Source of the DNA: Arthrobacter silviterrae
Lineage (GTDB): Bacteria > Actinomycetota > Actinomycetes > Actinomycetales > Micrococcaceae
Assembly (NCBI RefSeq): GCF_011045165.1
Contig: NZ_JAAKZI010000033.1
Span: 1-49,224, forward strand
Reading direction: 5' to 3'
DNA length: 49,224 nucleotides
Shown: positions 1 to 49,224 of the stretch, piece by piece
Position numbering within the stretch: the stretch's first letter is position 1
Layout of the letters: the number at the start of each line of letters is the position of its first letter
Translations under genes and position numbers: made by a program
The notes under the pieces: generated by a model
The model's input: only the letters and a program-made list of their open reading frames with translations
The model's database searches: none
Told to the model about the DNA's origin: nothing

Positions 1-338
1 GGGGCGCCGCCATGGAAGGAGATGTTCGGATTGGCCGCGAGGGCGGCTAGCTCGGCCGCGGTCGCGTCCCGGACCCGGCGCGAACCCCCGGAACCCCCAC
101 CGACGGGAGCGCCGCCCCCGGGAGCGCGGTAGTCCCGGCCGTCGTCCAGCGGCCAGTCGGCAAAATCGGGGGCGGAGGCGATCAGCCGGTCAATGTCCGC
201 ATCCGTGGGCCAGCGCCCGTCCGCATCCTCCCACGGGCCGGTGTCCTCCGCCGGCCAGGTGCCGGGGCGGGGATCCAGATCCGACGGACCGGAAGGGCTG
301 GAATCCCCTTCATCACCGGGCCGATCTGCAACAGCCAT
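1..338 (-). CDS. Unrecognised protein, N-terminal part only
   Basis: Reading leftward from the ATG at 338, the frame is open to the window edge, giving 112 residues of a protein whose remainder lies outside. The visible part is acidic and low in complexity. It is rich in Asp, Pro and Gly, with a Gly/Pro stretch and then an Arg/Ala segment (RRVRDATAAELAALAANP) that could begin a folded domain. I do not recognise a family. A tata-like -10 (TATAAT on the minus strand, 382-377) and a GAAC-N4-GTAC sequence at 383-394 lie upstream. The latter is one base from the actinobacterial SOS-box core GAAC-N4-GTTC. SOS boxes are known in front of some DUF222/HNH (13E12-type) genes, so that family is a guess only. 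Confidence 0.55.
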   Translation of the reverse strand, partial: MAVADRPGDEGDSSPSGPSDLDPRPGTWPAEDTGPWEDADGRWPTDADIDRLIASAPDFADWPLDDGRDYRAPGGGAPVGGGSGGSRRVRDATAAELAALAANPNISFHGGA

Positions 339-356
339 GCCCCCATTCTACCCCGT

Positions 357-394
357 ATGTTCTAGTAAACAAAGACATTATAGAACATGTGTAC
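357..394 (-). promoter_or_regulatory. Inverted repeat over a TATAAT promoter of the leftmost gene
   Basis: ATGTTCTA (357-364) and TAGAACAT (381-388) form perfect 8-bp arms separated by 16 bp. The minus-strand hexamer TATAAT (382-377) overlaps the distal arm, and the gene start is at 338. GAAC-ATGT-GTAC at 383-394 resembles a LexA site with one mismatch. A repressor-controlled promoter is an inference. Confidence 0.4.
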
Positions 395-436
395 AAATCT
401 GTGTCCAGGTCCCCCTGTGGAGGGAGCAACACCCTG

Positions 437-740
437 GGTCTCGACGCGTTCGCAGGGCTCACTGCTCGACCAACGGGGGCGCTGCCTGGGTCTCGACGCG
501 TTCGCAGGGCTCACTGCTCGACCAACGGGGGCGCTGCCTGGGTCTCGACGCGTTCGCAGAGCTCACTGCTCGACCACCGGGAGCGGGTTCCTGGGTCTCG
601 ACGCGTTCGCAGGGCTTACTGCTCGACCACCGGGGGGCGGGTTCCGAGGTCTCGACGCGTTCGCAGGGCTTACTGCTCGACCAACGGGAGCGGGTTCCGG
701 GGTCTCGACGCGTTCGCAGGGCTCACTGCTCGACCACCGG
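437..740. repeat. Six-copy direct repeat array, 52-54 bp period
   Basis: Six copies begin at 437, 489, 541, 594, 648 and 701, so the spacing is 52, 52, 53, 54 and 53 bp. Each copy carries the core GGTCTCGACGCGTTCGCAG followed by GCTCACTGCTCGACCA or GCTTACTGCTCGACCA, then a short variable GC linker. The GGTC...GACC ends let each copy fold weakly. The array fills most of the 414-bp gap between the leftmost gene and the GntR gene. Dispersed elements with this GGTCTCGAC/GCTCGACC style are common in Micrococcales genomes. Open frames through the array are artefacts of the repeats. Confidence 0.85.
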
Positions 741-752
741 GGTCGTCCCGGG

Positions 753-1400
753 CTACTCTCCCAACGCCTCGGCCAGGCGCTCTCGGGCTGTGGCCAGGTG
801 GCGGTCCAGAATCCGGGCGGCACCTTCGGCATCCCCGGCGGCCACAGCGTCAAGGATGAGGCTGTGTTCGGCGTGAATGGACTCGCTGTTCAATAGGTGC
901 AGGGATTGCACCCGCGTCATGCACAGGCGGACTTCGCTCATCAGTGAGCTGTACATTCGCGCAATCCGCTCATTGCCGGCCGCCTCGACCAGGCCAGTGT
1001 GAAAGCGCAGGTCCGGTTCCACCAGCGCCAAATCGCCGGAGCTCGCAGCGGCCAGAATATCCGCATTGGCGCGAACGGCGTCCTCCGGCACGGCCCGTGA
1101 GGTGGCCAGGCGCCGCAGGATTTCACTCTCCAAATACGCGCGGGCCAGGTAAATGTCGCGCACGGAATCGGGTCCCAGCCGGGCCACGCGGGCACTCTTG
1201 TGTGTGCCACGGACCAGCAGGTTTTCGCCCACCAATTTCTCGATCGCGGCCTTGGCCGTGGGCCGGGCAACGCCATAAGTGGTGGCAATTTCCAGCTCCG
1301 TGACGGCTTCGGCGGACGTGAGGCTGCCAGTGAGAATGCGCCCGCGGAGATCGTCGGTCACGGCATCCACCACGGTTTTGGTGGCAATGGGGCGGGTCAT
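753..1400 (-). CDS. GntR-family transcriptional regulator, FCD subfamily
   Basis: This 215-residue protein has an N-terminal winged helix-turn-helix (about residues 8-75) and an all-helical FCD ligand domain (about 85-210). The FCD domain carries the metal/ligand-pocket pattern of the family (DLRFHTGLVEAAGN near the middle, a second His near IHAEH and a third in the RHL segment). FCD regulators usually sense carboxylic acids such as lactate, gluconate or fatty acyl-CoA. It is divergent from the large flavo-Fe-S dehydrogenase starting at 1497. The shared spacer holds a perfect FCD-type operator at 1446-1456, so it probably represses that gene and perhaps itself. The inducer, possibly D-lactate or another 2-hydroxy acid, is inferred from the neighbour. 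Confidence 0.9.
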   Translation of the reverse strand: MTRPIATKTVVDAVTDDLRGRILTGSLTSAEAVTELEIATTYGVARPTAKAAIEKLVGENLLVRGTHKSARVARLGPDSVRDIYLARAYLESEILRRLATSRAVPEDAVRANADILAAASSGDLALVEPDLRFHTGLVEAAGNERIARMYSSLMSEVRLCMTRVQSLHLLNSESIHAEHSLILDAVAAGDAEGAARILDRHLATARERLAEALGE

Positions 1401-1440
1401 GGGTTCATTTGTCCTTGGGGTGTCGCGACTGTAATTTGAG

Positions 1441-1456
1441 TATACTTGTCAGACAA
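1441..1456 (+). promoter_or_regulatory. -10 element plus GntR/FCD operator before the dehydrogenase
   Basis: TATACT (1441-1446) looks like a -10 hexamer and is followed at once by TTGTC-A-GACAA (1446-1456), a perfect 11-bp palindrome. It fits the FadR/FCD consensus TNGTNNNACNA exactly. Bound repressor would cover the transcription start. A TTG inside the operator begins a longer possible reading frame, but it is an unlikely start because the ATG at 1497 has its own AAGGATGAGG ribosome site. Confidence 0.6.
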
Positions 1457-1496
1457 TTTGAATGTCAGCAATTCCACCACGGACAAGGATGAGGGC

Positions 1497-4343
1497 ATGT
1501 CTGCTCAGGCAGGACCGGAAGCAATTGCTCGAATTCGTGCGGTCATGGCGGACCCGGGGCAGACAAGGACCCGGGCCATTGACTTGCACGCCAACGCCCA
1601 CGATGCCTCGCACTTCCTCCTCATCCCGCAGGCCGTCGCCGTGCCGGAAAGCGCGGAGGAAGTGGCGCGGCTGTTGAAAACCAGCGCCGCCCACGGCTTC
1701 CCGCTAACCCTGCGTTCGGGCGGCACCAGCCTCAGCGGCCAGGGCGTCACGGACGGCCTGCTGGTGGATGTGCGCAGGAACTTCCGCAAGATTGACGTGC
1801 TCGACGGCGGTGCCCGGGTCCGCGTGCAGCCCGGGGTAACCGTCCGCGCCCTGAACGCCAGGCTGCTGCGCTTTGGCCGCAAGTTCGGCCCCGACCCGGC
1901 GAGTGAGGCCGCCTGCACCATTGGCGGCGTGGTGGCGAACAATTCCTCCGGCATGGCCTGCGGCATCCGTGACAATGCGTACCGGACCCTTGAGTCCCTC
2001 ACTGTCGTCCTGCCCAGCGGCACAGTCATCGACACCGGCGCGGACGACGCCGATTCTCGCCTCCGCGCGCAGGAACCGGACATTTTTGCGGGGCTTTTGG
2101 AGCTGTCCGCCAGGGTCCGGGGGAATCCGGGCTCCAGAAGAATCATCGAGCACCAGTTCGCCATGAAGAACACCATGGGCTACGGCCTGAACTCGCTGCT
2201 GGATTTTGAGAGCCCCGCCGAGATCCTGGCCCATCTGATCGTAGGCAGTGAAGGCACGCTGGGCTTTGTGGCCGAAGCCGTGTTCCGCACGGTACCCCGC
2301 CTGGCCCATGCCACCTCGGGGCTGCTGGTGTTCCGGGACCTTGAGTCGGCCAACAGCGCCTTGCCCGCGCTGGTCGCCAGCGGTGCGGCCACCGTGGAAC
2401 TCCTGGACTCCCTGTCGCTGAAGGTGGGCCAGGCACTGAGCCGCGTGCCCGGCGTCGTGCGGGAATTGCGGGTGGAAAACCAGGCCGCCCTGCTGGTGGA
2501 ATATCAGTCCGGGGATGCCGGCGAGCTGGCGGAGCTGGGCGCCACTGCCGGCAGGGTTGCCGGCACGCTGGGCCTGGACGCTCCCGCGGAATTCAGCACG
2601 GACACACAGGCCCGCGCTGAATTGTGGCAGCTGCGCAAGGGCCTGTATGCCGCCATCGCCGGCGCCCGGCCGCCCGGCACCACGGCGCTGCTGGAGGACG
2701 TGGTGGTCCCGGTCCCCGGCCTGGGACGCACCTGCGTGGCGTTGGGGAAGCTGTTTGTGAAGTACGGCTATGAAAATTCGGTCATTTTTGGGCATGCCAA
2801 GGACGGCAACATCCACTTCATGCTCACGGACCGCTTCGCCAGCACCGCTGAGCTGGAGCGCTATTCGGGTTTCACCGAGGACATGGTGGAGGTGGTGCTG
2901 GGCGAAGGCGGCTCGCTGAAGGCCGAACACGGCACCGGGCGCGTCATGGCCCCCTTTGTGCGGCGCCAGTACGGCGATGAGCTCTACGACGTCATGCGCC
3001 GGATCAAGGCGCTCATCGACCCGGCAGGCATGCTCAATCCCGGCGTCATCCTCAACACGGACCCCCACGCGCACCTGCGCCACATCAAGGCGGCCCCGCC
3101 CGCCGTCGATGCCGAGGTGGACCGCTGTGTGTCCTGCGGCTACTGCGAACCCGTGTGCCCCAGCAAGGACCTGACACTCACCCCGCGCCAGCGCATTGTG
3201 ACCCTGCGCGCCATCGAGGCCGCCCTGGCCGACGGCGACGCGGCCCTCGCCAAAGCCCTGGAGGCGGATTACAACTACGAGGCCGTGGACACGTGCGCCG
3301 TGGACGGCATGTGCCAGACCGCCTGCCCGGTGGACATCAACACCGGCAACCTGGTCAAGCACCTGCGGCGCGACGCGTCAGGGAAGCTGGAGAACGGTGC
3401 CTGGGAGACGGCCGCCAAGCACTGGGGCGCCGTCACCCAGGGGGCCGGGCTGGCCTTGACGATGGCGGCGAAGGTGCCGGCCGGCGTCGTGCTTCCCGTG
3501 AACAAGCTGGGGCGGAAGGTCCTTGGCGCGGACAGGCTGCCGCTGTATTCCGCCGAGCTGCCTGCCGGCGGCAAGGCACGACGGCGGCCCGCGCCTTCCG
3601 GGGAACCGGCAGCCGTGTATTTCCCCGCCTGCGTCAACACGATGTTCGGGCCAGCGGGGACCGGGGATCCGGGCCATTCCGGCGTGCAGGCCAGCTTTGA
3701 GCAGCTGTGCGCCCGCGCCGGGCTTCAACTGCTGGTCCCCGAGGGCATTGACGGCGCCTGCTGCGGCACGCCGTGGTCGTCCAAGGGCATGGCGGCCGGG
3801 CTGGCGGACATGCACGCCCAGACGCTCAAACTGCTCCGGGAGGCCTCGCGCGACGGCGAACTCGACATCATCTGCGACGCCTCCAGCTGCACCGAGGGGC
3901 TGATCCACACCCTTGAATCCGAGGTGCCCGCGCCGGGGCAGCGGGCGCTGCGGGTGGTGGACGCCGTGGAATTCACGGCGGAGCGAATCCTGCCCCTGCT
4001 CGGGGAGGGCTGGGCGCGGATTGACTCGCTGGCCCTGCACCCCACGTGTTCCTCAACCAGGATGGGGCTGAACCCGGCGCTGGAAAGGGTGGCCGGGGCG
4101 GTGGCGGAATCCGTGCAGGTGCCGGACAGCTGGGGCTGCTGCGGATTCGCCGGGGACCGCGGCATGCTGCACCCGGAACTGACCGCTTCGGCCACACATG
4201 CCCAGGCCGCGGACGTGGCGGCCATGGCGGCTTCAGCCCACGCCTCCTGCAACCGGACCTGTGAACTGGGCATGACGCGGGCCACAGGGGAGGACTACCG
4301 GCACGCGCTGGAACTGCTTGCGGACGCAGTGACAGCAAAATAG
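1497..4343 (+). CDS. FAD-linked oxidase with Fe-S and CCG domains (D-lactate dehydrogenase-like)
   Basis: A 948-residue membrane-peripheral 2-hydroxyacid dehydrogenase of the D-lactate dehydrogenase (cytochrome)/glycolate-oxidase type. Order of parts: PCMH-type FAD-binding domain with LRSGGTSLSGQG at about 72-83; FAD oxidase C-terminal domain with the flavin/metal motif HAKDGNIH; ferredoxin module with Cys544, 547, 550 and 554 (CVSCGYCEPVCP) and a second set at about 600, 606 and 610 (CAVDGMCQTACP); and two CCG-type cysteine-rich halves (CCGTPW near 755 and CCGFAG near 880). It joins in one chain the functions split among GlcD/GlcE/GlcF in other bacteria. Electrons would pass from substrate to FAD, Fe-S and the quinone pool. 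I use ATG 1497, with AAGGATGAGG upstream, not the TTG at 1446 that lies in the operator. D-lactate is the likeliest substrate, but other D-2-hydroxy acids are possible. Confidence 0.88.
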   Translation: MSAQAGPEAIARIRAVMADPGQTRTRAIDLHANAHDASHFLLIPQAVAVPESAEEVARLLKTSAAHGFPLTLRSGGTSLSGQGVTDGLLVDVRRNFRKIDVLDGGARVRVQPGVTVRALNARLLRFGRKFGPDPASEAACTIGGVVANNSSGMACGIRDNAYRTLESLTVVLPSGTVIDTGADDADSRLRAQEPDIFAGLLELSARVRGNPGSRRIIEHQFAMKNTMGYGLNSLLDFESPAEILAHLIVGSEGTLGFVAEAVFRTVPRLAHATSGLLVFRDLESANSALPALVASGAATVELLDSLSLKVGQALSRVPGVVRELRVENQAALLVEYQSGDAGELAELGATAGRVAGTLGLDAPAEFSTDTQARAELWQLRKGLYAAIAGARPPGTTALLEDVVVPVPGLGRTCVALGKLFVKYGYENSVIFGHAKDGNIHFMLTDRFASTAELERYSGFTEDMVEVVLGEGGSLKAEHGTGRVMAPFVRRQYGDELYDVMRRIKALIDPAGMLNPGVILNTDPHAHLRHIKAAPPAVDAEVDRCVSCGYCEPVCPSKDLTLTPRQRIVTLRAIEAALADGDAALAKALEADYNYEAVDTCAVDGMCQTACPVDINTGNLVKHLRRDASGKLENGAWETAAKHWGAVTQGAGLALTMAAKVPAGVVLPVNKLGRKVLGADRLPLYSAELPAGGKARRRPAPSGEPAAVYFPACVNTMFGPAGTGDPGHSGVQASFEQLCARAGLQLLVPEGIDGACCGTPWSSKGMAAGLADMHAQTLKLLREASRDGELDIICDASSCTEGLIHTLESEVPAPGQRALRVVDAVEFTAERILPLLGEGWARIDSLALHPTCSSTRMGLNPALERVAGAVAESVQVPDSWGCCGFAGDRGMLHPELTASATHAQAADVAAMAASAHASCNRTCELGMTRATGEDYRHALELLADAVTAK

Positions 4344-4444
4344 CCGCGGTTAGTTGCCCCACGATTGAGCCTCAATGCAGCATTCTTTGGCTAAGGTAGT
4401 GAATCAGCAAGGCTTTGCACGTTTCCAAACTAAGGATGGAAAAA

Positions 4445-4870
4445 ATGGCAGGAATCATCATCGTCGGCGTCGACGGCAATTCAACGTCCATGAAGGCTGC
4501 CCGGGTCGCGGCCAACTTGGCCAAGTCACTGGGGTCGACACTGCGTGTTGTCACGGCATTCGGCGAGGACAAGACCGAAAAGGTGGAGATTGGCAACGAC
4601 GAGTGGTTCCTGTCCACGGCAGACGAAGCTGAGCGTGTTGCCCAGCGCGTTGCCGACGAGCTGAAGGTCACCGGCGTCCAGACGGAGTACTCCTCGGCCC
4701 TGGGCAAGCCGGCCGACGTCCTGCTCGAAGAGGCTGCCAAGCTCAAGGCGGACCTCATTGTGGTGGGCAATGTGCGCATGCAGGGCCTCAAGCGCGTGCT
4801 GGGGTCGGTGGCCAACGCCGTGTCCCACAACGCCCCGTGCGACGTCTACATCGTCAAGACCGACGACTAG
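4445..4870 (+). CDS. Universal stress protein, UspA family
   Basis: This is a 141-residue single-domain UspA-fold protein. It begins IIIVGVDGNSTSMKAA, the usual first strand and Asp-containing loop. It ends with an ATP-loop-like segment GNVRMQGLKRVLGSVAN, where the second Gly of the canonical GxxG is replaced, so nucleotide binding is less certain than in classic ATP-binding members. ATG 4445 is preceded at 8 nt by AAGGA; upstream TTG codons are not needed. It stands alone after the dehydrogenase and ends at a strong bidirectional hairpin (4896-4933). A role in stress or energy-limitation survival is family knowledge only. Confidence 0.88.
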   Translation: MAGIIIVGVDGNSTSMKAARVAANLAKSLGSTLRVVTAFGEDKTEKVEIGNDEWFLSTADEAERVAQRVADELKVTGVQTEYSSALGKPADVLLEEAAKLKADLIVVGNVRMQGLKRVLGSVANAVSHNAPCDVYIVKTDD

Positions 4871-4895
4871 CAATTCTTGACGGCCAGTGGCCGCA

Positions 4896-4933
4896 ACCAT
4901 GCCCCCGCCGGCTGCAGCCGGCGGGGGCATGGT
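4896..4933. terminator. Bidirectional terminator-like perfect palindrome
   Basis: A perfect 38-bp palindrome (19-bp arms such as CCATGCCCCCGCCGG and its complement, centred on CTGCAG) lies between the convergent stress-protein gene and the minus-strand membrane-protein gene. There is no long U tract on the plus side. GC-rich hairpins in this position commonly serve both directions in actinobacteria. Confidence 0.7.
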
Positions 4934-4935
4934 GT

Positions 4936-5253
4936 TTAAGCGGCTTTTCCCTGTGCGGCAGCTTCGGGCTCGACGGCGGGCTCGACGGCGGCTTCGACGG
5001 CGGCCTTGCGGGCCGGCAGGACCACCACAGTCCTGCTGGAATGGCGCATCACGGTGGGTTCGGGCACCACCACCGGCCGCGACTTCACCGCAACGTCAAA
5101 GATGCCGCGCGCGCCGTTCACCAGCCCGTAGGCCACGGCAAGAACGGATGTCACGGCCACAAAGCAGACCATGACGATCGCAAACATCACTGCACCGAGC
5201 AGCAGGGTTCCGGTGTACACCAGAAGGTAAGAGTTGTTCAGGAAATAATCCAT
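4936..5253 (-). CDS. Small membrane protein of unknown function
   Basis: From ATG 5253 this encodes 105 residues. The N-terminus is short and polar (MDYFLNNSYLL). It is followed by about 30 hydrophobic residues (roughly 10-42: VYTGTLLLGAVMFAIVMVCF and beyond), one long or two tightly packed membrane helices. A cytoplasmic tail follows with a basic segment and an Ala/Glu/Pro-rich end (repeats of AAVEPAVEP). The frame stays open to 5367, but the extra N-terminus looks non-natural and the ATG fits the membrane topology. I do not recognise a family. It is between the convergent stress-protein gene and the acyl-CoA dehydrogenase, with 131 bp upstream, so it may have its own promoter. Confidence 0.6.
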   Translation of the reverse strand: MDYFLNNSYLLVYTGTLLLGAVMFAIVMVCFVAVTSVLAVAYGLVNGARGIFDVAVKSRPVVVPEPTVMRHSSRTVVVLPARKAAVEAAVEPAVEPEAAAQGKAA

Positions 5254-5384
5254 GGCAGCGCCCCATATCGTCCACAAACTTGTGTACTTTCCAACGGTAG
5301 GCGCGCCCGTTGCCGCGGCCGGCCACGGCACGGCGCGCCACGGGAATGACACCAAGATGTGACGCAATCGCCCGTGGCGTTACC

Positions 5385-7349
5385 TCAGCGATATTTGCGG
5401 TGCTGGTTCTGCTGTTTTGACGGCCCCGGCGTGGTGTCCGCGATCCACGGTCCGGTACCCTCGGACGGATCCAGGACCCCTTCCTCGAGCCAGGTGAATT
5501 CGCCGTCGAGCAGGGACGCCGCCAGCGACTTGTCGGCGTCGTCCGTGTTGTGCCACAGCTCGTTGAAGAGGGACTCCACCCGCAGCCGCGACTGGCCGGC
5601 GAACGCATCGGCGAGTTTCAGCGCGGACCTGCCCTGGACGGGGTCCTTCAGCCGGAGCATTTCGGCGCGGCTGCAACAGGCGGCGATGGCGAAGAGTTCA
5701 GCTCCGATGTCCACAATCCGGGCCAGGAAGGCCTGCTTGTATTCCAATTTTCCCTGCCAGCGGCCCATGCCGTAAAACGTCTGGCGGGCCAATTTGCGCG
5801 ATTCCCGCTCCACAAAGCGCAGGTGCTTCGCCAGCGGCCCAAACTCGTTGTACGAGCGCGGGTCCAGGCCCTTCCCAACCGCCAGCTGCGGCAGCCACTT
5901 CGCATAAAACCCGCTGGCATTCACGGCCGCCCTGCCCTTTTGCGCCAGGGTGGCAGACGTGGAGGCCAGGTCGCCGGCCGCGGCCAGGTGCGCGTCTACG
6001 GCCTCCCGGGCTATGAGCAGGTGCATGATTTCCGTGGAACCTTCGAAGATCCGGTTGATCCGCAGGTCACGCAGCAGTTGCTCCGCGGGGACGGCACGTT
6101 CGCCGCGGGCCGCCAGTGACGCGGCTGTCTCATAGCCGCGCCCGCCGCGGATCTGCACCAGTTCATCCGCGCACCGGTAGGACATTTCGGAGGACCAGAG
6201 CTTGGCAAGCGCCGCTTCGATCCGCACGTCCTTCATGCCGGCGTCGGCCAGTGCCGCGGACAGTTCAAACACGGCCTCCAGCGCAAAGGCCGTTGCGGCC
6301 ATGAAGGCAAGTTTCTTGCCCACGGCCTCGTGCTGGCCAACGGGCCGCCCCCACTGTGTGCGCGCGTTGGACCACTCGCGGGCAATCTTCAGTGACCACT
6401 TGGCGGAACCGGCGGCCATGGCCGGTATGGACAGGCGACCGGTGTTCAGGGTGGTCAGCGCGATTTTCAGGCCCTGGCCCTCGCGGCCCAGCCGGTTTTC
6501 CGCCGGCACCCGGACCTGGTGGAAGCGGGTTACGCCGTTTTCAATGCCCCGCAGCCCCATGAACTGGTTGCGGTGCTCCACCGTAATGCCGGGGGAGTCG
6601 GCCTCCACCACGAAGGCCGTGATGCCGCCGGTCTTCCGCCCGTTTTCATCCAGTCCGCGGGAGGGAACCATGGCCATGACCACCACCAGCTCGGCAATGA
6701 CGCCGTTGGTGGTCCACAGTTTCACCCCGTCCAGCAGGTAGGCGCTGCCATCGTCGGTGGGCACAGCGGCACAGGCCATGCGCGCGGGGTCCGAGCCGAC
6801 GTCGGGCTCGGTCAGCAGGAAGGCGGTGACGGCGCCGGCGGCACAGCGCGGCAGGTACTTTTGCTTTTGCTCAGGCGTGCCGAAAACCTTGACCGGCTCC
6901 GGCACCCCGATGGACTGGTGGGCCGAAACCAGGGCGCCGAAAGCGGGGTGGACGCTGCCCAGGATGGCCAGGGCGCGACCGTAGTACGTCAGGTTCAGGC
7001 CCAGTCCGCCATATTCCTTGGGGATCTTCATGCCAAAGACCCCCAGTTTCGCCAGCCCGGCAATGTATTCATCCGGAATCTTGGCATCGCGTTCGATAAC
7101 GGCGGCATCCAGGGTCCGGGCGTAGTCCTCCACGGCCACGAGGAATGCATCGCCCTCTTCGGCCTCTTCGGCAGTGGATTCCGGGTGGGGGTGGATCAGC
7201 CCAAGGTCAAAGTCGCCCAGGTACAGGCCCTTGGCGAAGCTGGGCCGTTCCCAGGAGGATTCACGGGCCGCCTCCGCAACGTTCCGGGCATCCTCCGCCG
7301 TCACCTGGGCGCGCGCTGCGGCCGCCGGGCCGCCAACATGTGTGCTCAT
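5385..7349 (-). CDS. Acyl-CoA dehydrogenase, long form (VLCAD/FadE-like)
   Basis: A 654-residue flavoprotein of the acyl-CoA dehydrogenase family, catalysing alpha,beta-dehydrogenation of acyl-CoA in fatty-acid beta-oxidation. Domains: helical N-terminus (about 70-180, with KIPKEYGGLGL); central beta domain with the FAD loop FLLTEPDVGSD (about 190-200) and the LWTTNG segment; and a C-terminal helical domain with QIRGGRGYETA and the base-carrying segment RIFEGSTEIMH, where Glu is the expected catalytic base. About 150 residues follow this segment, longer than in four-helix short/medium-chain enzymes and like VLCAD/ACAD9. Those relatives prefer long acyl chains, which I infer here. The start ATG 7349 has GAGGAAG just upstream. 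It appears monocistronic. Confidence 0.92.
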   Translation of the reverse strand: MSTHVGGPAAAARAQVTAEDARNVAEAARESSWERPSFAKGLYLGDFDLGLIHPHPESTAEEAEEGDAFLVAVEDYARTLDAAVIERDAKIPDEYIAGLAKLGVFGMKIPKEYGGLGLNLTYYGRALAILGSVHPAFGALVSAHQSIGVPEPVKVFGTPEQKQKYLPRCAAGAVTAFLLTEPDVGSDPARMACAAVPTDDGSAYLLDGVKLWTTNGVIAELVVVMAMVPSRGLDENGRKTGGITAFVVEADSPGITVEHRNQFMGLRGIENGVTRFHQVRVPAENRLGREGQGLKIALTTLNTGRLSIPAMAAGSAKWSLKIAREWSNARTQWGRPVGQHEAVGKKLAFMAATAFALEAVFELSAALADAGMKDVRIEAALAKLWSSEMSYRCADELVQIRGGRGYETAASLAARGERAVPAEQLLRDLRINRIFEGSTEIMHLLIAREAVDAHLAAAGDLASTSATLAQKGRAAVNASGFYAKWLPQLAVGKGLDPRSYNEFGPLAKHLRFVERESRKLARQTFYGMGRWQGKLEYKQAFLARIVDIGAELFAIAACCSRAEMLRLKDPVQGRSALKLADAFAGQSRLRVESLFNELWHNTDDADKSLAASLLDGEFTWLEEGVLDPSEGTGPWIADTTPGPSKQQNQHRKYR

Positions 7350-7491
7350 GACTTCCTCGATTCCGCCGGCGCCGTCGCGGGAACCGGCCAGGGGAGCTCA
7401 GGAAGGGCTCATGCCTTGATGCTACCCGTGGGTAGGTGGGGCGGCAATGGCTTGGCCGCAAGGGTGTTCCTGGCGGCGAATTGGCGGCACC

Positions 7492-9585
7492 ATGGAGGGT
7501 ATCGCCGAACAGTCCACCGCACAGTTTCACCCCACATTTTCGCCGGGAGGCCCCTTGATTTCGCCCCAGCCCCTTCTCCACGACTTGGCCGTGCTTGCCG
7601 TTGCACCCCTGCAGGCCTGGTCGGGCAGCGACGGGCAGCTGCGCAGGCACGGGGCCCAGGGCATCTACTGTGCGGACACCAGGGTGGTGGATGAGGCCGT
7701 GCTCACTGTTAACGGTGAGGAGCCGGAGTTCATTGGTGAATCCGCGGCACAAGGTTCGGAGGCATGTTTTGTGGGGCTTGTCCGTTCCTTGGACCCCGGG
7801 AACGCCGACCCGCTGGTGACGGTGACCCGGCGCAGGATTATCCAGGCGGGCAGGATCACGGAGGACATTCTGATTGCCTCCGATCAACAAGAGCCGGCCG
7901 CCGTCGCCGTCGAACTCCGGCTGGGAATCGATTTTTCACCCATGATGAGCGTCAAGTCCGGCGCCCCCCGGCACCCTGCAACGCCGCACCGTGACGGCGG
8001 GCACTGGGTGGCGCAGACAGGGCAGGTCACAGCCTCCATTGGCGCGCCGGGTGCCTCGGCGGAAACGTACGACGGCGGCATCACGTTCCGCTGGGACGTC
8101 ACCATCCCGCCGCGAGGGGAGGCGCGGCTTGCCTGGTGGGTGGAGGCCGACGACGCCAAGGCGCCCTTCATGTCAGGTGGCGTTCCAGCCCCTGCGCCGC
8201 TGCTGGTGACGGCGCAGGATCCGCGGCTGGCCTCCCTCGTGGCGCGGGCGCAAGCGGATTTGCAGGGCCTGCGCATGTCCCCTGTCGACGCCCCCGGGGA
8301 GGTGTTCCTGGCGGCAGGTGCCCCGTGGTTCTTCACGCTGTTTGGCCGCGACTCCCTCATTGCCGCGCGCATGCTGCTGCCCGTGGATCCGGCGCTCGCC
8401 GCCGGCACGCTGCGCACGCTGGCGGCACGCCAGTGCACTGTCCATGATCCCGAAACGGCGGGGCAGCCCGGCAAGATCCTCCATGAAGTGCGCCGCGGGG
8501 AGCTCCGCCTGCCGGCCAACTCCCACAACGGGGAACTCCGCCTGCCACCCGTCTACTACGGCACCGTGGACGCGACGCCGCTCTGGATCAGCCTGCTGCA
8601 TGACGCCTGGAAGTGGGGGATGCCTGACGGGGACGTCCAGCCACTGCTGGGCAACCTTGAAGCGGCCCTGGGGTGGCTGCGGGATTGGGCCGATGCCGAC
8701 GGCGACGGCTTTCTGGAATACCTTGACACCACCGGCCACGGCCTCGCCAACCAGGGATGGAAGGATTCCGGGGATTCCATCCGCTGGCAGGACGGCACAC
8801 AGGCGGTGGGCCCAATCGCATTGGCCGAGGTCCAGGGTTATGCCTACCGGGCGGCCCTTGACGGGGCGGAACTGCTGGAGGCCTTCGGACGGCCGGGAGC
8901 CGAGGAATGGCGGGCCTACGCGGCGGCGCTCGCCGCCAACTTCCGCGCGAGCTTTTGGTGCCGTGACGAGCTGGGACCGTACCCCGCCCTCGCGCTGGAC
9001 GCGGATAAACGGGCCGTTGACGGCGTCGCCAGCAACATGGGCCACCTCCTCGGAAGCGGCATCCTTTCCCCGGAGGAAAGTGACGTGGTGGCTGCCCGGC
9101 TCATGCAGCCCGGCATGTTCTCCGGCTTTGGCATCCGCACCCTGGATTCCAGCAACGGGGGATACTGGCCGCTGCGCTACCACTGCGGAACGGTGTGGAC
9201 GCACGATTCAGCCATCATCCTCGAGGGCCTGGCCCGCACGGGTCACCTGACGGACGCCGCGCGCATTGCGTCGGGGCTGGTTGATGCGGCTGCTTCCTTT
9301 GACTACCGGCTGCCGGAACTTTTTTCCGGGCACTCCCCGGAGGCCGGCGGCCCCCTCCCGTACCCCTCATCGTGCCGGCCGCAGGCATGGGCAGCCGCGT
9401 CGGCCGTGCCGATTCTGCTGGCCGCGCTCAGGCTGGAACCCCAGGGCCCGGGCCGGCTCCCCGTTGCCGCCGGCAAGGTGCCGACTCCGTTCGGCCCGTT
9501 CAGCGTCTCCGGGCTATGGGCCGGCGGCGTCCAGTTCACCGTCGACGTCGACTCCCGCGGGAAAGCCGAAATCTCGCCGATGTGA
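7492..9585 (+). CDS. Glycogen debranching-type glycosidase (amylo-alpha-1,6-glucosidase family)
   Basis: About 697 residues. The N-terminal part (to about residue 230) matches the beta-sandwich domain of glycogen-debranching enzymes (GIYCADTRVVDEAVLTVNG). A linker leads to an (alpha/alpha)6 glycosidase barrel with WFFTLFGRDSLIAARMLLP and CGTVWTHDSAIILEGLARTG, typical of GH63/amylo-1,6-glucosidase relatives. Such proteins act on alpha-glucans or small alpha-glucosides in the cytoplasm. Start choice is uncertain. ATG 7492 has only a weak GGCGGC upstream, while TTG 7555 has GGGAGG at a good distance and would trim 21 residues without touching the domain. The beta-lactamase-fold gene begins 36 bp downstream, so the two may be co-transcribed. 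Confidence 0.85.
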   Translation: MEGIAEQSTAQFHPTFSPGGPLISPQPLLHDLAVLAVAPLQAWSGSDGQLRRHGAQGIYCADTRVVDEAVLTVNGEEPEFIGESAAQGSEACFVGLVRSLDPGNADPLVTVTRRRIIQAGRITEDILIASDQQEPAAVAVELRLGIDFSPMMSVKSGAPRHPATPHRDGGHWVAQTGQVTASIGAPGASAETYDGGITFRWDVTIPPRGEARLAWWVEADDAKAPFMSGGVPAPAPLLVTAQDPRLASLVARAQADLQGLRMSPVDAPGEVFLAAGAPWFFTLFGRDSLIAARMLLPVDPALAAGTLRTLAARQCTVHDPETAGQPGKILHEVRRGELRLPANSHNGELRLPPVYYGTVDATPLWISLLHDAWKWGMPDGDVQPLLGNLEAALGWLRDWADADGDGFLEYLDTTGHGLANQGWKDSGDSIRWQDGTQAVGPIALAEVQGYAYRAALDGAELLEAFGRPGAEEWRAYAAALAANFRASFWCRDELGPYPALALDADKRAVDGVASNMGHLLGSGILSPEESDVVAARLMQPGMFSGFGIRTLDSSNGGYWPLRYHCGTVWTHDSAIILEGLARTGHLTDAARIASGLVDAAASFDYRLPELFSGHSPEAGGPLPYPSSCRPQAWAAASAVPILLAALRLEPQGPGRLPVAAGKVPTPFGPFSVSGLWAGGVQFTVDVDSRGKAEISPM

Positions 9586-9621
9586 TGCGGCGTTGGCTCC
9601 CTTGTTCCCTAAGCTGGACCC

Positions 9622-10725
9622 ATGACCTTTGCCACCGAGCAGTTTGCCCCCGTCCGCGAGCTCTTTGAGTCCATGCTCGACGCCGATCCCGCCTACAGCG
9701 CCCAGCTGGCTGTTTATGTGGGGGGAACGAAGGTGGTGGACCTGGCGGGCGGGCCCGATTCCACGCCGGATTCGCTCACTGGCGTGTTTTCCGTCTCCAA
9801 GGGCGTGGCCGCACTGGCCTTCAGCCTGCTGGTGCAGGACGGGCTCATTGACCTGGACGCCGCGGTGGCCGCGTACTGGCCCGAGTTTGCCCGGCACGGC
9901 AAGGGTGCCGTGACAGTGCGCCAGCTGCTGTCCCACCAGGCCGGGCTGGTGGGGGTGCAGGGCGGCTTTGCCATGGAGGACTACAACGACCTCCCCGCCG
10001 TGGCCGGCCGGCTGGCGGACATGGCTCCGCTGTGGCGCCCCGGCTCCGGCACCTTCGGCTACCACGCGCTGACCATGGGCGTGTTCCTGGAGGAGCTGTG
10101 CCGCCAGGTAACGGGGGAACGGCTGCAGGACATCTACAACCGGCGCATCCGCGAGCCCTTTGCCGCCGACATGTTCCTGGGACTGCCGGACTCCGAGGAG
10201 GCCAGGTTCCGGCCCGTATTGTTCGACGACGGCTCTGCCGGCGGCTTCCTGGATCCCGGGTCCCTGGCCGGGGTGTCCGGCAATGTCCAGGCCGGAAACC
10301 TGCTGGCGCTGCCCAACATCCGCAGCGTGCGGGCTGCCGGCAGCTGCAGCGGCGCCGGCGTGGGGTGCGCCGACGGCCTGGCCCGCGTTTATGCGGCAGC
10401 CACCACTGGCCTTGACGGCCTGGAGCCATTCCTCAGCCCGGAAACCATCGCCGCCATGTCCCAGGAACAGGTCTGGGGCCTGGACCGCATCTTCTGCGAC
10501 ACCAGCGCTTTCGCCATCACCTTCATGAAGTCCCAGCCGCGCATGGACTTCGGCAGCGCGCAGGCATTCGGGCACGACGGCGCCAATGCCGCGCTGGGGT
10601 ACGCCGACCCGCTCTACGGCATTGGCTTTGGCTACATTCCGGCCCGGGCCGAGGAAGGCGGCACGGCAGGCCGGGCCATGCAGCTCAGTGCGGCCGTGCG
10701 CAAGGTGATGCTCGCGGCGGGCTGA
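9622..10725 (+). CDS. Serine hydrolase, beta-lactamase class C/esterase family
   Basis: A 367-residue protein of the beta-lactamase-related serine hydrolase family (Pfam Beta-lactamase; EstB and D-aminopeptidase relatives). The nucleophile motif SxxK is S57-V-S-K60 in TGVFSVSKG. A GYHAL segment stands where the Tyr motif (YxN/YSN) is expected. HDG in AFGHDGANAALGY matches the third (H/K)xG motif. There is no signal peptide, so it is probably cytoplasmic and more likely an esterase/transesterase than a resistance enzyme. It lies 36 bp after the debranching-type gene in the same direction and converges on the flavin reductase gene. Confidence 0.87.
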   Translation: MTFATEQFAPVRELFESMLDADPAYSAQLAVYVGGTKVVDLAGGPDSTPDSLTGVFSVSKGVAALAFSLLVQDGLIDLDAAVAAYWPEFARHGKGAVTVRQLLSHQAGLVGVQGGFAMEDYNDLPAVAGRLADMAPLWRPGSGTFGYHALTMGVFLEELCRQVTGERLQDIYNRRIREPFAADMFLGLPDSEEARFRPVLFDDGSAGGFLDPGSLAGVSGNVQAGNLLALPNIRSVRAAGSCSGAGVGCADGLARVYAAATTGLDGLEPFLSPETIAAMSQEQVWGLDRIFCDTSAFAITFMKSQPRMDFGSAQAFGHDGANAALGYADPLYGIGFGYIPARAEEGGTAGRAMQLSAAVRKVMLAAG

Positions 10726-10764
10726 ATTCTGTCCCCGGGGCGGTGGTTATCTCGAACTTCGACG

Positions 10765-12186
10765 TCAGGGGAGGCCGGCGAGGGCTGCTTCCACGGCGCG
10801 GTGAAATGTGGGGTAAGCGTAAATCATCGACTTGAGGGTGCTGACGGGGATGCGCGCATGTACGGCCAGGGCCAGCATGGACAGGACTTCGCCGCCGGAA
10901 GGCCCCACGGAGGCCGCACCCACCAGGGTGCCGCTGTCCGCGTCCTCCACCAATTTGATGAAGCCCTGTCCCTGGTGGATCCAGCCCCGGGTGGACGCCG
11001 CCAGGTCGGTGACCCCAATCCGCACATTCAGCCCCGCCTCCCGCGCCTGGCGTTCCGTCAGGCCGACGGCGCCGATCTCCGGGTCCGTAAACGTCACCCG
11101 CGGCACTGCGTGGGATTCCGTGGTGCCGCGGTCCGGCTGCCCAGTGTGACGGGCCAGGATGTGACCGGCCACAATGTTCGCGTGGTACATGGACAGGTGG
11201 GTGAACGCCCCGGCCCCTGCGGCGTCGCCCATAAGGTAGAGCCCGTCCGTGAGCTGCAAATGCCCGTCCACGGCGGGCGCCGCGGAACCGTCCCAGGCAA
11301 TCCCTGCGGCGTCCAGCGCCAGGGTGCCCAGCACGGAGCTGCGCCCCGTGGCGACCAGCACCTTCTCCGCATCCAACTGCAAAACGGAAGGGCCGGCGCT
11401 GTCCGCGCCAGCACTGGACAGCTCCACGGTGAAGCCGCCCGGGACATGCGAAACGGAGCTCGTGTTCGTGTTCAGCAGCACCTCGATGCCCTCGGAACGG
11501 AACACGTCCGCCAGCAGCTCCGAAGCTTCCGGTTCCTCACGGGGGACCAGCCGCGGGCCGCGCGCCACCACCGTGACACGGGTCCCGAAGCGGGCAAAGG
11601 CCTGGGCCAGCTCGGCGCCGATGGGCCCGCCGCCCAGCACCAGCAGTGACGCGGGTGCCGTTTCTGCCTGCAGGGCCTCCCGGTTGGTCCAAAACGGCGT
11701 GCCGACCAGGCCTGGAGTGGACGGCACGGCGGGGTCTGTGCCGGGATTGAGCACCACGGCGAGCCGGGCTGCGAAGGTGGCCTCGCCGCCGTCGTGCATT
11801 AAAACGGTGACCTGGTGCGGGCCGGAAAGCCGCCCCGTGCCGCGGACCAGCCGGCCGCCCTTGTCCGTGAAGCGCTTCGCGGCGACGGCGTCATCCCAGT
11901 TGTCCGTGGCCTCCTGGCGGATGCGGCGGGCCACCACCGAAAAGTCCGGCTCCACCGTGGACTGCCCGGCGAGGCCGGGCACGCGGCGGGCCTCGGCCAG
12001 GGCGTTGCCGGCCCGGATCAGCATCTTGGAGGGAATGCAGCCAAAATAGGGGCACTCCCCGCCCACCAGGCGCTGCTCGACGCCCACCACGGAGAGCCCG
12101 GCCGCCGCCAGTTCCCCGGCCACGGCCTCGCCGCCGGGCCCCATGCCCACCACCACAATGTCGACGGATTCAGCTGGGCCGCTCAT
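10765..12186 (-). CDS. FAD-dependent pyridine nucleotide-disulfide oxidoreductase
   Basis: A 473-residue flavoprotein of the dihydrolipoamide dehydrogenase/mercuric reductase superfamily. It has the N-terminal FAD motif VVGMGPGGE (14-20), the redox-active disulfide Cys45/Cys50 in GGECPYFGCIPSK, a central NAD(P)-binding motif GGGPIGAEL, a second FAD segment ending LMGDAAGAGAFTHL and a C-terminal dimerisation domain. The usual interface His of HPTxxE is replaced (YAYPTFHRAVE), so it is not a standard lipoamide dehydrogenase. The natural substrate is unknown; quinones or low-molecular-weight disulfides are possible. It starts 9 bp after the stop of the osmoprotectant-binding protein, with GGGGATGAC as ribosome site, so it is the last gene of that operon. 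Confidence 0.88.
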   Translation of the reverse strand: MSGPAESVDIVVVGMGPGGEAVAGELAAAGLSVVGVEQRLVGGECPYFGCIPSKMLIRAGNALAEARRVPGLAGQSTVEPDFSVVARRIRQEATDNWDDAVAAKRFTDKGGRLVRGTGRLSGPHQVTVLMHDGGEATFAARLAVVLNPGTDPAVPSTPGLVGTPFWTNREALQAETAPASLLVLGGGPIGAELAQAFARFGTRVTVVARGPRLVPREEPEASELLADVFRSEGIEVLLNTNTSSVSHVPGGFTVELSSAGADSAGPSVLQLDAEKVLVATGRSSVLGTLALDAAGIAWDGSAAPAVDGHLQLTDGLYLMGDAAGAGAFTHLSMYHANIVAGHILARHTGQPDRGTTESHAVPRVTFTDPEIGAVGLTERQAREAGLNVRIGVTDLAASTRGWIHQGQGFIKLVEDADSGTLVGAASVGPSGGEVLSMLALAVHARIPVSTLKSMIYAYPTFHRAVEAALAGLP

Positions 12187-12195
12187 GTCATCCCC

Positions 12196-13188
12196 TTACT
12201 TGGTGATTCCCTTGTCCTTGAGCCACTTGGCTGCGGCGGCCTTCGGGTCCATCTTCTGGGCTCCGCTGACCTCTGCGTTCAGCGCGATGAGGTCCTCGGT
12301 GGTCAGCAGCCCGGACACCTGGCCCAGGGCCATCTGGGCTGCGTCGGACAGCTTGGCCGTCTTGATCAGCGGCACCACCTGCTGGGCCAGCCAGTTGTTC
12401 TTCGGGTCGGTCAGGACCACGAACTTGTTCTCGGGGATGGCCGGGGATGTGGTGAAGATGTCCGCCACCTGGATGTCATTGTTCAGCAGGGCCTTGACGG
12501 TCAGGGCGCCGCCACCGTCGCTGATGGGGGTGAACTTGGACGGGACGCAGCCGTACTTGGCCTTCAGCCCGGGCAGCCCATACGGGCGGGTGGCGAATTC
12601 CGGCGGCGCGCCGAGGGTGAGCTGGCCGCAGACCTTGGCAAGGTCCTCGAGGGATTTCAAGTTGTACTTGGCAGCGGTTGCAGCCGTCACCACCATGGCG
12701 TCCTTGTCCTCCGCCGCGGCTGCGCCCAGCACGGACAGGCCGGCCGGCATCACCTTGGGCAGGGCCGCCAGTACCTCGGCCGGTGTGGTTGCAGTCGTTT
12801 TGGGGTCGAGGTAGCCCAGCAGGTTGCCCGAGTAGTCCGGAACCACGTCAATGGAACCGTCCTCCACAGCCTTGACGTAGACCTCGCGGGCGCCAATGTT
12901 CAGCTTCGTGGTGGCCGTGACACCGGCCGCGTTGAGCGCGCCGGCGTAGATCTCGGCAATCGTGGCGCTTTCGGGGAAGTTGGCGGAGCCCACCACCACG
13001 GAACCATTGCCGCCGCCCCCGCCTGCCGTGGCATTGGCCGATGACGTGGGGCCGGCGGACGAAGCGGTGTTGAGCGGGTTCCCGCTGCTGCAGGCCGTCA
13101 CGGCCAGGGCCACGGTCAGCCCCGCGGCTGCGCCCAGGATCGCCCTGCGGCTTGGTTGTGCCGGGCCGGGCTGGGACATGTTCTTCAT
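12196..13188 (-). CDS. Osmoprotectant ABC transporter, substrate-binding lipoprotein (OpuC/ProX type)
   Basis: A 330-residue periplasmic-type binding protein of the glycine betaine/choline (OpuAC/QAT) family, anchored outside the membrane. The N-terminus has a twin Arg (SRRAILGAAAGL) and a lipobox ending LAVTAC, with Cys33 as the lipidated residue, followed by a Ser/Gly/Ala/Asn-rich linker. The mature part begins SVVVGSANFPESATIAEIYAGAL, the usual start of OpuCC/ProX proteins, and includes DVVPDYSGNLLGYL. An AGGAGG ribosome site precedes ATG 13188. It is the fourth gene of the ATPase-permease-permease-binding protein operon. The substrate is probably betaine, choline or carnitine; this is inferred from the family. 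Confidence 0.93.
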   Translation of the reverse strand: MKNMSQPGPAQPSRRAILGAAAGLTVALAVTACSSGNPLNTASSAGPTSSANATAGGGGGNGSVVVGSANFPESATIAEIYAGALNAAGVTATTKLNIGAREVYVKAVEDGSIDVVPDYSGNLLGYLDPKTTATTPAEVLAALPKVMPAGLSVLGAAAAEDKDAMVVTAATAAKYNLKSLEDLAKVCGQLTLGAPPEFATRPYGLPGLKAKYGCVPSKFTPISDGGGALTVKALLNNDIQVADIFTTSPAIPENKFVVLTDPKNNWLAQQVVPLIKTAKLSDAAQMALGQVSGLLTTEDLIALNAEVSGAQKMDPKAAAAKWLKDKGITK

Positions 13189-13222
13189 GTTTTTCCTCCT
13201 GTAGTACCTGTAAGCACTTTAG

Positions 13223-13966
13223 CTATGGGTGAATCCGTGTCCGGGCCGCCGGCTCCGGTGTCCCGGCGGGCTCCTTGAGGCCGGGCGAGACGGCCAGCCG
13301 CTGCAGCAGGGCGAGGACGCCGTCAAGGGCAATTGCCACACAGGCAATCACCACGGCCCCACCCAGTACTTGACCGTAGTCCTGCACGGCCAATCCATCA
13401 ATGATGAACCTGCCCAGCCCGCCCAGGCTGATGAACGCGACAACAGCCACCGTCGCCACCACCTGCAGCACTGCCGAACGGAAGCCGCCCAGAATCACGG
13501 CCAGTCCGTTGGGCACCTCCACCCGGAACAGCACCTGGCGCCCCGTCATTCCCATGCTGCGGGCGGCGTCCACTATTTGGGGGTCGACGGCGGAAATCCC
13601 CGCATAGGTCCCCGTCAGGATGGGCGGGACGGCCAGCAGCACCAGCGACCAGATGGCGGGCATGAGCGACAGCGTGGAGGTGGCCATGAGGGCAAACAGA
13701 GTCATGATGCCCAGCGTGGGCAGGGCCCGCAGCAGCCCCGCCAGGGAAACCACGACGACGCGTCCCCGGCCCGTGTGCCCCACGTACAGTCCGATGGGGA
13801 CGGCTATCGCCACGGAGATGAGCAGGGTCAGCGCCGAGTAGCCCAGGTGTTCGGTGATGCGCACGGGGATGCCCATGGGGCCCTGCCAGTTGGCCGGGTC
13901 CGTGAGCCACTGCCAGCCTTCGGCGAAGGGGCCCGTGGCGGTGTAGGTGGTGGCGGGCAGGCTCAT
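13223..13966 (-). CDS. Osmoprotectant ABC transporter permease 2
   Basis: A 247-residue BPD-type permease with about five membrane helices and the EAA-like loop (DAARSMGMTGRQVLFRVEVPNGLAVILGG) that contacts the ATPase. I start it at ATG 13966, whose ATGA overlaps the stop of the preceding permease by 4 bp. The open frame continues to 14044, but that N-terminus would be a Thr/Gly/Asn shadow of the Pro/Thr tail of the neighbour. It pairs with the permease at 13963-14661 to form the heterodimeric channel. The binding-protein gene follows after 34 bp. Confidence 0.92.
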   Translation of the reverse strand: MSLPATTYTATGPFAEGWQWLTDPANWQGPMGIPVRITEHLGYSALTLLISVAIAVPIGLYVGHTGRGRVVVVSLAGLLRALPTLGIMTLFALMATSTLSLMPAIWSLVLLAVPPILTGTYAGISAVDPQIVDAARSMGMTGRQVLFRVEVPNGLAVILGGFRSAVLQVVATVAVVAFISLGGLGRFIIDGLAVQDYGQVLGGAVVIACVAIALDGVLALLQRLAVSPGLKEPAGTPEPAARTRIHP

Positions 13967-14661
13967 GCGGCCACCCCCGGCTGTGCCGCCGTCGTCGGTG
14001 TTGCCGTTGGTGCCGTTGGTGCCGGTGTTGCCGTGCGCAGCCACGGCGTGAGGAGGCGCTGCAGCAGCACCAGGACCAGGTCCATGAGCAGCGCCAGCAC
14101 CAGGGTGCCCACTATGCCCACCACAATCTCCGTGGGGAAATTGCGCTGCAACCCGTCCGTGAAGAAGAAGCCCAGGCTGGGAATGCCCAGCAGCGCCCCC
14201 ACGGTAACGAGGGAGATGTTGCTGACGGAGATGACGCGCAGGCCGGAAAAGAGCACCGGTACGGAAAGCGGCAGGTCAACCGCCAGGAAGCGCTGCAGGG
14301 GCCTGAACCCCATGGCGGTGGCGGACTGCCGGACGCCGTCGTCCACGGAGTTTAGTGCGTCCAGGGTGGAGCGGACCAGCAGTGCCACGGCGTAGATGGT
14401 CAGGGCCACGATGATGTTGGCGAAGTCCAGGATCTTGGTGCCCAGGATGCCGGGCAGGATCACAAACAGCGCCAGGGACGGGACGGTGTACAGCAGGGAG
14501 CCGGCGGAGAGGATGAAGGCGCCCAGGCCCTTGTTCAGGCGGGCCAGCTGCGCCAGCGGGACGGCGATGACCACGCTCAGTGCCAGCGGCACCACGGCCT
14601 GGACCAGGTGGGATCCGCTGAGGGCGAGGACCTGCGGCAGGTTGGCCAGGAACCACTGCAT
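13963..14661 (-). CDS. Osmoprotectant ABC transporter permease 1
   Basis: A 232-residue inner-membrane permease of the OpuCB/ProW family, with about five to six hydrophobic segments and the EAA loop at SVDDGVRQSATAMGFRPLQRFLAVDLPLSVPVLFSG. The C-terminal tail is an Ala/Pro/Thr-rich stretch of about 25 residues (TATPAPTAPTATPTT) not needed for the fold. The start ATG overlaps the ATPase stop by one base (TGATG), implying translational coupling, and its own stop overlaps the next permease (ATGA). Confidence 0.93.
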   Translation of the reverse strand: MQWFLANLPQVLALSGSHLVQAVVPLALSVVIAVPLAQLARLNKGLGAFILSAGSLLYTVPSLALFVILPGILGTKILDFANIIVALTIYAVALLVRSTLDALNSVDDGVRQSATAMGFRPLQRFLAVDLPLSVPVLFSGLRVISVSNISLVTVGALLGIPSLGFFFTDGLQRNFPTEIVVGIVGTLVLALLMDLVLVLLQRLLTPWLRTATPAPTAPTATPTTAAQPGVAA

Positions 14662-15908
14662 CAGCCGCGGCCTTCAGGGGTCTGGCCTTCGGCGGTCCGG
14701 GATTCGCGGGCTGCCTCGATGGCCGCCAGCACCTCCGGTGCGCGCACCACGCCCTGCACCAGGCCGTCCCCATCAACGGCAACGCCCAGCCCGGACGGGG
14801 AGGACAAGGCCGCATCGAGGGCATTGCGGAGGGGGTCGCCGGCGTGGAACAGGGACCCTCCGGGCACCAGCGGGCCTCCGGCTTCGGCGGTGCCAGGGGT
14901 ACCGGCAGTGCCTGGTGCCAGCCAGCCCAGGGGGCGCCCGCCTCCATCCACGGCCAGCCGCCAGCCGGAACCGTCCGCGCCGGGAGCTTCCGGGCGCAGG
15001 CCGGCGGCAGCAGCGCCGTCGTCCATCAGGGCGGCGCCGTCCCACGCCACCGACGGCGCCGGGTGGACGGGCACGGAGGCGCCAGGGCTGAAGGACAGGT
15101 GCCGGAAGCCGCGGTCCCGGCCCACAAATGCCGCCACAAAGTCGTCCACGGGGGCCCGCAGGATCTCCTCCGGATCGGCATACTGCGCCACGCGCCCGCC
15201 CGTGGCGAAGACGGCCACCTTGTCGCCCAGGAGCGTGGCCTCGTCGATGTCGTGCGTGACAAAAATGATGGTCTTGGCGAGTTCGCGCTGGAGCCGGAGC
15301 AGTTCCTGCTGGAGTTCGGCGCGCACCACGGGGTCCACGGCGGAAAAGGGCTCGTCCATGAGCAGGATGGGAGGGTCTGCGGCCAGCGCCCGGGCCACGC
15401 CCACGCGCTGCTGCTGCCCGCCGGAGAGCTGGTTGGGGTACCGCTTGCCCATGTCGGCGGACAGGCCCACGGTCTCCAGCAGTTCGGCGGCGCGGGCGCG
15501 GGCTGCGGCGCGCGGCACCCGGTTCAGGCGCAGCACGGTGGTGACATTGTCCAGCACGGTGCGGTGGGGGAGCAGCCCGGCCGACTGCATCACATAGCCC
15601 ATGGAGCGGCGCAACTGGTGTGCGGGGATGGTGCTGATGTCCCGCCCGCCCACCGTGATGGTGCCCGCCGTGGGTTCCACCATGCGGTTGATCATGCGCA
15701 GCGAGGTGGTTTTCCCACAGCCCGACGGGCCCACGAAGACGGTGATCCTGCCGGCGTCGATGCTCAGGTTCAGGTTGTCGACGGCGGGCCGGCCGGCCTG
15801 GTAGGCCTTCTGCACGCCCTGAAATTGCACCATTGCCGATCCGGCCTGGCTGATGGTTTGGTTTGCGGCATTGCCCGCGGGGGAGCGGACTGCTTCTGGG
15901 GCCGCCAT
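14661..15908 (-). CDS. Osmoprotectant ABC transporter ATP-binding protein with CBS-like tail
   Basis: A 415-residue ATPase of the OpuCA/ProV type and first gene of the operon. It has Walker A GPSGCGKTT (60-68), a Q-loop in YVMQSAGLLPHRTV, the signature LSGGQQQRV, Walker B ILLMDEPFSAVDP and the H-loop FVTHDIDEA. The C-terminal 170 residues hold a variable linker and one CBS-like unit (LFHAGDPLRNALDAALS then GVAVDGDGLVQGVV). In this family that region is involved in ionic-strength or nucleotide sensing. The start ATG 15908 follows GAGGACC; a later Met (residue 26) just before VQFQGVQKAY is possible. The 170-bp upstream region should contain the operon promoter, but I cannot name it with confidence. 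Confidence 0.93.
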   Translation of the reverse strand: MAAPEAVRSPAGNAANQTISQAGSAMVQFQGVQKAYQAGRPAVDNLNLSIDAGRITVFVGPSGCGKTTSLRMINRMVEPTAGTITVGGRDISTIPAHQLRRSMGYVMQSAGLLPHRTVLDNVTTVLRLNRVPRAAARARAAELLETVGLSADMGKRYPNQLSGGQQQRVGVARALAADPPILLMDEPFSAVDPVVRAELQQELLRLQRELAKTIIFVTHDIDEATLLGDKVAVFATGGRVAQYADPEEILRAPVDDFVAAFVGRDRGFRHLSFSPGASVPVHPAPSVAWDGAALMDDGAAAAGLRPEAPGADGSGWRLAVDGGGRPLGWLAPGTAGTPGTAEAGGPLVPGGSLFHAGDPLRNALDAALSSPSGLGVAVDGDGLVQGVVRAPEVLAAIEAARESRTAEGQTPEGRG

Positions 15909-16019
15909 GGAAGGTCCTCACTGTAGGTGGCACTCACCTGCTGCCCTCGATCATATGCAGGGTGATTTTGGAGAGTAAAGCTGCTGGCGCGCATGTTGGC
16001 GGGTTTCGCTTAGCGCGGA

Positions 16020-16047
16020 CGACGGCGGCGCCCGGGTGCCGCCGTCG
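16020..16047. terminator. GC-rich hairpin after the AAA ATPase gene
   Basis: CGACGGCGGC (16020-16029) and GCCGCCGTCG (16038-16047) make a perfect 10-bp stem with an 8-nt loop. It is 36 bp beyond the stop of the minus-strand AAA/DUF4143 gene and has no U tract. It probably separates that gene from the osmoprotectant operon. Confidence 0.45.
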
Positions 16048-16082
16048 GGCGTGGGTTGGTGGTGGTTGGCTTGGGTGGAGCT

Positions 16083-17408
16083 TTAGGCGGTGAGCAGCGC
16101 GAGCGGGATTACAGCCACGCCGTCCTTGCGGCGATAGGCGTGGGTGCCGATATTGATGACGACGAGGTCGACTATTTGCTCGGGGAGTGATTGCTTGAGC
16201 CAGAGCAGATGGCGAACGTCGTTGTCATTGATTGAGGACTTGAGCTTCACCTCAAAGCCCACTGCTTCAGCGTGCCCGCGGTGGAGGATGAAGTCAATCT
16301 CGCGCCGCCCGTCATGGTCGCGGAAGTGGGAGAGCTGGGCATCGTTGGCCGCGGCATATGTCTGCAGGCTGAGGGCGACAAGTGCCTCAAAGAAGTCACC
16401 GAGCCGGGTCCGGACTCCGGTGTTGCTCGCAGGTCCGGTGGCGGACATCAGCTTGGCCTCGTTGAGGTTGAGCAGGCGCGCAGAGAGGGCCGGGTCGGCG
16501 AGAAAATGCTTCGGCGCGAGTGCGGCGCGCGCCAAAATCTTCTTGCTGGGCGACCAGGCATCGACTTGGTCCAGCAAGTAGAGGCTGCTAAGAACGTCAC
16601 GGTAGGCGATCGACGTTGTTTTGGCCGGTCCAGCCGGTTCACCCGGGTCCAGACTGGCCCCGATTTTTGCAAACGTGGTTGCGGAAGCTGTGGCCGAGGC
16701 GTAGCCCCGCAACCATCCCCGCAGAAGTTCCGGTCGCCGGATGCGGTGGCCCTGTTCGGTAAAATCGTGGGTGATGACGCGCTCGATGTAGTCATCCAGC
16801 CACACCCCACGGGCACGATCGTTCATCTGCCGGGCCTGCGGGAATCCAGAAGCGATAATTTCACGGACGTAGCCGCGCAAGTCGACATCGCTGGAGCCGG
16901 TGATGTTCGTGGCGCCTGGCTCGAGAAGATCGCGGACCCGGACGGTGGGGGTGGCCAAGCCGCGTTCCGCGATGGAGAGCGGGCGCATCCGGAATTTGAT
17001 GATTCGGCCAGCGCCGGAGTGCAGCCGGACACCGATGGGTGCGGCGCTTCCGGCCAGGATGAACCGTCCTCCGGTTGCGTCGTTGTCTACGAGCCGGCGG
17101 ATCCGGTCCCAAACCTCGGGGACGTTTTGCCACTCGTCGATGAGAACGGGGGTGTCCGCCCGGCCCAAATAGTTTGGGTCTGCCTGGATCAACTGCTGAA
17201 TTTCAGGGAGGTCCAGGTTGAGAATCGTTTTTGCCCGTTGTGCCCCTGTTGAGGTCTTCCCGATCGCGCGGGCCCCGTCAATGGAGATGGCGGCGAACGA
17301 AGGGAAGAGTTCATCGATTGAGTTGTCAACGATCCGTCTGCTGTAGCCCTGCACGCGACCAGTCTCCTCCGCTGCCATGTTCCCGCGCCCTTTGAATGCG
17401 GTCGCCAT
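16083..17408 (-). CDS. AAA ATPase with DUF4143 domain
   Basis: A 441-residue ATP-binding protein of the AAA_14/DUF4143 family. Walker A is GARAIGKT (45-52), Walker B is PVLIDEWQ (87-94) and a sensor-like FILAGS lies near 113. The DUF4143 part covers about 190-400. Near the C-terminus, EIDFIL followed by FEVKLKSS spaces an Asp and an ExK like a PD-(D/E)xK nuclease core, as noted for relatives. Function is unknown across the family; members are numerous and scattered, suggesting mobility. Codon use looks less GC-biased than in neighbouring genes. ATG 17408 lies only 5 bp from a 23-bp-period repeat array and has a weak ribosome site. Met11 (17378) has a better AAGGG upstream. Confidence 0.85.
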   Translation of the reverse strand: MATAFKGRGNMAAEETGRVQGYSRRIVDNSIDELFPSFAAISIDGARAIGKTSTGAQRAKTILNLDLPEIQQLIQADPNYLGRADTPVLIDEWQNVPEVWDRIRRLVDNDATGGRFILAGSAAPIGVRLHSGAGRIIKFRMRPLSIAERGLATPTVRVRDLLEPGATNITGSSDVDLRGYVREIIASGFPQARQMNDRARGVWLDDYIERVITHDFTEQGHRIRRPELLRGWLRGYASATASATTFAKIGASLDPGEPAGPAKTTSIAYRDVLSSLYLLDQVDAWSPSKKILARAALAPKHFLADPALSARLLNLNEAKLMSATGPASNTGVRTRLGDFFEALVALSLQTYAAANDAQLSHFRDHDGRREIDFILHRGHAEAVGFEVKLKSSINDNDVRHLLWLKQSLPEQIVDLVVINIGTHAYRRKDGVAVIPLALLTA

Positions 17409-17412
17409 ACTC

Positions 17413-17490
17413 TTTTGAGTGGATCTACACTACCATTTTGAGCATTCGTACGATACCTTTTTGAGTAAATCTACTAAACCTTTTTGAGCG
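17413..17490. repeat. Iteron-like array, exact 23-bp period, before the AAA/DUF4143 gene
   Basis: TTTTGAG occurs at 17413, 17436, 17459 and 17482, always exactly 23 bp apart. In the direction of the ATPase gene each full unit reads GGT-N3-GTA-N6-CTCAAAA: three full units plus a fourth partial one. The middle unit contains the short palindrome CGTACG. The array begins 5 bp from the ATPase ATG, so it occupies the promoter/leader. It is AT-rich against a GC-rich surround. Its distal units encode the last residues and stop of the HAD remnant. Regular single-period repeats of this size usually bind a protein cooperatively. Confidence 0.8.
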
Positions 17491-17758
17491 CACCATGGCT
17501 GGTTTCCGTCGCGTCCCCTGTGCTGGGCCAACTGCCTTGCGATGCCCGCACAGTCCAGGTGAACGCTGATTTGTCGGGTTTGGCGTGGCCCATCTGTTCT
17601 GAACTGAAGAACACGTCCGGCAGTGGTTCCAACCCGAGTCTCGCGATTTTCATTGATTGCTGTTCGTGATTGCCGTTGGTGATGACGCCGACGCGAAGTC
17701 CGAGGTCCCGCAGGCGCCGCAGGGTGGGCGCCGCGTCAGGAAAAGCGGTCCAGGCAAG
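17474..17758 (-). pseudogene. HAD-family hydrolase remnant
   Basis: The minus-strand frame contains about 95 residues typical of a HAD phosphatase core: FPDAAPTLRRLRDLGLRVGVITNG (motif II-like region), then FFSSEQMGHAKPDKSAF (motif III Lys) and GDATETSHGAL, resembling the GDxxxxD motif IV. The first nucleophile motif (DxDxT) is missing because the frame has no matching N-terminus before the GST-like gene. Between motif III and IV the sequence looks shifted. The 3' end is replaced by the 23-bp repeat array (final residues KKV then stop at 17474). I read this as a decayed gene cut by arrival of the ATPase unit. Confidence 0.65.
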
Positions 17759-17885
17759 ACGGCTCGAATTTCCACATCCCCAGCTTAGCCGTGGCGGCCA
17801 CTGATCCAGCCGGCCGCCGTCGTGCTTGGCTTGCGCGCGGGGCCGGGACCTGTCGGGTTTCCGGCGGCGGGCATAGGCTGGCTTC

Positions 17886-18887
17886 ATGGACACTCAGCAG
17901 GATTTCAGTACCAAGGGCACGTACGTGACGGGCAGCGAGTACACGCGGGACACCAACTACATTGAAACGCGGATCACCCGGGACGGCGCTGACGGCTACC
18001 CCGTGGAGGCCGGGCGGTATCGCCTGGTGGTGGCGCGGGCGTGTCCGTGGGCGCACCGTTCCACCATTGTGCGCCGGCTGCTGGGCCTCGAAGACGCCAT
18101 TTCGATCGGTGTCTGCGGCCCCACGCATGACGTGCGGAGCTGGACGTTTGACCTGGACCCGGACGGCCTGGACCCCGTGCTGGGCATTCCGCGCCTGCAG
18201 GACGCGTACTTCAAGCGCACGCCAAACTACCCGCGTGGGATCACCGTCCCCGCCATTGTGGACGTGCCCAGCGGGGCCGTGGTGACGAACAACTTCCCGC
18301 AAATCACGCTGGACTTTTCCACCGAATGGAGCGAATTCCACCGGGAAGGAGCGCCCGAGCTGTACCCGGAAGCGCTGCGCGAGGACATGGCCCCGGTGAT
18401 GAAGCGCATCTTCACCGAGGTCAACAACGGCGTCTACCGCTGCGGCTTCGCCGGTTCGCAAGAAGCGTATAACGCTGCCTACGAACGCCTGTTCACCGCT
18501 CTCGACTGGCTCGAGGAACGCCTCGCCACGCAGCGATTCCTGATGGGGAGCACCATTACCGAAGCGGATGTTCGCCTGTTCACCACACTGGTCCGCTTTG
18601 ACGCCGTCTACCACGGGCACTTCAAGTGCAACCGGAACAAGCTCATCGAAATGCCCGTGCTGTGGGCCTACGCCCGGGACCTGTTCCAGACGCCCGGATT
18701 TGGCGACACCGTCAACTTTGAACAGATCAAGAAGCACTACTACGTGGTGCATGAGGACCTGAACCCCACGCAGATTGTCCCGCTGGGCCCCGACACCTCG
18801 GGATGGGCCACGGCGCACGGCCGCGAGTCGCTGGGCGGGCGGCCCTTTGGCAACGGAACGGCCCCCACCCGCCCGGTGGACGCGTAG
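17886..18887 (+). CDS. Glutathione S-transferase family protein, Xi class (glutathionyl-hydroquinone reductase-like)
   Basis: A 333-residue protein with the Xi-class layout: an N-terminal extension containing a thioredoxin-fold domain with catalytic Cys53 in RACPWAHR, and an all-alpha C-terminal domain (about 180-310) with the family's LDWLEERLATQRFLMGS and EADVRLFTTLVRFDAVY segments. Characterised relatives (YqjG, PcpF, ECM4) reduce glutathionyl-hydroquinones. Most Actinobacteria make mycothiol and not glutathione, so the physiological thiol here is probably mycothiol or imported thiols; this is inference. The start ATG 17886 has no clear ribosome site. The gene stands alone and converges on the NADP-binding oxidoreductase. 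Confidence 0.88.
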   Translation: MDTQQDFSTKGTYVTGSEYTRDTNYIETRITRDGADGYPVEAGRYRLVVARACPWAHRSTIVRRLLGLEDAISIGVCGPTHDVRSWTFDLDPDGLDPVLGIPRLQDAYFKRTPNYPRGITVPAIVDVPSGAVVTNNFPQITLDFSTEWSEFHREGAPELYPEALREDMAPVMKRIFTEVNNGVYRCGFAGSQEAYNAAYERLFTALDWLEERLATQRFLMGSTITEADVRLFTTLVRFDAVYHGHFKCNRNKLIEMPVLWAYARDLFQTPGFGDTVNFEQIKKHYYVVHEDLNPTQIVPLGPDTSGWATAHGRESLGGRPFGNGTAPTRPVDA

Positions 18888-18918
18888 GGGCCGTTCCGCG
18901 CGTGGGAGCGCCTGGGGA

Positions 18919-19554
18919 CTAGTCCACGATCTTCAGGCCTGTGTTCCAGTTGAAGGTCTCGAAGGCCGGGTTGGCCTGGAGCGTCATGACCAGGAACTGG
19001 AAGCCTTCAAGCTCGCGGGCCCGCTTGAGCGGCCCGGCAACGATGGGGCGCATTCCGCCGTCGGACACCAGGGAAGAGACCGCCGCGGCCGCCTCGGCAT
19101 TGTCGCCGGCAATGAACACGTCAAGTGCCTGTCCGCTGGTTTCGCCAGTGGCGAGCGTACCTGCGAAGGTCGTGTTGAAGGCCTTGACCACGTTGGCCGG
19201 CGTCAGGGCTGCGATTTCCTCGGCAGCGGACGTGCCGGGGGCAACCACCAGCGAGTCAAAAGTTTCGAAGTTTACCGGGTTGGTGATGTCGATGACCGTC
19301 TTGCCGGCCAGGGTGTCGCCGTAGGCCGACACCACTTCCTTGGCGGCGTCGAACGGCAGGGCCAGCGCCACAATCTCGCCCGACGGGACCTGGCCCAGCT
19401 TGCCCGAGGTGCTGTTGGCGCCAAGTTCGGCGGCCAGGGCCGCAGCCTTGGCCTCGTCGCGGTTGAGGATTTCCACGCTCCGTCCAGCGGCGAGGGCCCG
19501 TGTTGCGATGCCGCGGGCCATGTTTCCGGAGCCAATGATGGTGATGGTGCTCAT
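18919..19554 (-). CDS. NADPH-dependent F420 reductase-like oxidoreductase
   Basis: A 211-residue single-domain protein with an N-terminal Rossmann motif ITIIGSGNMARGIATRAL and the fold of the F420-dependent NADP reductase/NADP oxidoreductase family (VIDITNPVNFETF, VKAFNTTFAGTL, GPLKRARELEGF). Many Micrococcales members are annotated this way although the true electron partner is unproven. It is divergent from a MarR gene, and the spacer has two matching palindromes (19590-19611 and 19622-19643) next to its start. It is therefore very likely the regulatory target of that MarR protein. An oxidative or electrophile-stress role is an inference. Confidence 0.85.
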   Translation of the reverse strand: MSTITIIGSGNMARGIATRALAAGRSVEILNRDEAKAAALAAELGANSTSGKLGQVPSGEIVALALPFDAAKEVVSAYGDTLAGKTVIDITNPVNFETFDSLVVAPGTSAAEEIAALTPANVVKAFNTTFAGTLATGETSGQALDVFIAGDNAEAAAAVSSLVSDGGMRPIVAGPLKRARELEGFQFLVMTLQANPAFETFNWNTGLKIVD

Positions 19555-19589
19555 GGTGTTCCTGCTTTCCGAGGGGTGTGCTGGAAGTA

Positions 19590-19643
19590 TTTACTTGAAG
19601 CTACAAGTAAATTTAGATGAGTTTAGTTGATGTGTCAAGTAAA
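19590..19643. promoter_or_regulatory. Two matching operators, 32 bp apart
   Basis: Site 1 is TTTACTTG-N6-CAAGTAAA (19590-19611, perfect 8-bp arms, extendable by one pair on each side). Site 2 is TTTAGTTG-N6-CAAGTAAA (19622-19643, one mismatch). Same arms, same 6-bp spacer and a 32-bp offset, near three helical turns. They lie between the divergent oxidoreductase and MarR genes, so the MarR protein is the likely ligand. Confidence 0.75.
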
Positions 19644-19693
19644 AAGTTGCCGGGTCCCGTCTGTCGTCGGACAACCGTGGAAAGATGGTGGGC

Positions 19694-20185
19694 ATGAGTG
19701 AACCGGGGCCGCGCTGGCTGAATGCCGATGAACGTGCCGCGTGGCTGGCGCTGCTGTCCACCACCACGCTGCTGCCCGGGGCGCTTGAAGCCCCGCTGCA
19801 GCAGGCCGCAAAGCTGTCGCTTTTTGACTACAACGTGCTGGCCATGCTCTCCGAGGCATCCACCGGGACTCTGCCCATGAGCGAGCTCGCAGCGCGGACC
19901 AGCGCCTCGCTGTCAAGGCTTTCCCACGTGGCCAAGAAGCTGCAGGCCCGCGGGCTGGTGGAGCGCGCCACCCATGCCGACGACGCACGGGTTACGTCAA
20001 CCACCATCACGGACGCCGGGCTGTCACTGATCCGGGAACTGGCCCCGCTTCACGTGGAAACCGTCCGGGGCCTGGTCTTTGACCAGCTGGACGAAGAGGA
20101 CGTTGCGGACCTGGCCCGCATTGGCCGCAAGCTGATGCGCGGCCTGGATGCCAACCACTGGATCCTGCGCACGCCTGCGCCGTAG
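19694..20185 (+). CDS. MarR-family transcriptional regulator
   Basis: A 163-residue winged-helix repressor. The recognition region is LPMSELAARTSASLSRLSHVAKKLQARGLVER, followed by the wing ATHADDARVTSTTITDAG, both typical of MarR. I prefer ATG 19694, which has GGAAAG upstream at about 9 nt, over ATG 19685, where that sequence would be too close. It faces away from the NADP-binding oxidoreductase and probably controls both genes through the duplicated operator. Confidence 0.9.
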   Translation: MSEPGPRWLNADERAAWLALLSTTTLLPGALEAPLQQAAKLSLFDYNVLAMLSEASTGTLPMSELAARTSASLSRLSHVAKKLQARGLVERATHADDARVTSTTITDAGLSLIRELAPLHVETVRGLVFDQLDEEDVADLARIGRKLMRGLDANHWILRTPAP

Positions 20186-20275
20186 GCCCGGGTAACCGTA
20201 GGGCAGCAGGCGGAGCGTCACACCCCAGCTATTACGTCACATTAGTGTTCCCTATTGTCCAGAAGATCCGCTAGG

Positions 20276-20294
20276 GTAGGTAAGGCTTGCTTAA
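20276..20294 (+). promoter_or_regulatory. DtxR/IdeR iron box before the siderophore operon
   Basis: GTAGGTAAGGCTTGCTTAA matches the 19-bp DtxR consensus TTAGGTTAGGCTAACCTAA at 14 positions. It is 41 bp upstream of the GTG start of the siderophore-binding lipoprotein. Repression by iron-loaded DtxR/IdeR is the expected control. Confidence 0.75.
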
Positions 20295-20334
20295 CTTCTG
20301 CGGGCCGCCATCACAGCTACGGTAAGGATCAATT

Positions 20335-21384
20335 GTGGAATTTTCGCGTCGACAGGGACTTTCGCTCGGACTGCTGGCGGTGGCGGCCACCGCCGCCACA
20401 CTGACCGGCTGCTCCACCGGTGAGGTCGGCTCGGCCGGCGGATCCGGGAATGCTGCCACGGACGCTTTCCCCATCACGGTCAGGCACAAGTTCGGCAACA
20501 CGGTCCTCACGGCAGCCCCGCAGCGAATCGCCACGGTGTCCTGGGTCAACGCGGACGTGGCCCTGGCGCTGGGCGTGGTGCCCGTGGGAATGCCGAGGGA
20601 CGACTGGGGCGGCAACGCGCAGGGTTCCACCCCGTGGAAGGACGCGGCGCTGGAAAGGGCGGGCGCGGCGTTCGGCACCGCAAAGGCCCCGGTGCAGTAC
20701 TCCGAGGCGGACGGCGTGAATTTCACGGAAGTGGCCAAGGTCAACCCGGACATCATCCTGGCCGCCTACTCCGGCCTGACCCGGGACGATTATGACAAGC
20801 TCAGCAAGATAGCCCCGGTCATCGCCTACCCGGAAGCCCCGTACGCCACGTCCTGGCAGGATTCCACCACCATGATCGGTGCCGCCCTCGGCAAGTCCCA
20901 GGCTGCCCAGGAACTCATTGCCGCCACGGAGAAAACCATTGCCGCGCAGGCCGCCAAGTACCCTGCCATCAAAGGCAAGACCTTCATCTACGGCAACCTG
21001 GAGCCGGACAAGAGCGACGGCGTCAACGTCTACCTCTCCGGCGACAACCGCCCCAAGTTCCTGGCCAGCATCGGCATGCAGCTGGCTCCCGTGGTGGTCG
21101 CCGCAGGGCAGGGGAAACCCGGATTCTTCATCCCATGGTCAGCCGAAAAGGCCAACGAGCTGGTGTCGCAGGTCTTTGTCAGCTGGGTGCCGGACAAGAA
21201 GACGAAGGACGCAATCACCACGGACCCCCTCCTGGGCCAGATTCCCGCCATCAGGAAGGGTGCCTTCGTGGCCGATTCGGACAACACCCTCACGTACGCA
21301 ATCTCCGCGTCCTCCCCGCTGAGCCTGCCCTGGGCGCTGGAGGCGTTCCTGCCGCAGCTCGGCGCCGCGGCCTCGAAGGCGTAG
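20335..21384 (+). CDS. Iron-siderophore ABC transporter, substrate-binding lipoprotein (FecB-like)
   Basis: A 349-residue binding protein starting at GTG 20335. The signal region has SRR (4-6) and the lipobox LTGC with lipid-modified Cys26, followed by a Gly/Ser-rich linker. The mature protein has the two-lobed TroA/FecB fold: RIATVSWVNADVALALGVVPVG near the start, then VNPDIILAAYSGLT and DYDKLSKIAPVIAYPE, typical of class III iron-chelate binders. It opens an operon with two FecCD permeases, an ATPase and a siderophore-interacting protein, and it sits behind a DtxR box. The exact siderophore cannot be told from sequence. Confidence 0.93.
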   Translation: MEFSRRQGLSLGLLAVAATAATLTGCSTGEVGSAGGSGNAATDAFPITVRHKFGNTVLTAAPQRIATVSWVNADVALALGVVPVGMPRDDWGGNAQGSTPWKDAALERAGAAFGTAKAPVQYSEADGVNFTEVAKVNPDIILAAYSGLTRDDYDKLSKIAPVIAYPEAPYATSWQDSTTMIGAALGKSQAAQELIAATEKTIAAQAAKYPAIKGKTFIYGNLEPDKSDGVNVYLSGDNRPKFLASIGMQLAPVVVAAGQGKPGFFIPWSAEKANELVSQVFVSWVPDKKTKDAITTDPLLGQIPAIRKGAFVADSDNTLTYAISASSPLSLPWALEAFLPQLGAAASKA

Positions 21385-21395
21385 GGCCCGTCTGG

Positions 21396-22499
21396 ATGGG
21401 TGCACCCGCACTGACACCGCCCTTAGGAATTGCGACGCCGGTCCCCTCCGCTGTGCCCCTGCCGCCTGCCGCCGGGGTGCTTGGGCGGCCAGGCAGGGGC
21501 TTCTTTGCCGTTCGCCAGCTGGCCTGGCTGTTGGCGTTGGCAGCCGCGCTGGCGGCGGCCGTGCTCATGTCCCTGGCGTTCGGCGCCCGCACTGTGCCGC
21601 TGCCAATCGTATTTGATGCCCTTGCGCACTTTGAACCTGCCAACGGCGACCACGCCGTGGTGGCCTCCCGCTTGGTGCGAACCGTCGCCGGGCTGGTGGT
21701 GGGCGCGTCCCTGGGCCTGGCGGGCACCTCCATGCAGGGCGTGGCCCGCAACCCGCTGGCCGATCCCGGCATTTTGGGTGTCAATGCGGGAGCCTCGCTT
21801 GCCGTGGTGGCGGGAATCTTCTTTTTCGGCGCAGCCGGGGTGTCCTCCTATCTGTGGTTTGCCTTTGCCGGCAGCGCCGTGGCGGCCGTGGTGGTCTACG
21901 GTGTGGCCAGCCTGGGCCGCAGCGGGGCCACCCCTGTAAAACTCGCACTTGCTGGGGCGGCCGCAGCCGCGGGAATGGGATCGCTCATGAGCGCCATGCT
22001 CGTCACCAGCCAGGACTCCCTGGAGCTCTTCAGGACCTGGCAGGTGGGTGCGCTGGCCGGAAAGTCCTGGGACGCTGTCGGGGCCGTGCTGCCGTTCGTC
22101 ACGATAGGCGCGGTGATCCTGCTGGCCACCGGGCGGCTGCTCAACACCCTTGCCCTTGGCGACGACATGGCCCGCGGGCTGGGCCACCGCCCCGGACCGG
22201 GGCGGGCGGTCTCCGCCGTGGGAATTGTGTTGCTGTGCGGTTCCGCCACGGCATTAGCGGGCCCCATCGGCTTCATCGGGCTGGTGGTTCCACACCTGCT
22301 GCGCGGGCTGGTTGGGCCGGATTACCGCTGGCTGCTGCCCTTGTCGCTCCTGGCGGCCCCGGCAATCCTGTTGACGGCGGACGTGGCGGGGCGGGTGGTC
22401 CTATTGCCGGGGGAGGTTCCGGCGGGCATTCTCGCCGCCCTCATCGGGGCGCCCGTGTTCATTGCCGTGGTGCGCCGCGGGCGGCGGGCCGAATTGTGA
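21396..22499 (+). CDS. Iron-siderophore ABC transporter permease 1 (FecCD family)
   Basis: A 367-residue multi-spanning permease with about nine to ten hydrophobic segments and the FecCD hallmarks RLVRTVAGLVVGASLGLAG, NPLADPGILGVNAGAS and GPIGFIGLVVPHLLR. The frame is open back to 21135, but that part overlaps the binding-protein gene. The ATG at 21396, 11 bp after the previous stop, gives the normal length with a Pro/Ala-rich cytoplasmic leader. Its stop overlaps the next permease start (GTGA, 22496-22499). Confidence 0.92.
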   Translation: MGAPALTPPLGIATPVPSAVPLPPAAGVLGRPGRGFFAVRQLAWLLALAAALAAAVLMSLAFGARTVPLPIVFDALAHFEPANGDHAVVASRLVRTVAGLVVGASLGLAGTSMQGVARNPLADPGILGVNAGASLAVVAGIFFFGAAGVSSYLWFAFAGSAVAAVVVYGVASLGRSGATPVKLALAGAAAAAGMGSLMSAMLVTSQDSLELFRTWQVGALAGKSWDAVGAVLPFVTIGAVILLATGRLLNTLALGDDMARGLGHRPGPGRAVSAVGIVLLCGSATALAGPIGFIGLVVPHLLRGLVGPDYRWLLPLSLLAAPAILLTADVAGRVVLLPGEVPAGILAALIGAPVFIAVVRRGRRAEL

Positions 22500-23560
22500 G
22501 CGTCCTGGACAAGGCGCAGCTGCCCGCCGGTGCCGCCGTCCTGGGTGGCGCCTGGGTGCGTGAACGGCGCAAGGCGCCCCGCCGCCGTCGTGCTTGGGTT
22601 GCGGGAATCCTCGGCGCCGCCGTGGCCGGTCTGTTCTTCGCGAATGTCCTGCTGGGCAGCTACACCGTCACGGTGCCGGATTTCCTGCGGCTGATGGGCG
22701 GGGCCGAGATTCCCGGTGCCAGCTTTATCGTCATGGAAAACAAGCTGCCGCAGGCGCTGCTGGGCCTGCTGGCCGGGGCATCGTTCGGCGTGGCAGGGGC
22801 CATTTTCCAGGCCATGCTGCGCAACCCGCTGGCCAGCCCTGACATCATCGGCATCAGCTACGGTGCCAGTGCGGCTGCTGTTGCCGCAATCGTGGTCTTT
22901 GGCGCACGCGGGGCCGGTGTGTCCCTGGCGGCCATGGGCGGAGCGCTGGTGGTGGCGGTGCTGATCACCTGGCTGGCGCGCGGCCGGGGCGGCACGGGGC
23001 TGATTTTGGTGGGCATTGGGGCGGCAGCGTTCCTGCAGGCCGCCGTCACGTTTCTGCTATCCCGCGCCGACACAGGCAACGCGCGGGATGTCATGGTGTG
23101 GCTGAGCGGCTCGCTGGCCCCGGCGAACTGGCAGCGCGTGGCGTTCCTGGCCGCAGCCCTGCTGGTGCTCCTGCCGCTTGCCGGGCCGGGCGCGCGGCAG
23201 CTGCGCGGGCTGGCACTCGGTGCCGACACTGCCGCCGGGCTTGGCTTCAACGTTCCGCGTGCCCGCCTGCTGCTGACCCTGCTTGGCGTGCTGCTGGCCG
23301 CCCTTCCCACGGCCGCGGCCGGGCCCATTGCCTTCGTCGCCTTCCTCTCCGGGCCTATCGCCAGGCGGCTCAACAACGGGGCCCCGTCCCTGGCGGTGGC
23401 TGCGCTGGTGGGTGCAGGAATTGTCCTGGCCGGCAACTTGGCCGCCGTCAATGCCATCCCCAGGGTCTCCCTGCCGGTGGGTGTGGTGACCGGTGCGCTC
23501 GGGGCGCCGTTCCTGCTGTGGCTCCTTATTTCATCCAACCGCTCCAACCAAGGAGGCTGA
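22496..23560 (+). CDS. Iron-siderophore ABC transporter permease 2 (FecCD family)
   Basis: A 354-residue permease homologous to the preceding one, with [36 protein letters not shown] and [20 protein letters not shown] 22496 overlaps the upstream TGA by 4 bp, so I reject the much longer open frame that reaches back to 21854. A basic N-terminal segment ([13 protein letters not shown]) precedes the first helix. The two permeases should form a heterodimeric channel. Confidence 0.92.
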
Positions 23561-23561
23561 C

Positions 23562-24407
23562 ATGGCCCTCAATTCACACCCGACACGGCTCAGCGCCCGG
23601 AACATCACCCTCGGCTATGCCGGTGCGCCCATCGTGCAGGGGCTCTCGCTGGAACTGCCCGCGGGAAAGGTGAGCTACATTGTGGGCGCCAACGCCTGCG
23701 GGAAGTCCACGCTGCTGCGCGGGCTGGCCAGGCTGCTTTCGGCCCGGTCCGGCGCTGTACTTCTCAACGGGGCGGACATCCACAGGATGCCCACCCGTGC
23801 CCTGGCGCGCGAACTGGGCATCCTGCCGCAGGCCCCCACCGCGCCGGAGGGCATCACCGTTTCCGAGCTGGTGGGGCGCGGACGCAGCCCCCACCAGGGC
23901 TGGTTCCGCCAGTGGACCGGGGCCGACGACGACGCCGTGGCGGCAGCGCTCTCCGTCACCGGAACGCTGGGGCTGGCGGGGCGCACCGTGGACGAGCTCT
24001 CCGGAGGGCAGCGCCAGCGTGTGTGGATTGCCATGGCGCTGGCCCAGGAAACAGAGGTGCTGCTGCTGGACGAGCCCACCACCTACCTTGACCTGGCCCA
24101 CCAGGTGGAGGTGCTGGATGTGGTGTCCGAGCTCAACGCTCGCAGGGGGACCACTGTGGCCATTGTGCTGCACGACCTCAACCTGGCGGCACGGTACGCG
24201 GACCATCTGGTGGCCATGAAAGCTGGCCGGGTGGTGGCCGAAGGCAAGCCGGAGGCCGTGCTGACCGCCGCGCTGGTCCGCGAGGTGTTTGGCCTGGAAT
24301 CCGTGGTGGTCCCGGACCCTGTCACAGGCACCCCTCTGGTGGTTCCCCTGGGGCGCCGCGCCGCGCTGCTGGGTGCGGGGGCCTCTCTGGCGGGGGCGCC
24401 CGCATGA
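23562..24407 (+). CDS. Iron-siderophore ABC transporter ATP-binding protein (FecE-like)
   Basis: A 281-residue ATPase. Walker A is GANACGKST (42-50), with Ala-Cys in place of the commoner Gly-Ser. The signature is [17 protein letters not shown], Walker B is [13 protein letters not shown] and the H-loop is [17 protein letters not shown] 23562 follows AAGGAGGCTGA, an almost ideal ribosome site, directly after the permease stop. The 3' end overlaps the siderophore-interacting protein gene (ATGA, 24404-24407). Confidence 0.94.
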
Positions 24408-25366
24408 GTGCAGTAGCCGTGGCGGAGGATCCGGTCAGCCCCATGCGGGCATTCCGGCTGTCCGTTGCGCGGGTTCAGCAGCTGACGCCGCACTTCCGGC
24501 GCATCACCTTCACCGGAGCAGACCTGGCGCTTTTTGGCGCGGGCCCGGGCGGGGAAACGCTGGACCTGCGGGTCAAGGTGCTCATTCCCTCGCCCGGCAA
24601 GGACCTCCCGCAGCTGAACACTGTCCGCGGCTCACTGCAGGATGACTGGTACCAGCGCTGGCGCTCGCTGGATGAAGCTGCGCGCGGGGTGATGCGGACG
24701 TATACCGTGAGGGCGCTGCGCGCGGAGGTTCCGGCGTCGTCGGGCAGGCAGGCGAGCGCGGGGGAACTGGACATTGACTTTGTGCTGCACCCGGGAGCCT
24801 TCGGACCGGCCGCATCCTGGGCTGCTGCCGCGCGGCCGGGGGATCCGCTGATGGTGGTTGGCCCGTGCGCCCGGTGGGGGGACTGCCTGGGCATTGAATT
24901 TGCCCCGGGCACCGCCGGGCGGGTCCTGCTGGCCGGGGACGAAACCGCAGTGCCGGCCATCGCCGCGATCCTGGAGTCGCTGCCTTCGCATGTTTCCGGG
25001 CACGCCGTGCTGGAGGTGCCCACCGCGGCTGACTTCCTGGACATGGCCTGCCCGGCAGGGGTGGAAGTGCGCTGGCATGCCAGGAATGGCTGCGGCCACG
25101 GCGCGTTGCTGGCAACAGACGTTCGGCAGCTGATTCTGCCTGCCGCGTGCCTGCGGGGTGAGGAGCCCGAAGACGTCGACATTGACGGTGCAGTTCTCTG
25201 GGAGACCCCGGAATCCGCGCCGGGAAAAGGCCTGTACGCGTGGATTGCCGGGGAGGCCGCCACCGTCCGCGGATTGCGCCGGTACTTGGTGCGGGATGTG
25301 GGCATGGACCGGAATGCGGTGGCCTTCATGGGTTATTGGCGGATGGGCCGGGCCCTGCCGGGATAA
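24404..25366 (+). CDS. Siderophore-interacting flavoprotein (ViuB/SIP family)
   Basis: A 320-residue NAD(P)H-dependent ferric-siderophore reductase-like protein. It has an N-terminal FAD-binding barrel with RTYTVR (98-103) and the segment [25 protein letters not shown], then a C-terminal SIP domain with [17 protein letters not shown] and the family ending [22 protein letters not shown]. It releases iron from imported siderophore in the cytoplasm by reduction. It is the last gene of the fec-type operon, coupled by ATGA to the ATPase. The stretch between about 225 and 270 is longer and less regular than the core. Confidence 0.92.
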
Positions 25367-25440
25367 CTGCTGACAGGGGTTTCCAATGCGGGGATAATGT
25401 CAGGTGTCCCAATAGGACCCAACCCATCAGGAGACCAATC

Positions 25441-25854
25441 ATGACTGTTCGATTGAACCCGTATTTGAACTTTCGCGACAACGCCAAGGAGGCCATGGAG
25501 TTTTACCACTCCGTCTTCGGCGGCAAGCTGGACCTGAGCACCTTTGCCGAATTCCATGCCTCCGATGACCCGGCCGAGGCAGACAAGATCATGCACGGCC
25601 AGCTCACGGCCGACAACGGCCTGGTCCTCATGGGCGCCGACGTCCCCAGCTCCATGGCAATCACCGCCAACTCAACGGTCTCGCTGTCCGGGGACGACGA
25701 GGAAACCCTGACCGGGTACTACAACCAGCTGTCCGACGGCGGCACCATCGCCGAGAAGCTGGCCAAGGCGCCCTGGGGTGACACCTTCGGAATGTTCACC
25801 GACAAGTTCGGTGTGCCGTGGCTGGTCAACATCGCCGGCACCCCCGCGGCGTAG
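25441..25854 (+). CDS. VOC-superfamily protein, PhnB-like
   Basis: A 137-residue protein with the PhnB/DUF3335-like glyoxalase fold: LNPYLNFRDNAKEAMEFYHSVFGG at the start, KIMHGQLTADNGLVLMGAD in the middle and GGTIAEKLAKAPWGDTFGMFTDKFGVPWLVN at the end. CAGGAGACC precedes ATG 25441. PhnB-type members are structurally defined but have no general agreed reaction, so I assign none. It lies 74 bp after the siderophore operon and may share its transcript, but it has no functional tie to iron. Confidence 0.9.
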   Translation: MTVRLNPYLNFRDNAKEAMEFYHSVFGGKLDLSTFAEFHASDDPAEADKIMHGQLTADNGLVLMGADVPSSMAITANSTVSLSGDDEETLTGYYNQLSDGGTIAEKLAKAPWGDTFGMFTDKFGVPWLVNIAGTPAA

Positions 25855-25878
25855 CCCCCGGCGGCACGGCACCCGGCA

Positions 25879-26016
25879 GATGAGGGAGCGTCGCTCGCAG
25901 GGCCGCGAAAGATGAGGGAGCGTCGCTCTCAGGGCCGCGAAAGATGAGGGAGCGTCGTTCTCAGGGCCGCGAAAGATGAGGGAGCGTCGTTCGCGGGGCC
26001 GCGAAAGGGAGCGTCT
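25879..26016. repeat. 32-bp tandem repeat array, four copies plus a fragment
   Basis: GATGAGGGAGCGTCG starts at 25879, 25911, 25943 and 25975, exactly 32 bp apart, and each unit ends AGGGCCGCGAAA or GGGGCCGCGAAA. A truncated fifth copy (GGGAGCGTC) follows. Units 1-2 carry the palindrome GAGCG-T-CGCTC. The last unit carries TTCGCGG-GG-CCGCGAA, a tight hairpin. The array lies between the convergent VOC and MarR genes. Confidence 0.88.
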
Positions 26017-26021
26017 TTGCG

Positions 26022-26492
26022 CTAGTGGCTGAGCTGGGCCAGAATCCTGGCCAGCTCGGTGCGGTCCGGTTCGGCCAGCTGCGCAAAGTATTCCATTGAC
26101 TTGTCGCGGCGCGCGGCGCTGACCTCGGCAAAAAGTTGTTCCCCGGCCGGCGTGGCCACCACCAGGGTGGCCCGCCGGTCGCTCGGGTCTGCGTCCCGGC
26201 GCACCAGGTCCTTGGACTCCAGCTGGTCCACCACTTCGGTGGCGGAGCGCGGCGCAATGCGCAGCCGGTCCGCCAAGTCCTTTAGGCGCAGGCCGGCGGC
26301 CGAGGCACCGGCGGCTGAGCCGGCGCCTGAGCCGGCCCCAGGGCCGCAGCCGCGCACCAGCGTCTGCAGGGCCCGCCACTGGTGCGGCGTCAGTTCCCAG
26401 GGCGCCAGCTGCTCCGCCCACGTGCGCCGCAGCCCGCGGAACGCGGCGTGGAACAACTCGCCCAGGTCTGCGGAACCACCAAAATTTGCCAT
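26022..26492 (-). CDS. MarR-family regulator with Gly/Ala insertion
   Basis: A 156-residue MarR protein. LTPHQWRALQTLV leads into the DNA-binding region LRLKDLADRLRIAPRSATEVVDQLESKDLVRRDADPSDRRATLVVATPAG. Between these, at about 48-67, is a 20-residue Gly/Ala/Ser stretch (GCGPGAGSGAGSAAGASAAG) absent from standard MarR proteins, encoded by short GC repeats. It may be a flexible expansion in the loop before the HTH. The gene is divergent from an ABC exporter and likely represses it through palindromes at 26530-26550. Confidence 0.88.
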   Translation of the reverse strand: MANFGGSADLGELFHAAFRGLRRTWAEQLAPWELTPHQWRALQTLVRGCGPGAGSGAGSAAGASAAGLRLKDLADRLRIAPRSATEVVDQLESKDLVRRDADPSDRRATLVVATPAGEQLFAEVSAARRDKSMEYFAQLAEPDRTELARILAQLSH

Positions 26493-26529
26493 GCCCCCAG
26501 TCTATCCAAGGCCGCACGTTTGACCTACA

Positions 26530-26550
26530 ACCTCATAGTGAGGTAACCTC
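26530..26550. promoter_or_regulatory. Overlapping palindromes between MarR and ABC exporter genes
   Basis: ACCTCA-TAG-TGAGGT (26530-26544) is a perfect 6-3-6 palindrome. GAGGT-A-ACCTC (26540-26550) overlaps it as a second palindrome. The position, in the 108-bp divergent spacer, suits a MarR operator. Confidence 0.65.
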
Positions 26551-26600
26551 CTTATTAGTTGGTGCGAATTCCGCACCCCGCACAACCTCCGGAGGTCCCC

Positions 26601-28442
26601 ATGACGGAGATGAATACTTCCCCCCGCGGAGGCCAGGGCCCCCGCGCCGACCGCGGCCCCGCCCGCGTCAACCCCGCAGACAAGAGCCAAATCAAGGCCC
26701 ATCCGGTGAGCCTGAAGCGGATCGCGGCCCTGTTCGCCCCACACAAGGGGACCATCGCCGTCGTCGTGCTCCTCATTACCGCATCCAGCGTGATCAGCCT
26801 CGCCCAGCCGTTTTTGGTGCGCGGCATCATCGACCGGGCACTGCCGGAGAAAAACATGCCGCTGCTGGCATGGCTTGCCGGCGCCATGATCGCGGTGGCC
26901 GCAGCCACTGCCGCGATTGGCGTGGTCCAGACGTGGATGGCCACGGCCATGGGCCAGGAAATTATGCACACGCTGCGCACGCGCCTGTTCATCCACCTGC
27001 AAAAGCAGTCGCTGGCATTCTTCACCCGGACCCGCAGCGGCGAGGTGCAGTCGCGCCTGAACAACGACATTTCCGGCATGCAGACTGTCATCACCTCCAC
27101 GGCCACGGGCGTTGCGTCAAACTTGACCACGGCGGTGGGCACGGCGGTGGCCATGGTGGCGCTCTCCCCGCGGCTGTCCCTGCTGTCGCTGGTGATCATC
27201 CCGCCGGCCGTCTGGTTCTCCCGCCGCGTGGCCCTGCTCCGGCGCGACATCACCACCACCATGCAGGCCGAGCTCGCCACCATGAACACCCAGGTGGAGG
27301 AGGGGCTGTCCATCTCCGGAGTGCGGCTGGCGAAAACCCTCGGCACCACGGGCAGGGACGCCGCTCTCTACACCGCCAGCTCCCAGCGCCTGATCGGCCT
27401 GGAACTGCGCTCGCAGCTGGCCGGGCGCTGGCGCATGGCCACCATGGGCATCATTTTCTCCGCCATTCCGGCGCTGATCTACTTCGCTGGCGGCCTGCCC
27501 GGAAGCACCATGTCCATCGGCACCATCGTGGCGTTCACGGCGCTGCAGGCCACCATATTCCGCCCCATCATGGGCCTGCTGAGCCTGGGCGTCCAATGGG
27601 TCACGGCCATGGCACTGTTCAGCCGCATCTTTGAATACCTCGACCTGGTCCCGGACATCACCGCGCCGGTATCGCCCGTGCCGCTGGATCCTGCCACAGT
27701 CCGGGGCGAGGTCCGTTTCGAGGGTGTCCGTTTCGCGTACGACGGCGGCCCCGACGTTTTGCGCGGAATCGACCTTGCGCTGCCCGCCGGGTCCGCGACG
27801 GCCGTGGTGGGTCCCACGGGCTCGGGCAAGTCGACCCTGGGTGCGCTGGTGCCCCGGCTGCACGATGCCACGGCGGGCCGCATCACGATTGACGGCGTTG
27901 ACGTCCGGGACATTGCCCCGGGCGTGCTGTCGCGCATTGTGGGCGTGGTGTCCCAGGAGACGTACCTGGTGCACGCCTCGATCCGCGACAACCTGCTGCT
28001 GGCCGCACCGGATGCCGGCGACGCCGAGCTGTGGCGGGCGCTCGGCGCGGCCCGGATCGCCGACCTCGTGGCCGGGCTGCCGGACGGCCTGGACACCCTG
28101 GTCGGCGCCCGCGGCCACCGCTTCTCCGGCGGCGAGCAGCAACGCCTGGCCATTGCCCGCACCATCCTGCGCAACCCCAAGGTGCTGATCCTGGACGAGG
28201 CCACCTCGGCGCTGGACAACACCACGGAGGCGCAGGTGCAGGCGGCACTGGACCAGCTCGCCGTCGGACGCACCACGCTGACCATCGCCCACAGGCTCTC
28301 CACGGTGGACGATGCCGACCAGCTGGCCGTGCTGGCCGGCGGCGAGCTGGTGGAAGTGGGGCCGCCCGCCGTGCTCCGGGACGCCGGGGGAGCATATGCC
28401 AGCCTCCTCGCGGCGGGCGAGGAACTGGAGCCGGCCACCTAG
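26601..28442 (+). CDS. ABC exporter, fused membrane and ATPase domains
   Basis: A 613-residue half-transporter of the multidrug/lipid exporter type. A charged N-terminus is followed by a six-helix ABC membrane domain (about 45-330) and a C-terminal ATPase. The latter has Walker A VVGPTGSGKST (about 403), a Q-loop in VVSQETYLVHASIRDN, the signature FSGGEQQRLAIAR, Walker B VLILDEATSALD and the H-loop IAHRLSTV. It works as a homodimer or with an unlinked partner; no second half-transporter is adjacent. ATG 26601 has CGGAGG upstream; the frame to 26559 is not needed. Divergent MarR control suggests drug or xenobiotic export, which is inference. Confidence 0.93.
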   Translation: MTEMNTSPRGGQGPRADRGPARVNPADKSQIKAHPVSLKRIAALFAPHKGTIAVVVLLITASSVISLAQPFLVRGIIDRALPEKNMPLLAWLAGAMIAVAAATAAIGVVQTWMATAMGQEIMHTLRTRLFIHLQKQSLAFFTRTRSGEVQSRLNNDISGMQTVITSTATGVASNLTTAVGTAVAMVALSPRLSLLSLVIIPPAVWFSRRVALLRRDITTTMQAELATMNTQVEEGLSISGVRLAKTLGTTGRDAALYTASSQRLIGLELRSQLAGRWRMATMGIIFSAIPALIYFAGGLPGSTMSIGTIVAFTALQATIFRPIMGLLSLGVQWVTAMALFSRIFEYLDLVPDITAPVSPVPLDPATVRGEVRFEGVRFAYDGGPDVLRGIDLALPAGSATAVVGPTGSGKSTLGALVPRLHDATAGRITIDGVDVRDIAPGVLSRIVGVVSQETYLVHASIRDNLLLAAPDAGDAELWRALGAARIADLVAGLPDGLDTLVGARGHRFSGGEQQRLAIARTILRNPKVLILDEATSALDNTTEAQVQAALDQLAVGRTTLTIAHRLSTVDDADQLAVLAGGELVEVGPPAVLRDAGGAYASLLAAGEELEPAT

Positions 28443-28450
28443 GATCCCGA

Positions 28451-28492
28451 AACGGACTAGTGAGCCCGATATATCAGGTTCAAATGTCCGTT
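28451..28492. terminator. 42-bp imperfect palindrome between convergent genes
   Basis: AACGGAC (28451-28457) pairs with GTCCGTT (28486-28492). The interior, centred on GATATATC, pairs again, giving 16 of 21 possible pairs. It lies between the convergent ABC exporter and MFS genes. It may be a bidirectional terminator or a dispersed palindromic repeat. Confidence 0.5.
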
Positions 28493-28521
28493 GCGGCATC
28501 GTGGGCGGTTTTTGCCCCGCG

Positions 28522-29961
28522 TCAGGCCGCCCGGCGCGAGACCAGCAGGGTGGCGAGGGCCAGCAGCACGGCCACGCCAAACGCCATGACGTAGCTGGCA
28601 GTGCCCATCAACAGCAGCGCGGCAAAAACGGCCCCCACCACGCCCAGCGCGGCAGCCGTGGTCAGTGTTTCGCTCAGTTGCAGGGCCGACGAATTGGCGC
28701 CCTGTTCGTGCACGGCTGAACGCTCCAGCACCAGCACCGACTGGGTGGGGTAGGCCAGGCCAATGCCGAATCCGGCCGCGATCCAGCCAACCCAGGCGAT
28801 CCACACCGGCCAGCCGGGCACCAGCACCAGTGAGGAAACGGCCATGCCCGCCAGCATCGACAGCGAGCCCCACTGCAGCGAGGTGGCCGGCTTCCACCGC
28901 CCCCGCCCGGCCAGCCAGGCGCCCACGGCCCACGTCACGCCGCCCACCGACAGGGACAACCCGGCCAGCCAGGCGGGCAGGTGCCGCTGGTCGATCATAT
29001 ACAGCGGAAGGTATACATCAGCGATGGTGAAGGCAGTGCCCATCAGCCCGCGCATCAGGATCAAAGACGGCAGCCCGCGCACCATCCGCCAGGTGCCCCG
29101 CGGCAGCAGCTTGCTGACGGCCATGCAGAGAAGCACGACGGCGGCACCCAGTTCCGCGGGCCACCAACCGCGGGTGCGGGCGCTGGCGTCGCCGAGCAGC
29201 AGCACTGACACGGACGCGACGACGGCCCACGCCGGGGCGCGCCACACGGCCAGTGATCGGCCTGTCCCCGGTGATCGGCCACTCCCCGGTGACCGGCCTG
29301 TCCCCGGTGATCGAGCCTGTCGAGATCCAGGGTCTCCGGCAAGCCCGTCAGCGCGCGCCGGAGCATCATTTATGCCGCTCCCCTTGGTGCCGCGGTAGAT
29401 GATGGCGGCGGCCCCGAGGGCCAGCACGGGAACCGTGGCGAACACCCAGCGCCAGCCGAAATGGTCGGTCACCACGCCGGACAGGGCCGGGCCCACAATG
29501 GAGGGCAGCAGCCACGCCGCGGCCAGGGCGGCAAACATCCTGGGCCGCAGGTGCACGGGGAAAACCCGCGCGATCCCCACGTATAGGGCCACGCCGTCGA
29601 GCCCGGAACCAAAGCCCTGCAGGGCGCGCGCGGCCACCAGCAGCTCCATGGTGGGTGCGGCGGCGGCCAGGACCATGCCCAGCACATAAATGCCGACGCC
29701 GGCCAGCAGCGGGGTTTGCGGGCCGGACCGGTCAGTCCAAATTGCGGCGAGCGTCATCGACACCACGGAGGCGGCCATGGTGATGCCGAACGCCAGCCCG
29801 TAGAGCGGCAGGCCGTTGAGTTCGTTGGCGGCACGGGGCATTGCGGTGGTGATGGCGGCGCTGGAATAGGCAACCATGAACGCCAGGCCGAAGAAGCCGG
29901 CGGTGGCGCTGCGGTATTGGGGGCCCCAGATGGATGCGGGGGAGCTCACAGCTGCCGGCAC
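28522..29961 (-). CDS. MFS transporter with repeat insertion in the central loop
   Basis: A 479-residue major-facilitator protein. The first half has the MFS loop pattern AIWTDRSGPQTPLLAGVGIY and the GWRWVFATVPV segment after helix 5. After six helices, the cytoplasmic loop (about 195-240) contains SPGTGRSPGSGRSPGTGRS, encoded by an exact 18-bp tandem repeat plus a GATCGAGCCTGTCGAGATC element. The second half resumes with at least six more helices. The substrate is unknown. The start is taken as GTG 29961, without a strong ribosome site; GTG 29949 is an alternative. It is divergent from the SGNH hydrolase gene. Confidence 0.88.
   Translation of the reverse strand: MPAAVSSPASIWGPQYRSATAGFFGLAFMVAYSSAAITTAMPRAANELNGLPLYGLAFGITMAASVVSMTLAAIWTDRSGPQTPLLAGVGIYVLGMVLAAAAPTMELLVAARALQGFGSGLDGVALYVGIARVFPVHLRPRMFAALAAAWLLPSIVGPALSGVVTDHFGWRWVFATVPVLALGAAAIIYRGTKGSGINDAPARADGLAGDPGSRQARSPGTGRSPGSGRSPGTGRSLAVWRAPAWAVVASVSVLLLGDASARTRGWWPAELGAAVVLLCMAVSKLLPRGTWRMVRGLPSLILMRGLMGTAFTIADVYLPLYMIDQRHLPAWLAGLSLSVGGVTWAVGAWLAGRGRWKPATSLQWGSLSMLAGMAVSSLVLVPGWPVWIAWVGWIAAGFGIGLAYPTQSVLVLERSAVHEQGANSSALQLSETLTTAAALGVVGAVFAALLLMGTASYVMAFGVAVLLALATLLVSRRAA
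29255..29334. repeat. In-gene 18-bp tandem repeat plus palindromic element
   Basis: GATCGGCCTGTCCCCGGT (29255), GATCGGCCACTCCCCGGT (29273) and GACCGGCCTGTCCCCGGT (29291) are tandem 18-bp units. They are followed by GATCGAGCCTGTCGAGATC (29309-29327) and CAGGGTC. Length is a multiple of three, so the MFS frame is kept. The last part resembles the TCGAC/GTCGAG dispersed elements of these genomes. Confidence 0.8.
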
Positions 29962-30015
29962 GGATTCTCACACATAGGATTAGCCTAGTTATAGATGGGG
30001 CGGCAAGGAGAACAG

Positions 30016-30786
30016 GTGGAATTTTCACAACGGTACGTGGCGTTGGGCGACTCGTTTACGGAAGGCCTCGGCGACGAGGACACCACGCTCCCCAACCAGG
30101 TGCGCGGCTGGGCAGACCGTGTGGCCGAACAGCTTGCGCAGGCCCGCCCCGAAGGCACCTTCGGCTACGCAAACCTGGCCATCCGCGGCAAAAAGATGAA
30201 GCAGATCCTGGCGGAACAAATTGACGCCGCAGTGGCCCTGGACCCCACCCTGGTCACCATCTATGCCGGCATCAATGACATCCTGCGGCCCAAGGTGGAC
30301 ATTGACGCCATGATCGCCAAATACTCCGGCGGCCTGGCCAAGCTGGCAGCTACGGGTGCCCGGGTGCTGGTTTTTACCGGCTTTGATGCCAGCTCCTCCA
30401 AGGTTTTTGCCGGCATCCGCGGCCGCACCGCCGTGTACAACGAATTGGTCCGCGAGGCGGCCGAAAACACCGGAGCCGAGCTGGTGGACTACTGGCGCTT
30501 CCGCGAATACAACGACTGGCGGCTGTGGGACGTGGACCGCATGCACATGTCCACGCCCGGGCACGTCAACATGGCGAACCGGGTGTTGGAGGCGCTGGGC
30601 GAAACGGCCCGCATTCCCATGCCGGAACTGCCGCCCATCCAGGTCAAAACGACGGCGGAATCACTCAGGGACAACGCCACCTGGACGAAGGAGTACGTGG
30701 GACCGTGGATTGGCCGCCGCCTGCGCGGGGTGTCCTCCGGGGACAACCTCTCCGCCCGGTGGCCGCAGCTGCGCACGCCGCTATAG
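30016..30786 (+). CDS. SGNH/GDSL-family hydrolase
   Basis: A 256-residue cytoplasmic SGNH hydrolase. Block I is YVALGDSFTEG with nucleophile Ser13; block II is around NLAIRGKKM (Gly); block III is GINDI (Asn); and block V is WDVDRMHMSTPGHVNMA with the Asp-x-x-His pair. GTG 30016 is chosen because AAGGAG lies just upstream and the sequence VEFSQRYVALGDS starts the fold directly. The substrate, an ester or acetyl group on lipid or sugar, is not predictable. Its stop overlaps the convergent LuxR gene in the shared palindrome CTATAG (30781-30786). Confidence 0.9.
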   Translation: MEFSQRYVALGDSFTEGLGDEDTTLPNQVRGWADRVAEQLAQARPEGTFGYANLAIRGKKMKQILAEQIDAAVALDPTLVTIYAGINDILRPKVDIDAMIAKYSGGLAKLAATGARVLVFTGFDASSSKVFAGIRGRTAVYNELVREAAENTGAELVDYWRFREYNDWRLWDVDRMHMSTPGHVNMANRVLEALGETARIPMPELPPIQVKTTAESLRDNATWTKEYVGPWIGRRLRGVSSGDNLSARWPQLRTPL

Positions 30787-33402
30787 CCTGGCGGCGAGTT
30801 GGTCCCGGCTGTTGATCCCCAGTTTGGTGAAGATCCTGCCCACGTGGCTTTCCACCGTCCACACCGAGACGACCAGCCGTTCGCCGATCTCGCGGTTGCC
30901 CAGCCCGGCGGCGACCAGCACCGCAATTTGATGTTCGCGCGCCGTCAGCGCCGGCCGCGCATTCCTGGCGCCGACCCAGACACCATGCACGGCAAGGCTG
31001 TCACGGGCACGGCGCGCCGCCACCTCATCGGAGGCGAGCAGCGCCAGGGCATGCTCCACCAGCCACCGGGCGCGGCCGCCGTCGATCATTTTCCCGCAGG
31101 CAACAAGCCGGGGCACGACGGCGGCGCCCGCTGCGGGGTCCAGCTCCACGTAAAGGTGCAGGGCGTCCAGCTCGGTGACCCGGGCATCCCGTGCGGCGGC
31201 CCAGTCCGCCAGTTCAAGGGCGTCGGCAGGGCCGGCATCGCCCAGGCCGGCCTGGGCGGTGAGCTGCATGAAAAGGATCTCAGCCTCGATGTTGCGTGAA
31301 CCGCGCAGTGCGCCGCCCCGGGACCGTGCCAGCGCCTTCGCCGCTTCCGATTTGCGCCCGGCCAGCGCCAGGACGGCCGCGAGGGCTGCGCGGGCGTAGG
31401 CGCCCAGGCCGTTGCGGTCGAAAGCGCCATATTTCTCAACGGCCAGTTGCAGATCGGCGGCGGACGCCATCCAGCGCCCTTGGGCCCGGGCCACATTGGC
31501 GGATGCCACCAGGTCCAGCGTGTAGTCGTACTGGATCCCTGGAGGGTCAAAGTCGCGGCGTTCCAGGCGCGCCTGCTCCAGCTGTTCAATGTCCCCGATC
31601 CACAGGATCAGGTGGTGGGCCACGCTGCGCAGCTCACCCACGGCCCACGGATAGTCGGCGGTGCACCGGCGCGCCACCTGCAGTCCTTCCCGGCACAGGT
31701 CAAGGGCGCGGAACAGTCCGCCCCGGTGGCCCAGCCCCAGCGCAAACATGGACAGGTAGGCCAGCATGGGCTCGTCCACCTCGCCACCGTTGGCCGACAG
31801 TGCGGCCTCGCCTGTTTCGATGACGGGGGCAAAGTTGCCGGCCCAACCGTGGATTTGCACGCGGAGCCCTTCCAGCGTGGCCTTGACGGCGGGCCCCAGC
31901 AGCAATTCCGCCTGGTCCAGGGCTTCGAGGGCGGCCGCGGGGGAGTCGTGGCGGAACAGCTTGAAATTGGCGCGCAGGGCCGTGACGGCCAGGGCGCCCT
32001 CCAGGAATTGTGCGGCCGCGGCGTCCGGGCCATCATGGTGGCGTTCCGCCTCCTGGCGGGCCGCGGCGGGCAACAGCGCCCAGGCGGATTCCAGGTCCGC
32101 CACGCCGCCGTCGGACCCGGGGATGAAGCTGGCCGCAAAGGCCTTGGCTGCCAGGGTGCCCAGCCGCTGCACCGGGCTCAGCCCTGTCCTGGCCAGTGCA
32201 GCGTCAGCCAGCAGCACGGCATGCCCGAAGTCCTGCAGCTCGCCCGCCAGCCACGACGCCCTGATGAGCGTGGGCGTGGCAACGTCCAGCCCGCATTCCA
32301 GGGCCCAGAAGGTGGAGCGGAGCATGGAAGCCGGGCTCCCGTCGTCGGCAGTGGCCCGGTGCACGTTCACCATTTGGTGCAGCCGCAGCCGGTTGCTGAC
32401 GCTGACCGCAGCGCGGATGGCCTCGCCCTTGAGGGGATGGGCGGACACCACATCCGGGACCAGGCTGCGCGGGGGATGGACAAGTGCGATGTGCTCGGCG
32501 CGCAGGCAGGCGTCAAAGTCCTGGGGGCGGACCATTTTCAAGAGCAGCGGCAGGGCGATGGGCTCGCTGAAGGCAACGAGCTCCAACACGTCCCGGAGGG
32601 CGTCGGGGAGTCCGGCCATGTCGCGCTCAATGAGGCGTGACAAGGTGCCCGGGACGGCGCTGGCCCTGCGCCACTGCCATCCCGTGGAGGTATTGAACAT
32701 GTCCCCTGACTGCAGGGCCGAACGGACCACTTCGCGCAGGTACATGGGGTTGCCGCGGGTCAGCGTGTAAAGGTGCCGGGCGGCGTCAGGGTCCACGGGC
32801 CCGCCCACGGCCTTGTCCAACAGCAGGCGGGTGTCTGCGGCGTCGAGGGGGTCCAGCCGCAGCGATTCCACCACGGAATCCTTGAGCAGCATTTGCAGGG
32901 ACTCCGGCAAGGCTGAGAGCTGGCGGACCGTTGCCACGAGCTCCGCCTGCCCGGCACGAACCTGCCAGCTGATGTACGTGGCACTCATGGTGTCCAGCAG
33001 GTGTGCGTCCTCGATCCGGTACAGCACCGGCCTGGCCTGCGGTTTCGGGGGTGCGCTGGCGACCAATTCCATTGCTGCCGCCAGGGATTCGGTGGACATG
33101 CTCGGTGCCAGTGAGGACCACGGCAGGGAGTTGCTGGTGGCGGTGCACAAGACCGGCACCACCAGCGGGGAGTTGCGGGCGTCCGCCAGCAAGGCCGAAA
33201 CAAGCCCCGAAGCAAAGGTCGTTTTTCCCACGCCCGGCTCGCCGGCAACCACCAAGCCCGCAGTGTGCCCCGTGGCATGGTTGGGGAGCCCCGCCGAACC
33301 CAAGTTTTGGACGCCCATGGCGAACGCGCGCAGGGCCCGCATCCGGTCGCCGTCGCGCTCCAAAACGGGCCAGGCAGTCGGGAATATCGCGGGCGCACTC
33401 AC
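30781..33402 (-). CDS. Large LuxR-family regulator with N-terminal ATPase (LAL-like)
   Basis: An 873-residue regulator. The N-terminal AAA_16-type NTPase has Walker A VVAGEPGVGKTTF (about 52-64) and a RIEDAHLLD Walker-B-like segment. A long helical, TPR-like middle (about 350-800) contains many Ala-rich helices. A C-terminal GerE-type HTH (LTAREHQIAVLVAAGLGNREIGERLVVSVWTVESHVGRIFTKLG and on) spans about 815-870. This is the LAL/MalT-like arrangement, in which ATP and an inducer switch the protein into an activator. GTG 33402 is the only start giving the full ATPase, although its ribosome site is weak. The target genes cannot be deduced, because neither neighbour is clearly controlled by it. 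Confidence 0.9.
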   Translation of the reverse strand: MSAPAIFPTAWPVLERDGDRMRALRAFAMGVQNLGSAGLPNHATGHTAGLVVAGEPGVGKTTFASGLVSALLADARNSPLVVPVLCTATSNSLPWSSLAPSMSTESLAAAMELVASAPPKPQARPVLYRIEDAHLLDTMSATYISWQVRAGQAELVATVRQLSALPESLQMLLKDSVVESLRLDPLDAADTRLLLDKAVGGPVDPDAARHLYTLTRGNPMYLREVVRSALQSGDMFNTSTGWQWRRASAVPGTLSRLIERDMAGLPDALRDVLELVAFSEPIALPLLLKMVRPQDFDACLRAEHIALVHPPRSLVPDVVSAHPLKGEAIRAAVSVSNRLRLHQMVNVHRATADDGSPASMLRSTFWALECGLDVATPTLIRASWLAGELQDFGHAVLLADAALARTGLSPVQRLGTLAAKAFAASFIPGSDGGVADLESAWALLPAAARQEAERHHDGPDAAAAQFLEGALAVTALRANFKLFRHDSPAAALEALDQAELLLGPAVKATLEGLRVQIHGWAGNFAPVIETGEAALSANGGEVDEPMLAYLSMFALGLGHRGGLFRALDLCREGLQVARRCTADYPWAVGELRSVAHHLILWIGDIEQLEQARLERRDFDPPGIQYDYTLDLVASANVARAQGRWMASAADLQLAVEKYGAFDRNGLGAYARAALAAVLALAGRKSEAAKALARSRGGALRGSRNIEAEILFMQLTAQAGLGDAGPADALELADWAAARDARVTELDALHLYVELDPAAGAAVVPRLVACGKMIDGGRARWLVEHALALLASDEVAARRARDSLAVHGVWVGARNARPALTAREHQIAVLVAAGLGNREIGERLVVSVWTVESHVGRIFTKLGINSRDQLAARL

Positions 33403-34019
33403 AAGGAAAACATTACCGCCCGGGAATTTGCGTAGTAACTACTGATGTGCCGCGTGGATGCCGTCCCTAACGTAAGGGGTGGGAATGGATTTACGCGTTG
33501 CATGCTCAGGGGAAGGGGAGCGGCCGTGGCCAAAAAGGGAATTCCGGCGGGGCCTGAAAAGGCGTTCGGAGCAGCGGGACAGTTCACGGTGGGGGAGACG
33601 TTGGGCCACGGCAGACCATTGGGGGCCGCCGTGGCCAATCCCGCGGAGCCGGCCAAACAACCTCTTTTGCGCGCCGCACGGACCAGTACCCGGCGCCATG
33701 CCCAAGATGCTCGGCCGGGCCATTCCGGGCCGGACATTGCGGGTATCTGGCCCCGCAGGAATTGTTCCCCGCTGCACTGACCCGCTGAATTGGCCCGCTG
33801 TACTGACCCGCTGTACTGACCCGCGGTGCTTCCTTCTTTGGCCGCGAAGTGATATGGGCCAATTCGCCTTAAACGGCACGTGCCACTAGACTGGGTAGGC
33901 GCTAGGTGGCGCGGAGCGTGTGCAATTGCTCCGGTTTGCGGTGATTATCCTCCCGTGGGCCGGTAGTTAGGGGCTCAAGTTGCGTGCATTCGGGTATTCG
34001 CCGGACGGGCACCTTTTCC
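33403..34019. other. Non-coding gap without convincing gene
   Basis: Between the LuxR start and the rpmB leader (617 bp) several overlapping frames are open in both directions (for example 33479-33889 plus and 33399-33737 minus). None has a ribosome site with a plausible start, a domain or biased codon use. The interval contains a 13-bp tandem repeat (33771-33822) and presumably the LuxR promoter. The later part is AT-rich enough to hold a ribosomal-protein promoter. Confidence 0.6.
33771..33822. repeat. 13-bp tandem repeat, four copies
   Basis: GCTGCACTGACCC, GCTGAATTGGCCC, GCTGTACTGACCC and GCTGTACTGACCC follow each other exactly (33771, 33784, 33797, 33810). The last two are identical. 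It lies about 300 bp before rpmB. Confidence 0.85.
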
Positions 34020-34101
34020 TTTCATCATGAAAATGAGGCGGGGAATCATGCTGTCCAAGGGCGGACGCTGCCTCAGCGCACGGTTTGCAGCAGTGAACCG
34101 T
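34020..34101 (+). promoter_or_regulatory. Zur-like palindrome and leader hairpins before rpmB
   Basis: TTTCAT-C-ATGAAA (34020-34032) is a perfect palindrome joined to AATGA; TGAAAATGA equals the left half of actinobacterial Zur boxes (TGAAAATGATTTTCA). Downstream are two small hairpins, CGCTG-CCT-CAGCG (34066-34078) and ACGGTT/AACCGT (34080-34101), inside the probable leader. Zinc control is suggested by the zinc-free products, but the box is only partial. Confidence 0.35.
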
Positions 34102-34127
34102 ATCCACATATTTAACTAGGAGTGATC

Positions 34128-34364
34128 ATGGCAGCACATTGCCAGGTGACCGGAGCCGAGCCGGGCTTTGGACATAGCATTTCGCACTCGCACCGCCGCA
34201 ACAAGCGCCGGTTCGATCCGAACATCCAGAAGAAGCGCTACTGGGTTCCGTCCCTGCGCCGCAACGTGACGTTGCAGCTGTCCGCCAAGGGCATCAAGAC
34301 CATTGACGTGCGCGGTATTGACGCCGTTGTCGCCCAGATTCTGGCTCGCGGGGTGAAGCTCTAA
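34128..34364 (+). CDS. rpmB: 50S ribosomal protein L28, zinc-free form
   Basis: A 78-residue L28. It starts [20 protein letters not shown] and continues [17 protein letters not shown], like E. coli L28, with one Cys and no zinc-ribbon CxxC pairs. ATG 34128 is preceded by TAGGAG; the frame to 34122 adds only two residues. It opens rpmB-rpmG-rpsN, and its stop overlaps the rpmG start (TAATG). Confidence 0.95.
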
Positions 34365-34531
34365 TGGCAAAGGACAGGGACGTACGTCCGATCATCAAGC
34401 TCAAGAGCACCGCGGGTACCGGTTTCACGTACGTGACCCGCAAGAACCGTCGTAACACTCCGGACCGCCTGGTCCTGAAGAAGTACGATCCCAAGATCCG
34501 TCAGCACGTCGAATTCCGAGAGGAGCGCTAA
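34364..34531 (+). CDS. rpmG: 50S ribosomal protein L33, zinc-free form
   Basis: A 55-residue L33 read as [20 protein letters not shown] then [20 protein letters not shown] and on. The CxxC pairs of the zinc-binding L33 form are absent. Its TAATG overlap with rpmB suggests coupled translation. It ends 4 bp before rpsN, whose ribosome site AGGAG lies in the last codons of rpmG. Confidence 0.95.
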
Positions 34532-34535
34532 GACT

Positions 34536-34841
34536 ATGGCCAAGAAGTCCATGATCGCGAAGAACGAGAAGCGCAAGGTCATCGTCGAGCGTTACGCCGA
34601 AAAGCGCCTCGCCCTGAAGAAGGCCCTTGTCAACCCCGCCTCCACTCCGGAAGAGCGCGAAGCTGCCCGCCTGGGCCTGCAGAAGCTCCCCCGCAACGCA
34701 TCGCCCGTGCGCGTCCGCAACCGCGACGCCATCGACGGCCGTCCGCGTGGAACGCTCCAGAAGTTCGGCATCTCCCGTGTCCGCTTCCGCAAGATGGCGC
34801 ACGCTGGCGAACTGCCCGGCATCAAGAAGTCCAGCTGGTAA
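34536..34841 (+). CDS. rpsN: 30S ribosomal protein S14, long zinc-free form
   Basis: A 101-residue S14 of the long, zinc-independent type ([20 protein letters not shown], then [27 protein letters not shown] near the end), lacking the CxxC-x12-CxxC of the 61-residue form. In Micrococcus the S14 gene is reported missing from the spc operon, so this may be the only S14 gene. It is the last gene of the operon, followed at once by a strong terminator. Confidence 0.95.
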
Positions 34842-34851
34842 CATCCCGCTG

Positions 34852-34885
34852 AAAAAGGCGGCGACCTTCGGGTCGCCGCCTTTTT
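34852..34885 (+). terminator. Rho-independent terminator after rpsN
   Basis: AAAAAGGCGGCGACC, a TTCG tetraloop, and GGTCGCCGCCTTTTT form a 15-bp stem with a U tail. It is the most canonical terminator in the window and is symmetric enough to work both ways. Confidence 0.93.
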
Positions 34886-34940
34886 GCTGCCCTCTTTCGG
34901 CGGCCGGCTTGCCCCGCAGCGCTGACCCCTTGGTCAGTAT

Positions 34941-34983
34941 GCAGCGATGGTGGCCAAGCATCCGCCAAAGTCGCCATCGCTGC
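34941..34983. other. Inverted repeat in the rpsN-HU gap
   Basis: GCAGCGATGG (34941-34950) and CCATCGCTGC (34974-34983) are perfect 10-bp arms around a 23-nt loop. It sits about 240 bp before HU in a stretch (34886-35128) where I see no gene. It could be a second hairpin barrier or part of an untranslated RNA. Confidence 0.45.
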
Positions 34984-35128
34984 TGAATGAAGGGGCTGAT
35001 GGCCGCCCGCAGGCCCTCCGCAGCTTGGCTGAGAGCGAAAAAGCCCTCAAAGTGGCCCGAAAAACGCCGAGAAATGGCGGAATTTGCCGTCAGTTCCGCG
35101 GTTTTGCTGGTATGTTCGCTAGCAGTGG

Positions 35129-35156
35129 TTGACACGCAACCGCGTGGAATTAGAAA
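35129..35156 (+). promoter_or_regulatory. Sigma70-type promoter of the HU gene
   Basis: TTGACA (35129-35134), a 16-bp spacer and TAGAAA (35151-35156) resemble a housekeeping promoter, giving a short leader to ATG 35181 with AGGAGG at 35169-35174. Confidence 0.5.
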
Positions 35157-35180
35157 TTCTTGACGTCCAGGAGGACAAAC

Positions 35181-35468
35181 ATGGCTAAGAATCGTAGCGA
35201 ACTGGTAGCTGAAGTTGCTGCAAAGGCTGAGACCAGCCAGACCGCAGTGAACGGCGTGCTGGACGCCTTGTTCTCGGTATTCGAGAGCTCCGTTGCAGCC
35301 GGCGAAAAGATCACCATCCCGGGCTGGCTCTCCGTCGAGCGCACCGACCGTGCAGCACGCACCGGCCGCAACCCGCAGACGGGTGAGGCCATCCAGATCG
35401 CAGCAGGCCACAGCGTCAAGCTGTCCGCCGGCTCCAAGCTGAAGGCTGCAGTCGCCAAGAAGAAGTAG
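35181..35468 (+). CDS. HU-family nucleoid DNA-binding protein
   Basis: A 95-residue histone-like protein, starting MAKNRSELVAEVAAKAETSQ, with the beta-arm region GWLSVERTDRAARTGRNPQTGEAIQI and a Lys-rich end (KLKAAVAKKK). It lacks the long Lys/Ala/Pro tail of mycobacterial HupB. The start ATG 35181 has AGGAGG; the frame upstream to 35160 is excluded. It is probably monocistronic with its own promoter. Confidence 0.95.
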   Translation: MAKNRSELVAEVAAKAETSQTAVNGVLDALFSVFESSVAAGEKITIPGWLSVERTDRAARTGRNPQTGEAIQIAAGHSVKLSAGSKLKAAVAKKK

Positions 35469-35491
35469 TCCTTCTACGACACTTCACGTGG

Positions 35492-35519
35492 GGGCGGACG
35501 GCGCATGCGCCTGCCGCCC
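35492..35519 (+). terminator. Hairpin after HU
   Basis: GGGCGG, an AC/TG mismatch, then GGCGCATGCGCC, then CCGCCC form a 12-bp GC stem with one internal mismatch, 24 bp after the HU stop. There is no real U tract. Confidence 0.55.
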
Positions 35520-35574
35520 TCACGCTGTTTAACCCTCTTCCTGTGCATTCCCTGATTCGCCCAATCTGCGCCGC

Positions 35575-37791
35575 GTGCAAGACAATGGAAGGGTGCCACC
35601 TGTTGAAGCGTCCCCCGCCATAGCGTCCCCTGCCGTCCCCGGCACCTTTGCCGATGGCATTCGCAGCCGCTGGTGGTGGCTGGGCTTCGTGGCCGGAATG
35701 GCCGGCATGGTGGGCGCCCTGATGTGGACCGGCGCCGCCGCCGTCCAAAAGCTCGCCGATCCCGGCGCGTTCACCCGCTGGGGCCTGCCCGCCGCCACCA
35801 CCATTCACAACATGGCGCTGGCCACCGTGGTGGGCGCGCTGGTGTTCGCCGTCGTCATCCTGCCCAAGGACGCCAAGGCGCGGCGGCCCCACACCGGCAA
35901 ACAGAAGGACGACGCCGGGAGGCGCGCCCCAGTGCCCGAGCACCCCGCTTTTACCCGGGTCATGAACCTTGCCGCAGTGGCCGGCTGCGTGTGGACGCTG
36001 AGCGCAATCGCCGTCCTGGTGCTCACCTATTCCAGCGTCTCCGGCCTTCCCATCGCCGGCACCCAGGACTACAACAACCAGCTGGTCTTCTTCGTGACGG
36101 GGCTGCCGGTGGGCCAGGCGTGGCTGGCCGTGGTGATTTGCGCCGCCGTCGTGACCACCATGGTTTTTGGCATCAGGAGCGTCAGCGGCCTGGCCGTCCC
36201 CCTGGTGGTGGCGCTGCTGGCCTTCGTCCCGCAAGCCCTGGTGGGCCACTCCGCCTCCAGCGCGGACCACAACGGTGCCGTGAACTCCTTGTTCCTGCAC
36301 ATCACCGGCGCCTCGCTGTGGGTGGGCGGGATCATTGTGCTGGTGGTGGTCTCCGGCGTCCTGGGCAAGCTCACGGCGCAAACCCTCCAGCGCTTCTCCG
36401 CCCTGGCGATCTTTGCGTTCGCCGGCGTGGCAGGCTCCGGCATTGTCAACGCGGCCATCCGCGTGACCAACTGGCACGATTTGTTCTACTCCACCTACGG
36501 CCAGCTGATCCTGGCCAAGTTCTCCGCCACCATGGTGCTGGGCGTCATCGGCTGGATGCACCGTACCTGGATCATCCCCCGCCTGGCCGGGGGGAAGAAG
36601 AGCACGGCGGCAGCACCCACCCGCCGCCTGCTCTGGCAGCTGATCTTTGTGGAGCTTTTGATCATGGGCATCATCAGCGGCCTTGCCGTGGGCCTGAGCC
36701 GATCGGCCCCGCCGCAGTCACGGGAACTGGTGACGTCCTCCCTGTCCCCGGCGCAGATCCTCACCGGGTACCCGCTGCCGCCGGAACTGACGTTTAGCCG
36801 CTGGTTTACCGAGTGGCGGATGGACTGGCTATGGGTGGCCTTCGCCCTGGTGGCCGGGGCCGCCTACCTGGCCGGCATGCTCAAGCTCCACCGACGCGGC
36901 GACAAATGGTCGGTGCTGCGCAGCATTTCCTGGATTGTTGGGCTGCTTGTACTGGTCTACATCACCTCCGGCGGCCCCGCCGTCTACGGCGACGTGCTGT
37001 TCAGCGCCCACATGGTGGAGCACATGGCCCTGATGGTCATTGCACCGCTGTTCCTGGCCATGGGCTCACCCGTTTCCCTGGCCCTGCAGGCGCTGGCCCC
37101 GCGCCGCGACGGCTCCCGCGGCATCCGCGAGTGGATCCTGGTGCTGGTCCATTCCAAGTTTTCCCAGCTGGTCACCCACCCCCTGTTTGCGGCCGCCAAC
37201 TTCGCCGGCAGCCTGATCATTTTCTACTACTCGCCGCTGTTCGGGCTGGCCATGCGCTACCACGTGGGCCACGAGCTGATGATCATCCACTTCACCATCA
37301 CGGGCTACATCTTCGTGCTGAGCATGATCGGCAGCGACCCCTTGCCGCGCCGCTTCCCCTACCCCTTCCGGCTGCTCCTGCTGCTGGCCACCATGGCCTT
37401 CCACGCCTTCTTTGGCGTCTCACTGATGATGGCCACGGCCCTGCTGTCGGGTGAATACTTTGGCAACATGGGCCGTGCCTGGGGCGGTTCGGCCCTTGTC
37501 GACCAGCAGACGGCCGGCGGCGTGGCCTGGGGTGTCGGTGAAATCCCCACCCTGGCCATTGCCATGGGCGTGGCCTACATGTGGTCCCGCTCCGATGCCC
37601 GGGAGACCAAGCGCAAGGACAGGGCGGCGGACAGGAATAAGGACGCCGACCTCAACGCTTACAATGACATGTTTGCCCAGCTGGCAGCACGCGACGCTTC
37701 CGCGCCGTCGAGCCCGCTGCGAAGTTCACACGCATCCGGCCCGCACGCGCCCGGAACACCCGAACGCCGTTCACAAGGAGAAATGCACTAG
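35575..37791 (+). CDS. CopD-CtaG fusion: copper/cytochrome oxidase assembly membrane protein
   Basis: A 738-residue integral membrane protein with at least 14 hydrophobic segments. The N-terminal half (to about 380) resembles copper-resistance CopD, with GHSASSADHNGAVNSLFLHITGASLWVGG containing paired His. The C-terminal half is a caa3-type CtaG domain, with FSAHMVEHMALMVIAPLFLAMG, YHVGHELMIIHFTITGYIF and MAFHAFFGVSLM providing the His residues expected in copper handling for oxidase assembly. A hydrophilic charged tail follows. Fused CopD-CtaG proteins are common in Micrococcales. The GTG start at 35575 has no good ribosome site and could be slightly downstream. Its stop overlaps the next gene (TAGTG). 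Confidence 0.9.
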   Translation: MQDNGRVPPVEASPAIASPAVPGTFADGIRSRWWWLGFVAGMAGMVGALMWTGAAAVQKLADPGAFTRWGLPAATTIHNMALATVVGALVFAVVILPKDAKARRPHTGKQKDDAGRRAPVPEHPAFTRVMNLAAVAGCVWTLSAIAVLVLTYSSVSGLPIAGTQDYNNQLVFFVTGLPVGQAWLAVVICAAVVTTMVFGIRSVSGLAVPLVVALLAFVPQALVGHSASSADHNGAVNSLFLHITGASLWVGGIIVLVVVSGVLGKLTAQTLQRFSALAIFAFAGVAGSGIVNAAIRVTNWHDLFYSTYGQLILAKFSATMVLGVIGWMHRTWIIPRLAGGKKSTAAAPTRRLLWQLIFVELLIMGIISGLAVGLSRSAPPQSRELVTSSLSPAQILTGYPLPPELTFSRWFTEWRMDWLWVAFALVAGAAYLAGMLKLHRRGDKWSVLRSISWIVGLLVLVYITSGGPAVYGDVLFSAHMVEHMALMVIAPLFLAMGSPVSLALQALAPRRDGSRGIREWILVLVHSKFSQLVTHPLFAAANFAGSLIIFYYSPLFGLAMRYHVGHELMIIHFTITGYIFVLSMIGSDPLPRRFPYPFRLLLLLATMAFHAFFGVSLMMATALLSGEYFGNMGRAWGGSALVDQQTAGGVAWGVGEIPTLAIAMGVAYMWSRSDARETKRKDRAADRNKDADLNAYNDMFAQLAARDASAPSSPLRSSHASGPHAPGTPERRSQGEMH

Positions 37792-39722
37792 TGGAATCCA
37801 CCACCACCCCTACCGCCGCCACTGTCCGCGTGAGGGCCTCGGAACTCCAGGGCCGCGGCTGGCTGAACACCGGCGGCGCCGAGCTGGACCTGGAAAAGCT
37901 GCGCGGCAAGATTGTCATCTTGGATTTCTGGACGTTCTGCTGCATCAACTGCCTGCACGTCCTGGATGAGCTGCGGCCCCTGGAGCAGCAGTACAGCGAT
38001 GTGCTGGTCACCGTGGGCGTGCACTCGCCCAAGTTTGAACATGAGGCGGACCCGGTTGCCCTGGCCGCCGCAGTGGAACGCTACGACATTGCCCACCCCG
38101 TCCTGGACGATCCGGAACTGGTCACCTGGCAGGCGTACTCCGCCCGCGCCTGGCCCACCCTGGTGGTGGTGGACCCGGAGGGCTACATTGTGGCGCACCT
38201 GTCCGGTGAGGGCCATGCCGCGGGGCTGGCCACCTTCATCCCCGAACTGATCGCCGAACACGAGGCCAAGGGCACCCTGCACCGCGGCAGCGGCCCCTAC
38301 GTGGCACCCGAGCCCGTGGCCCGGGACCTCCGCTTCCCCGGCAAGGTCCTTCCGCTGGCCGGCGGCAACTTCCTGGTTTCGGACACAGGCCACCACCGCC
38401 TCGTGGAGATGGGCCCGGACCTGGCCACCGTGGTGCGCACCATCGGCACCGGTGCCAAGGGCCTGGCCGACGGCCCCGCCGAGGCCGCAGAATTCAACGA
38501 GCCCCACGGGCTGGCGCTGCTCCCGGGTGAGCTGGCGGCGGAAGTGGGCTACGACGTGGTCGTGGCCGACTCCGTCAACCACCGCCTGCGCGGCGTGACG
38601 CTGGCCGACGGCCGCGTGCGCACCATCGCCGGCAACGGCGTCCAGCGGCTTCTGGAGGCGGGCCCCGCCCGCGTGGACGACGACGGCGCTGCCGCCTCCG
38701 CGGCCGATCTCGGGACCGCGGCGCTCGAGGTGGCGCTGTCTTCACCCTGGGACGTGGCGTATTCGTCAGCGCTGGGTGCGGTGGTCATCGCCATGGCGGG
38801 CACGCACCAGATTTTCGCGTTTGAGCCGGCCAGCGGGGCTGTGTCCATCGTGGCGGGCAACGGGCTGGAAGGGCTGCTGGACGGCCCTGCGGATCAGGCC
38901 TGGTTTGCCCAGCCGTCCGGGGTCACGGAGGATGCCCAGGGCAACATCTGGGTGGCGGATTCGGAAACCTCCGCCCTGCGCGTGCTGAAGTTTGGCCCCG
39001 CGGGCACCTCGGTGGAGACAGCCATAGGTGAGGGGCTCTTTGACTTTGGCTTCCGCGACGGCGACGCCGGCCAGGCCCGCCTGCAGCACCCGCTGGGCGT
39101 TGCCGTGCTGCCGGACGGCTCCGTGGCCGTGGCCGACACCTACAACGGCGCCGTGCGGCGCTACGACCCCGCCTCCAAGACAGTCAGCACCCTGGCGCGC
39201 GGCCTGCTGGAACCCAGCGACGTGCTGCTGGACGAGTCCGGCGAGGTGCCGCTGCTGATTGTCGTGGAGGCGAACCGCCACCAGCTGATCCGCCTGCCCC
39301 TGCCCAAGAACGCCCTGCAGGTGGATGAAGGTGCTGCCCAGACCCAGCGCCCCAAGACTAATGTGGCGCCCGGCGAGCTGGCCCTGAAGGTCAACTTTTC
39401 GGCCCCCACCGGCCAGAAGCTGGACGACCGCTGGGGGGACCCCACACAGCTGAAGATTTCCTCCACGCCGCCGGAGCTCCTGGTGTCCGGCGGAGGCACC
39501 TCCGTGGGCCTGAGCCGCACCCTGGTGCTTTCGCCCGACGTGCCCGAAGGCGTGCTGCACCTGACGGCACGCGCCGCGGCCTGCGACGGCCCGGAGGACG
39601 CCAATGGGGAAATCCCTGATCACGCTGCCTGCCACCTGTACCAGCAGGACTGGGGAATTCCCGTGCTGCTGGCCGCCGACGGTGCCACGGAGCTGGCGCT
39701 GGACCTGCGCGGCATGGACTAA
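37791..39722 (+). CDS. Thioredoxin-like protein with NHL repeats (NHLRC2-like)
   Basis: A 643-residue protein. Residues 1-160 form a thioredoxin fold with the motif FWTFCCINCLHV, CxxC at Cys51/Cys54 preceded by Cys50, and the cis-Pro segment ARAWPTLVVVDPEG. Residues about 175-510 form an NHL beta-propeller (repeats such as NFLVSDTGHHRLVEM, VVVADSVNHRLRGV and GNIWVADSETSALRV). A beta-rich C-terminal domain follows. No signal peptide or membrane helix is seen, so it is cytoplasmic by sequence. Its GTG overlaps the CtaG-fusion stop by one base, with AAGGAG upstream, indicating coupled translation and a possible shared role in redox or copper handling for oxidase assembly. Confidence 0.9.
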   Translation: MESTTTPTAATVRVRASELQGRGWLNTGGAELDLEKLRGKIVILDFWTFCCINCLHVLDELRPLEQQYSDVLVTVGVHSPKFEHEADPVALAAAVERYDIAHPVLDDPELVTWQAYSARAWPTLVVVDPEGYIVAHLSGEGHAAGLATFIPELIAEHEAKGTLHRGSGPYVAPEPVARDLRFPGKVLPLAGGNFLVSDTGHHRLVEMGPDLATVVRTIGTGAKGLADGPAEAAEFNEPHGLALLPGELAAEVGYDVVVADSVNHRLRGVTLADGRVRTIAGNGVQRLLEAGPARVDDDGAAASAADLGTAALEVALSSPWDVAYSSALGAVVIAMAGTHQIFAFEPASGAVSIVAGNGLEGLLDGPADQAWFAQPSGVTEDAQGNIWVADSETSALRVLKFGPAGTSVETAIGEGLFDFGFRDGDAGQARLQHPLGVAVLPDGSVAVADTYNGAVRRYDPASKTVSTLARGLLEPSDVLLDESGEVPLLIVVEANRHQLIRLPLPKNALQVDEGAAQTQRPKTNVAPGELALKVNFSAPTGQKLDDRWGDPTQLKISSTPPELLVSGGGTSVGLSRTLVLSPDVPEGVLHLTARAAACDGPEDANGEIPDHAACHLYQQDWGIPVLLAADGATELALDLRGMD

Positions 39723-39738
39723 CACCTTCCCGAACCGG

Positions 39739-39779
39739 CACTTAACGTGGATGTTTCAGCGCAACATCCACGTTATGTG
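39739..39779. terminator. Bidirectional terminator-like hairpin
   Basis: AACGTGGATGTT (39744-39755), a 7-nt loop, and AACATCCACGTT (39763-39774) form a perfect 12-bp stem, extended through CAC/GTG with one mismatch. It separates the convergent NHL and efeB genes. Confidence 0.75.
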
Positions 39780-39795
39780 CCCGTTCGGCGGGGGT

Positions 39796-41067
39796 TTAAG
39801 CGAACAAGCCCTCGCCCAGGAAGCCGTTGGCCGCCGTCACTCCCGGCAGCCCGATGAAGTAGCCGCCGCCAAACGGTTCAATGTAGTCCGTCATGGGTTC
39901 GTTGACCAGGCGCAGCTGGGTGGCCTCAAACTGGGCCTTGATGTCCCGCTGGAAACTGGCGAAGATCAGTCCCGCCTGCATGTTTCCGTTCAGGTCCACG
40001 CCCAGGTCGTAGTTGTAGCCGCGCCGCAGCAGGCGTGAGGCATCCGTGGCCTTGGTGCGCGGGTTGGCCATGCGGATGTGGGCGTCCAGCGGGATGTTCT
40101 GCCCGTCCGGGTCATTGGCGTAGTCCGGCACGTCCGTCTCCTTCACCGCACCCAAGGGGGCGCCGCTGACCCTGTGCCGGCCGATCATGCCGTCCTGTTC
40201 ACCTAGGCCCACCCGGTCCCAAAACTCCACCAGCATGCGGATCAGCCGGACCACAATGAACGTGCCGCCCACGGCCCAGTCCGGCTGTCCCGAGCCCTGC
40301 GTGATCCACACAAGTTGCTCGTCCTGGGCGGGGTTCGCGATGCCGTCCTTGTAGCCAAACAGGTTCCGCGGGGTGCCGGCAGGGCGCGGCGCCGAGTGGA
40401 AGCCGTTGATCTTCCAGGAAAGGGCCAGCAGGCCGCGCGTGGCCTTGGTGATTTCCCGCAGCGCGTAGTGGACCATGTCGGTGGAGTCCGCGCACAGCTG
40501 CAGCAGCAGGTCCCCGCCTGTCCACGCCGGGTCAGGGGTGTCATTGGGGAATACCGTCATTTCCGTCAGGCCCTTGGGCTTCTTTCCGGCCAGCCCAAAG
40601 GCGGGGTTGTCGAAAACGCTGGCCGCCAGCCCCACCGTCATGGTGAAGGAGTCCGGCGGCACGTCCTCGCCCAGCACTCCCGAGTTCTGCGGCGGACCGC
40701 CAGCGATGGCGGGCAGAGACTCGGCCGGGACCGGGTCCGCGGCACGCACGCCGGTGGAAAGTTTCACGCCCTGCGCCGTGAGCACTTGCAGGAGGGTTTT
40801 TAGTTCCGCCTTGGTCGTTGCCAGCACGCGGAAGGAGGCAAAGCAGGCCTGGCGCTGCTGGTCCGCCGGGCGGTACACGCCCGCCTGGGTAGCCCCGTGG
40901 AAGGGGACGGCGGGCGCGGTGGCGGAGGCCGGCGTCGCGCTTGGCGAGGAATGGATGGCGGCGTTTGCGGCCGTGGCTGCCAGGGCTGTGACGGCGGCAC
41001 CGGAGCCGGCACCGATCAGGAAGGAGCGGCGCCCCGGGCGTGGGGGCGTGGTTGGGTTCGAGGTCAT
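39796..41067 (-). CDS. efeB: DyP-type heme peroxidase EfeB, Tat-exported
   Basis: A 423-residue dye-decolorising peroxidase. The N-terminus has a Tat signal with RRSFLIGAG (Arg13-Arg14) and a hydrophobic stretch to about 37. GYKDG places the catalytic Asp at 241, the proximal heme ligand is likely His330 in IPLDAHIRMANPR, and the distal Arg lies in the LLRRGYNYD segment. In Efe systems this protein works with EfeO to supply iron to the EfeU permease. It follows efeO after 15 bp. No efeU gene is in the window. Confidence 0.92.
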   Translation of the reverse strand: MTSNPTTPPRPGRRSFLIGAGSGAAVTALAATAANAAIHSSPSATPASATAPAVPFHGATQAGVYRPADQQRQACFASFRVLATTKAELKTLLQVLTAQGVKLSTGVRAADPVPAESLPAIAGGPPQNSGVLGEDVPPDSFTMTVGLAASVFDNPAFGLAGKKPKGLTEMTVFPNDTPDPAWTGGDLLLQLCADSTDMVHYALREITKATRGLLALSWKINGFHSAPRPAGTPRNLFGYKDGIANPAQDEQLVWITQGSGQPDWAVGGTFIVVRLIRMLVEFWDRVGLGEQDGMIGRHRVSGAPLGAVKETDVPDYANDPDGQNIPLDAHIRMANPRTKATDASRLLRRGYNYDLGVDLNGNMQAGLIFASFQRDIKAQFEATQLRLVNEPMTDYIEPFGGGYFIGLPGVTAANGFLGEGLFA

Positions 41068-41082
41068 GGGTCCAGATCCGGG

Positions 41083-41853
41083 TTAGTCGTCAGTGGAAAA
41101 CAGGGCGGGCACGTAGGCCAGGGACTCCAGCGCGGCACCGAGCGCTCCGGTCACGGGCTGGCGTGCCGCGAGCGGAAGGGTGCGCCAGGCCGGCCACGTG
41201 CCTTGGTCCTGCGTCCGTGCCAGGGCGTTCCCGAGGCGGTCCAGGGTGGCTGTCACCTTGGCCGTATAGCCGGGGGAAAGCGTGTCAACCAGCGTGCGCA
41301 TCAGGGCGAGGACCACGCGGGTGCCGTCCAGGTCGGCGGAGGTCAGGGCGAGGGCCATACCGCTGCCTTGGTCGTTGTTGCCTGAAAGGTTGTCGCGGAG
41401 GGAGTCCTCCAGGATTTCGTGGCACCGCAGCGGCATGTCCGAGCCCGCCAGTTCCATGGTGGGCAGCTTCCCGTGAAGTTCGACGACGTCGGCGTACAGT
41501 TTGCTGGCCACGGCAGCCAGTTCGGCCGGGCCTTGCCCGTGGAACAGCCCGTATTCCAGCCGGTGGAGCCCCGTGAACCCCGGGTCGGCGGAGCCCTTGG
41601 GCAGGCCGGACGGCAGGCCGTTGATGGCCGAACCGAGATCGCCGAAGCTGCCGTAGGCCGCACCAACGCGCTGCCAGGTCATTTGCGCATCCAGCCACTG
41701 CCGGCGTGCCACTTCCAGGCTGTTGTTGCCGATGGACGCCTTCAGGGAGAGGGCCTGGCCGGTGAGGGTGTCGAGCTGGCCGGAGACGTAGTTGCGGTAA
41801 GCAGCAACCACGCCGTCCATGGTGGGGGCCGGTGCGGGCAGGGAATCGGGCAT
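41083..41853 (-). CDS. efeO: EfeO-type iron uptake protein, M75 imelysin-like domain only
   Basis: A 256-residue protein made of the EfeO/imelysin M75 helical domain. The HxxE motif is His97/Glu100 in GLHRLEYGLFHG, and RCHEILEDSLRD holds a second His/Glu pair. Usual EfeO proteins have a signal peptide and a cupredoxin domain of about 100 residues before this part; both are missing here. The frame has a stop shortly upstream and ATG 41853 has AAGGATCC as ribosome site, so this is not a mis-called start. A DtxR-like box is 25 bp upstream, and efeB follows. Export, if any, would need another route. Confidence 0.88.
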   Translation of the reverse strand: MPDSLPAPAPTMDGVVAAYRNYVSGQLDTLTGQALSLKASIGNNSLEVARRQWLDAQMTWQRVGAAYGSFGDLGSAINGLPSGLPKGSADPGFTGLHRLEYGLFHGQGPAELAAVASKLYADVVELHGKLPTMELAGSDMPLRCHEILEDSLRDNLSGNNDQGSGMALALTSADLDGTRVVLALMRTLVDTLSPGYTAKVTATLDRLGNALARTQDQGTWPAWRTLPLAARQPVTGALGAALESLAYVPALFSTDD

Positions 41854-41877
41854 GCGGATCCTTGGCGTGGGACGAAG

Positions 41878-41896
41878 TAAGGCTTGGCTTGCCTAT
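41878..41896 (-). promoter_or_regulatory. DtxR/IdeR-like box before efeO
   Basis: TAAGGCTTGGCTTGCCTAT (plus-strand reading) matches the 19-bp DtxR consensus at 13 positions and shares the TAAGGCTTG core with the box at 20276-20294. It lies just upstream of efeO, so both iron loci probably share one regulator. Confidence 0.65.
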
Positions 41897-41946
41897 AGTA
41901 TCCCAATAACGGCACCATTCCGTTCGCTAATTACCTTTTGTGTGCC

Positions 41947-42942
41947 CTAGTAGCTGACCACGGGTGTGACGCTCACCGTGGTGCCGCTGATGGCCAGCTT
42001 GGCGGTGAAGCCAAAATCCTCGGCATGCTTGACGGGGGCCACGGCGCCGGTGAACAGGTTTTGCTCCTGGTAGGACACCTGGGCCTTGACGGTCAGCGGC
42101 CCCATGATCCACTTCCCGCCGTAGGGTGTGATCGAGATGGACGGGTAGTTCACAATGCTCCACGCGATGGGGGAGACCACCCTGTTATCGGTGGCCGCGC
42201 TCATGGGGCAGTTGGCCGGCATCAGGACGGCCTGCTTGGCGCACCCATCCAGGTATTGGTGGATGGTGGCATCCACTTGGCTCAGCAGCTCGCTGGTGGG
42301 TCCCGTGGCCAGTGCGACGGCGGGAACGCTCGCCAGGGGGCTGCTCACGGAACGGGTCACCGGCGCCGCGGCGAAAAGGGACGACTGGTATTCGGCTTCG
42401 TAGTTGCCGGGATAAAAGACGGCGAAGGTGTTTTTGCCGCCCGGCATGTTCACGGCCACGCCGTTCACTTGCGCCTCCGTGGCGTTGACCACGGAGACGT
42501 TGATGGTGGGCAGGGTGGTGGGCAGGATGGTCCAGCTGTCAAAGAACAGCCAGTGGCTGGGCCCGGGCTCCAGCTCAAAATCGGTGGCGAGCTCCGTGCC
42601 ATTGACGTGGTAGCTGACGGTGACCTTGCGCTGCCCGTTGGGCTGGTCCACGGGCTTGCCGATGGAGACATCCTTGATGGACTCCTGGGACTTGGCCAGT
42701 CCGGCACCATCCAGCACGGCCGCATTTCCGGCCGGCACCCGGGCGTTGAGCAGCCCCAGCGCTTTGGCCCCGTCGCCGGCCCGCAGTGCGTCCAGGTAAT
42801 TTTGCACTGTCCGCTGCGGGCCGAAGGACTGGGCGTTGACCACCGAAATGGTCACAATGGCGGCCGCGATGGCCAGCATCAGGATCAGCAGCCATGCGGC
42901 ACCAATCTTGATGAGTTTGGCCCCGTTCTTCACGCGGTCCAC
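41947..42942 (-). CDS. Membrane-anchored protein of unknown function
   Basis: A 331-residue protein with one N-terminal membrane helix (about 14-36: IGAAWLLILMLAIAAAIVTI) and a large outside domain. The segment QRTVQNYLDALRAGDGAKALGLLN resembles the start of NTF2/DUF4878-like extracellular domains, followed by beta-rich sequence ending in SVSYHVNGTELATDFEL and later repeats of the same type. I see no catalytic motif. Start GTG 42942 precedes a basic segment fitting a membrane anchor. It lies upstream of efeO but is separated from it by the DtxR-like box, and it is not clearly linked to iron. Confidence 0.75.
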   Translation of the reverse strand: MDRVKNGAKLIKIGAAWLLILMLAIAAAIVTISVVNAQSFGPQRTVQNYLDALRAGDGAKALGLLNARVPAGNAAVLDGAGLAKSQESIKDVSIGKPVDQPNGQRKVTVSYHVNGTELATDFELEPGPSHWLFFDSWTILPTTLPTINVSVVNATEAQVNGVAVNMPGGKNTFAVFYPGNYEAEYQSSLFAAAPVTRSVSSPLASVPAVALATGPTSELLSQVDATIHQYLDGCAKQAVLMPANCPMSAATDNRVVSPIAWSIVNYPSISITPYGGKWIMGPLTVKAQVSYQEQNLFTGAVAPVKHAEDFGFTAKLAISGTTVSVTPVVSY

Positions 42943-43008
42943 TGTACCGGGTCACACCTGCCCGCCTTGAATCCGGCGCGGACCAGCATTACGGACCGGC
43001 TTCACCAA

Positions 43009-44589
43009 CTAGCGGCGCCTCCGGGGCGCGGTGCCGAACATGTCCCGCATCAGACTCCGGCCCAGCTGGGAGCCCATGGAGCGGATCATGCTCTTGACTC
43101 CGCCGCCCAGCGCACCGCCCAAGGCGCCCATGACCTCGGCGCCCAGCCCGCCGCCGTCGTTCTTGGTGGCGGGGAGGTTGGCAGGCGGGGGTGGCGGCAG
43201 CGGGGTGCCCACGGCGGGGCCGGTGGTCGGAGCGGCGGCCTGCCCCTGCAGCTTTTCGTAGGCGGAGACGGGGTCGACGGCTGTCCCGTAGGTGGGCAGC
43301 AGCGAGGACGCGGCCACCACGGCCTTGACGGCGTCATCGGCGGCCGGGCCCATCACGGAACCCGGGGCGCGCATGCGGGTCAGGGCCACCGGGGTGGGAG
43401 CGCCGTTTTCATTCATGACCGTCACCACGGCCTCGCCAATGCCGGCCGAGGTGAGGACTTCCTCGAGGTTGTAGTCGCTGACCGGGAACGTGGAAACCGT
43501 TGCCTTCAGCGCCTTGGCGTCGTCGGGGGTGAAGGCGCGCAGGGCGTGCTGGACCCGGTTGGCGAGCTGGGCCAGGACATCGCCGGGAACGTCCTTGGGG
43601 GTCTGGGTGACGAAGAAAATGCCCACGCCCTTGGAACGGATCAGCCGCACGGTCTGGGTGATCGCGTTCAGGAAGGCCTTGCTGGCGCCCGTAAAGAGCA
43701 GGTGCGCCTCGTCAAAGAAGAACACGAGTTTGGGCTTGTCGGCGTCGCCCACTTCGGGAAGGTCGCGGAACAGGTCCGCCAGGAGCCACATGAGGAAGGT
43801 GGAGAACAGCAGGGGCTTGTCCTGGACGCTGGGAAGTTCCAGGCAGGTGATCACGCCGCGGCCGTCGGGGGCGGTGCGCAGCAGCTCGGCGGTGTCGAAC
43901 TCCGGCATGCCGAAGAAGTCGCTCATGCCCTGGGCGTCGAGGGTGATCAGGTTGCGCAGGATGACGCCGGCCGTGGCCTTGGAGAGCCCGCCCAGCTCCT
44001 CCAGGTCCGCCTTTCCCTCATCGGAAGTGAGGAATTGGATGACGGCGCGCAGGTCCTTGAGGTCGTACAGTTCCAGGCTTTTGGTGTCCGCATAGTGGAA
44101 CACCAGTTGCAAGCTGGATTCCTGGGTCTCGTTCAGGCCCAGCACGCGGGAGAGCAGGATGGGGCCGAAGCTGGTGATGGTGGCGCGCACGGGCACGCCG
44201 TTCCCGGCCCCGCCCAGGGCCAGGAATTCCACGGGGAAGGCCTTCGATTCCCACTGCTGGCCGATTCCCTGAGTGCGGGCCGTGAGCTTGTCGCTGCCCG
44301 TGCCTGCCGTGGCCAGCCCCGTGAGGTCGCCCTTGATGTCGGCCATGAACACAGGCACGCCGGCGGTGGAGAGCTGCTCGGCCATCATGTGCAGGGTGAC
44401 GGTCTTACCGGTGCCCGTGGCCCCGGCCACCAAGCCGTGCCGGTTCATCATGGCCAGTGGCAGGCTGACCTGCGCCTCGGGGTGGACGGCGCCGTCCACA
44501 ATGGCGGCGCCAAGGGCGATGGATGAGCCGCTGAACGTGTAGCCGGCCTGGAGGGATGAGACGATCTCTGCGGGTGTCTTGGTAGCCAT
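43009..44589 (-). CDS. HerA-like ATPase (DUF853 family)
   Basis: A 526-residue P-loop ATPase. Walker A is AGATGTGKTVT (55-65), Walker B is KLVFFFDEAHLLF and an arginine-rich TQTVRLIRSKGVGIFFVTQTP follows. These fit the HerA/FtsK-like helicase family known as DUF853. The last 70 residues carry a proline-rich linker (PLPPPPPANLP) and an Ala/Gly/Arg-rich end (RSMGSQLGRSLMRDMFG). The open frame extends to 45426, but that region is the antisense of the AEC transporter. ATG 44589 gives the normal family start MATKTPAEIVSSLQAGY. The cellular role is unproven; DNA processing is assumed from HerA. Confidence 0.88.
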   Translation of the reverse strand: MATKTPAEIVSSLQAGYTFSGSSIALGAAIVDGAVHPEAQVSLPLAMMNRHGLVAGATGTGKTVTLHMMAEQLSTAGVPVFMADIKGDLTGLATAGTGSDKLTARTQGIGQQWESKAFPVEFLALGGAGNGVPVRATITSFGPILLSRVLGLNETQESSLQLVFHYADTKSLELYDLKDLRAVIQFLTSDEGKADLEELGGLSKATAGVILRNLITLDAQGMSDFFGMPEFDTAELLRTAPDGRGVITCLELPSVQDKPLLFSTFLMWLLADLFRDLPEVGDADKPKLVFFFDEAHLLFTGASKAFLNAITQTVRLIRSKGVGIFFVTQTPKDVPGDVLAQLANRVQHALRAFTPDDAKALKATVSTFPVSDYNLEEVLTSAGIGEAVVTVMNENGAPTPVALTRMRAPGSVMGPAADDAVKAVVAASSLLPTYGTAVDPVSAYEKLQGQAAAPTTGPAVGTPLPPPPPANLPATKNDGGGLGAEVMGALGGALGGGVKSMIRSMGSQLGRSLMRDMFGTAPRRRR

Positions 44590-44671
44590 AACGAAAGCGT
44601 ACCCGCCGTCACATCCTGCGTCTTGTATCTGCGTGGGGATGTCCGCGGCGCCGGGACCATGAACTGGAGCG

Positions 44672-44728
44672 CCGTCAGTGGCCAACGGGGCTCCACTTGG
44701 CAAGTGGAGCACCGTTGGGGGCTGACGG
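44672..44728. repeat. Three-segment hairpin and imperfect direct repeat
   Basis: CCGTCAG/CTGACGG, CAACGG/CCGTTG and GCTCCACTT/AAGTGGAGC nest into one 22-bp stem with small bulges and a GGC loop. The same stretch also reads as two imperfect 34-bp direct copies (TGGAGCGCCGT and TGGAGCACCGT). It is in the 164-bp gap between the AEC and HerA-like genes and may end the AEC transcript. Confidence 0.65.
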
Positions 44729-44753
44729 GGCCGCGTTTCAAAGTGGCGGGTCA

Positions 44754-45680
44754 TCACCCCAGCAGCAGCGCCACCACAAACATGGCCGGGATGGCCAAAA
44801 TGGTGGTGGCCAGCACGGTGTCCTTGGCCACGGTCACGCCCACCTGGTAGCGCTGCGCGGTGACGTAGACATTTTGGGCGGCGGGCAGAGCTGCGGCCAC
44901 CACCACGGCAAACAATGCGGCGCCGTCCATGCCGATGAGAAAACGCCCCAGCAGGAACGCAACCACGGGGTGCAGCGCCAGCTTGAACCCGGTGGCCAGC
45001 AAGGTGTCCGTCCGCCAGCCGTCCTTGGCTGCCAGCGGCTTGCTGCTGCCCAGGGACATGCCGAAGGCGATCAGGATGGCGGGAATGGCCGCGCCGCCAA
45101 TCAGGTGCACGGGCTCGGCAATCAGGGCTGGCAGTTTCCAGTGCGTGGCGGCCAGTACCAGGCCCACCAGGGTGCCCAGAATCATGGGATTGCGGAAAAT
45201 CTGCAGGAACACCCGGCCCGGGGTGGCTCTGCGCCCGCTGGTGGTGGTGTCCAGCAGCAACAGGTAGCACGGGGTGTAAAACGCCAGCTGGAAAATCAGC
45301 ACAGGCGCAATCAGCGCCGCGTTGCCCAATACATAGGCCGCGATGGGAATGCCCAGGTTGGCGGCATTGACCACGGAGGAGGACATTGCGGAGAGCAGCG
45401 CCTCGCTGACCGAGCGCCGCAGCCACAGCCTGCTGATCAGGAAAAACAGCCCGCCGGTCAGGACGGCGCTGAGGGCCGCGGCCAGCAGCGGCGCGGAAAA
45501 CACTTCCGCCAGGTCCGCCTTGGACAGGGTCTCCAGCAGCAGCGCAGGGCTGGCCACGAAAAACGACAGCCGGCTCAGGACCTGTGGCGCGTTCTCACCC
45601 AGCACCTTTTGCCGGCCCACGAACCAGCCCACCAGGATAATCAGCCAGACAACGGAGAACCCCTCAAGGACGGCTAGCAT
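44754..45680 (-). CDS. AEC-family (auxin efflux carrier-like) transporter
   Basis: A 309-residue membrane protein with about ten hydrophobic segments. It starts MLAVLEGFSVVWLIILVGWF, contains the N-terminal half repeat (LSRLSFFVASPALLLETLS) and ends ALPAAQNVYVTAQRYQVGVTVAKDTVLATT, the typical AEC C-terminal box. ATG 45680 gives the family-length protein; the upstream frame to 45797 adds a basic, non-membrane leader. Known relatives export auxin-like or carboxylate molecules, but the substrate here is unknown. Confidence 0.9.
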   Translation of the reverse strand: MLAVLEGFSVVWLIILVGWFVGRQKVLGENAPQVLSRLSFFVASPALLLETLSKADLAEVFSAPLLAAALSAVLTGGLFFLISRLWLRRSVSEALLSAMSSSVVNAANLGIPIAAYVLGNAALIAPVLIFQLAFYTPCYLLLLDTTTSGRRATPGRVFLQIFRNPMILGTLVGLVLAATHWKLPALIAEPVHLIGGAAIPAILIAFGMSLGSSKPLAAKDGWRTDTLLATGFKLALHPVVAFLLGRFLIGMDGAALFAVVVAAALPAAQNVYVTAQRYQVGVTVAKDTVLATTILAIPAMFVVALLLG

Positions 45681-45830
45681 GGCGGGGTTTGCAGGGTGGC
45701 GTTCACGGCGGGCACGTCCCCAGCCTATGCCGAGAAAGCGCATTCCGGCCGCCAAAGGAACAATAGCGGTCAGCCTGTCGGCTTCGCCGGGAAGCACGAC
45801 GGCGGCGCCAGGGCAGGTGCCGGGACTCGC

Positions 45831-46244
45831 CTACCGTGCGGCGAGGGCTGGGCGGGACAGGCCCTCGGTGACGGCCTCGGCCGGGTCGGTGCCCAGCTTG
45901 ACGATCTTGTTGTTGGCATCCACGTGGACTACGGCGGGAACATAGTCGCGCGCCTCGGCAGTGGACATTTGGGCGTAGGTGATCAGAATGACCAGATCGC
46001 CCACATTGACCAGGTGGGCGGCGGCGCCGTTGATGCCGATGACCCCCGAGCCGCGCTCGCCCGCGATGGTGTACGTCTCCAGCCGGGCTCCGTTGGTGAT
46101 GTCCACAATGGAGACCAATTCGCCGGGCAGGATGTCCGCGGCGTCCAGCAGATCGGCGTCGACGGTGACGGAACCAACGTAGTGCAAGTCGGCGTGGGTC
46201 ACGGTGGCGCGGTGGATCTTGGACTTAAACATGGTTCGGTTCAT
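45831..46244 (-). CDS. panD: Aspartate 1-decarboxylase (proenzyme)
   Basis: A 137-residue PanD. It decarboxylates L-aspartate to beta-alanine for pantothenate and CoA synthesis. The self-cleavage site Gly24-Ser25 in HYVGSVTVD gives the pyruvoyl group on the new alpha chain. The sequence [36 protein letters not shown] and VILITYAQM are all family hallmarks. ATG 46244 has GGAGGCG upstream. The surrounding genes show no other pantothenate enzyme, so it stands apart from panB/panC here. Confidence 0.96.
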
Positions 46245-46311
46245 AACGCCTCCAGTCTACCGCGGGGGCCTTGCAGGCTGCTGTGAGCGGGGCCATAGCC
46301 GAAACATATCG

Positions 46312-47187
46312 CTATCTGCGGCCCACGGGAGTCAGCTTGCGGCCCATGATGGCCCGGGTCAGCGCGTCCACCACCTCAGTGTTTGCCAGCGGGTTGCGGA
46401 TCAAGGTGAAGTCCACGTCTCCCACGGGCGGCAGGTCAAAGCGTTTCGTGATGATTTTCAGGTCGTCAGGCACCAGGGAGGTGGGCATGACGGCAATGCC
46501 AATTCCGGCCCGGAGTGCGGCAAGAACTCCGCTGATCTGCTTGGTGGTGCACGTGACCCGCCACGTCCGGCCCACTTTCTCGAGGGCATCCAGCGCCAGT
46601 TTCCGGCTCAGGCTCGGTGCCGGGTACACGATGACGGGCACGGGGGCTCCCGGTTCAAGCACTGTCTGTTCCAGCCCCACCCAGGCGAACGGGTCCGTCT
46701 TGACCACTTCGCCTTCCTGGGCGCCGGAGACCCATTTGACGAACACCAGGTCCAGCAGCCCGGCCTGGAGCCGCCGGTGCAGCTGGTCGCTCTGGCTGAC
46801 GGTCAGCTCCAGGTTGATCTGGGGGTACAGCTGGCGGAACTCGCGCAGAATCCGGGGGAGCCCGGTAATGGCGAGGTCGTCCGCCGTGCCGAAGCGCAGC
46901 CGCCCGCGCATGGCGGCACCGGAAAAGTAGCGGGTGGCGGCGTCATTGGCGGCGAGGATGGTGCGGGCAAAGCCGGCCATGGCATCCCCATTGTCGGTCA
47001 GCCGCACGTCGCGGGTGTCCCGCGCCACCAGGATTCGCCCGGCCGCCTGCTCAAGTTTGCGCACGTGCTGGCTGACGGTGGGCTGGCTGATGCCCAGCCG
47101 TTCCGCCGCCCGCGTGAAATTGCGTGTTTGGGCCACGGCCAGGAAGCTTTTCAGCTGGGCCGGGTCAAAAGAGGGGGTGTCATGCAT
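46312..47187 (-). CDS. LysR-family transcriptional regulator
   Basis: A 291-residue LysR protein. The N-terminal HTH reads FLAVAQTRNFTRAAERLGISQPTVSQHVRKLEQAAG. The substrate-binding domain follows (about 90-285), with GRLRFGTADDLAITGLPRIL opening the first lobe. It is divergent from an MFS exporter. A 20-bp palindrome at 47218-47237 in the spacer fits a LysR binding site, so it probably controls that transporter and itself. The inducer is unknown. Confidence 0.93.
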   Translation of the reverse strand: MHDTPSFDPAQLKSFLAVAQTRNFTRAAERLGISQPTVSQHVRKLEQAAGRILVARDTRDVRLTDNGDAMAGFARTILAANDAATRYFSGAAMRGRLRFGTADDLAITGLPRILREFRQLYPQINLELTVSQSDQLHRRLQAGLLDLVFVKWVSGAQEGEVVKTDPFAWVGLEQTVLEPGAPVPVIVYPAPSLSRKLALDALEKVGRTWRVTCTTKQISGVLAALRAGIGIAVMPTSLVPDDLKIITKRFDLPPVGDVDFTLIRNPLANTEVVDALTRAIMGRKLTPVGRR

Positions 47188-47217
47188 TCGGAAATCACCT
47201 CACGATTACGATTCGCA

Positions 47218-47237
47218 ATGGTACTTATAGGCACCAT
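47218..47237. promoter_or_regulatory. Candidate LysR operator
   Basis: ATGGT-N10-ACCAT, with an additional C/G pair inside, is a dyad 31 bp before the LysR start. The spacing and the T-N11-A type symmetry suit LysR regulators. Confidence 0.5.
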
Positions 47238-47318
47238 ACCTCTTCCCTATGAAGAATGCTTCCGTAGTGTTAACGGCAGGACCCCCCAAAAAAACCCTTC
47301 CAGCCCAGGATTAAAGCG

Positions 47319-48668
47319 TTGACGCCCCCACCAGCAACCCCGAATGCTGCCCTGACCGCCCCCATCAACATGGTGACCACGCGCCCGCCGTGGAGCCAAA
47401 CCTTTTCCTCGCTCAAAATACGCAACTACCGCGTGTTTGCCACGGCCAACCTGCTGGCCGTCACCGCCGTCTGGATGCAGCGCGTGGCCCAGGACTGGCT
47501 GGTGCTGGAACTCTCCGGTTCCGTCACCGCCGTGGGCATCACCGTGTTCATGCAGTTCATCCCGTCCCTGGTGCTCATGCCGCTGGGCGGAATTCTGGCG
47601 GACAGGTACTCCAAGCGCCTGATCCTGATGATCAGCCAGGGCTCCGCCGGGATACTGGCCGCCATCATGGCCACCCTGGCGCTGACGGGTCACCTGCAGG
47701 TGTGGCACGTCTATCTCATCGCCTTCATCCTGGGCCTGGTGGTGGTGGCCGACCAACCCGCCCGCCAGGTCTTCGTCAATGAATTGGTGGGGCCGAGGCA
47801 GCTCCGCAACGCCATCAGCCTGAACTCCTCCATTTTCCAAATGGGCGGGATGATCGGCCCGGCCGTCAGCGGTGTCCTGATCACGGCAGTGGGTGGCGGC
47901 TGGGCCTTCGCAGTTAACGCGCTGGCCTGCACGGTCACCGTGATTTCCCTGATCCTGATCCGCCCCGGCGAGCTCATCAAGTCGGCCCCCGCCAAGCGTT
48001 CCAAGGGCCAGCTCATGGAAGGGGTGCGGTACCTGCGATCCAAGCCCACCATCTTCTGGCCGGCCGTGATGGCCGGCTTCATCTCCGTGTTTGGCCTGAG
48101 CCTGGCCGTGCTGATGGCGGCCTACGCCAACAACGTGTTCGACGCCGGTGCCGGAGGCTACGGCCTGCTGAACACCCTGGTTGCGCTCGGGGCGCTCATG
48201 GGGGCTCTGGCCTCGACCCGGTTTGCCGTGCTGCGCCTGCGCTCGGTGATCACGGCTGCTGGCGCCTACGGCGTAGTGCTGATGCTGGCGTCGCTTTCCC
48301 CCAACATGGTTACGTTTGGCATCGTCATGGTGGTGGCGGGCTTTGCGTCACTGCTCTTTTTGACCAGTTCCAACCAGCTGGTGCAAATGTCCACGAACGT
48401 GCTGGTCCGTGGCCGCGTCATGAGCCTGTACATCATGGTGCTCATTGGTGGACAGGCGCTGGGCGGCCCTCTCATGGGCTGGCTGGCCGAGCACCTGGGC
48501 GTGCACTGGGCCATGCTGGTAGCCGGAGGCATGCCGGCGCTGGCCGCCGCGACCATCGGAATCACGCTGGCCCGCCGCGGCCACCTGGCCCTTAAGTTCA
48601 ACCCTCGCAACCTGCGCCAGCCGGTCTTCATCGTGTCGAAAAATGGATTCGGGGCACAAGAGGCTTAA
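47319..48668 (+). CDS. MFS exporter, EntS-like (MFS_3 family)
   Basis: A 449-residue protein with 12 expected helices. It contains LKIRNYRVFATANLLAVTAVWMQRVAQDWLVLELSG, typical of the EntS/MFS_3 group, and the loop GGILADRYSKRLILMISQG. Start TTG 47319 has AGGA at 7-8 nt. The next in-frame ATG (47370) has no ribosome site and would trim a Pro/Ala-rich leader. It is divergent from the LysR gene. EntS relatives export siderophores or drugs; the cargo is not known here. Confidence 0.9.
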   Translation: MTPPPATPNAALTAPINMVTTRPPWSQTFSSLKIRNYRVFATANLLAVTAVWMQRVAQDWLVLELSGSVTAVGITVFMQFIPSLVLMPLGGILADRYSKRLILMISQGSAGILAAIMATLALTGHLQVWHVYLIAFILGLVVVADQPARQVFVNELVGPRQLRNAISLNSSIFQMGGMIGPAVSGVLITAVGGGWAFAVNALACTVTVISLILIRPGELIKSAPAKRSKGQLMEGVRYLRSKPTIFWPAVMAGFISVFGLSLAVLMAAYANNVFDAGAGGYGLLNTLVALGALMGALASTRFAVLRLRSVITAAGAYGVVLMLASLSPNMVTFGIVMVVAGFASLLFLTSSNQLVQMSTNVLVRGRVMSLYIMVLIGGQALGGPLMGWLAEHLGVHWAMLVAGGMPALAAATIGITLARRGHLALKFNPRNLRQPVFIVSKNGFGAQEA

Positions 48669-48749
48669 TTCCATCGACATTGCCGGGCCCCGGGAATAGC
48701 CTTAAATCATTCGAGAGTTACCCCACAACAATGATGGAGAGGTGCCGAC

Positions 48750-49142
48750 ATGGGAGCTCAGGAGAATGCTGATTTGGTCCGTCGCGGATACGAGGCCTTC
48801 AGCGCAGGTGACATGGCAACGCTGGGCGAATTGTTCGCGGCGGACGCCGTCTGGCACGTGGCCGGCAACAATGTGCTGGCGGGTGCGAAGGAGGGGCGTG
48901 ATGCCATCCTGGCGTATTTCGGTGAGCTGGGGGCGCGTTCGGAGGGTACCTTGAAGGTGACCGTGGACGACATCATTGGCGGGGAGACCACCACTGTTGC
49001 CTTGCAGCGCACCCACGCCGAGAGCAGCGGAAAGGTCCTGGATTCGGGCGGGGCCCTCACTTTCCAGGTTCGCGACGGCAAGATTACCGAAGGCCGCGAA
49101 TTTTTCGACGACACGACAAAAGGTGACGCGTTCTGGGGGTAA
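48750..49142 (+). CDS. NTF2-like (SnoaL/ketosteroid isomerase-fold) protein
   Basis: A 130-residue protein of the NTF2-like superfamily: NADLVRRGYEAFSAGDMATLGELFAADAVWHVAG at the start, GRDAILAYFGELGARSEGTL in the middle and DGKITEGREFFDDTTKGDAFWG at the end. GGAGAGG precedes ATG 48750. The fold hosts isomerases, dehydratases and polyketide cyclases as well as non-enzymes, so I give no reaction. It follows the MFS gene after 81 bp. Confidence 0.9.
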   Translation: MGAQENADLVRRGYEAFSAGDMATLGELFAADAVWHVAGNNVLAGAKEGRDAILAYFGELGARSEGTLKVTVDDIIGGETTTVALQRTHAESSGKVLDSGGALTFQVRDGKITEGREFFDDTTKGDAFWG

Positions 49143-49224
49143 CCTTCAGTACCCGGCCAACGGCCGCACCTTGTTGCCTCATTGGAATACCTCCGGGAAG
49201 CTGAGTCGTTGCCTCATTTAGAAG
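49143..49224. other. Non-coding right end with a short repeat
   Basis: GTTGCCTCATT occurs at 49173 and again at 49208, 35 bp apart, in the last 82 bp. It may be the start of another tandem array running beyond the window. No gene is seen. Confidence 0.4.

Follow-up and report, generated by a model that had tools for sequence, protein, structure and literature searches.

Group-specific tandem iterons upstream of DUF4143/PDC-S01 genes as probable private operators of a one-gene system

The DUF4143/PDC-S01 gene of Arthrobacter silviterrae is preceded by an array of exact 23-bp tandem units, and arrays with one of two group-specific periods stand upstream of many of its homologues. We consider it likely that gene and array make up a one-gene system with the array as its private operator, in which the DUF4143/PDC-S01 protein would bind its own 23-bp iterons and control its own promoter. 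The arrays, their two periods, their placement on the promoter (by prediction) and the link between unit and protein sequence are established here, as are, for the 23-bp group, the non-palindromic character of the units and their common orientation. We infer that the binder is this protein and that it acts by repression, and likewise the roles given below to ATP and the nuclease and the purpose in defence.

Results

An exact 23-bp array upstream of the DUF4143/PDC-S01 gene

The window, i.e. the whole stretch of 49,224 nucleotides that was analysed, carries TTTTGAG cores on its forward strand that start at 17413, 17436, 17459 and 17482. The spacing is exactly 23 bp, which confirms what had been noted in the sequence-only reading. 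On the minus strand the corresponding CTCAAAA cores begin at 17488, 17465, 17442 and 17419 (Table 1). Read towards the gene, the 23-bp units are CTCAAAAnGGTnnnGTAnnnnnn, or, written with the core, CTCAAAA(A/T)GGTnnnGTAnnnnnn. Searched with up to two mismatches, the pattern GGTNNNGTANNNNNNCTCAAAA has three matches in the window; each is exact and lies in the array. In 100 shuffles, the mean is 0.24 matches and the maximum 2; the k-unit score of the array (see below) is 11.3 versus a shuffle threshold of 5.2.

Table 1. Features of the DUF4143/PDC-S01 locus in window coordinates
Feature	Position	Strand	Basis
Tandem array, four CTCAAAA cores, 23-bp exact units	17413..17488	minus	sequence, pattern search, array score
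Fifth, degenerate unit (TTCAAAG core), same 23-bp register	17374..17396	minus	lenient unit extension, sequence
Candidate -10 box TAGTGT in last full unit	17427..17432	minus	sequence; analogy to the -10 ladder seen in relatives
DUF4143/PDC-S01 gene, probable GTG start 17354, 423 aa	16083..17354	minus	profiles, BLAST, starts of relatives
Shine-Dalgarno-like GGAGGAG before GTG 17354	17364..17370	minus	sequence
HAD hydrolase gene remnant	17544..17797	minus	profile, comparison with same-genus copy
Interval missing in the same-genus genomes G096 and G270 (L170, L171)	15982..17863		locus comparison
AAA+ ATPase domain, model residues 1-178	16821..17354	minus	Pfam, alignment, model
Winged helix-turn-helix (our reading), residues 208-286	16497..16733	minus	model secondary structure
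PD-(D/E)XK nuclease-like domain, residues 317-400	16155..16406	minus	alignment, model

The array was found at this locus only. In the organism's own genome (4.29 Mb, 106 contigs), a two-unit pattern with up to three mismatches returned three overlapping matches, solely from this array, and its reversed control returned one match. A single unit with up to one mismatch found solely the three array units, while at two mismatches there were 10 further sites versus 31 for the reversed control. The sequence-only reading had named the same array at loci lacking a DUF4143 gene as evidence against its proposal; these searches of the window's genome found no other copy of the array, and the genome's only PF13635 match is the window gene.

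Other tandem repeats in the window are about six copies of a 52-bp unit at 433-742, about four copies of a 32-bp unit at 25878-26007 (with 95% matches) and about 4.4 copies of the 13-bp unit CCCGCTGTACTGA at 33768-33824.

The gene start and the history of the locus

The ORF opens at an ATG at 17408 and encodes 441 aa, and it was from this ATG that the array had been said to end 5 bp away. The true start is probably the GTG at 17354, since the start codons of seven relatives of 81-87% identity (L006, L007, L035-L038, L040) correspond to residue 19 of the 441-aa ORF. Because the starts of these relatives fall at residue 19 and GGAGGAG stands just upstream, the leading 18 codons, a supposed N-terminal extension that holds the fifth, degenerate unit, are probably non-coding. 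With GTG 17354 as the start, the nearest upstream core is 58 bp away, and the 5-bp distance probably came from the wrong start codon. BLAST alignments with the 81-87% relatives start at residue 19 in five out of eight cases and at residues 5, 6 and 14 in the other three, so the GTG is to be taken as the probable start.

A lost HAD gene end had been postulated, and a HAD hydrolase remnant is indeed present, which has an internal gap of 283 bp when compared with a same-genus copy; that the array replaced the end of this gene is plausible. In G096 and G270, which lack the interval around the gene (Table 1), a transporter operon runs almost straight into a GST gene. Among eight loci with about 80% protein identity or more, the common DNA has its upstream edge 50-143 bp before the start, i.e. 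at the array, and reaches at most 86 bp beyond the coding end. Several pairs among the eight, including most of those with the window, have DNA in common only from about the start codon, and one Cryobacterium pair has other segments in common too. The extent of this common DNA suggests that the array moves along with its gene. A GC-rich terminator-like sequence at 16014-16075 recurs at four places of the same-genus locus L167 and may be a dispersed intergenic repeat.

Upstream arrays are widespread among homologues

We scored 263 distinct homologues for which 200 bp or more of upstream sequence was available. The set combined P0001 relatives from the family sample, the top PF13635 matches in samples of three phyla, chosen multi-copy genomes, the loci of one contig scan and four plasmid or phage records. 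Tandem periods of 12-45 bp were evaluated by k-unit column scoring in segments anchored on the P-loop, and an array counted as significant above the 99.5th percentile of 2630 shuffles, a level that 14 of these shuffles exceeded. A significant upstream array was detected for 137 of the 263 genes, which are neither random nor independent and stand apart from archaeal members and many listed matches, all outside these counts. The period is 23 bp in 89 arrays, 33 bp in 20, 32 bp in 11, 22 bp in six, 24 bp in three and some other value in eight. Control regions gave far lower numbers: 6/247 at 400-740 bp further upstream and 6/159 upstream of other ORFs of the same loci, in both cases none at 22-24 or 32/33 bp; 3/263 in the gene body, one of them at 24 bp; and 6/255 downstream of the gene. 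Two of the downstream arrays have a 23-bp period; one adjoins a neighbouring homologue with its own array (L297) and the other is at the threshold.

The arrays comprise 3-11 units, are AT-richer than their loci in 85 of 95 cases and vary in copy number. The longest, at L314 (G964:C1:2512204-2515301), has eleven 23-bp units by lenient extension. Repeats of 22-24 bp, which the sequence-only reading had suggested looking for upstream of homologues, are present in five phyla, with named records from Actinomycetota, Bacillota, Bacteroidota, Chlorobiota and Pseudomonadota.

Eight further named plasmid records, outside the 263, were scored separately. Significant 23-bp arrays were found in those of Collinsella aerofaciens, Bacteroides ovatus, Thioclava and Sulfitobacter, and 22-bp arrays in those of Pseudomonas mendocina (score 26.2, located 185-273 bp before the start) and Agrobacterium tumefaciens (5.3, barely above the threshold). 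The Actinomyces oris record has its best period at 23 bp with a sub-threshold score (4.8 versus 5.2), and k-unit scoring detected no array in that of Azotobacter chroococcum. There was no match in the viral contigs, and there were six matching records in the phage collection, all unannotated and from faecal samples. Three genomes of 1.1-1.7 Mb (G950, G955 and G980) are extreme expansions with 16-17 DUF4143 matches each.

Two periods follow two protein groups

On a FastTree protein tree, the arrays separate by period. The 22-24-bp arrays fall within one group (group 23) in 95 of 98 cases, and the 32/33-bp arrays fall within another (group B) in 31 of 31, both groups having been drawn with the array labels already known; branch support is modest for group 23 (0.607) and 0.949 for group B. 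Group 23 holds 123 genes, 95 of them with a significant 22-24-bp array and 28 without one; group B holds 57. The other 83 genes have seven significant arrays at any period. The best-scoring period lies at 22-24 bp in 107/123 group-23 genes versus 10/119 controls and at 31-34 bp in 40/57 group-B genes versus 5/54 controls, while in the other 83 genes the same comparison stays at background level. Mapped onto the tree, array class needs 35 Fitch changes, compared with a minimum of 92 in 500 shuffles, and when genes are clustered at 60%, an array of the class is seen in 54/75 clusters of group 23, 29/48 of group B and 2/67 of the others. Neither the sister group at 32/33 bp nor the array-less members, often with palindromes, had been foreseen from the window.

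Inverted repeats scoring at least 12 stand upstream of 20/83 of these other genes versus 0/74 control segments, and of 12/57 genes in group B (0/54 in controls) and 5/123 in group 23 (1/119). Several of those in the 83 other genes stand near the start codon; inverted repeats at a greater distance from it may be terminators. Near-perfect palindromes of 35-54 bp were observed upstream of genes that have neither 23- nor 32/33-bp arrays (L063, L085, L107, L207, L097 and others), and such long palindromes are a candidate third operator type of the family. Taken in this preliminary way, the survey suggests that much of the family has operators of its own, in three shapes.

The unit changes with the protein

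The sequence-only reading had envisaged spacers that co-vary with the protein subfamily. Co-variation is found, but it is the whole unit that varies greatly from gene to gene and not the spacer alone, as is illustrated by the units of Bacilli MAGs L045-L047 (CACAATCTTGGGAA), of a gene from the sample of the phylum of an Azoarcus MAG (TTTACAATTGGACGA) and of L017, a member of the window's family (CTGCTAAAGGTAG). Unit similarity rises from about 0.27 at below 30% protein identity to 0.79 at above 80% (rho 0.33, 3741 pairs, 87 genes). Paralogues within a genome are hardly closer in their units than genes from different genomes, with mean similarities of 0.34 (31 pairs) and 0.31 (4042 pairs), respectively.

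The units of group 23 are non-palindromic (symmetry 0.308 versus 0.330 in column shuffles), and those of group B are slightly more symmetric than shuffles (0.418 versus 0.369). In 25 group-23 representatives below 45% identity to one another, the units align in a single orientation, with a score matched by none of 40 random flips and none of 40 column permutations. When partial correlations were computed per protein segment in three identity ranges, the segment of the putative recognition helix ranked 3rd, 8th and 6th among 18, and the leading segments lay at the N-terminus, in the nuclease and in the wing; these ranks are unstable.

The arrays meet the predicted promoter

In GC-rich members of group 23 with an assigned start, a TANNNT motif stands 6 nt before the start in 21 of 63 genes, with echoes at 29 nt (nine genes) and 52 nt (seven genes), i.e. 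one and two units back, compared with a mean of 1.5 elsewhere. Such a layout is what one would expect of a leaderless promoter with a -10 box that continues the register of the array. Thirteen genes combine TANNNT at 6-7 nt with a 23-bp array that was scored; in eight of them the array ends at most 12 nt from the start, and in six a TANNNT one unit back is present. The window gene itself lacks a -10 box at the 6-nt position.

For 19 AT-rich genes, the distance between the array end and the start of the best predicted -35 element has a median of 0 bp, a prediction made without a control and with single genes ranging from -93 to +28 bp; nine of the 19 arrays extend beyond the -35 start. For arrays that lie upstream of the -35 element in these genes, activation possibly fits as well as repression. 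In the relatives as a group, promoter prediction thus places the operator over the promoter or next to it. As the array ends at promoter elements, a protein on the last unit should meet RNA polymerase, and it is from this position on the predicted promoter that we conclude autoregulation, most likely by repression. The self-recognising unit serving autoregulation that the sequence-only reading had put forward is accordingly the best reading of the arrays, their promoter placement and the co-variation of unit and protein.

An AAA+ ATPase with a putative winged helix and a nuclease-like domain

DUF4143 proteins had been described as having no known role, yet the family is the PADLOC phage-defence candidate PDC-S01: the window protein matches profile PDLC04790 with an E-value of 1.4e-74, in a DUF4143/PDC-S01 match that spans the whole protein, and so do three other group-23 proteins match this profile. 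In Pfam (E 0.001), the window protein matches solely PF13635 (DUF4143, 6.7e-21) and PF13173 (AAA_14, 1e-13), and no replication initiator domain was detected. Searches of NCBIfam and PHROGs up to E 0.01, and of PDB sequences up to E 1, returned no match.

We modelled the protein with AlphaFold2 on 69 sequences (pLDDT 89.7, pTM 0.92). In the AAA+ domain, G27, G32, K33, D73, E74, G102, S103 and R117 are invariant in these sequences. A long helix at residues 179-200 in the model is followed by the winged-helix-like region, a three-helix unit with two strands, whose third helix (residues 245-257) is the putative recognition helix; the blocks 231-240 and 271-280 of this region have pLDDT values of 63 and 66. 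In the nuclease-like domain, E352, D354 and K370 are invariant and E368 is conserved in at least 90% of the sequences. The ExK motif pointed out from the sequence alone holds up across the family in its bare form (121/123 proteins of group 23, 57/57 of group B and 71/83 of the remainder), while the strict nuclease motif is present in 85/123 group-23 proteins only. Foldseek ranks the archaeal AAA+ protein SSO1545 (2fna) first (E 1.3e-5), and its list also holds ORC2 and origin-bound Cdc6/Orc1 (entries 1w5t and 2qby), all at low TM-scores (0.24-0.39 by query length), along with other AAA+ and nuclease proteins.

Alternative explanations

A tandem repeat may arise by chance or slippage and have no function. 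The AT-richness of the arrays and their variable copy number are what slippage would produce, but two fixed periods sorted by protein group, low controls and placement at promoters make this explanation scarcely credible. Another rival is a separate host regulator that binds the array, the ATPase gene being merely its target; it gains from the fact that binding by the ATPase itself is what we infer. Against it, the window genome has no other copy of the unit at up to one mismatch, the unit follows the sequence of the ATPase, and inspection by eye of 12 records, 11 of them with annotation (all but L319), showed no constant partner, although integrase, DUF1403 and ScpB-like genes are common to two of them. 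Moreover, since the units of paralogues are about as unlike as those of different genomes, one such regulator per paralogue would be needed, and we regard this explanation as quite improbable.

The remaining two alternatives assign the array another job. Gene and array might form a single-gene transposable or homing unit, with the array as its end or target. This would suit the patchy distribution (38 of 295 family genomes have a match at E 1e-20), the multi-copy genomes with up to 17 matches, the confinement of DNA common to close relatives mainly to the gene with or without the array, the absence of 15982-17863 from two relatives and the distant locus L123, where a single exact unit some 180 bp beyond the stop codon leaves the gene between two copies. 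However, downstream arrays are at the control level, no matching second end was seen at the window locus, where the flanks have decayed, and the fit of the arrays to promoters is unexpected for the ends of an element. We consider this possibility very improbable, and the suggestion that the array serves maintenance or spread found no good support. Alternatively, the array could chiefly nucleate an assembly of the ATPase-nuclease, as a sensor or held inactive, with promoter control as a side effect. Arrays of 3-11 units exceed the needs of a simple operator, the nuclease-like residues are conserved as described above, and 23 and 33 bp, i.e. 2.2 and 3.1 turns at 10.5 bp per turn, could wind a protein chain round the DNA. 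Yet regulation alone accounts for the link to promoter elements, and only 12 unit-like sites were found outside arrays in the surveyed loci (127 arrays; 17 with fewer than nine invariant columns were skipped), so that we hold this to be unlikely. The private operator is the reading we retain.

Two familiar types of system were considered and rejected. A CRISPR array consists of identical repeats with unique spacers of about 30 bp and is accompanied by cas genes; head-to-tail units of 23 bp leave no space for such spacers. A two-gene toxin-antitoxin system would call for a conserved small partner gene, and none was seen by eye in the 11 annotated records.

Discussion

In the mechanism that we propose, the winged helix of the DUF4143/PDC-S01 protein would contact its own directional iterons, with one protomer per unit in a head-to-tail chain held together by the AAA+ domain. 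The bound assembly would control the promoter, most likely by repression, and the nucleotide state would decide whether it stays on the DNA or leaves. Gene-specific units would prevent cross-regulation with paralogues and incoming homologues, and the purpose of the circuit may be to keep a dangerous nuclease low until it is needed in defence.

Several elements of this scheme have precedents. Iteron-type plasmid Rep proteins are autoregulated, and their direct repeats adjoin their own gene and have a protein-specific unit sequence. The DUF4143 protein likewise has tandem directional repeats at its own gene; the iteron initiators differ in having a Rep domain where an AAA+ nuclease is found here, and the window contig is not known as a plasmid. 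Protein-specific iterons that adjoin the protein's own gene are also described for geminivirus Rep in the accessible part of the source (PMC12548392). The likeness of Orc1/Cdc6 and SSO1545 extends to AAA+ and winged helix at the low Foldseek TM-scores given above, and DUF4143 adds to this a PD-(D/E)XK domain and an array at its own promoter. In toxin-antitoxin systems and under defence-island regulators such as RptR and CapK/CapS, as far as the accessible accounts of them go, a harmful effector is controlled at its promoter; there the regulator has a separate gene, whereas here the effector gene stands alone.

PDC-S01 is described, in the accessible part of a 2026 survey, as an ATPase fused to the PD-(D/E)XK superfamily and as the fourth most common defence across prokaryotes, most PDCs still awaiting experimental validation (PMC12988326). 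The window protein is a member, with Walker A/B and PD-(D/E)XK residues intact, and its protection against phage is a prediction. In the accessible parts of the literature on DUF4143/COG1373/PDC-S01, a search that did not extend to the founding preprint, no upstream arrays or autoregulation and no worked-out PDC-S01 mechanism were found. While the PDC-S01 candidate and the iteron Reps were already known, iteron autoregulation as a family-wide rule in a nuclease-ATPase appears to be new.

A bolder extension, which we offer as speculation and consider rather doubtful, is that PDC-S01 systems form a large class of self-addressed one-protein immune modules. The ATPase-nuclease would polymerise on 23- or 32/33-bp iterons, depending on the group, and on palindromes in part of the rest; the address-bound assembly would be both repressor and poised sensor, to be freed by foreign DNA or phage activity. 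If this were true, the diversity of addresses would let many copies share one genome without interference.

The arrays supply a predicted DNA target for many copies of PDC-S01 and predict paralogues without cross-talk, and with such targets in hand the binding question of PDC-S01 becomes directly testable. With a period fixed by the protein group and a unit that drifts, they also provide a data set for the specificity of winged helices and the geometry of AAA+ assemblies.
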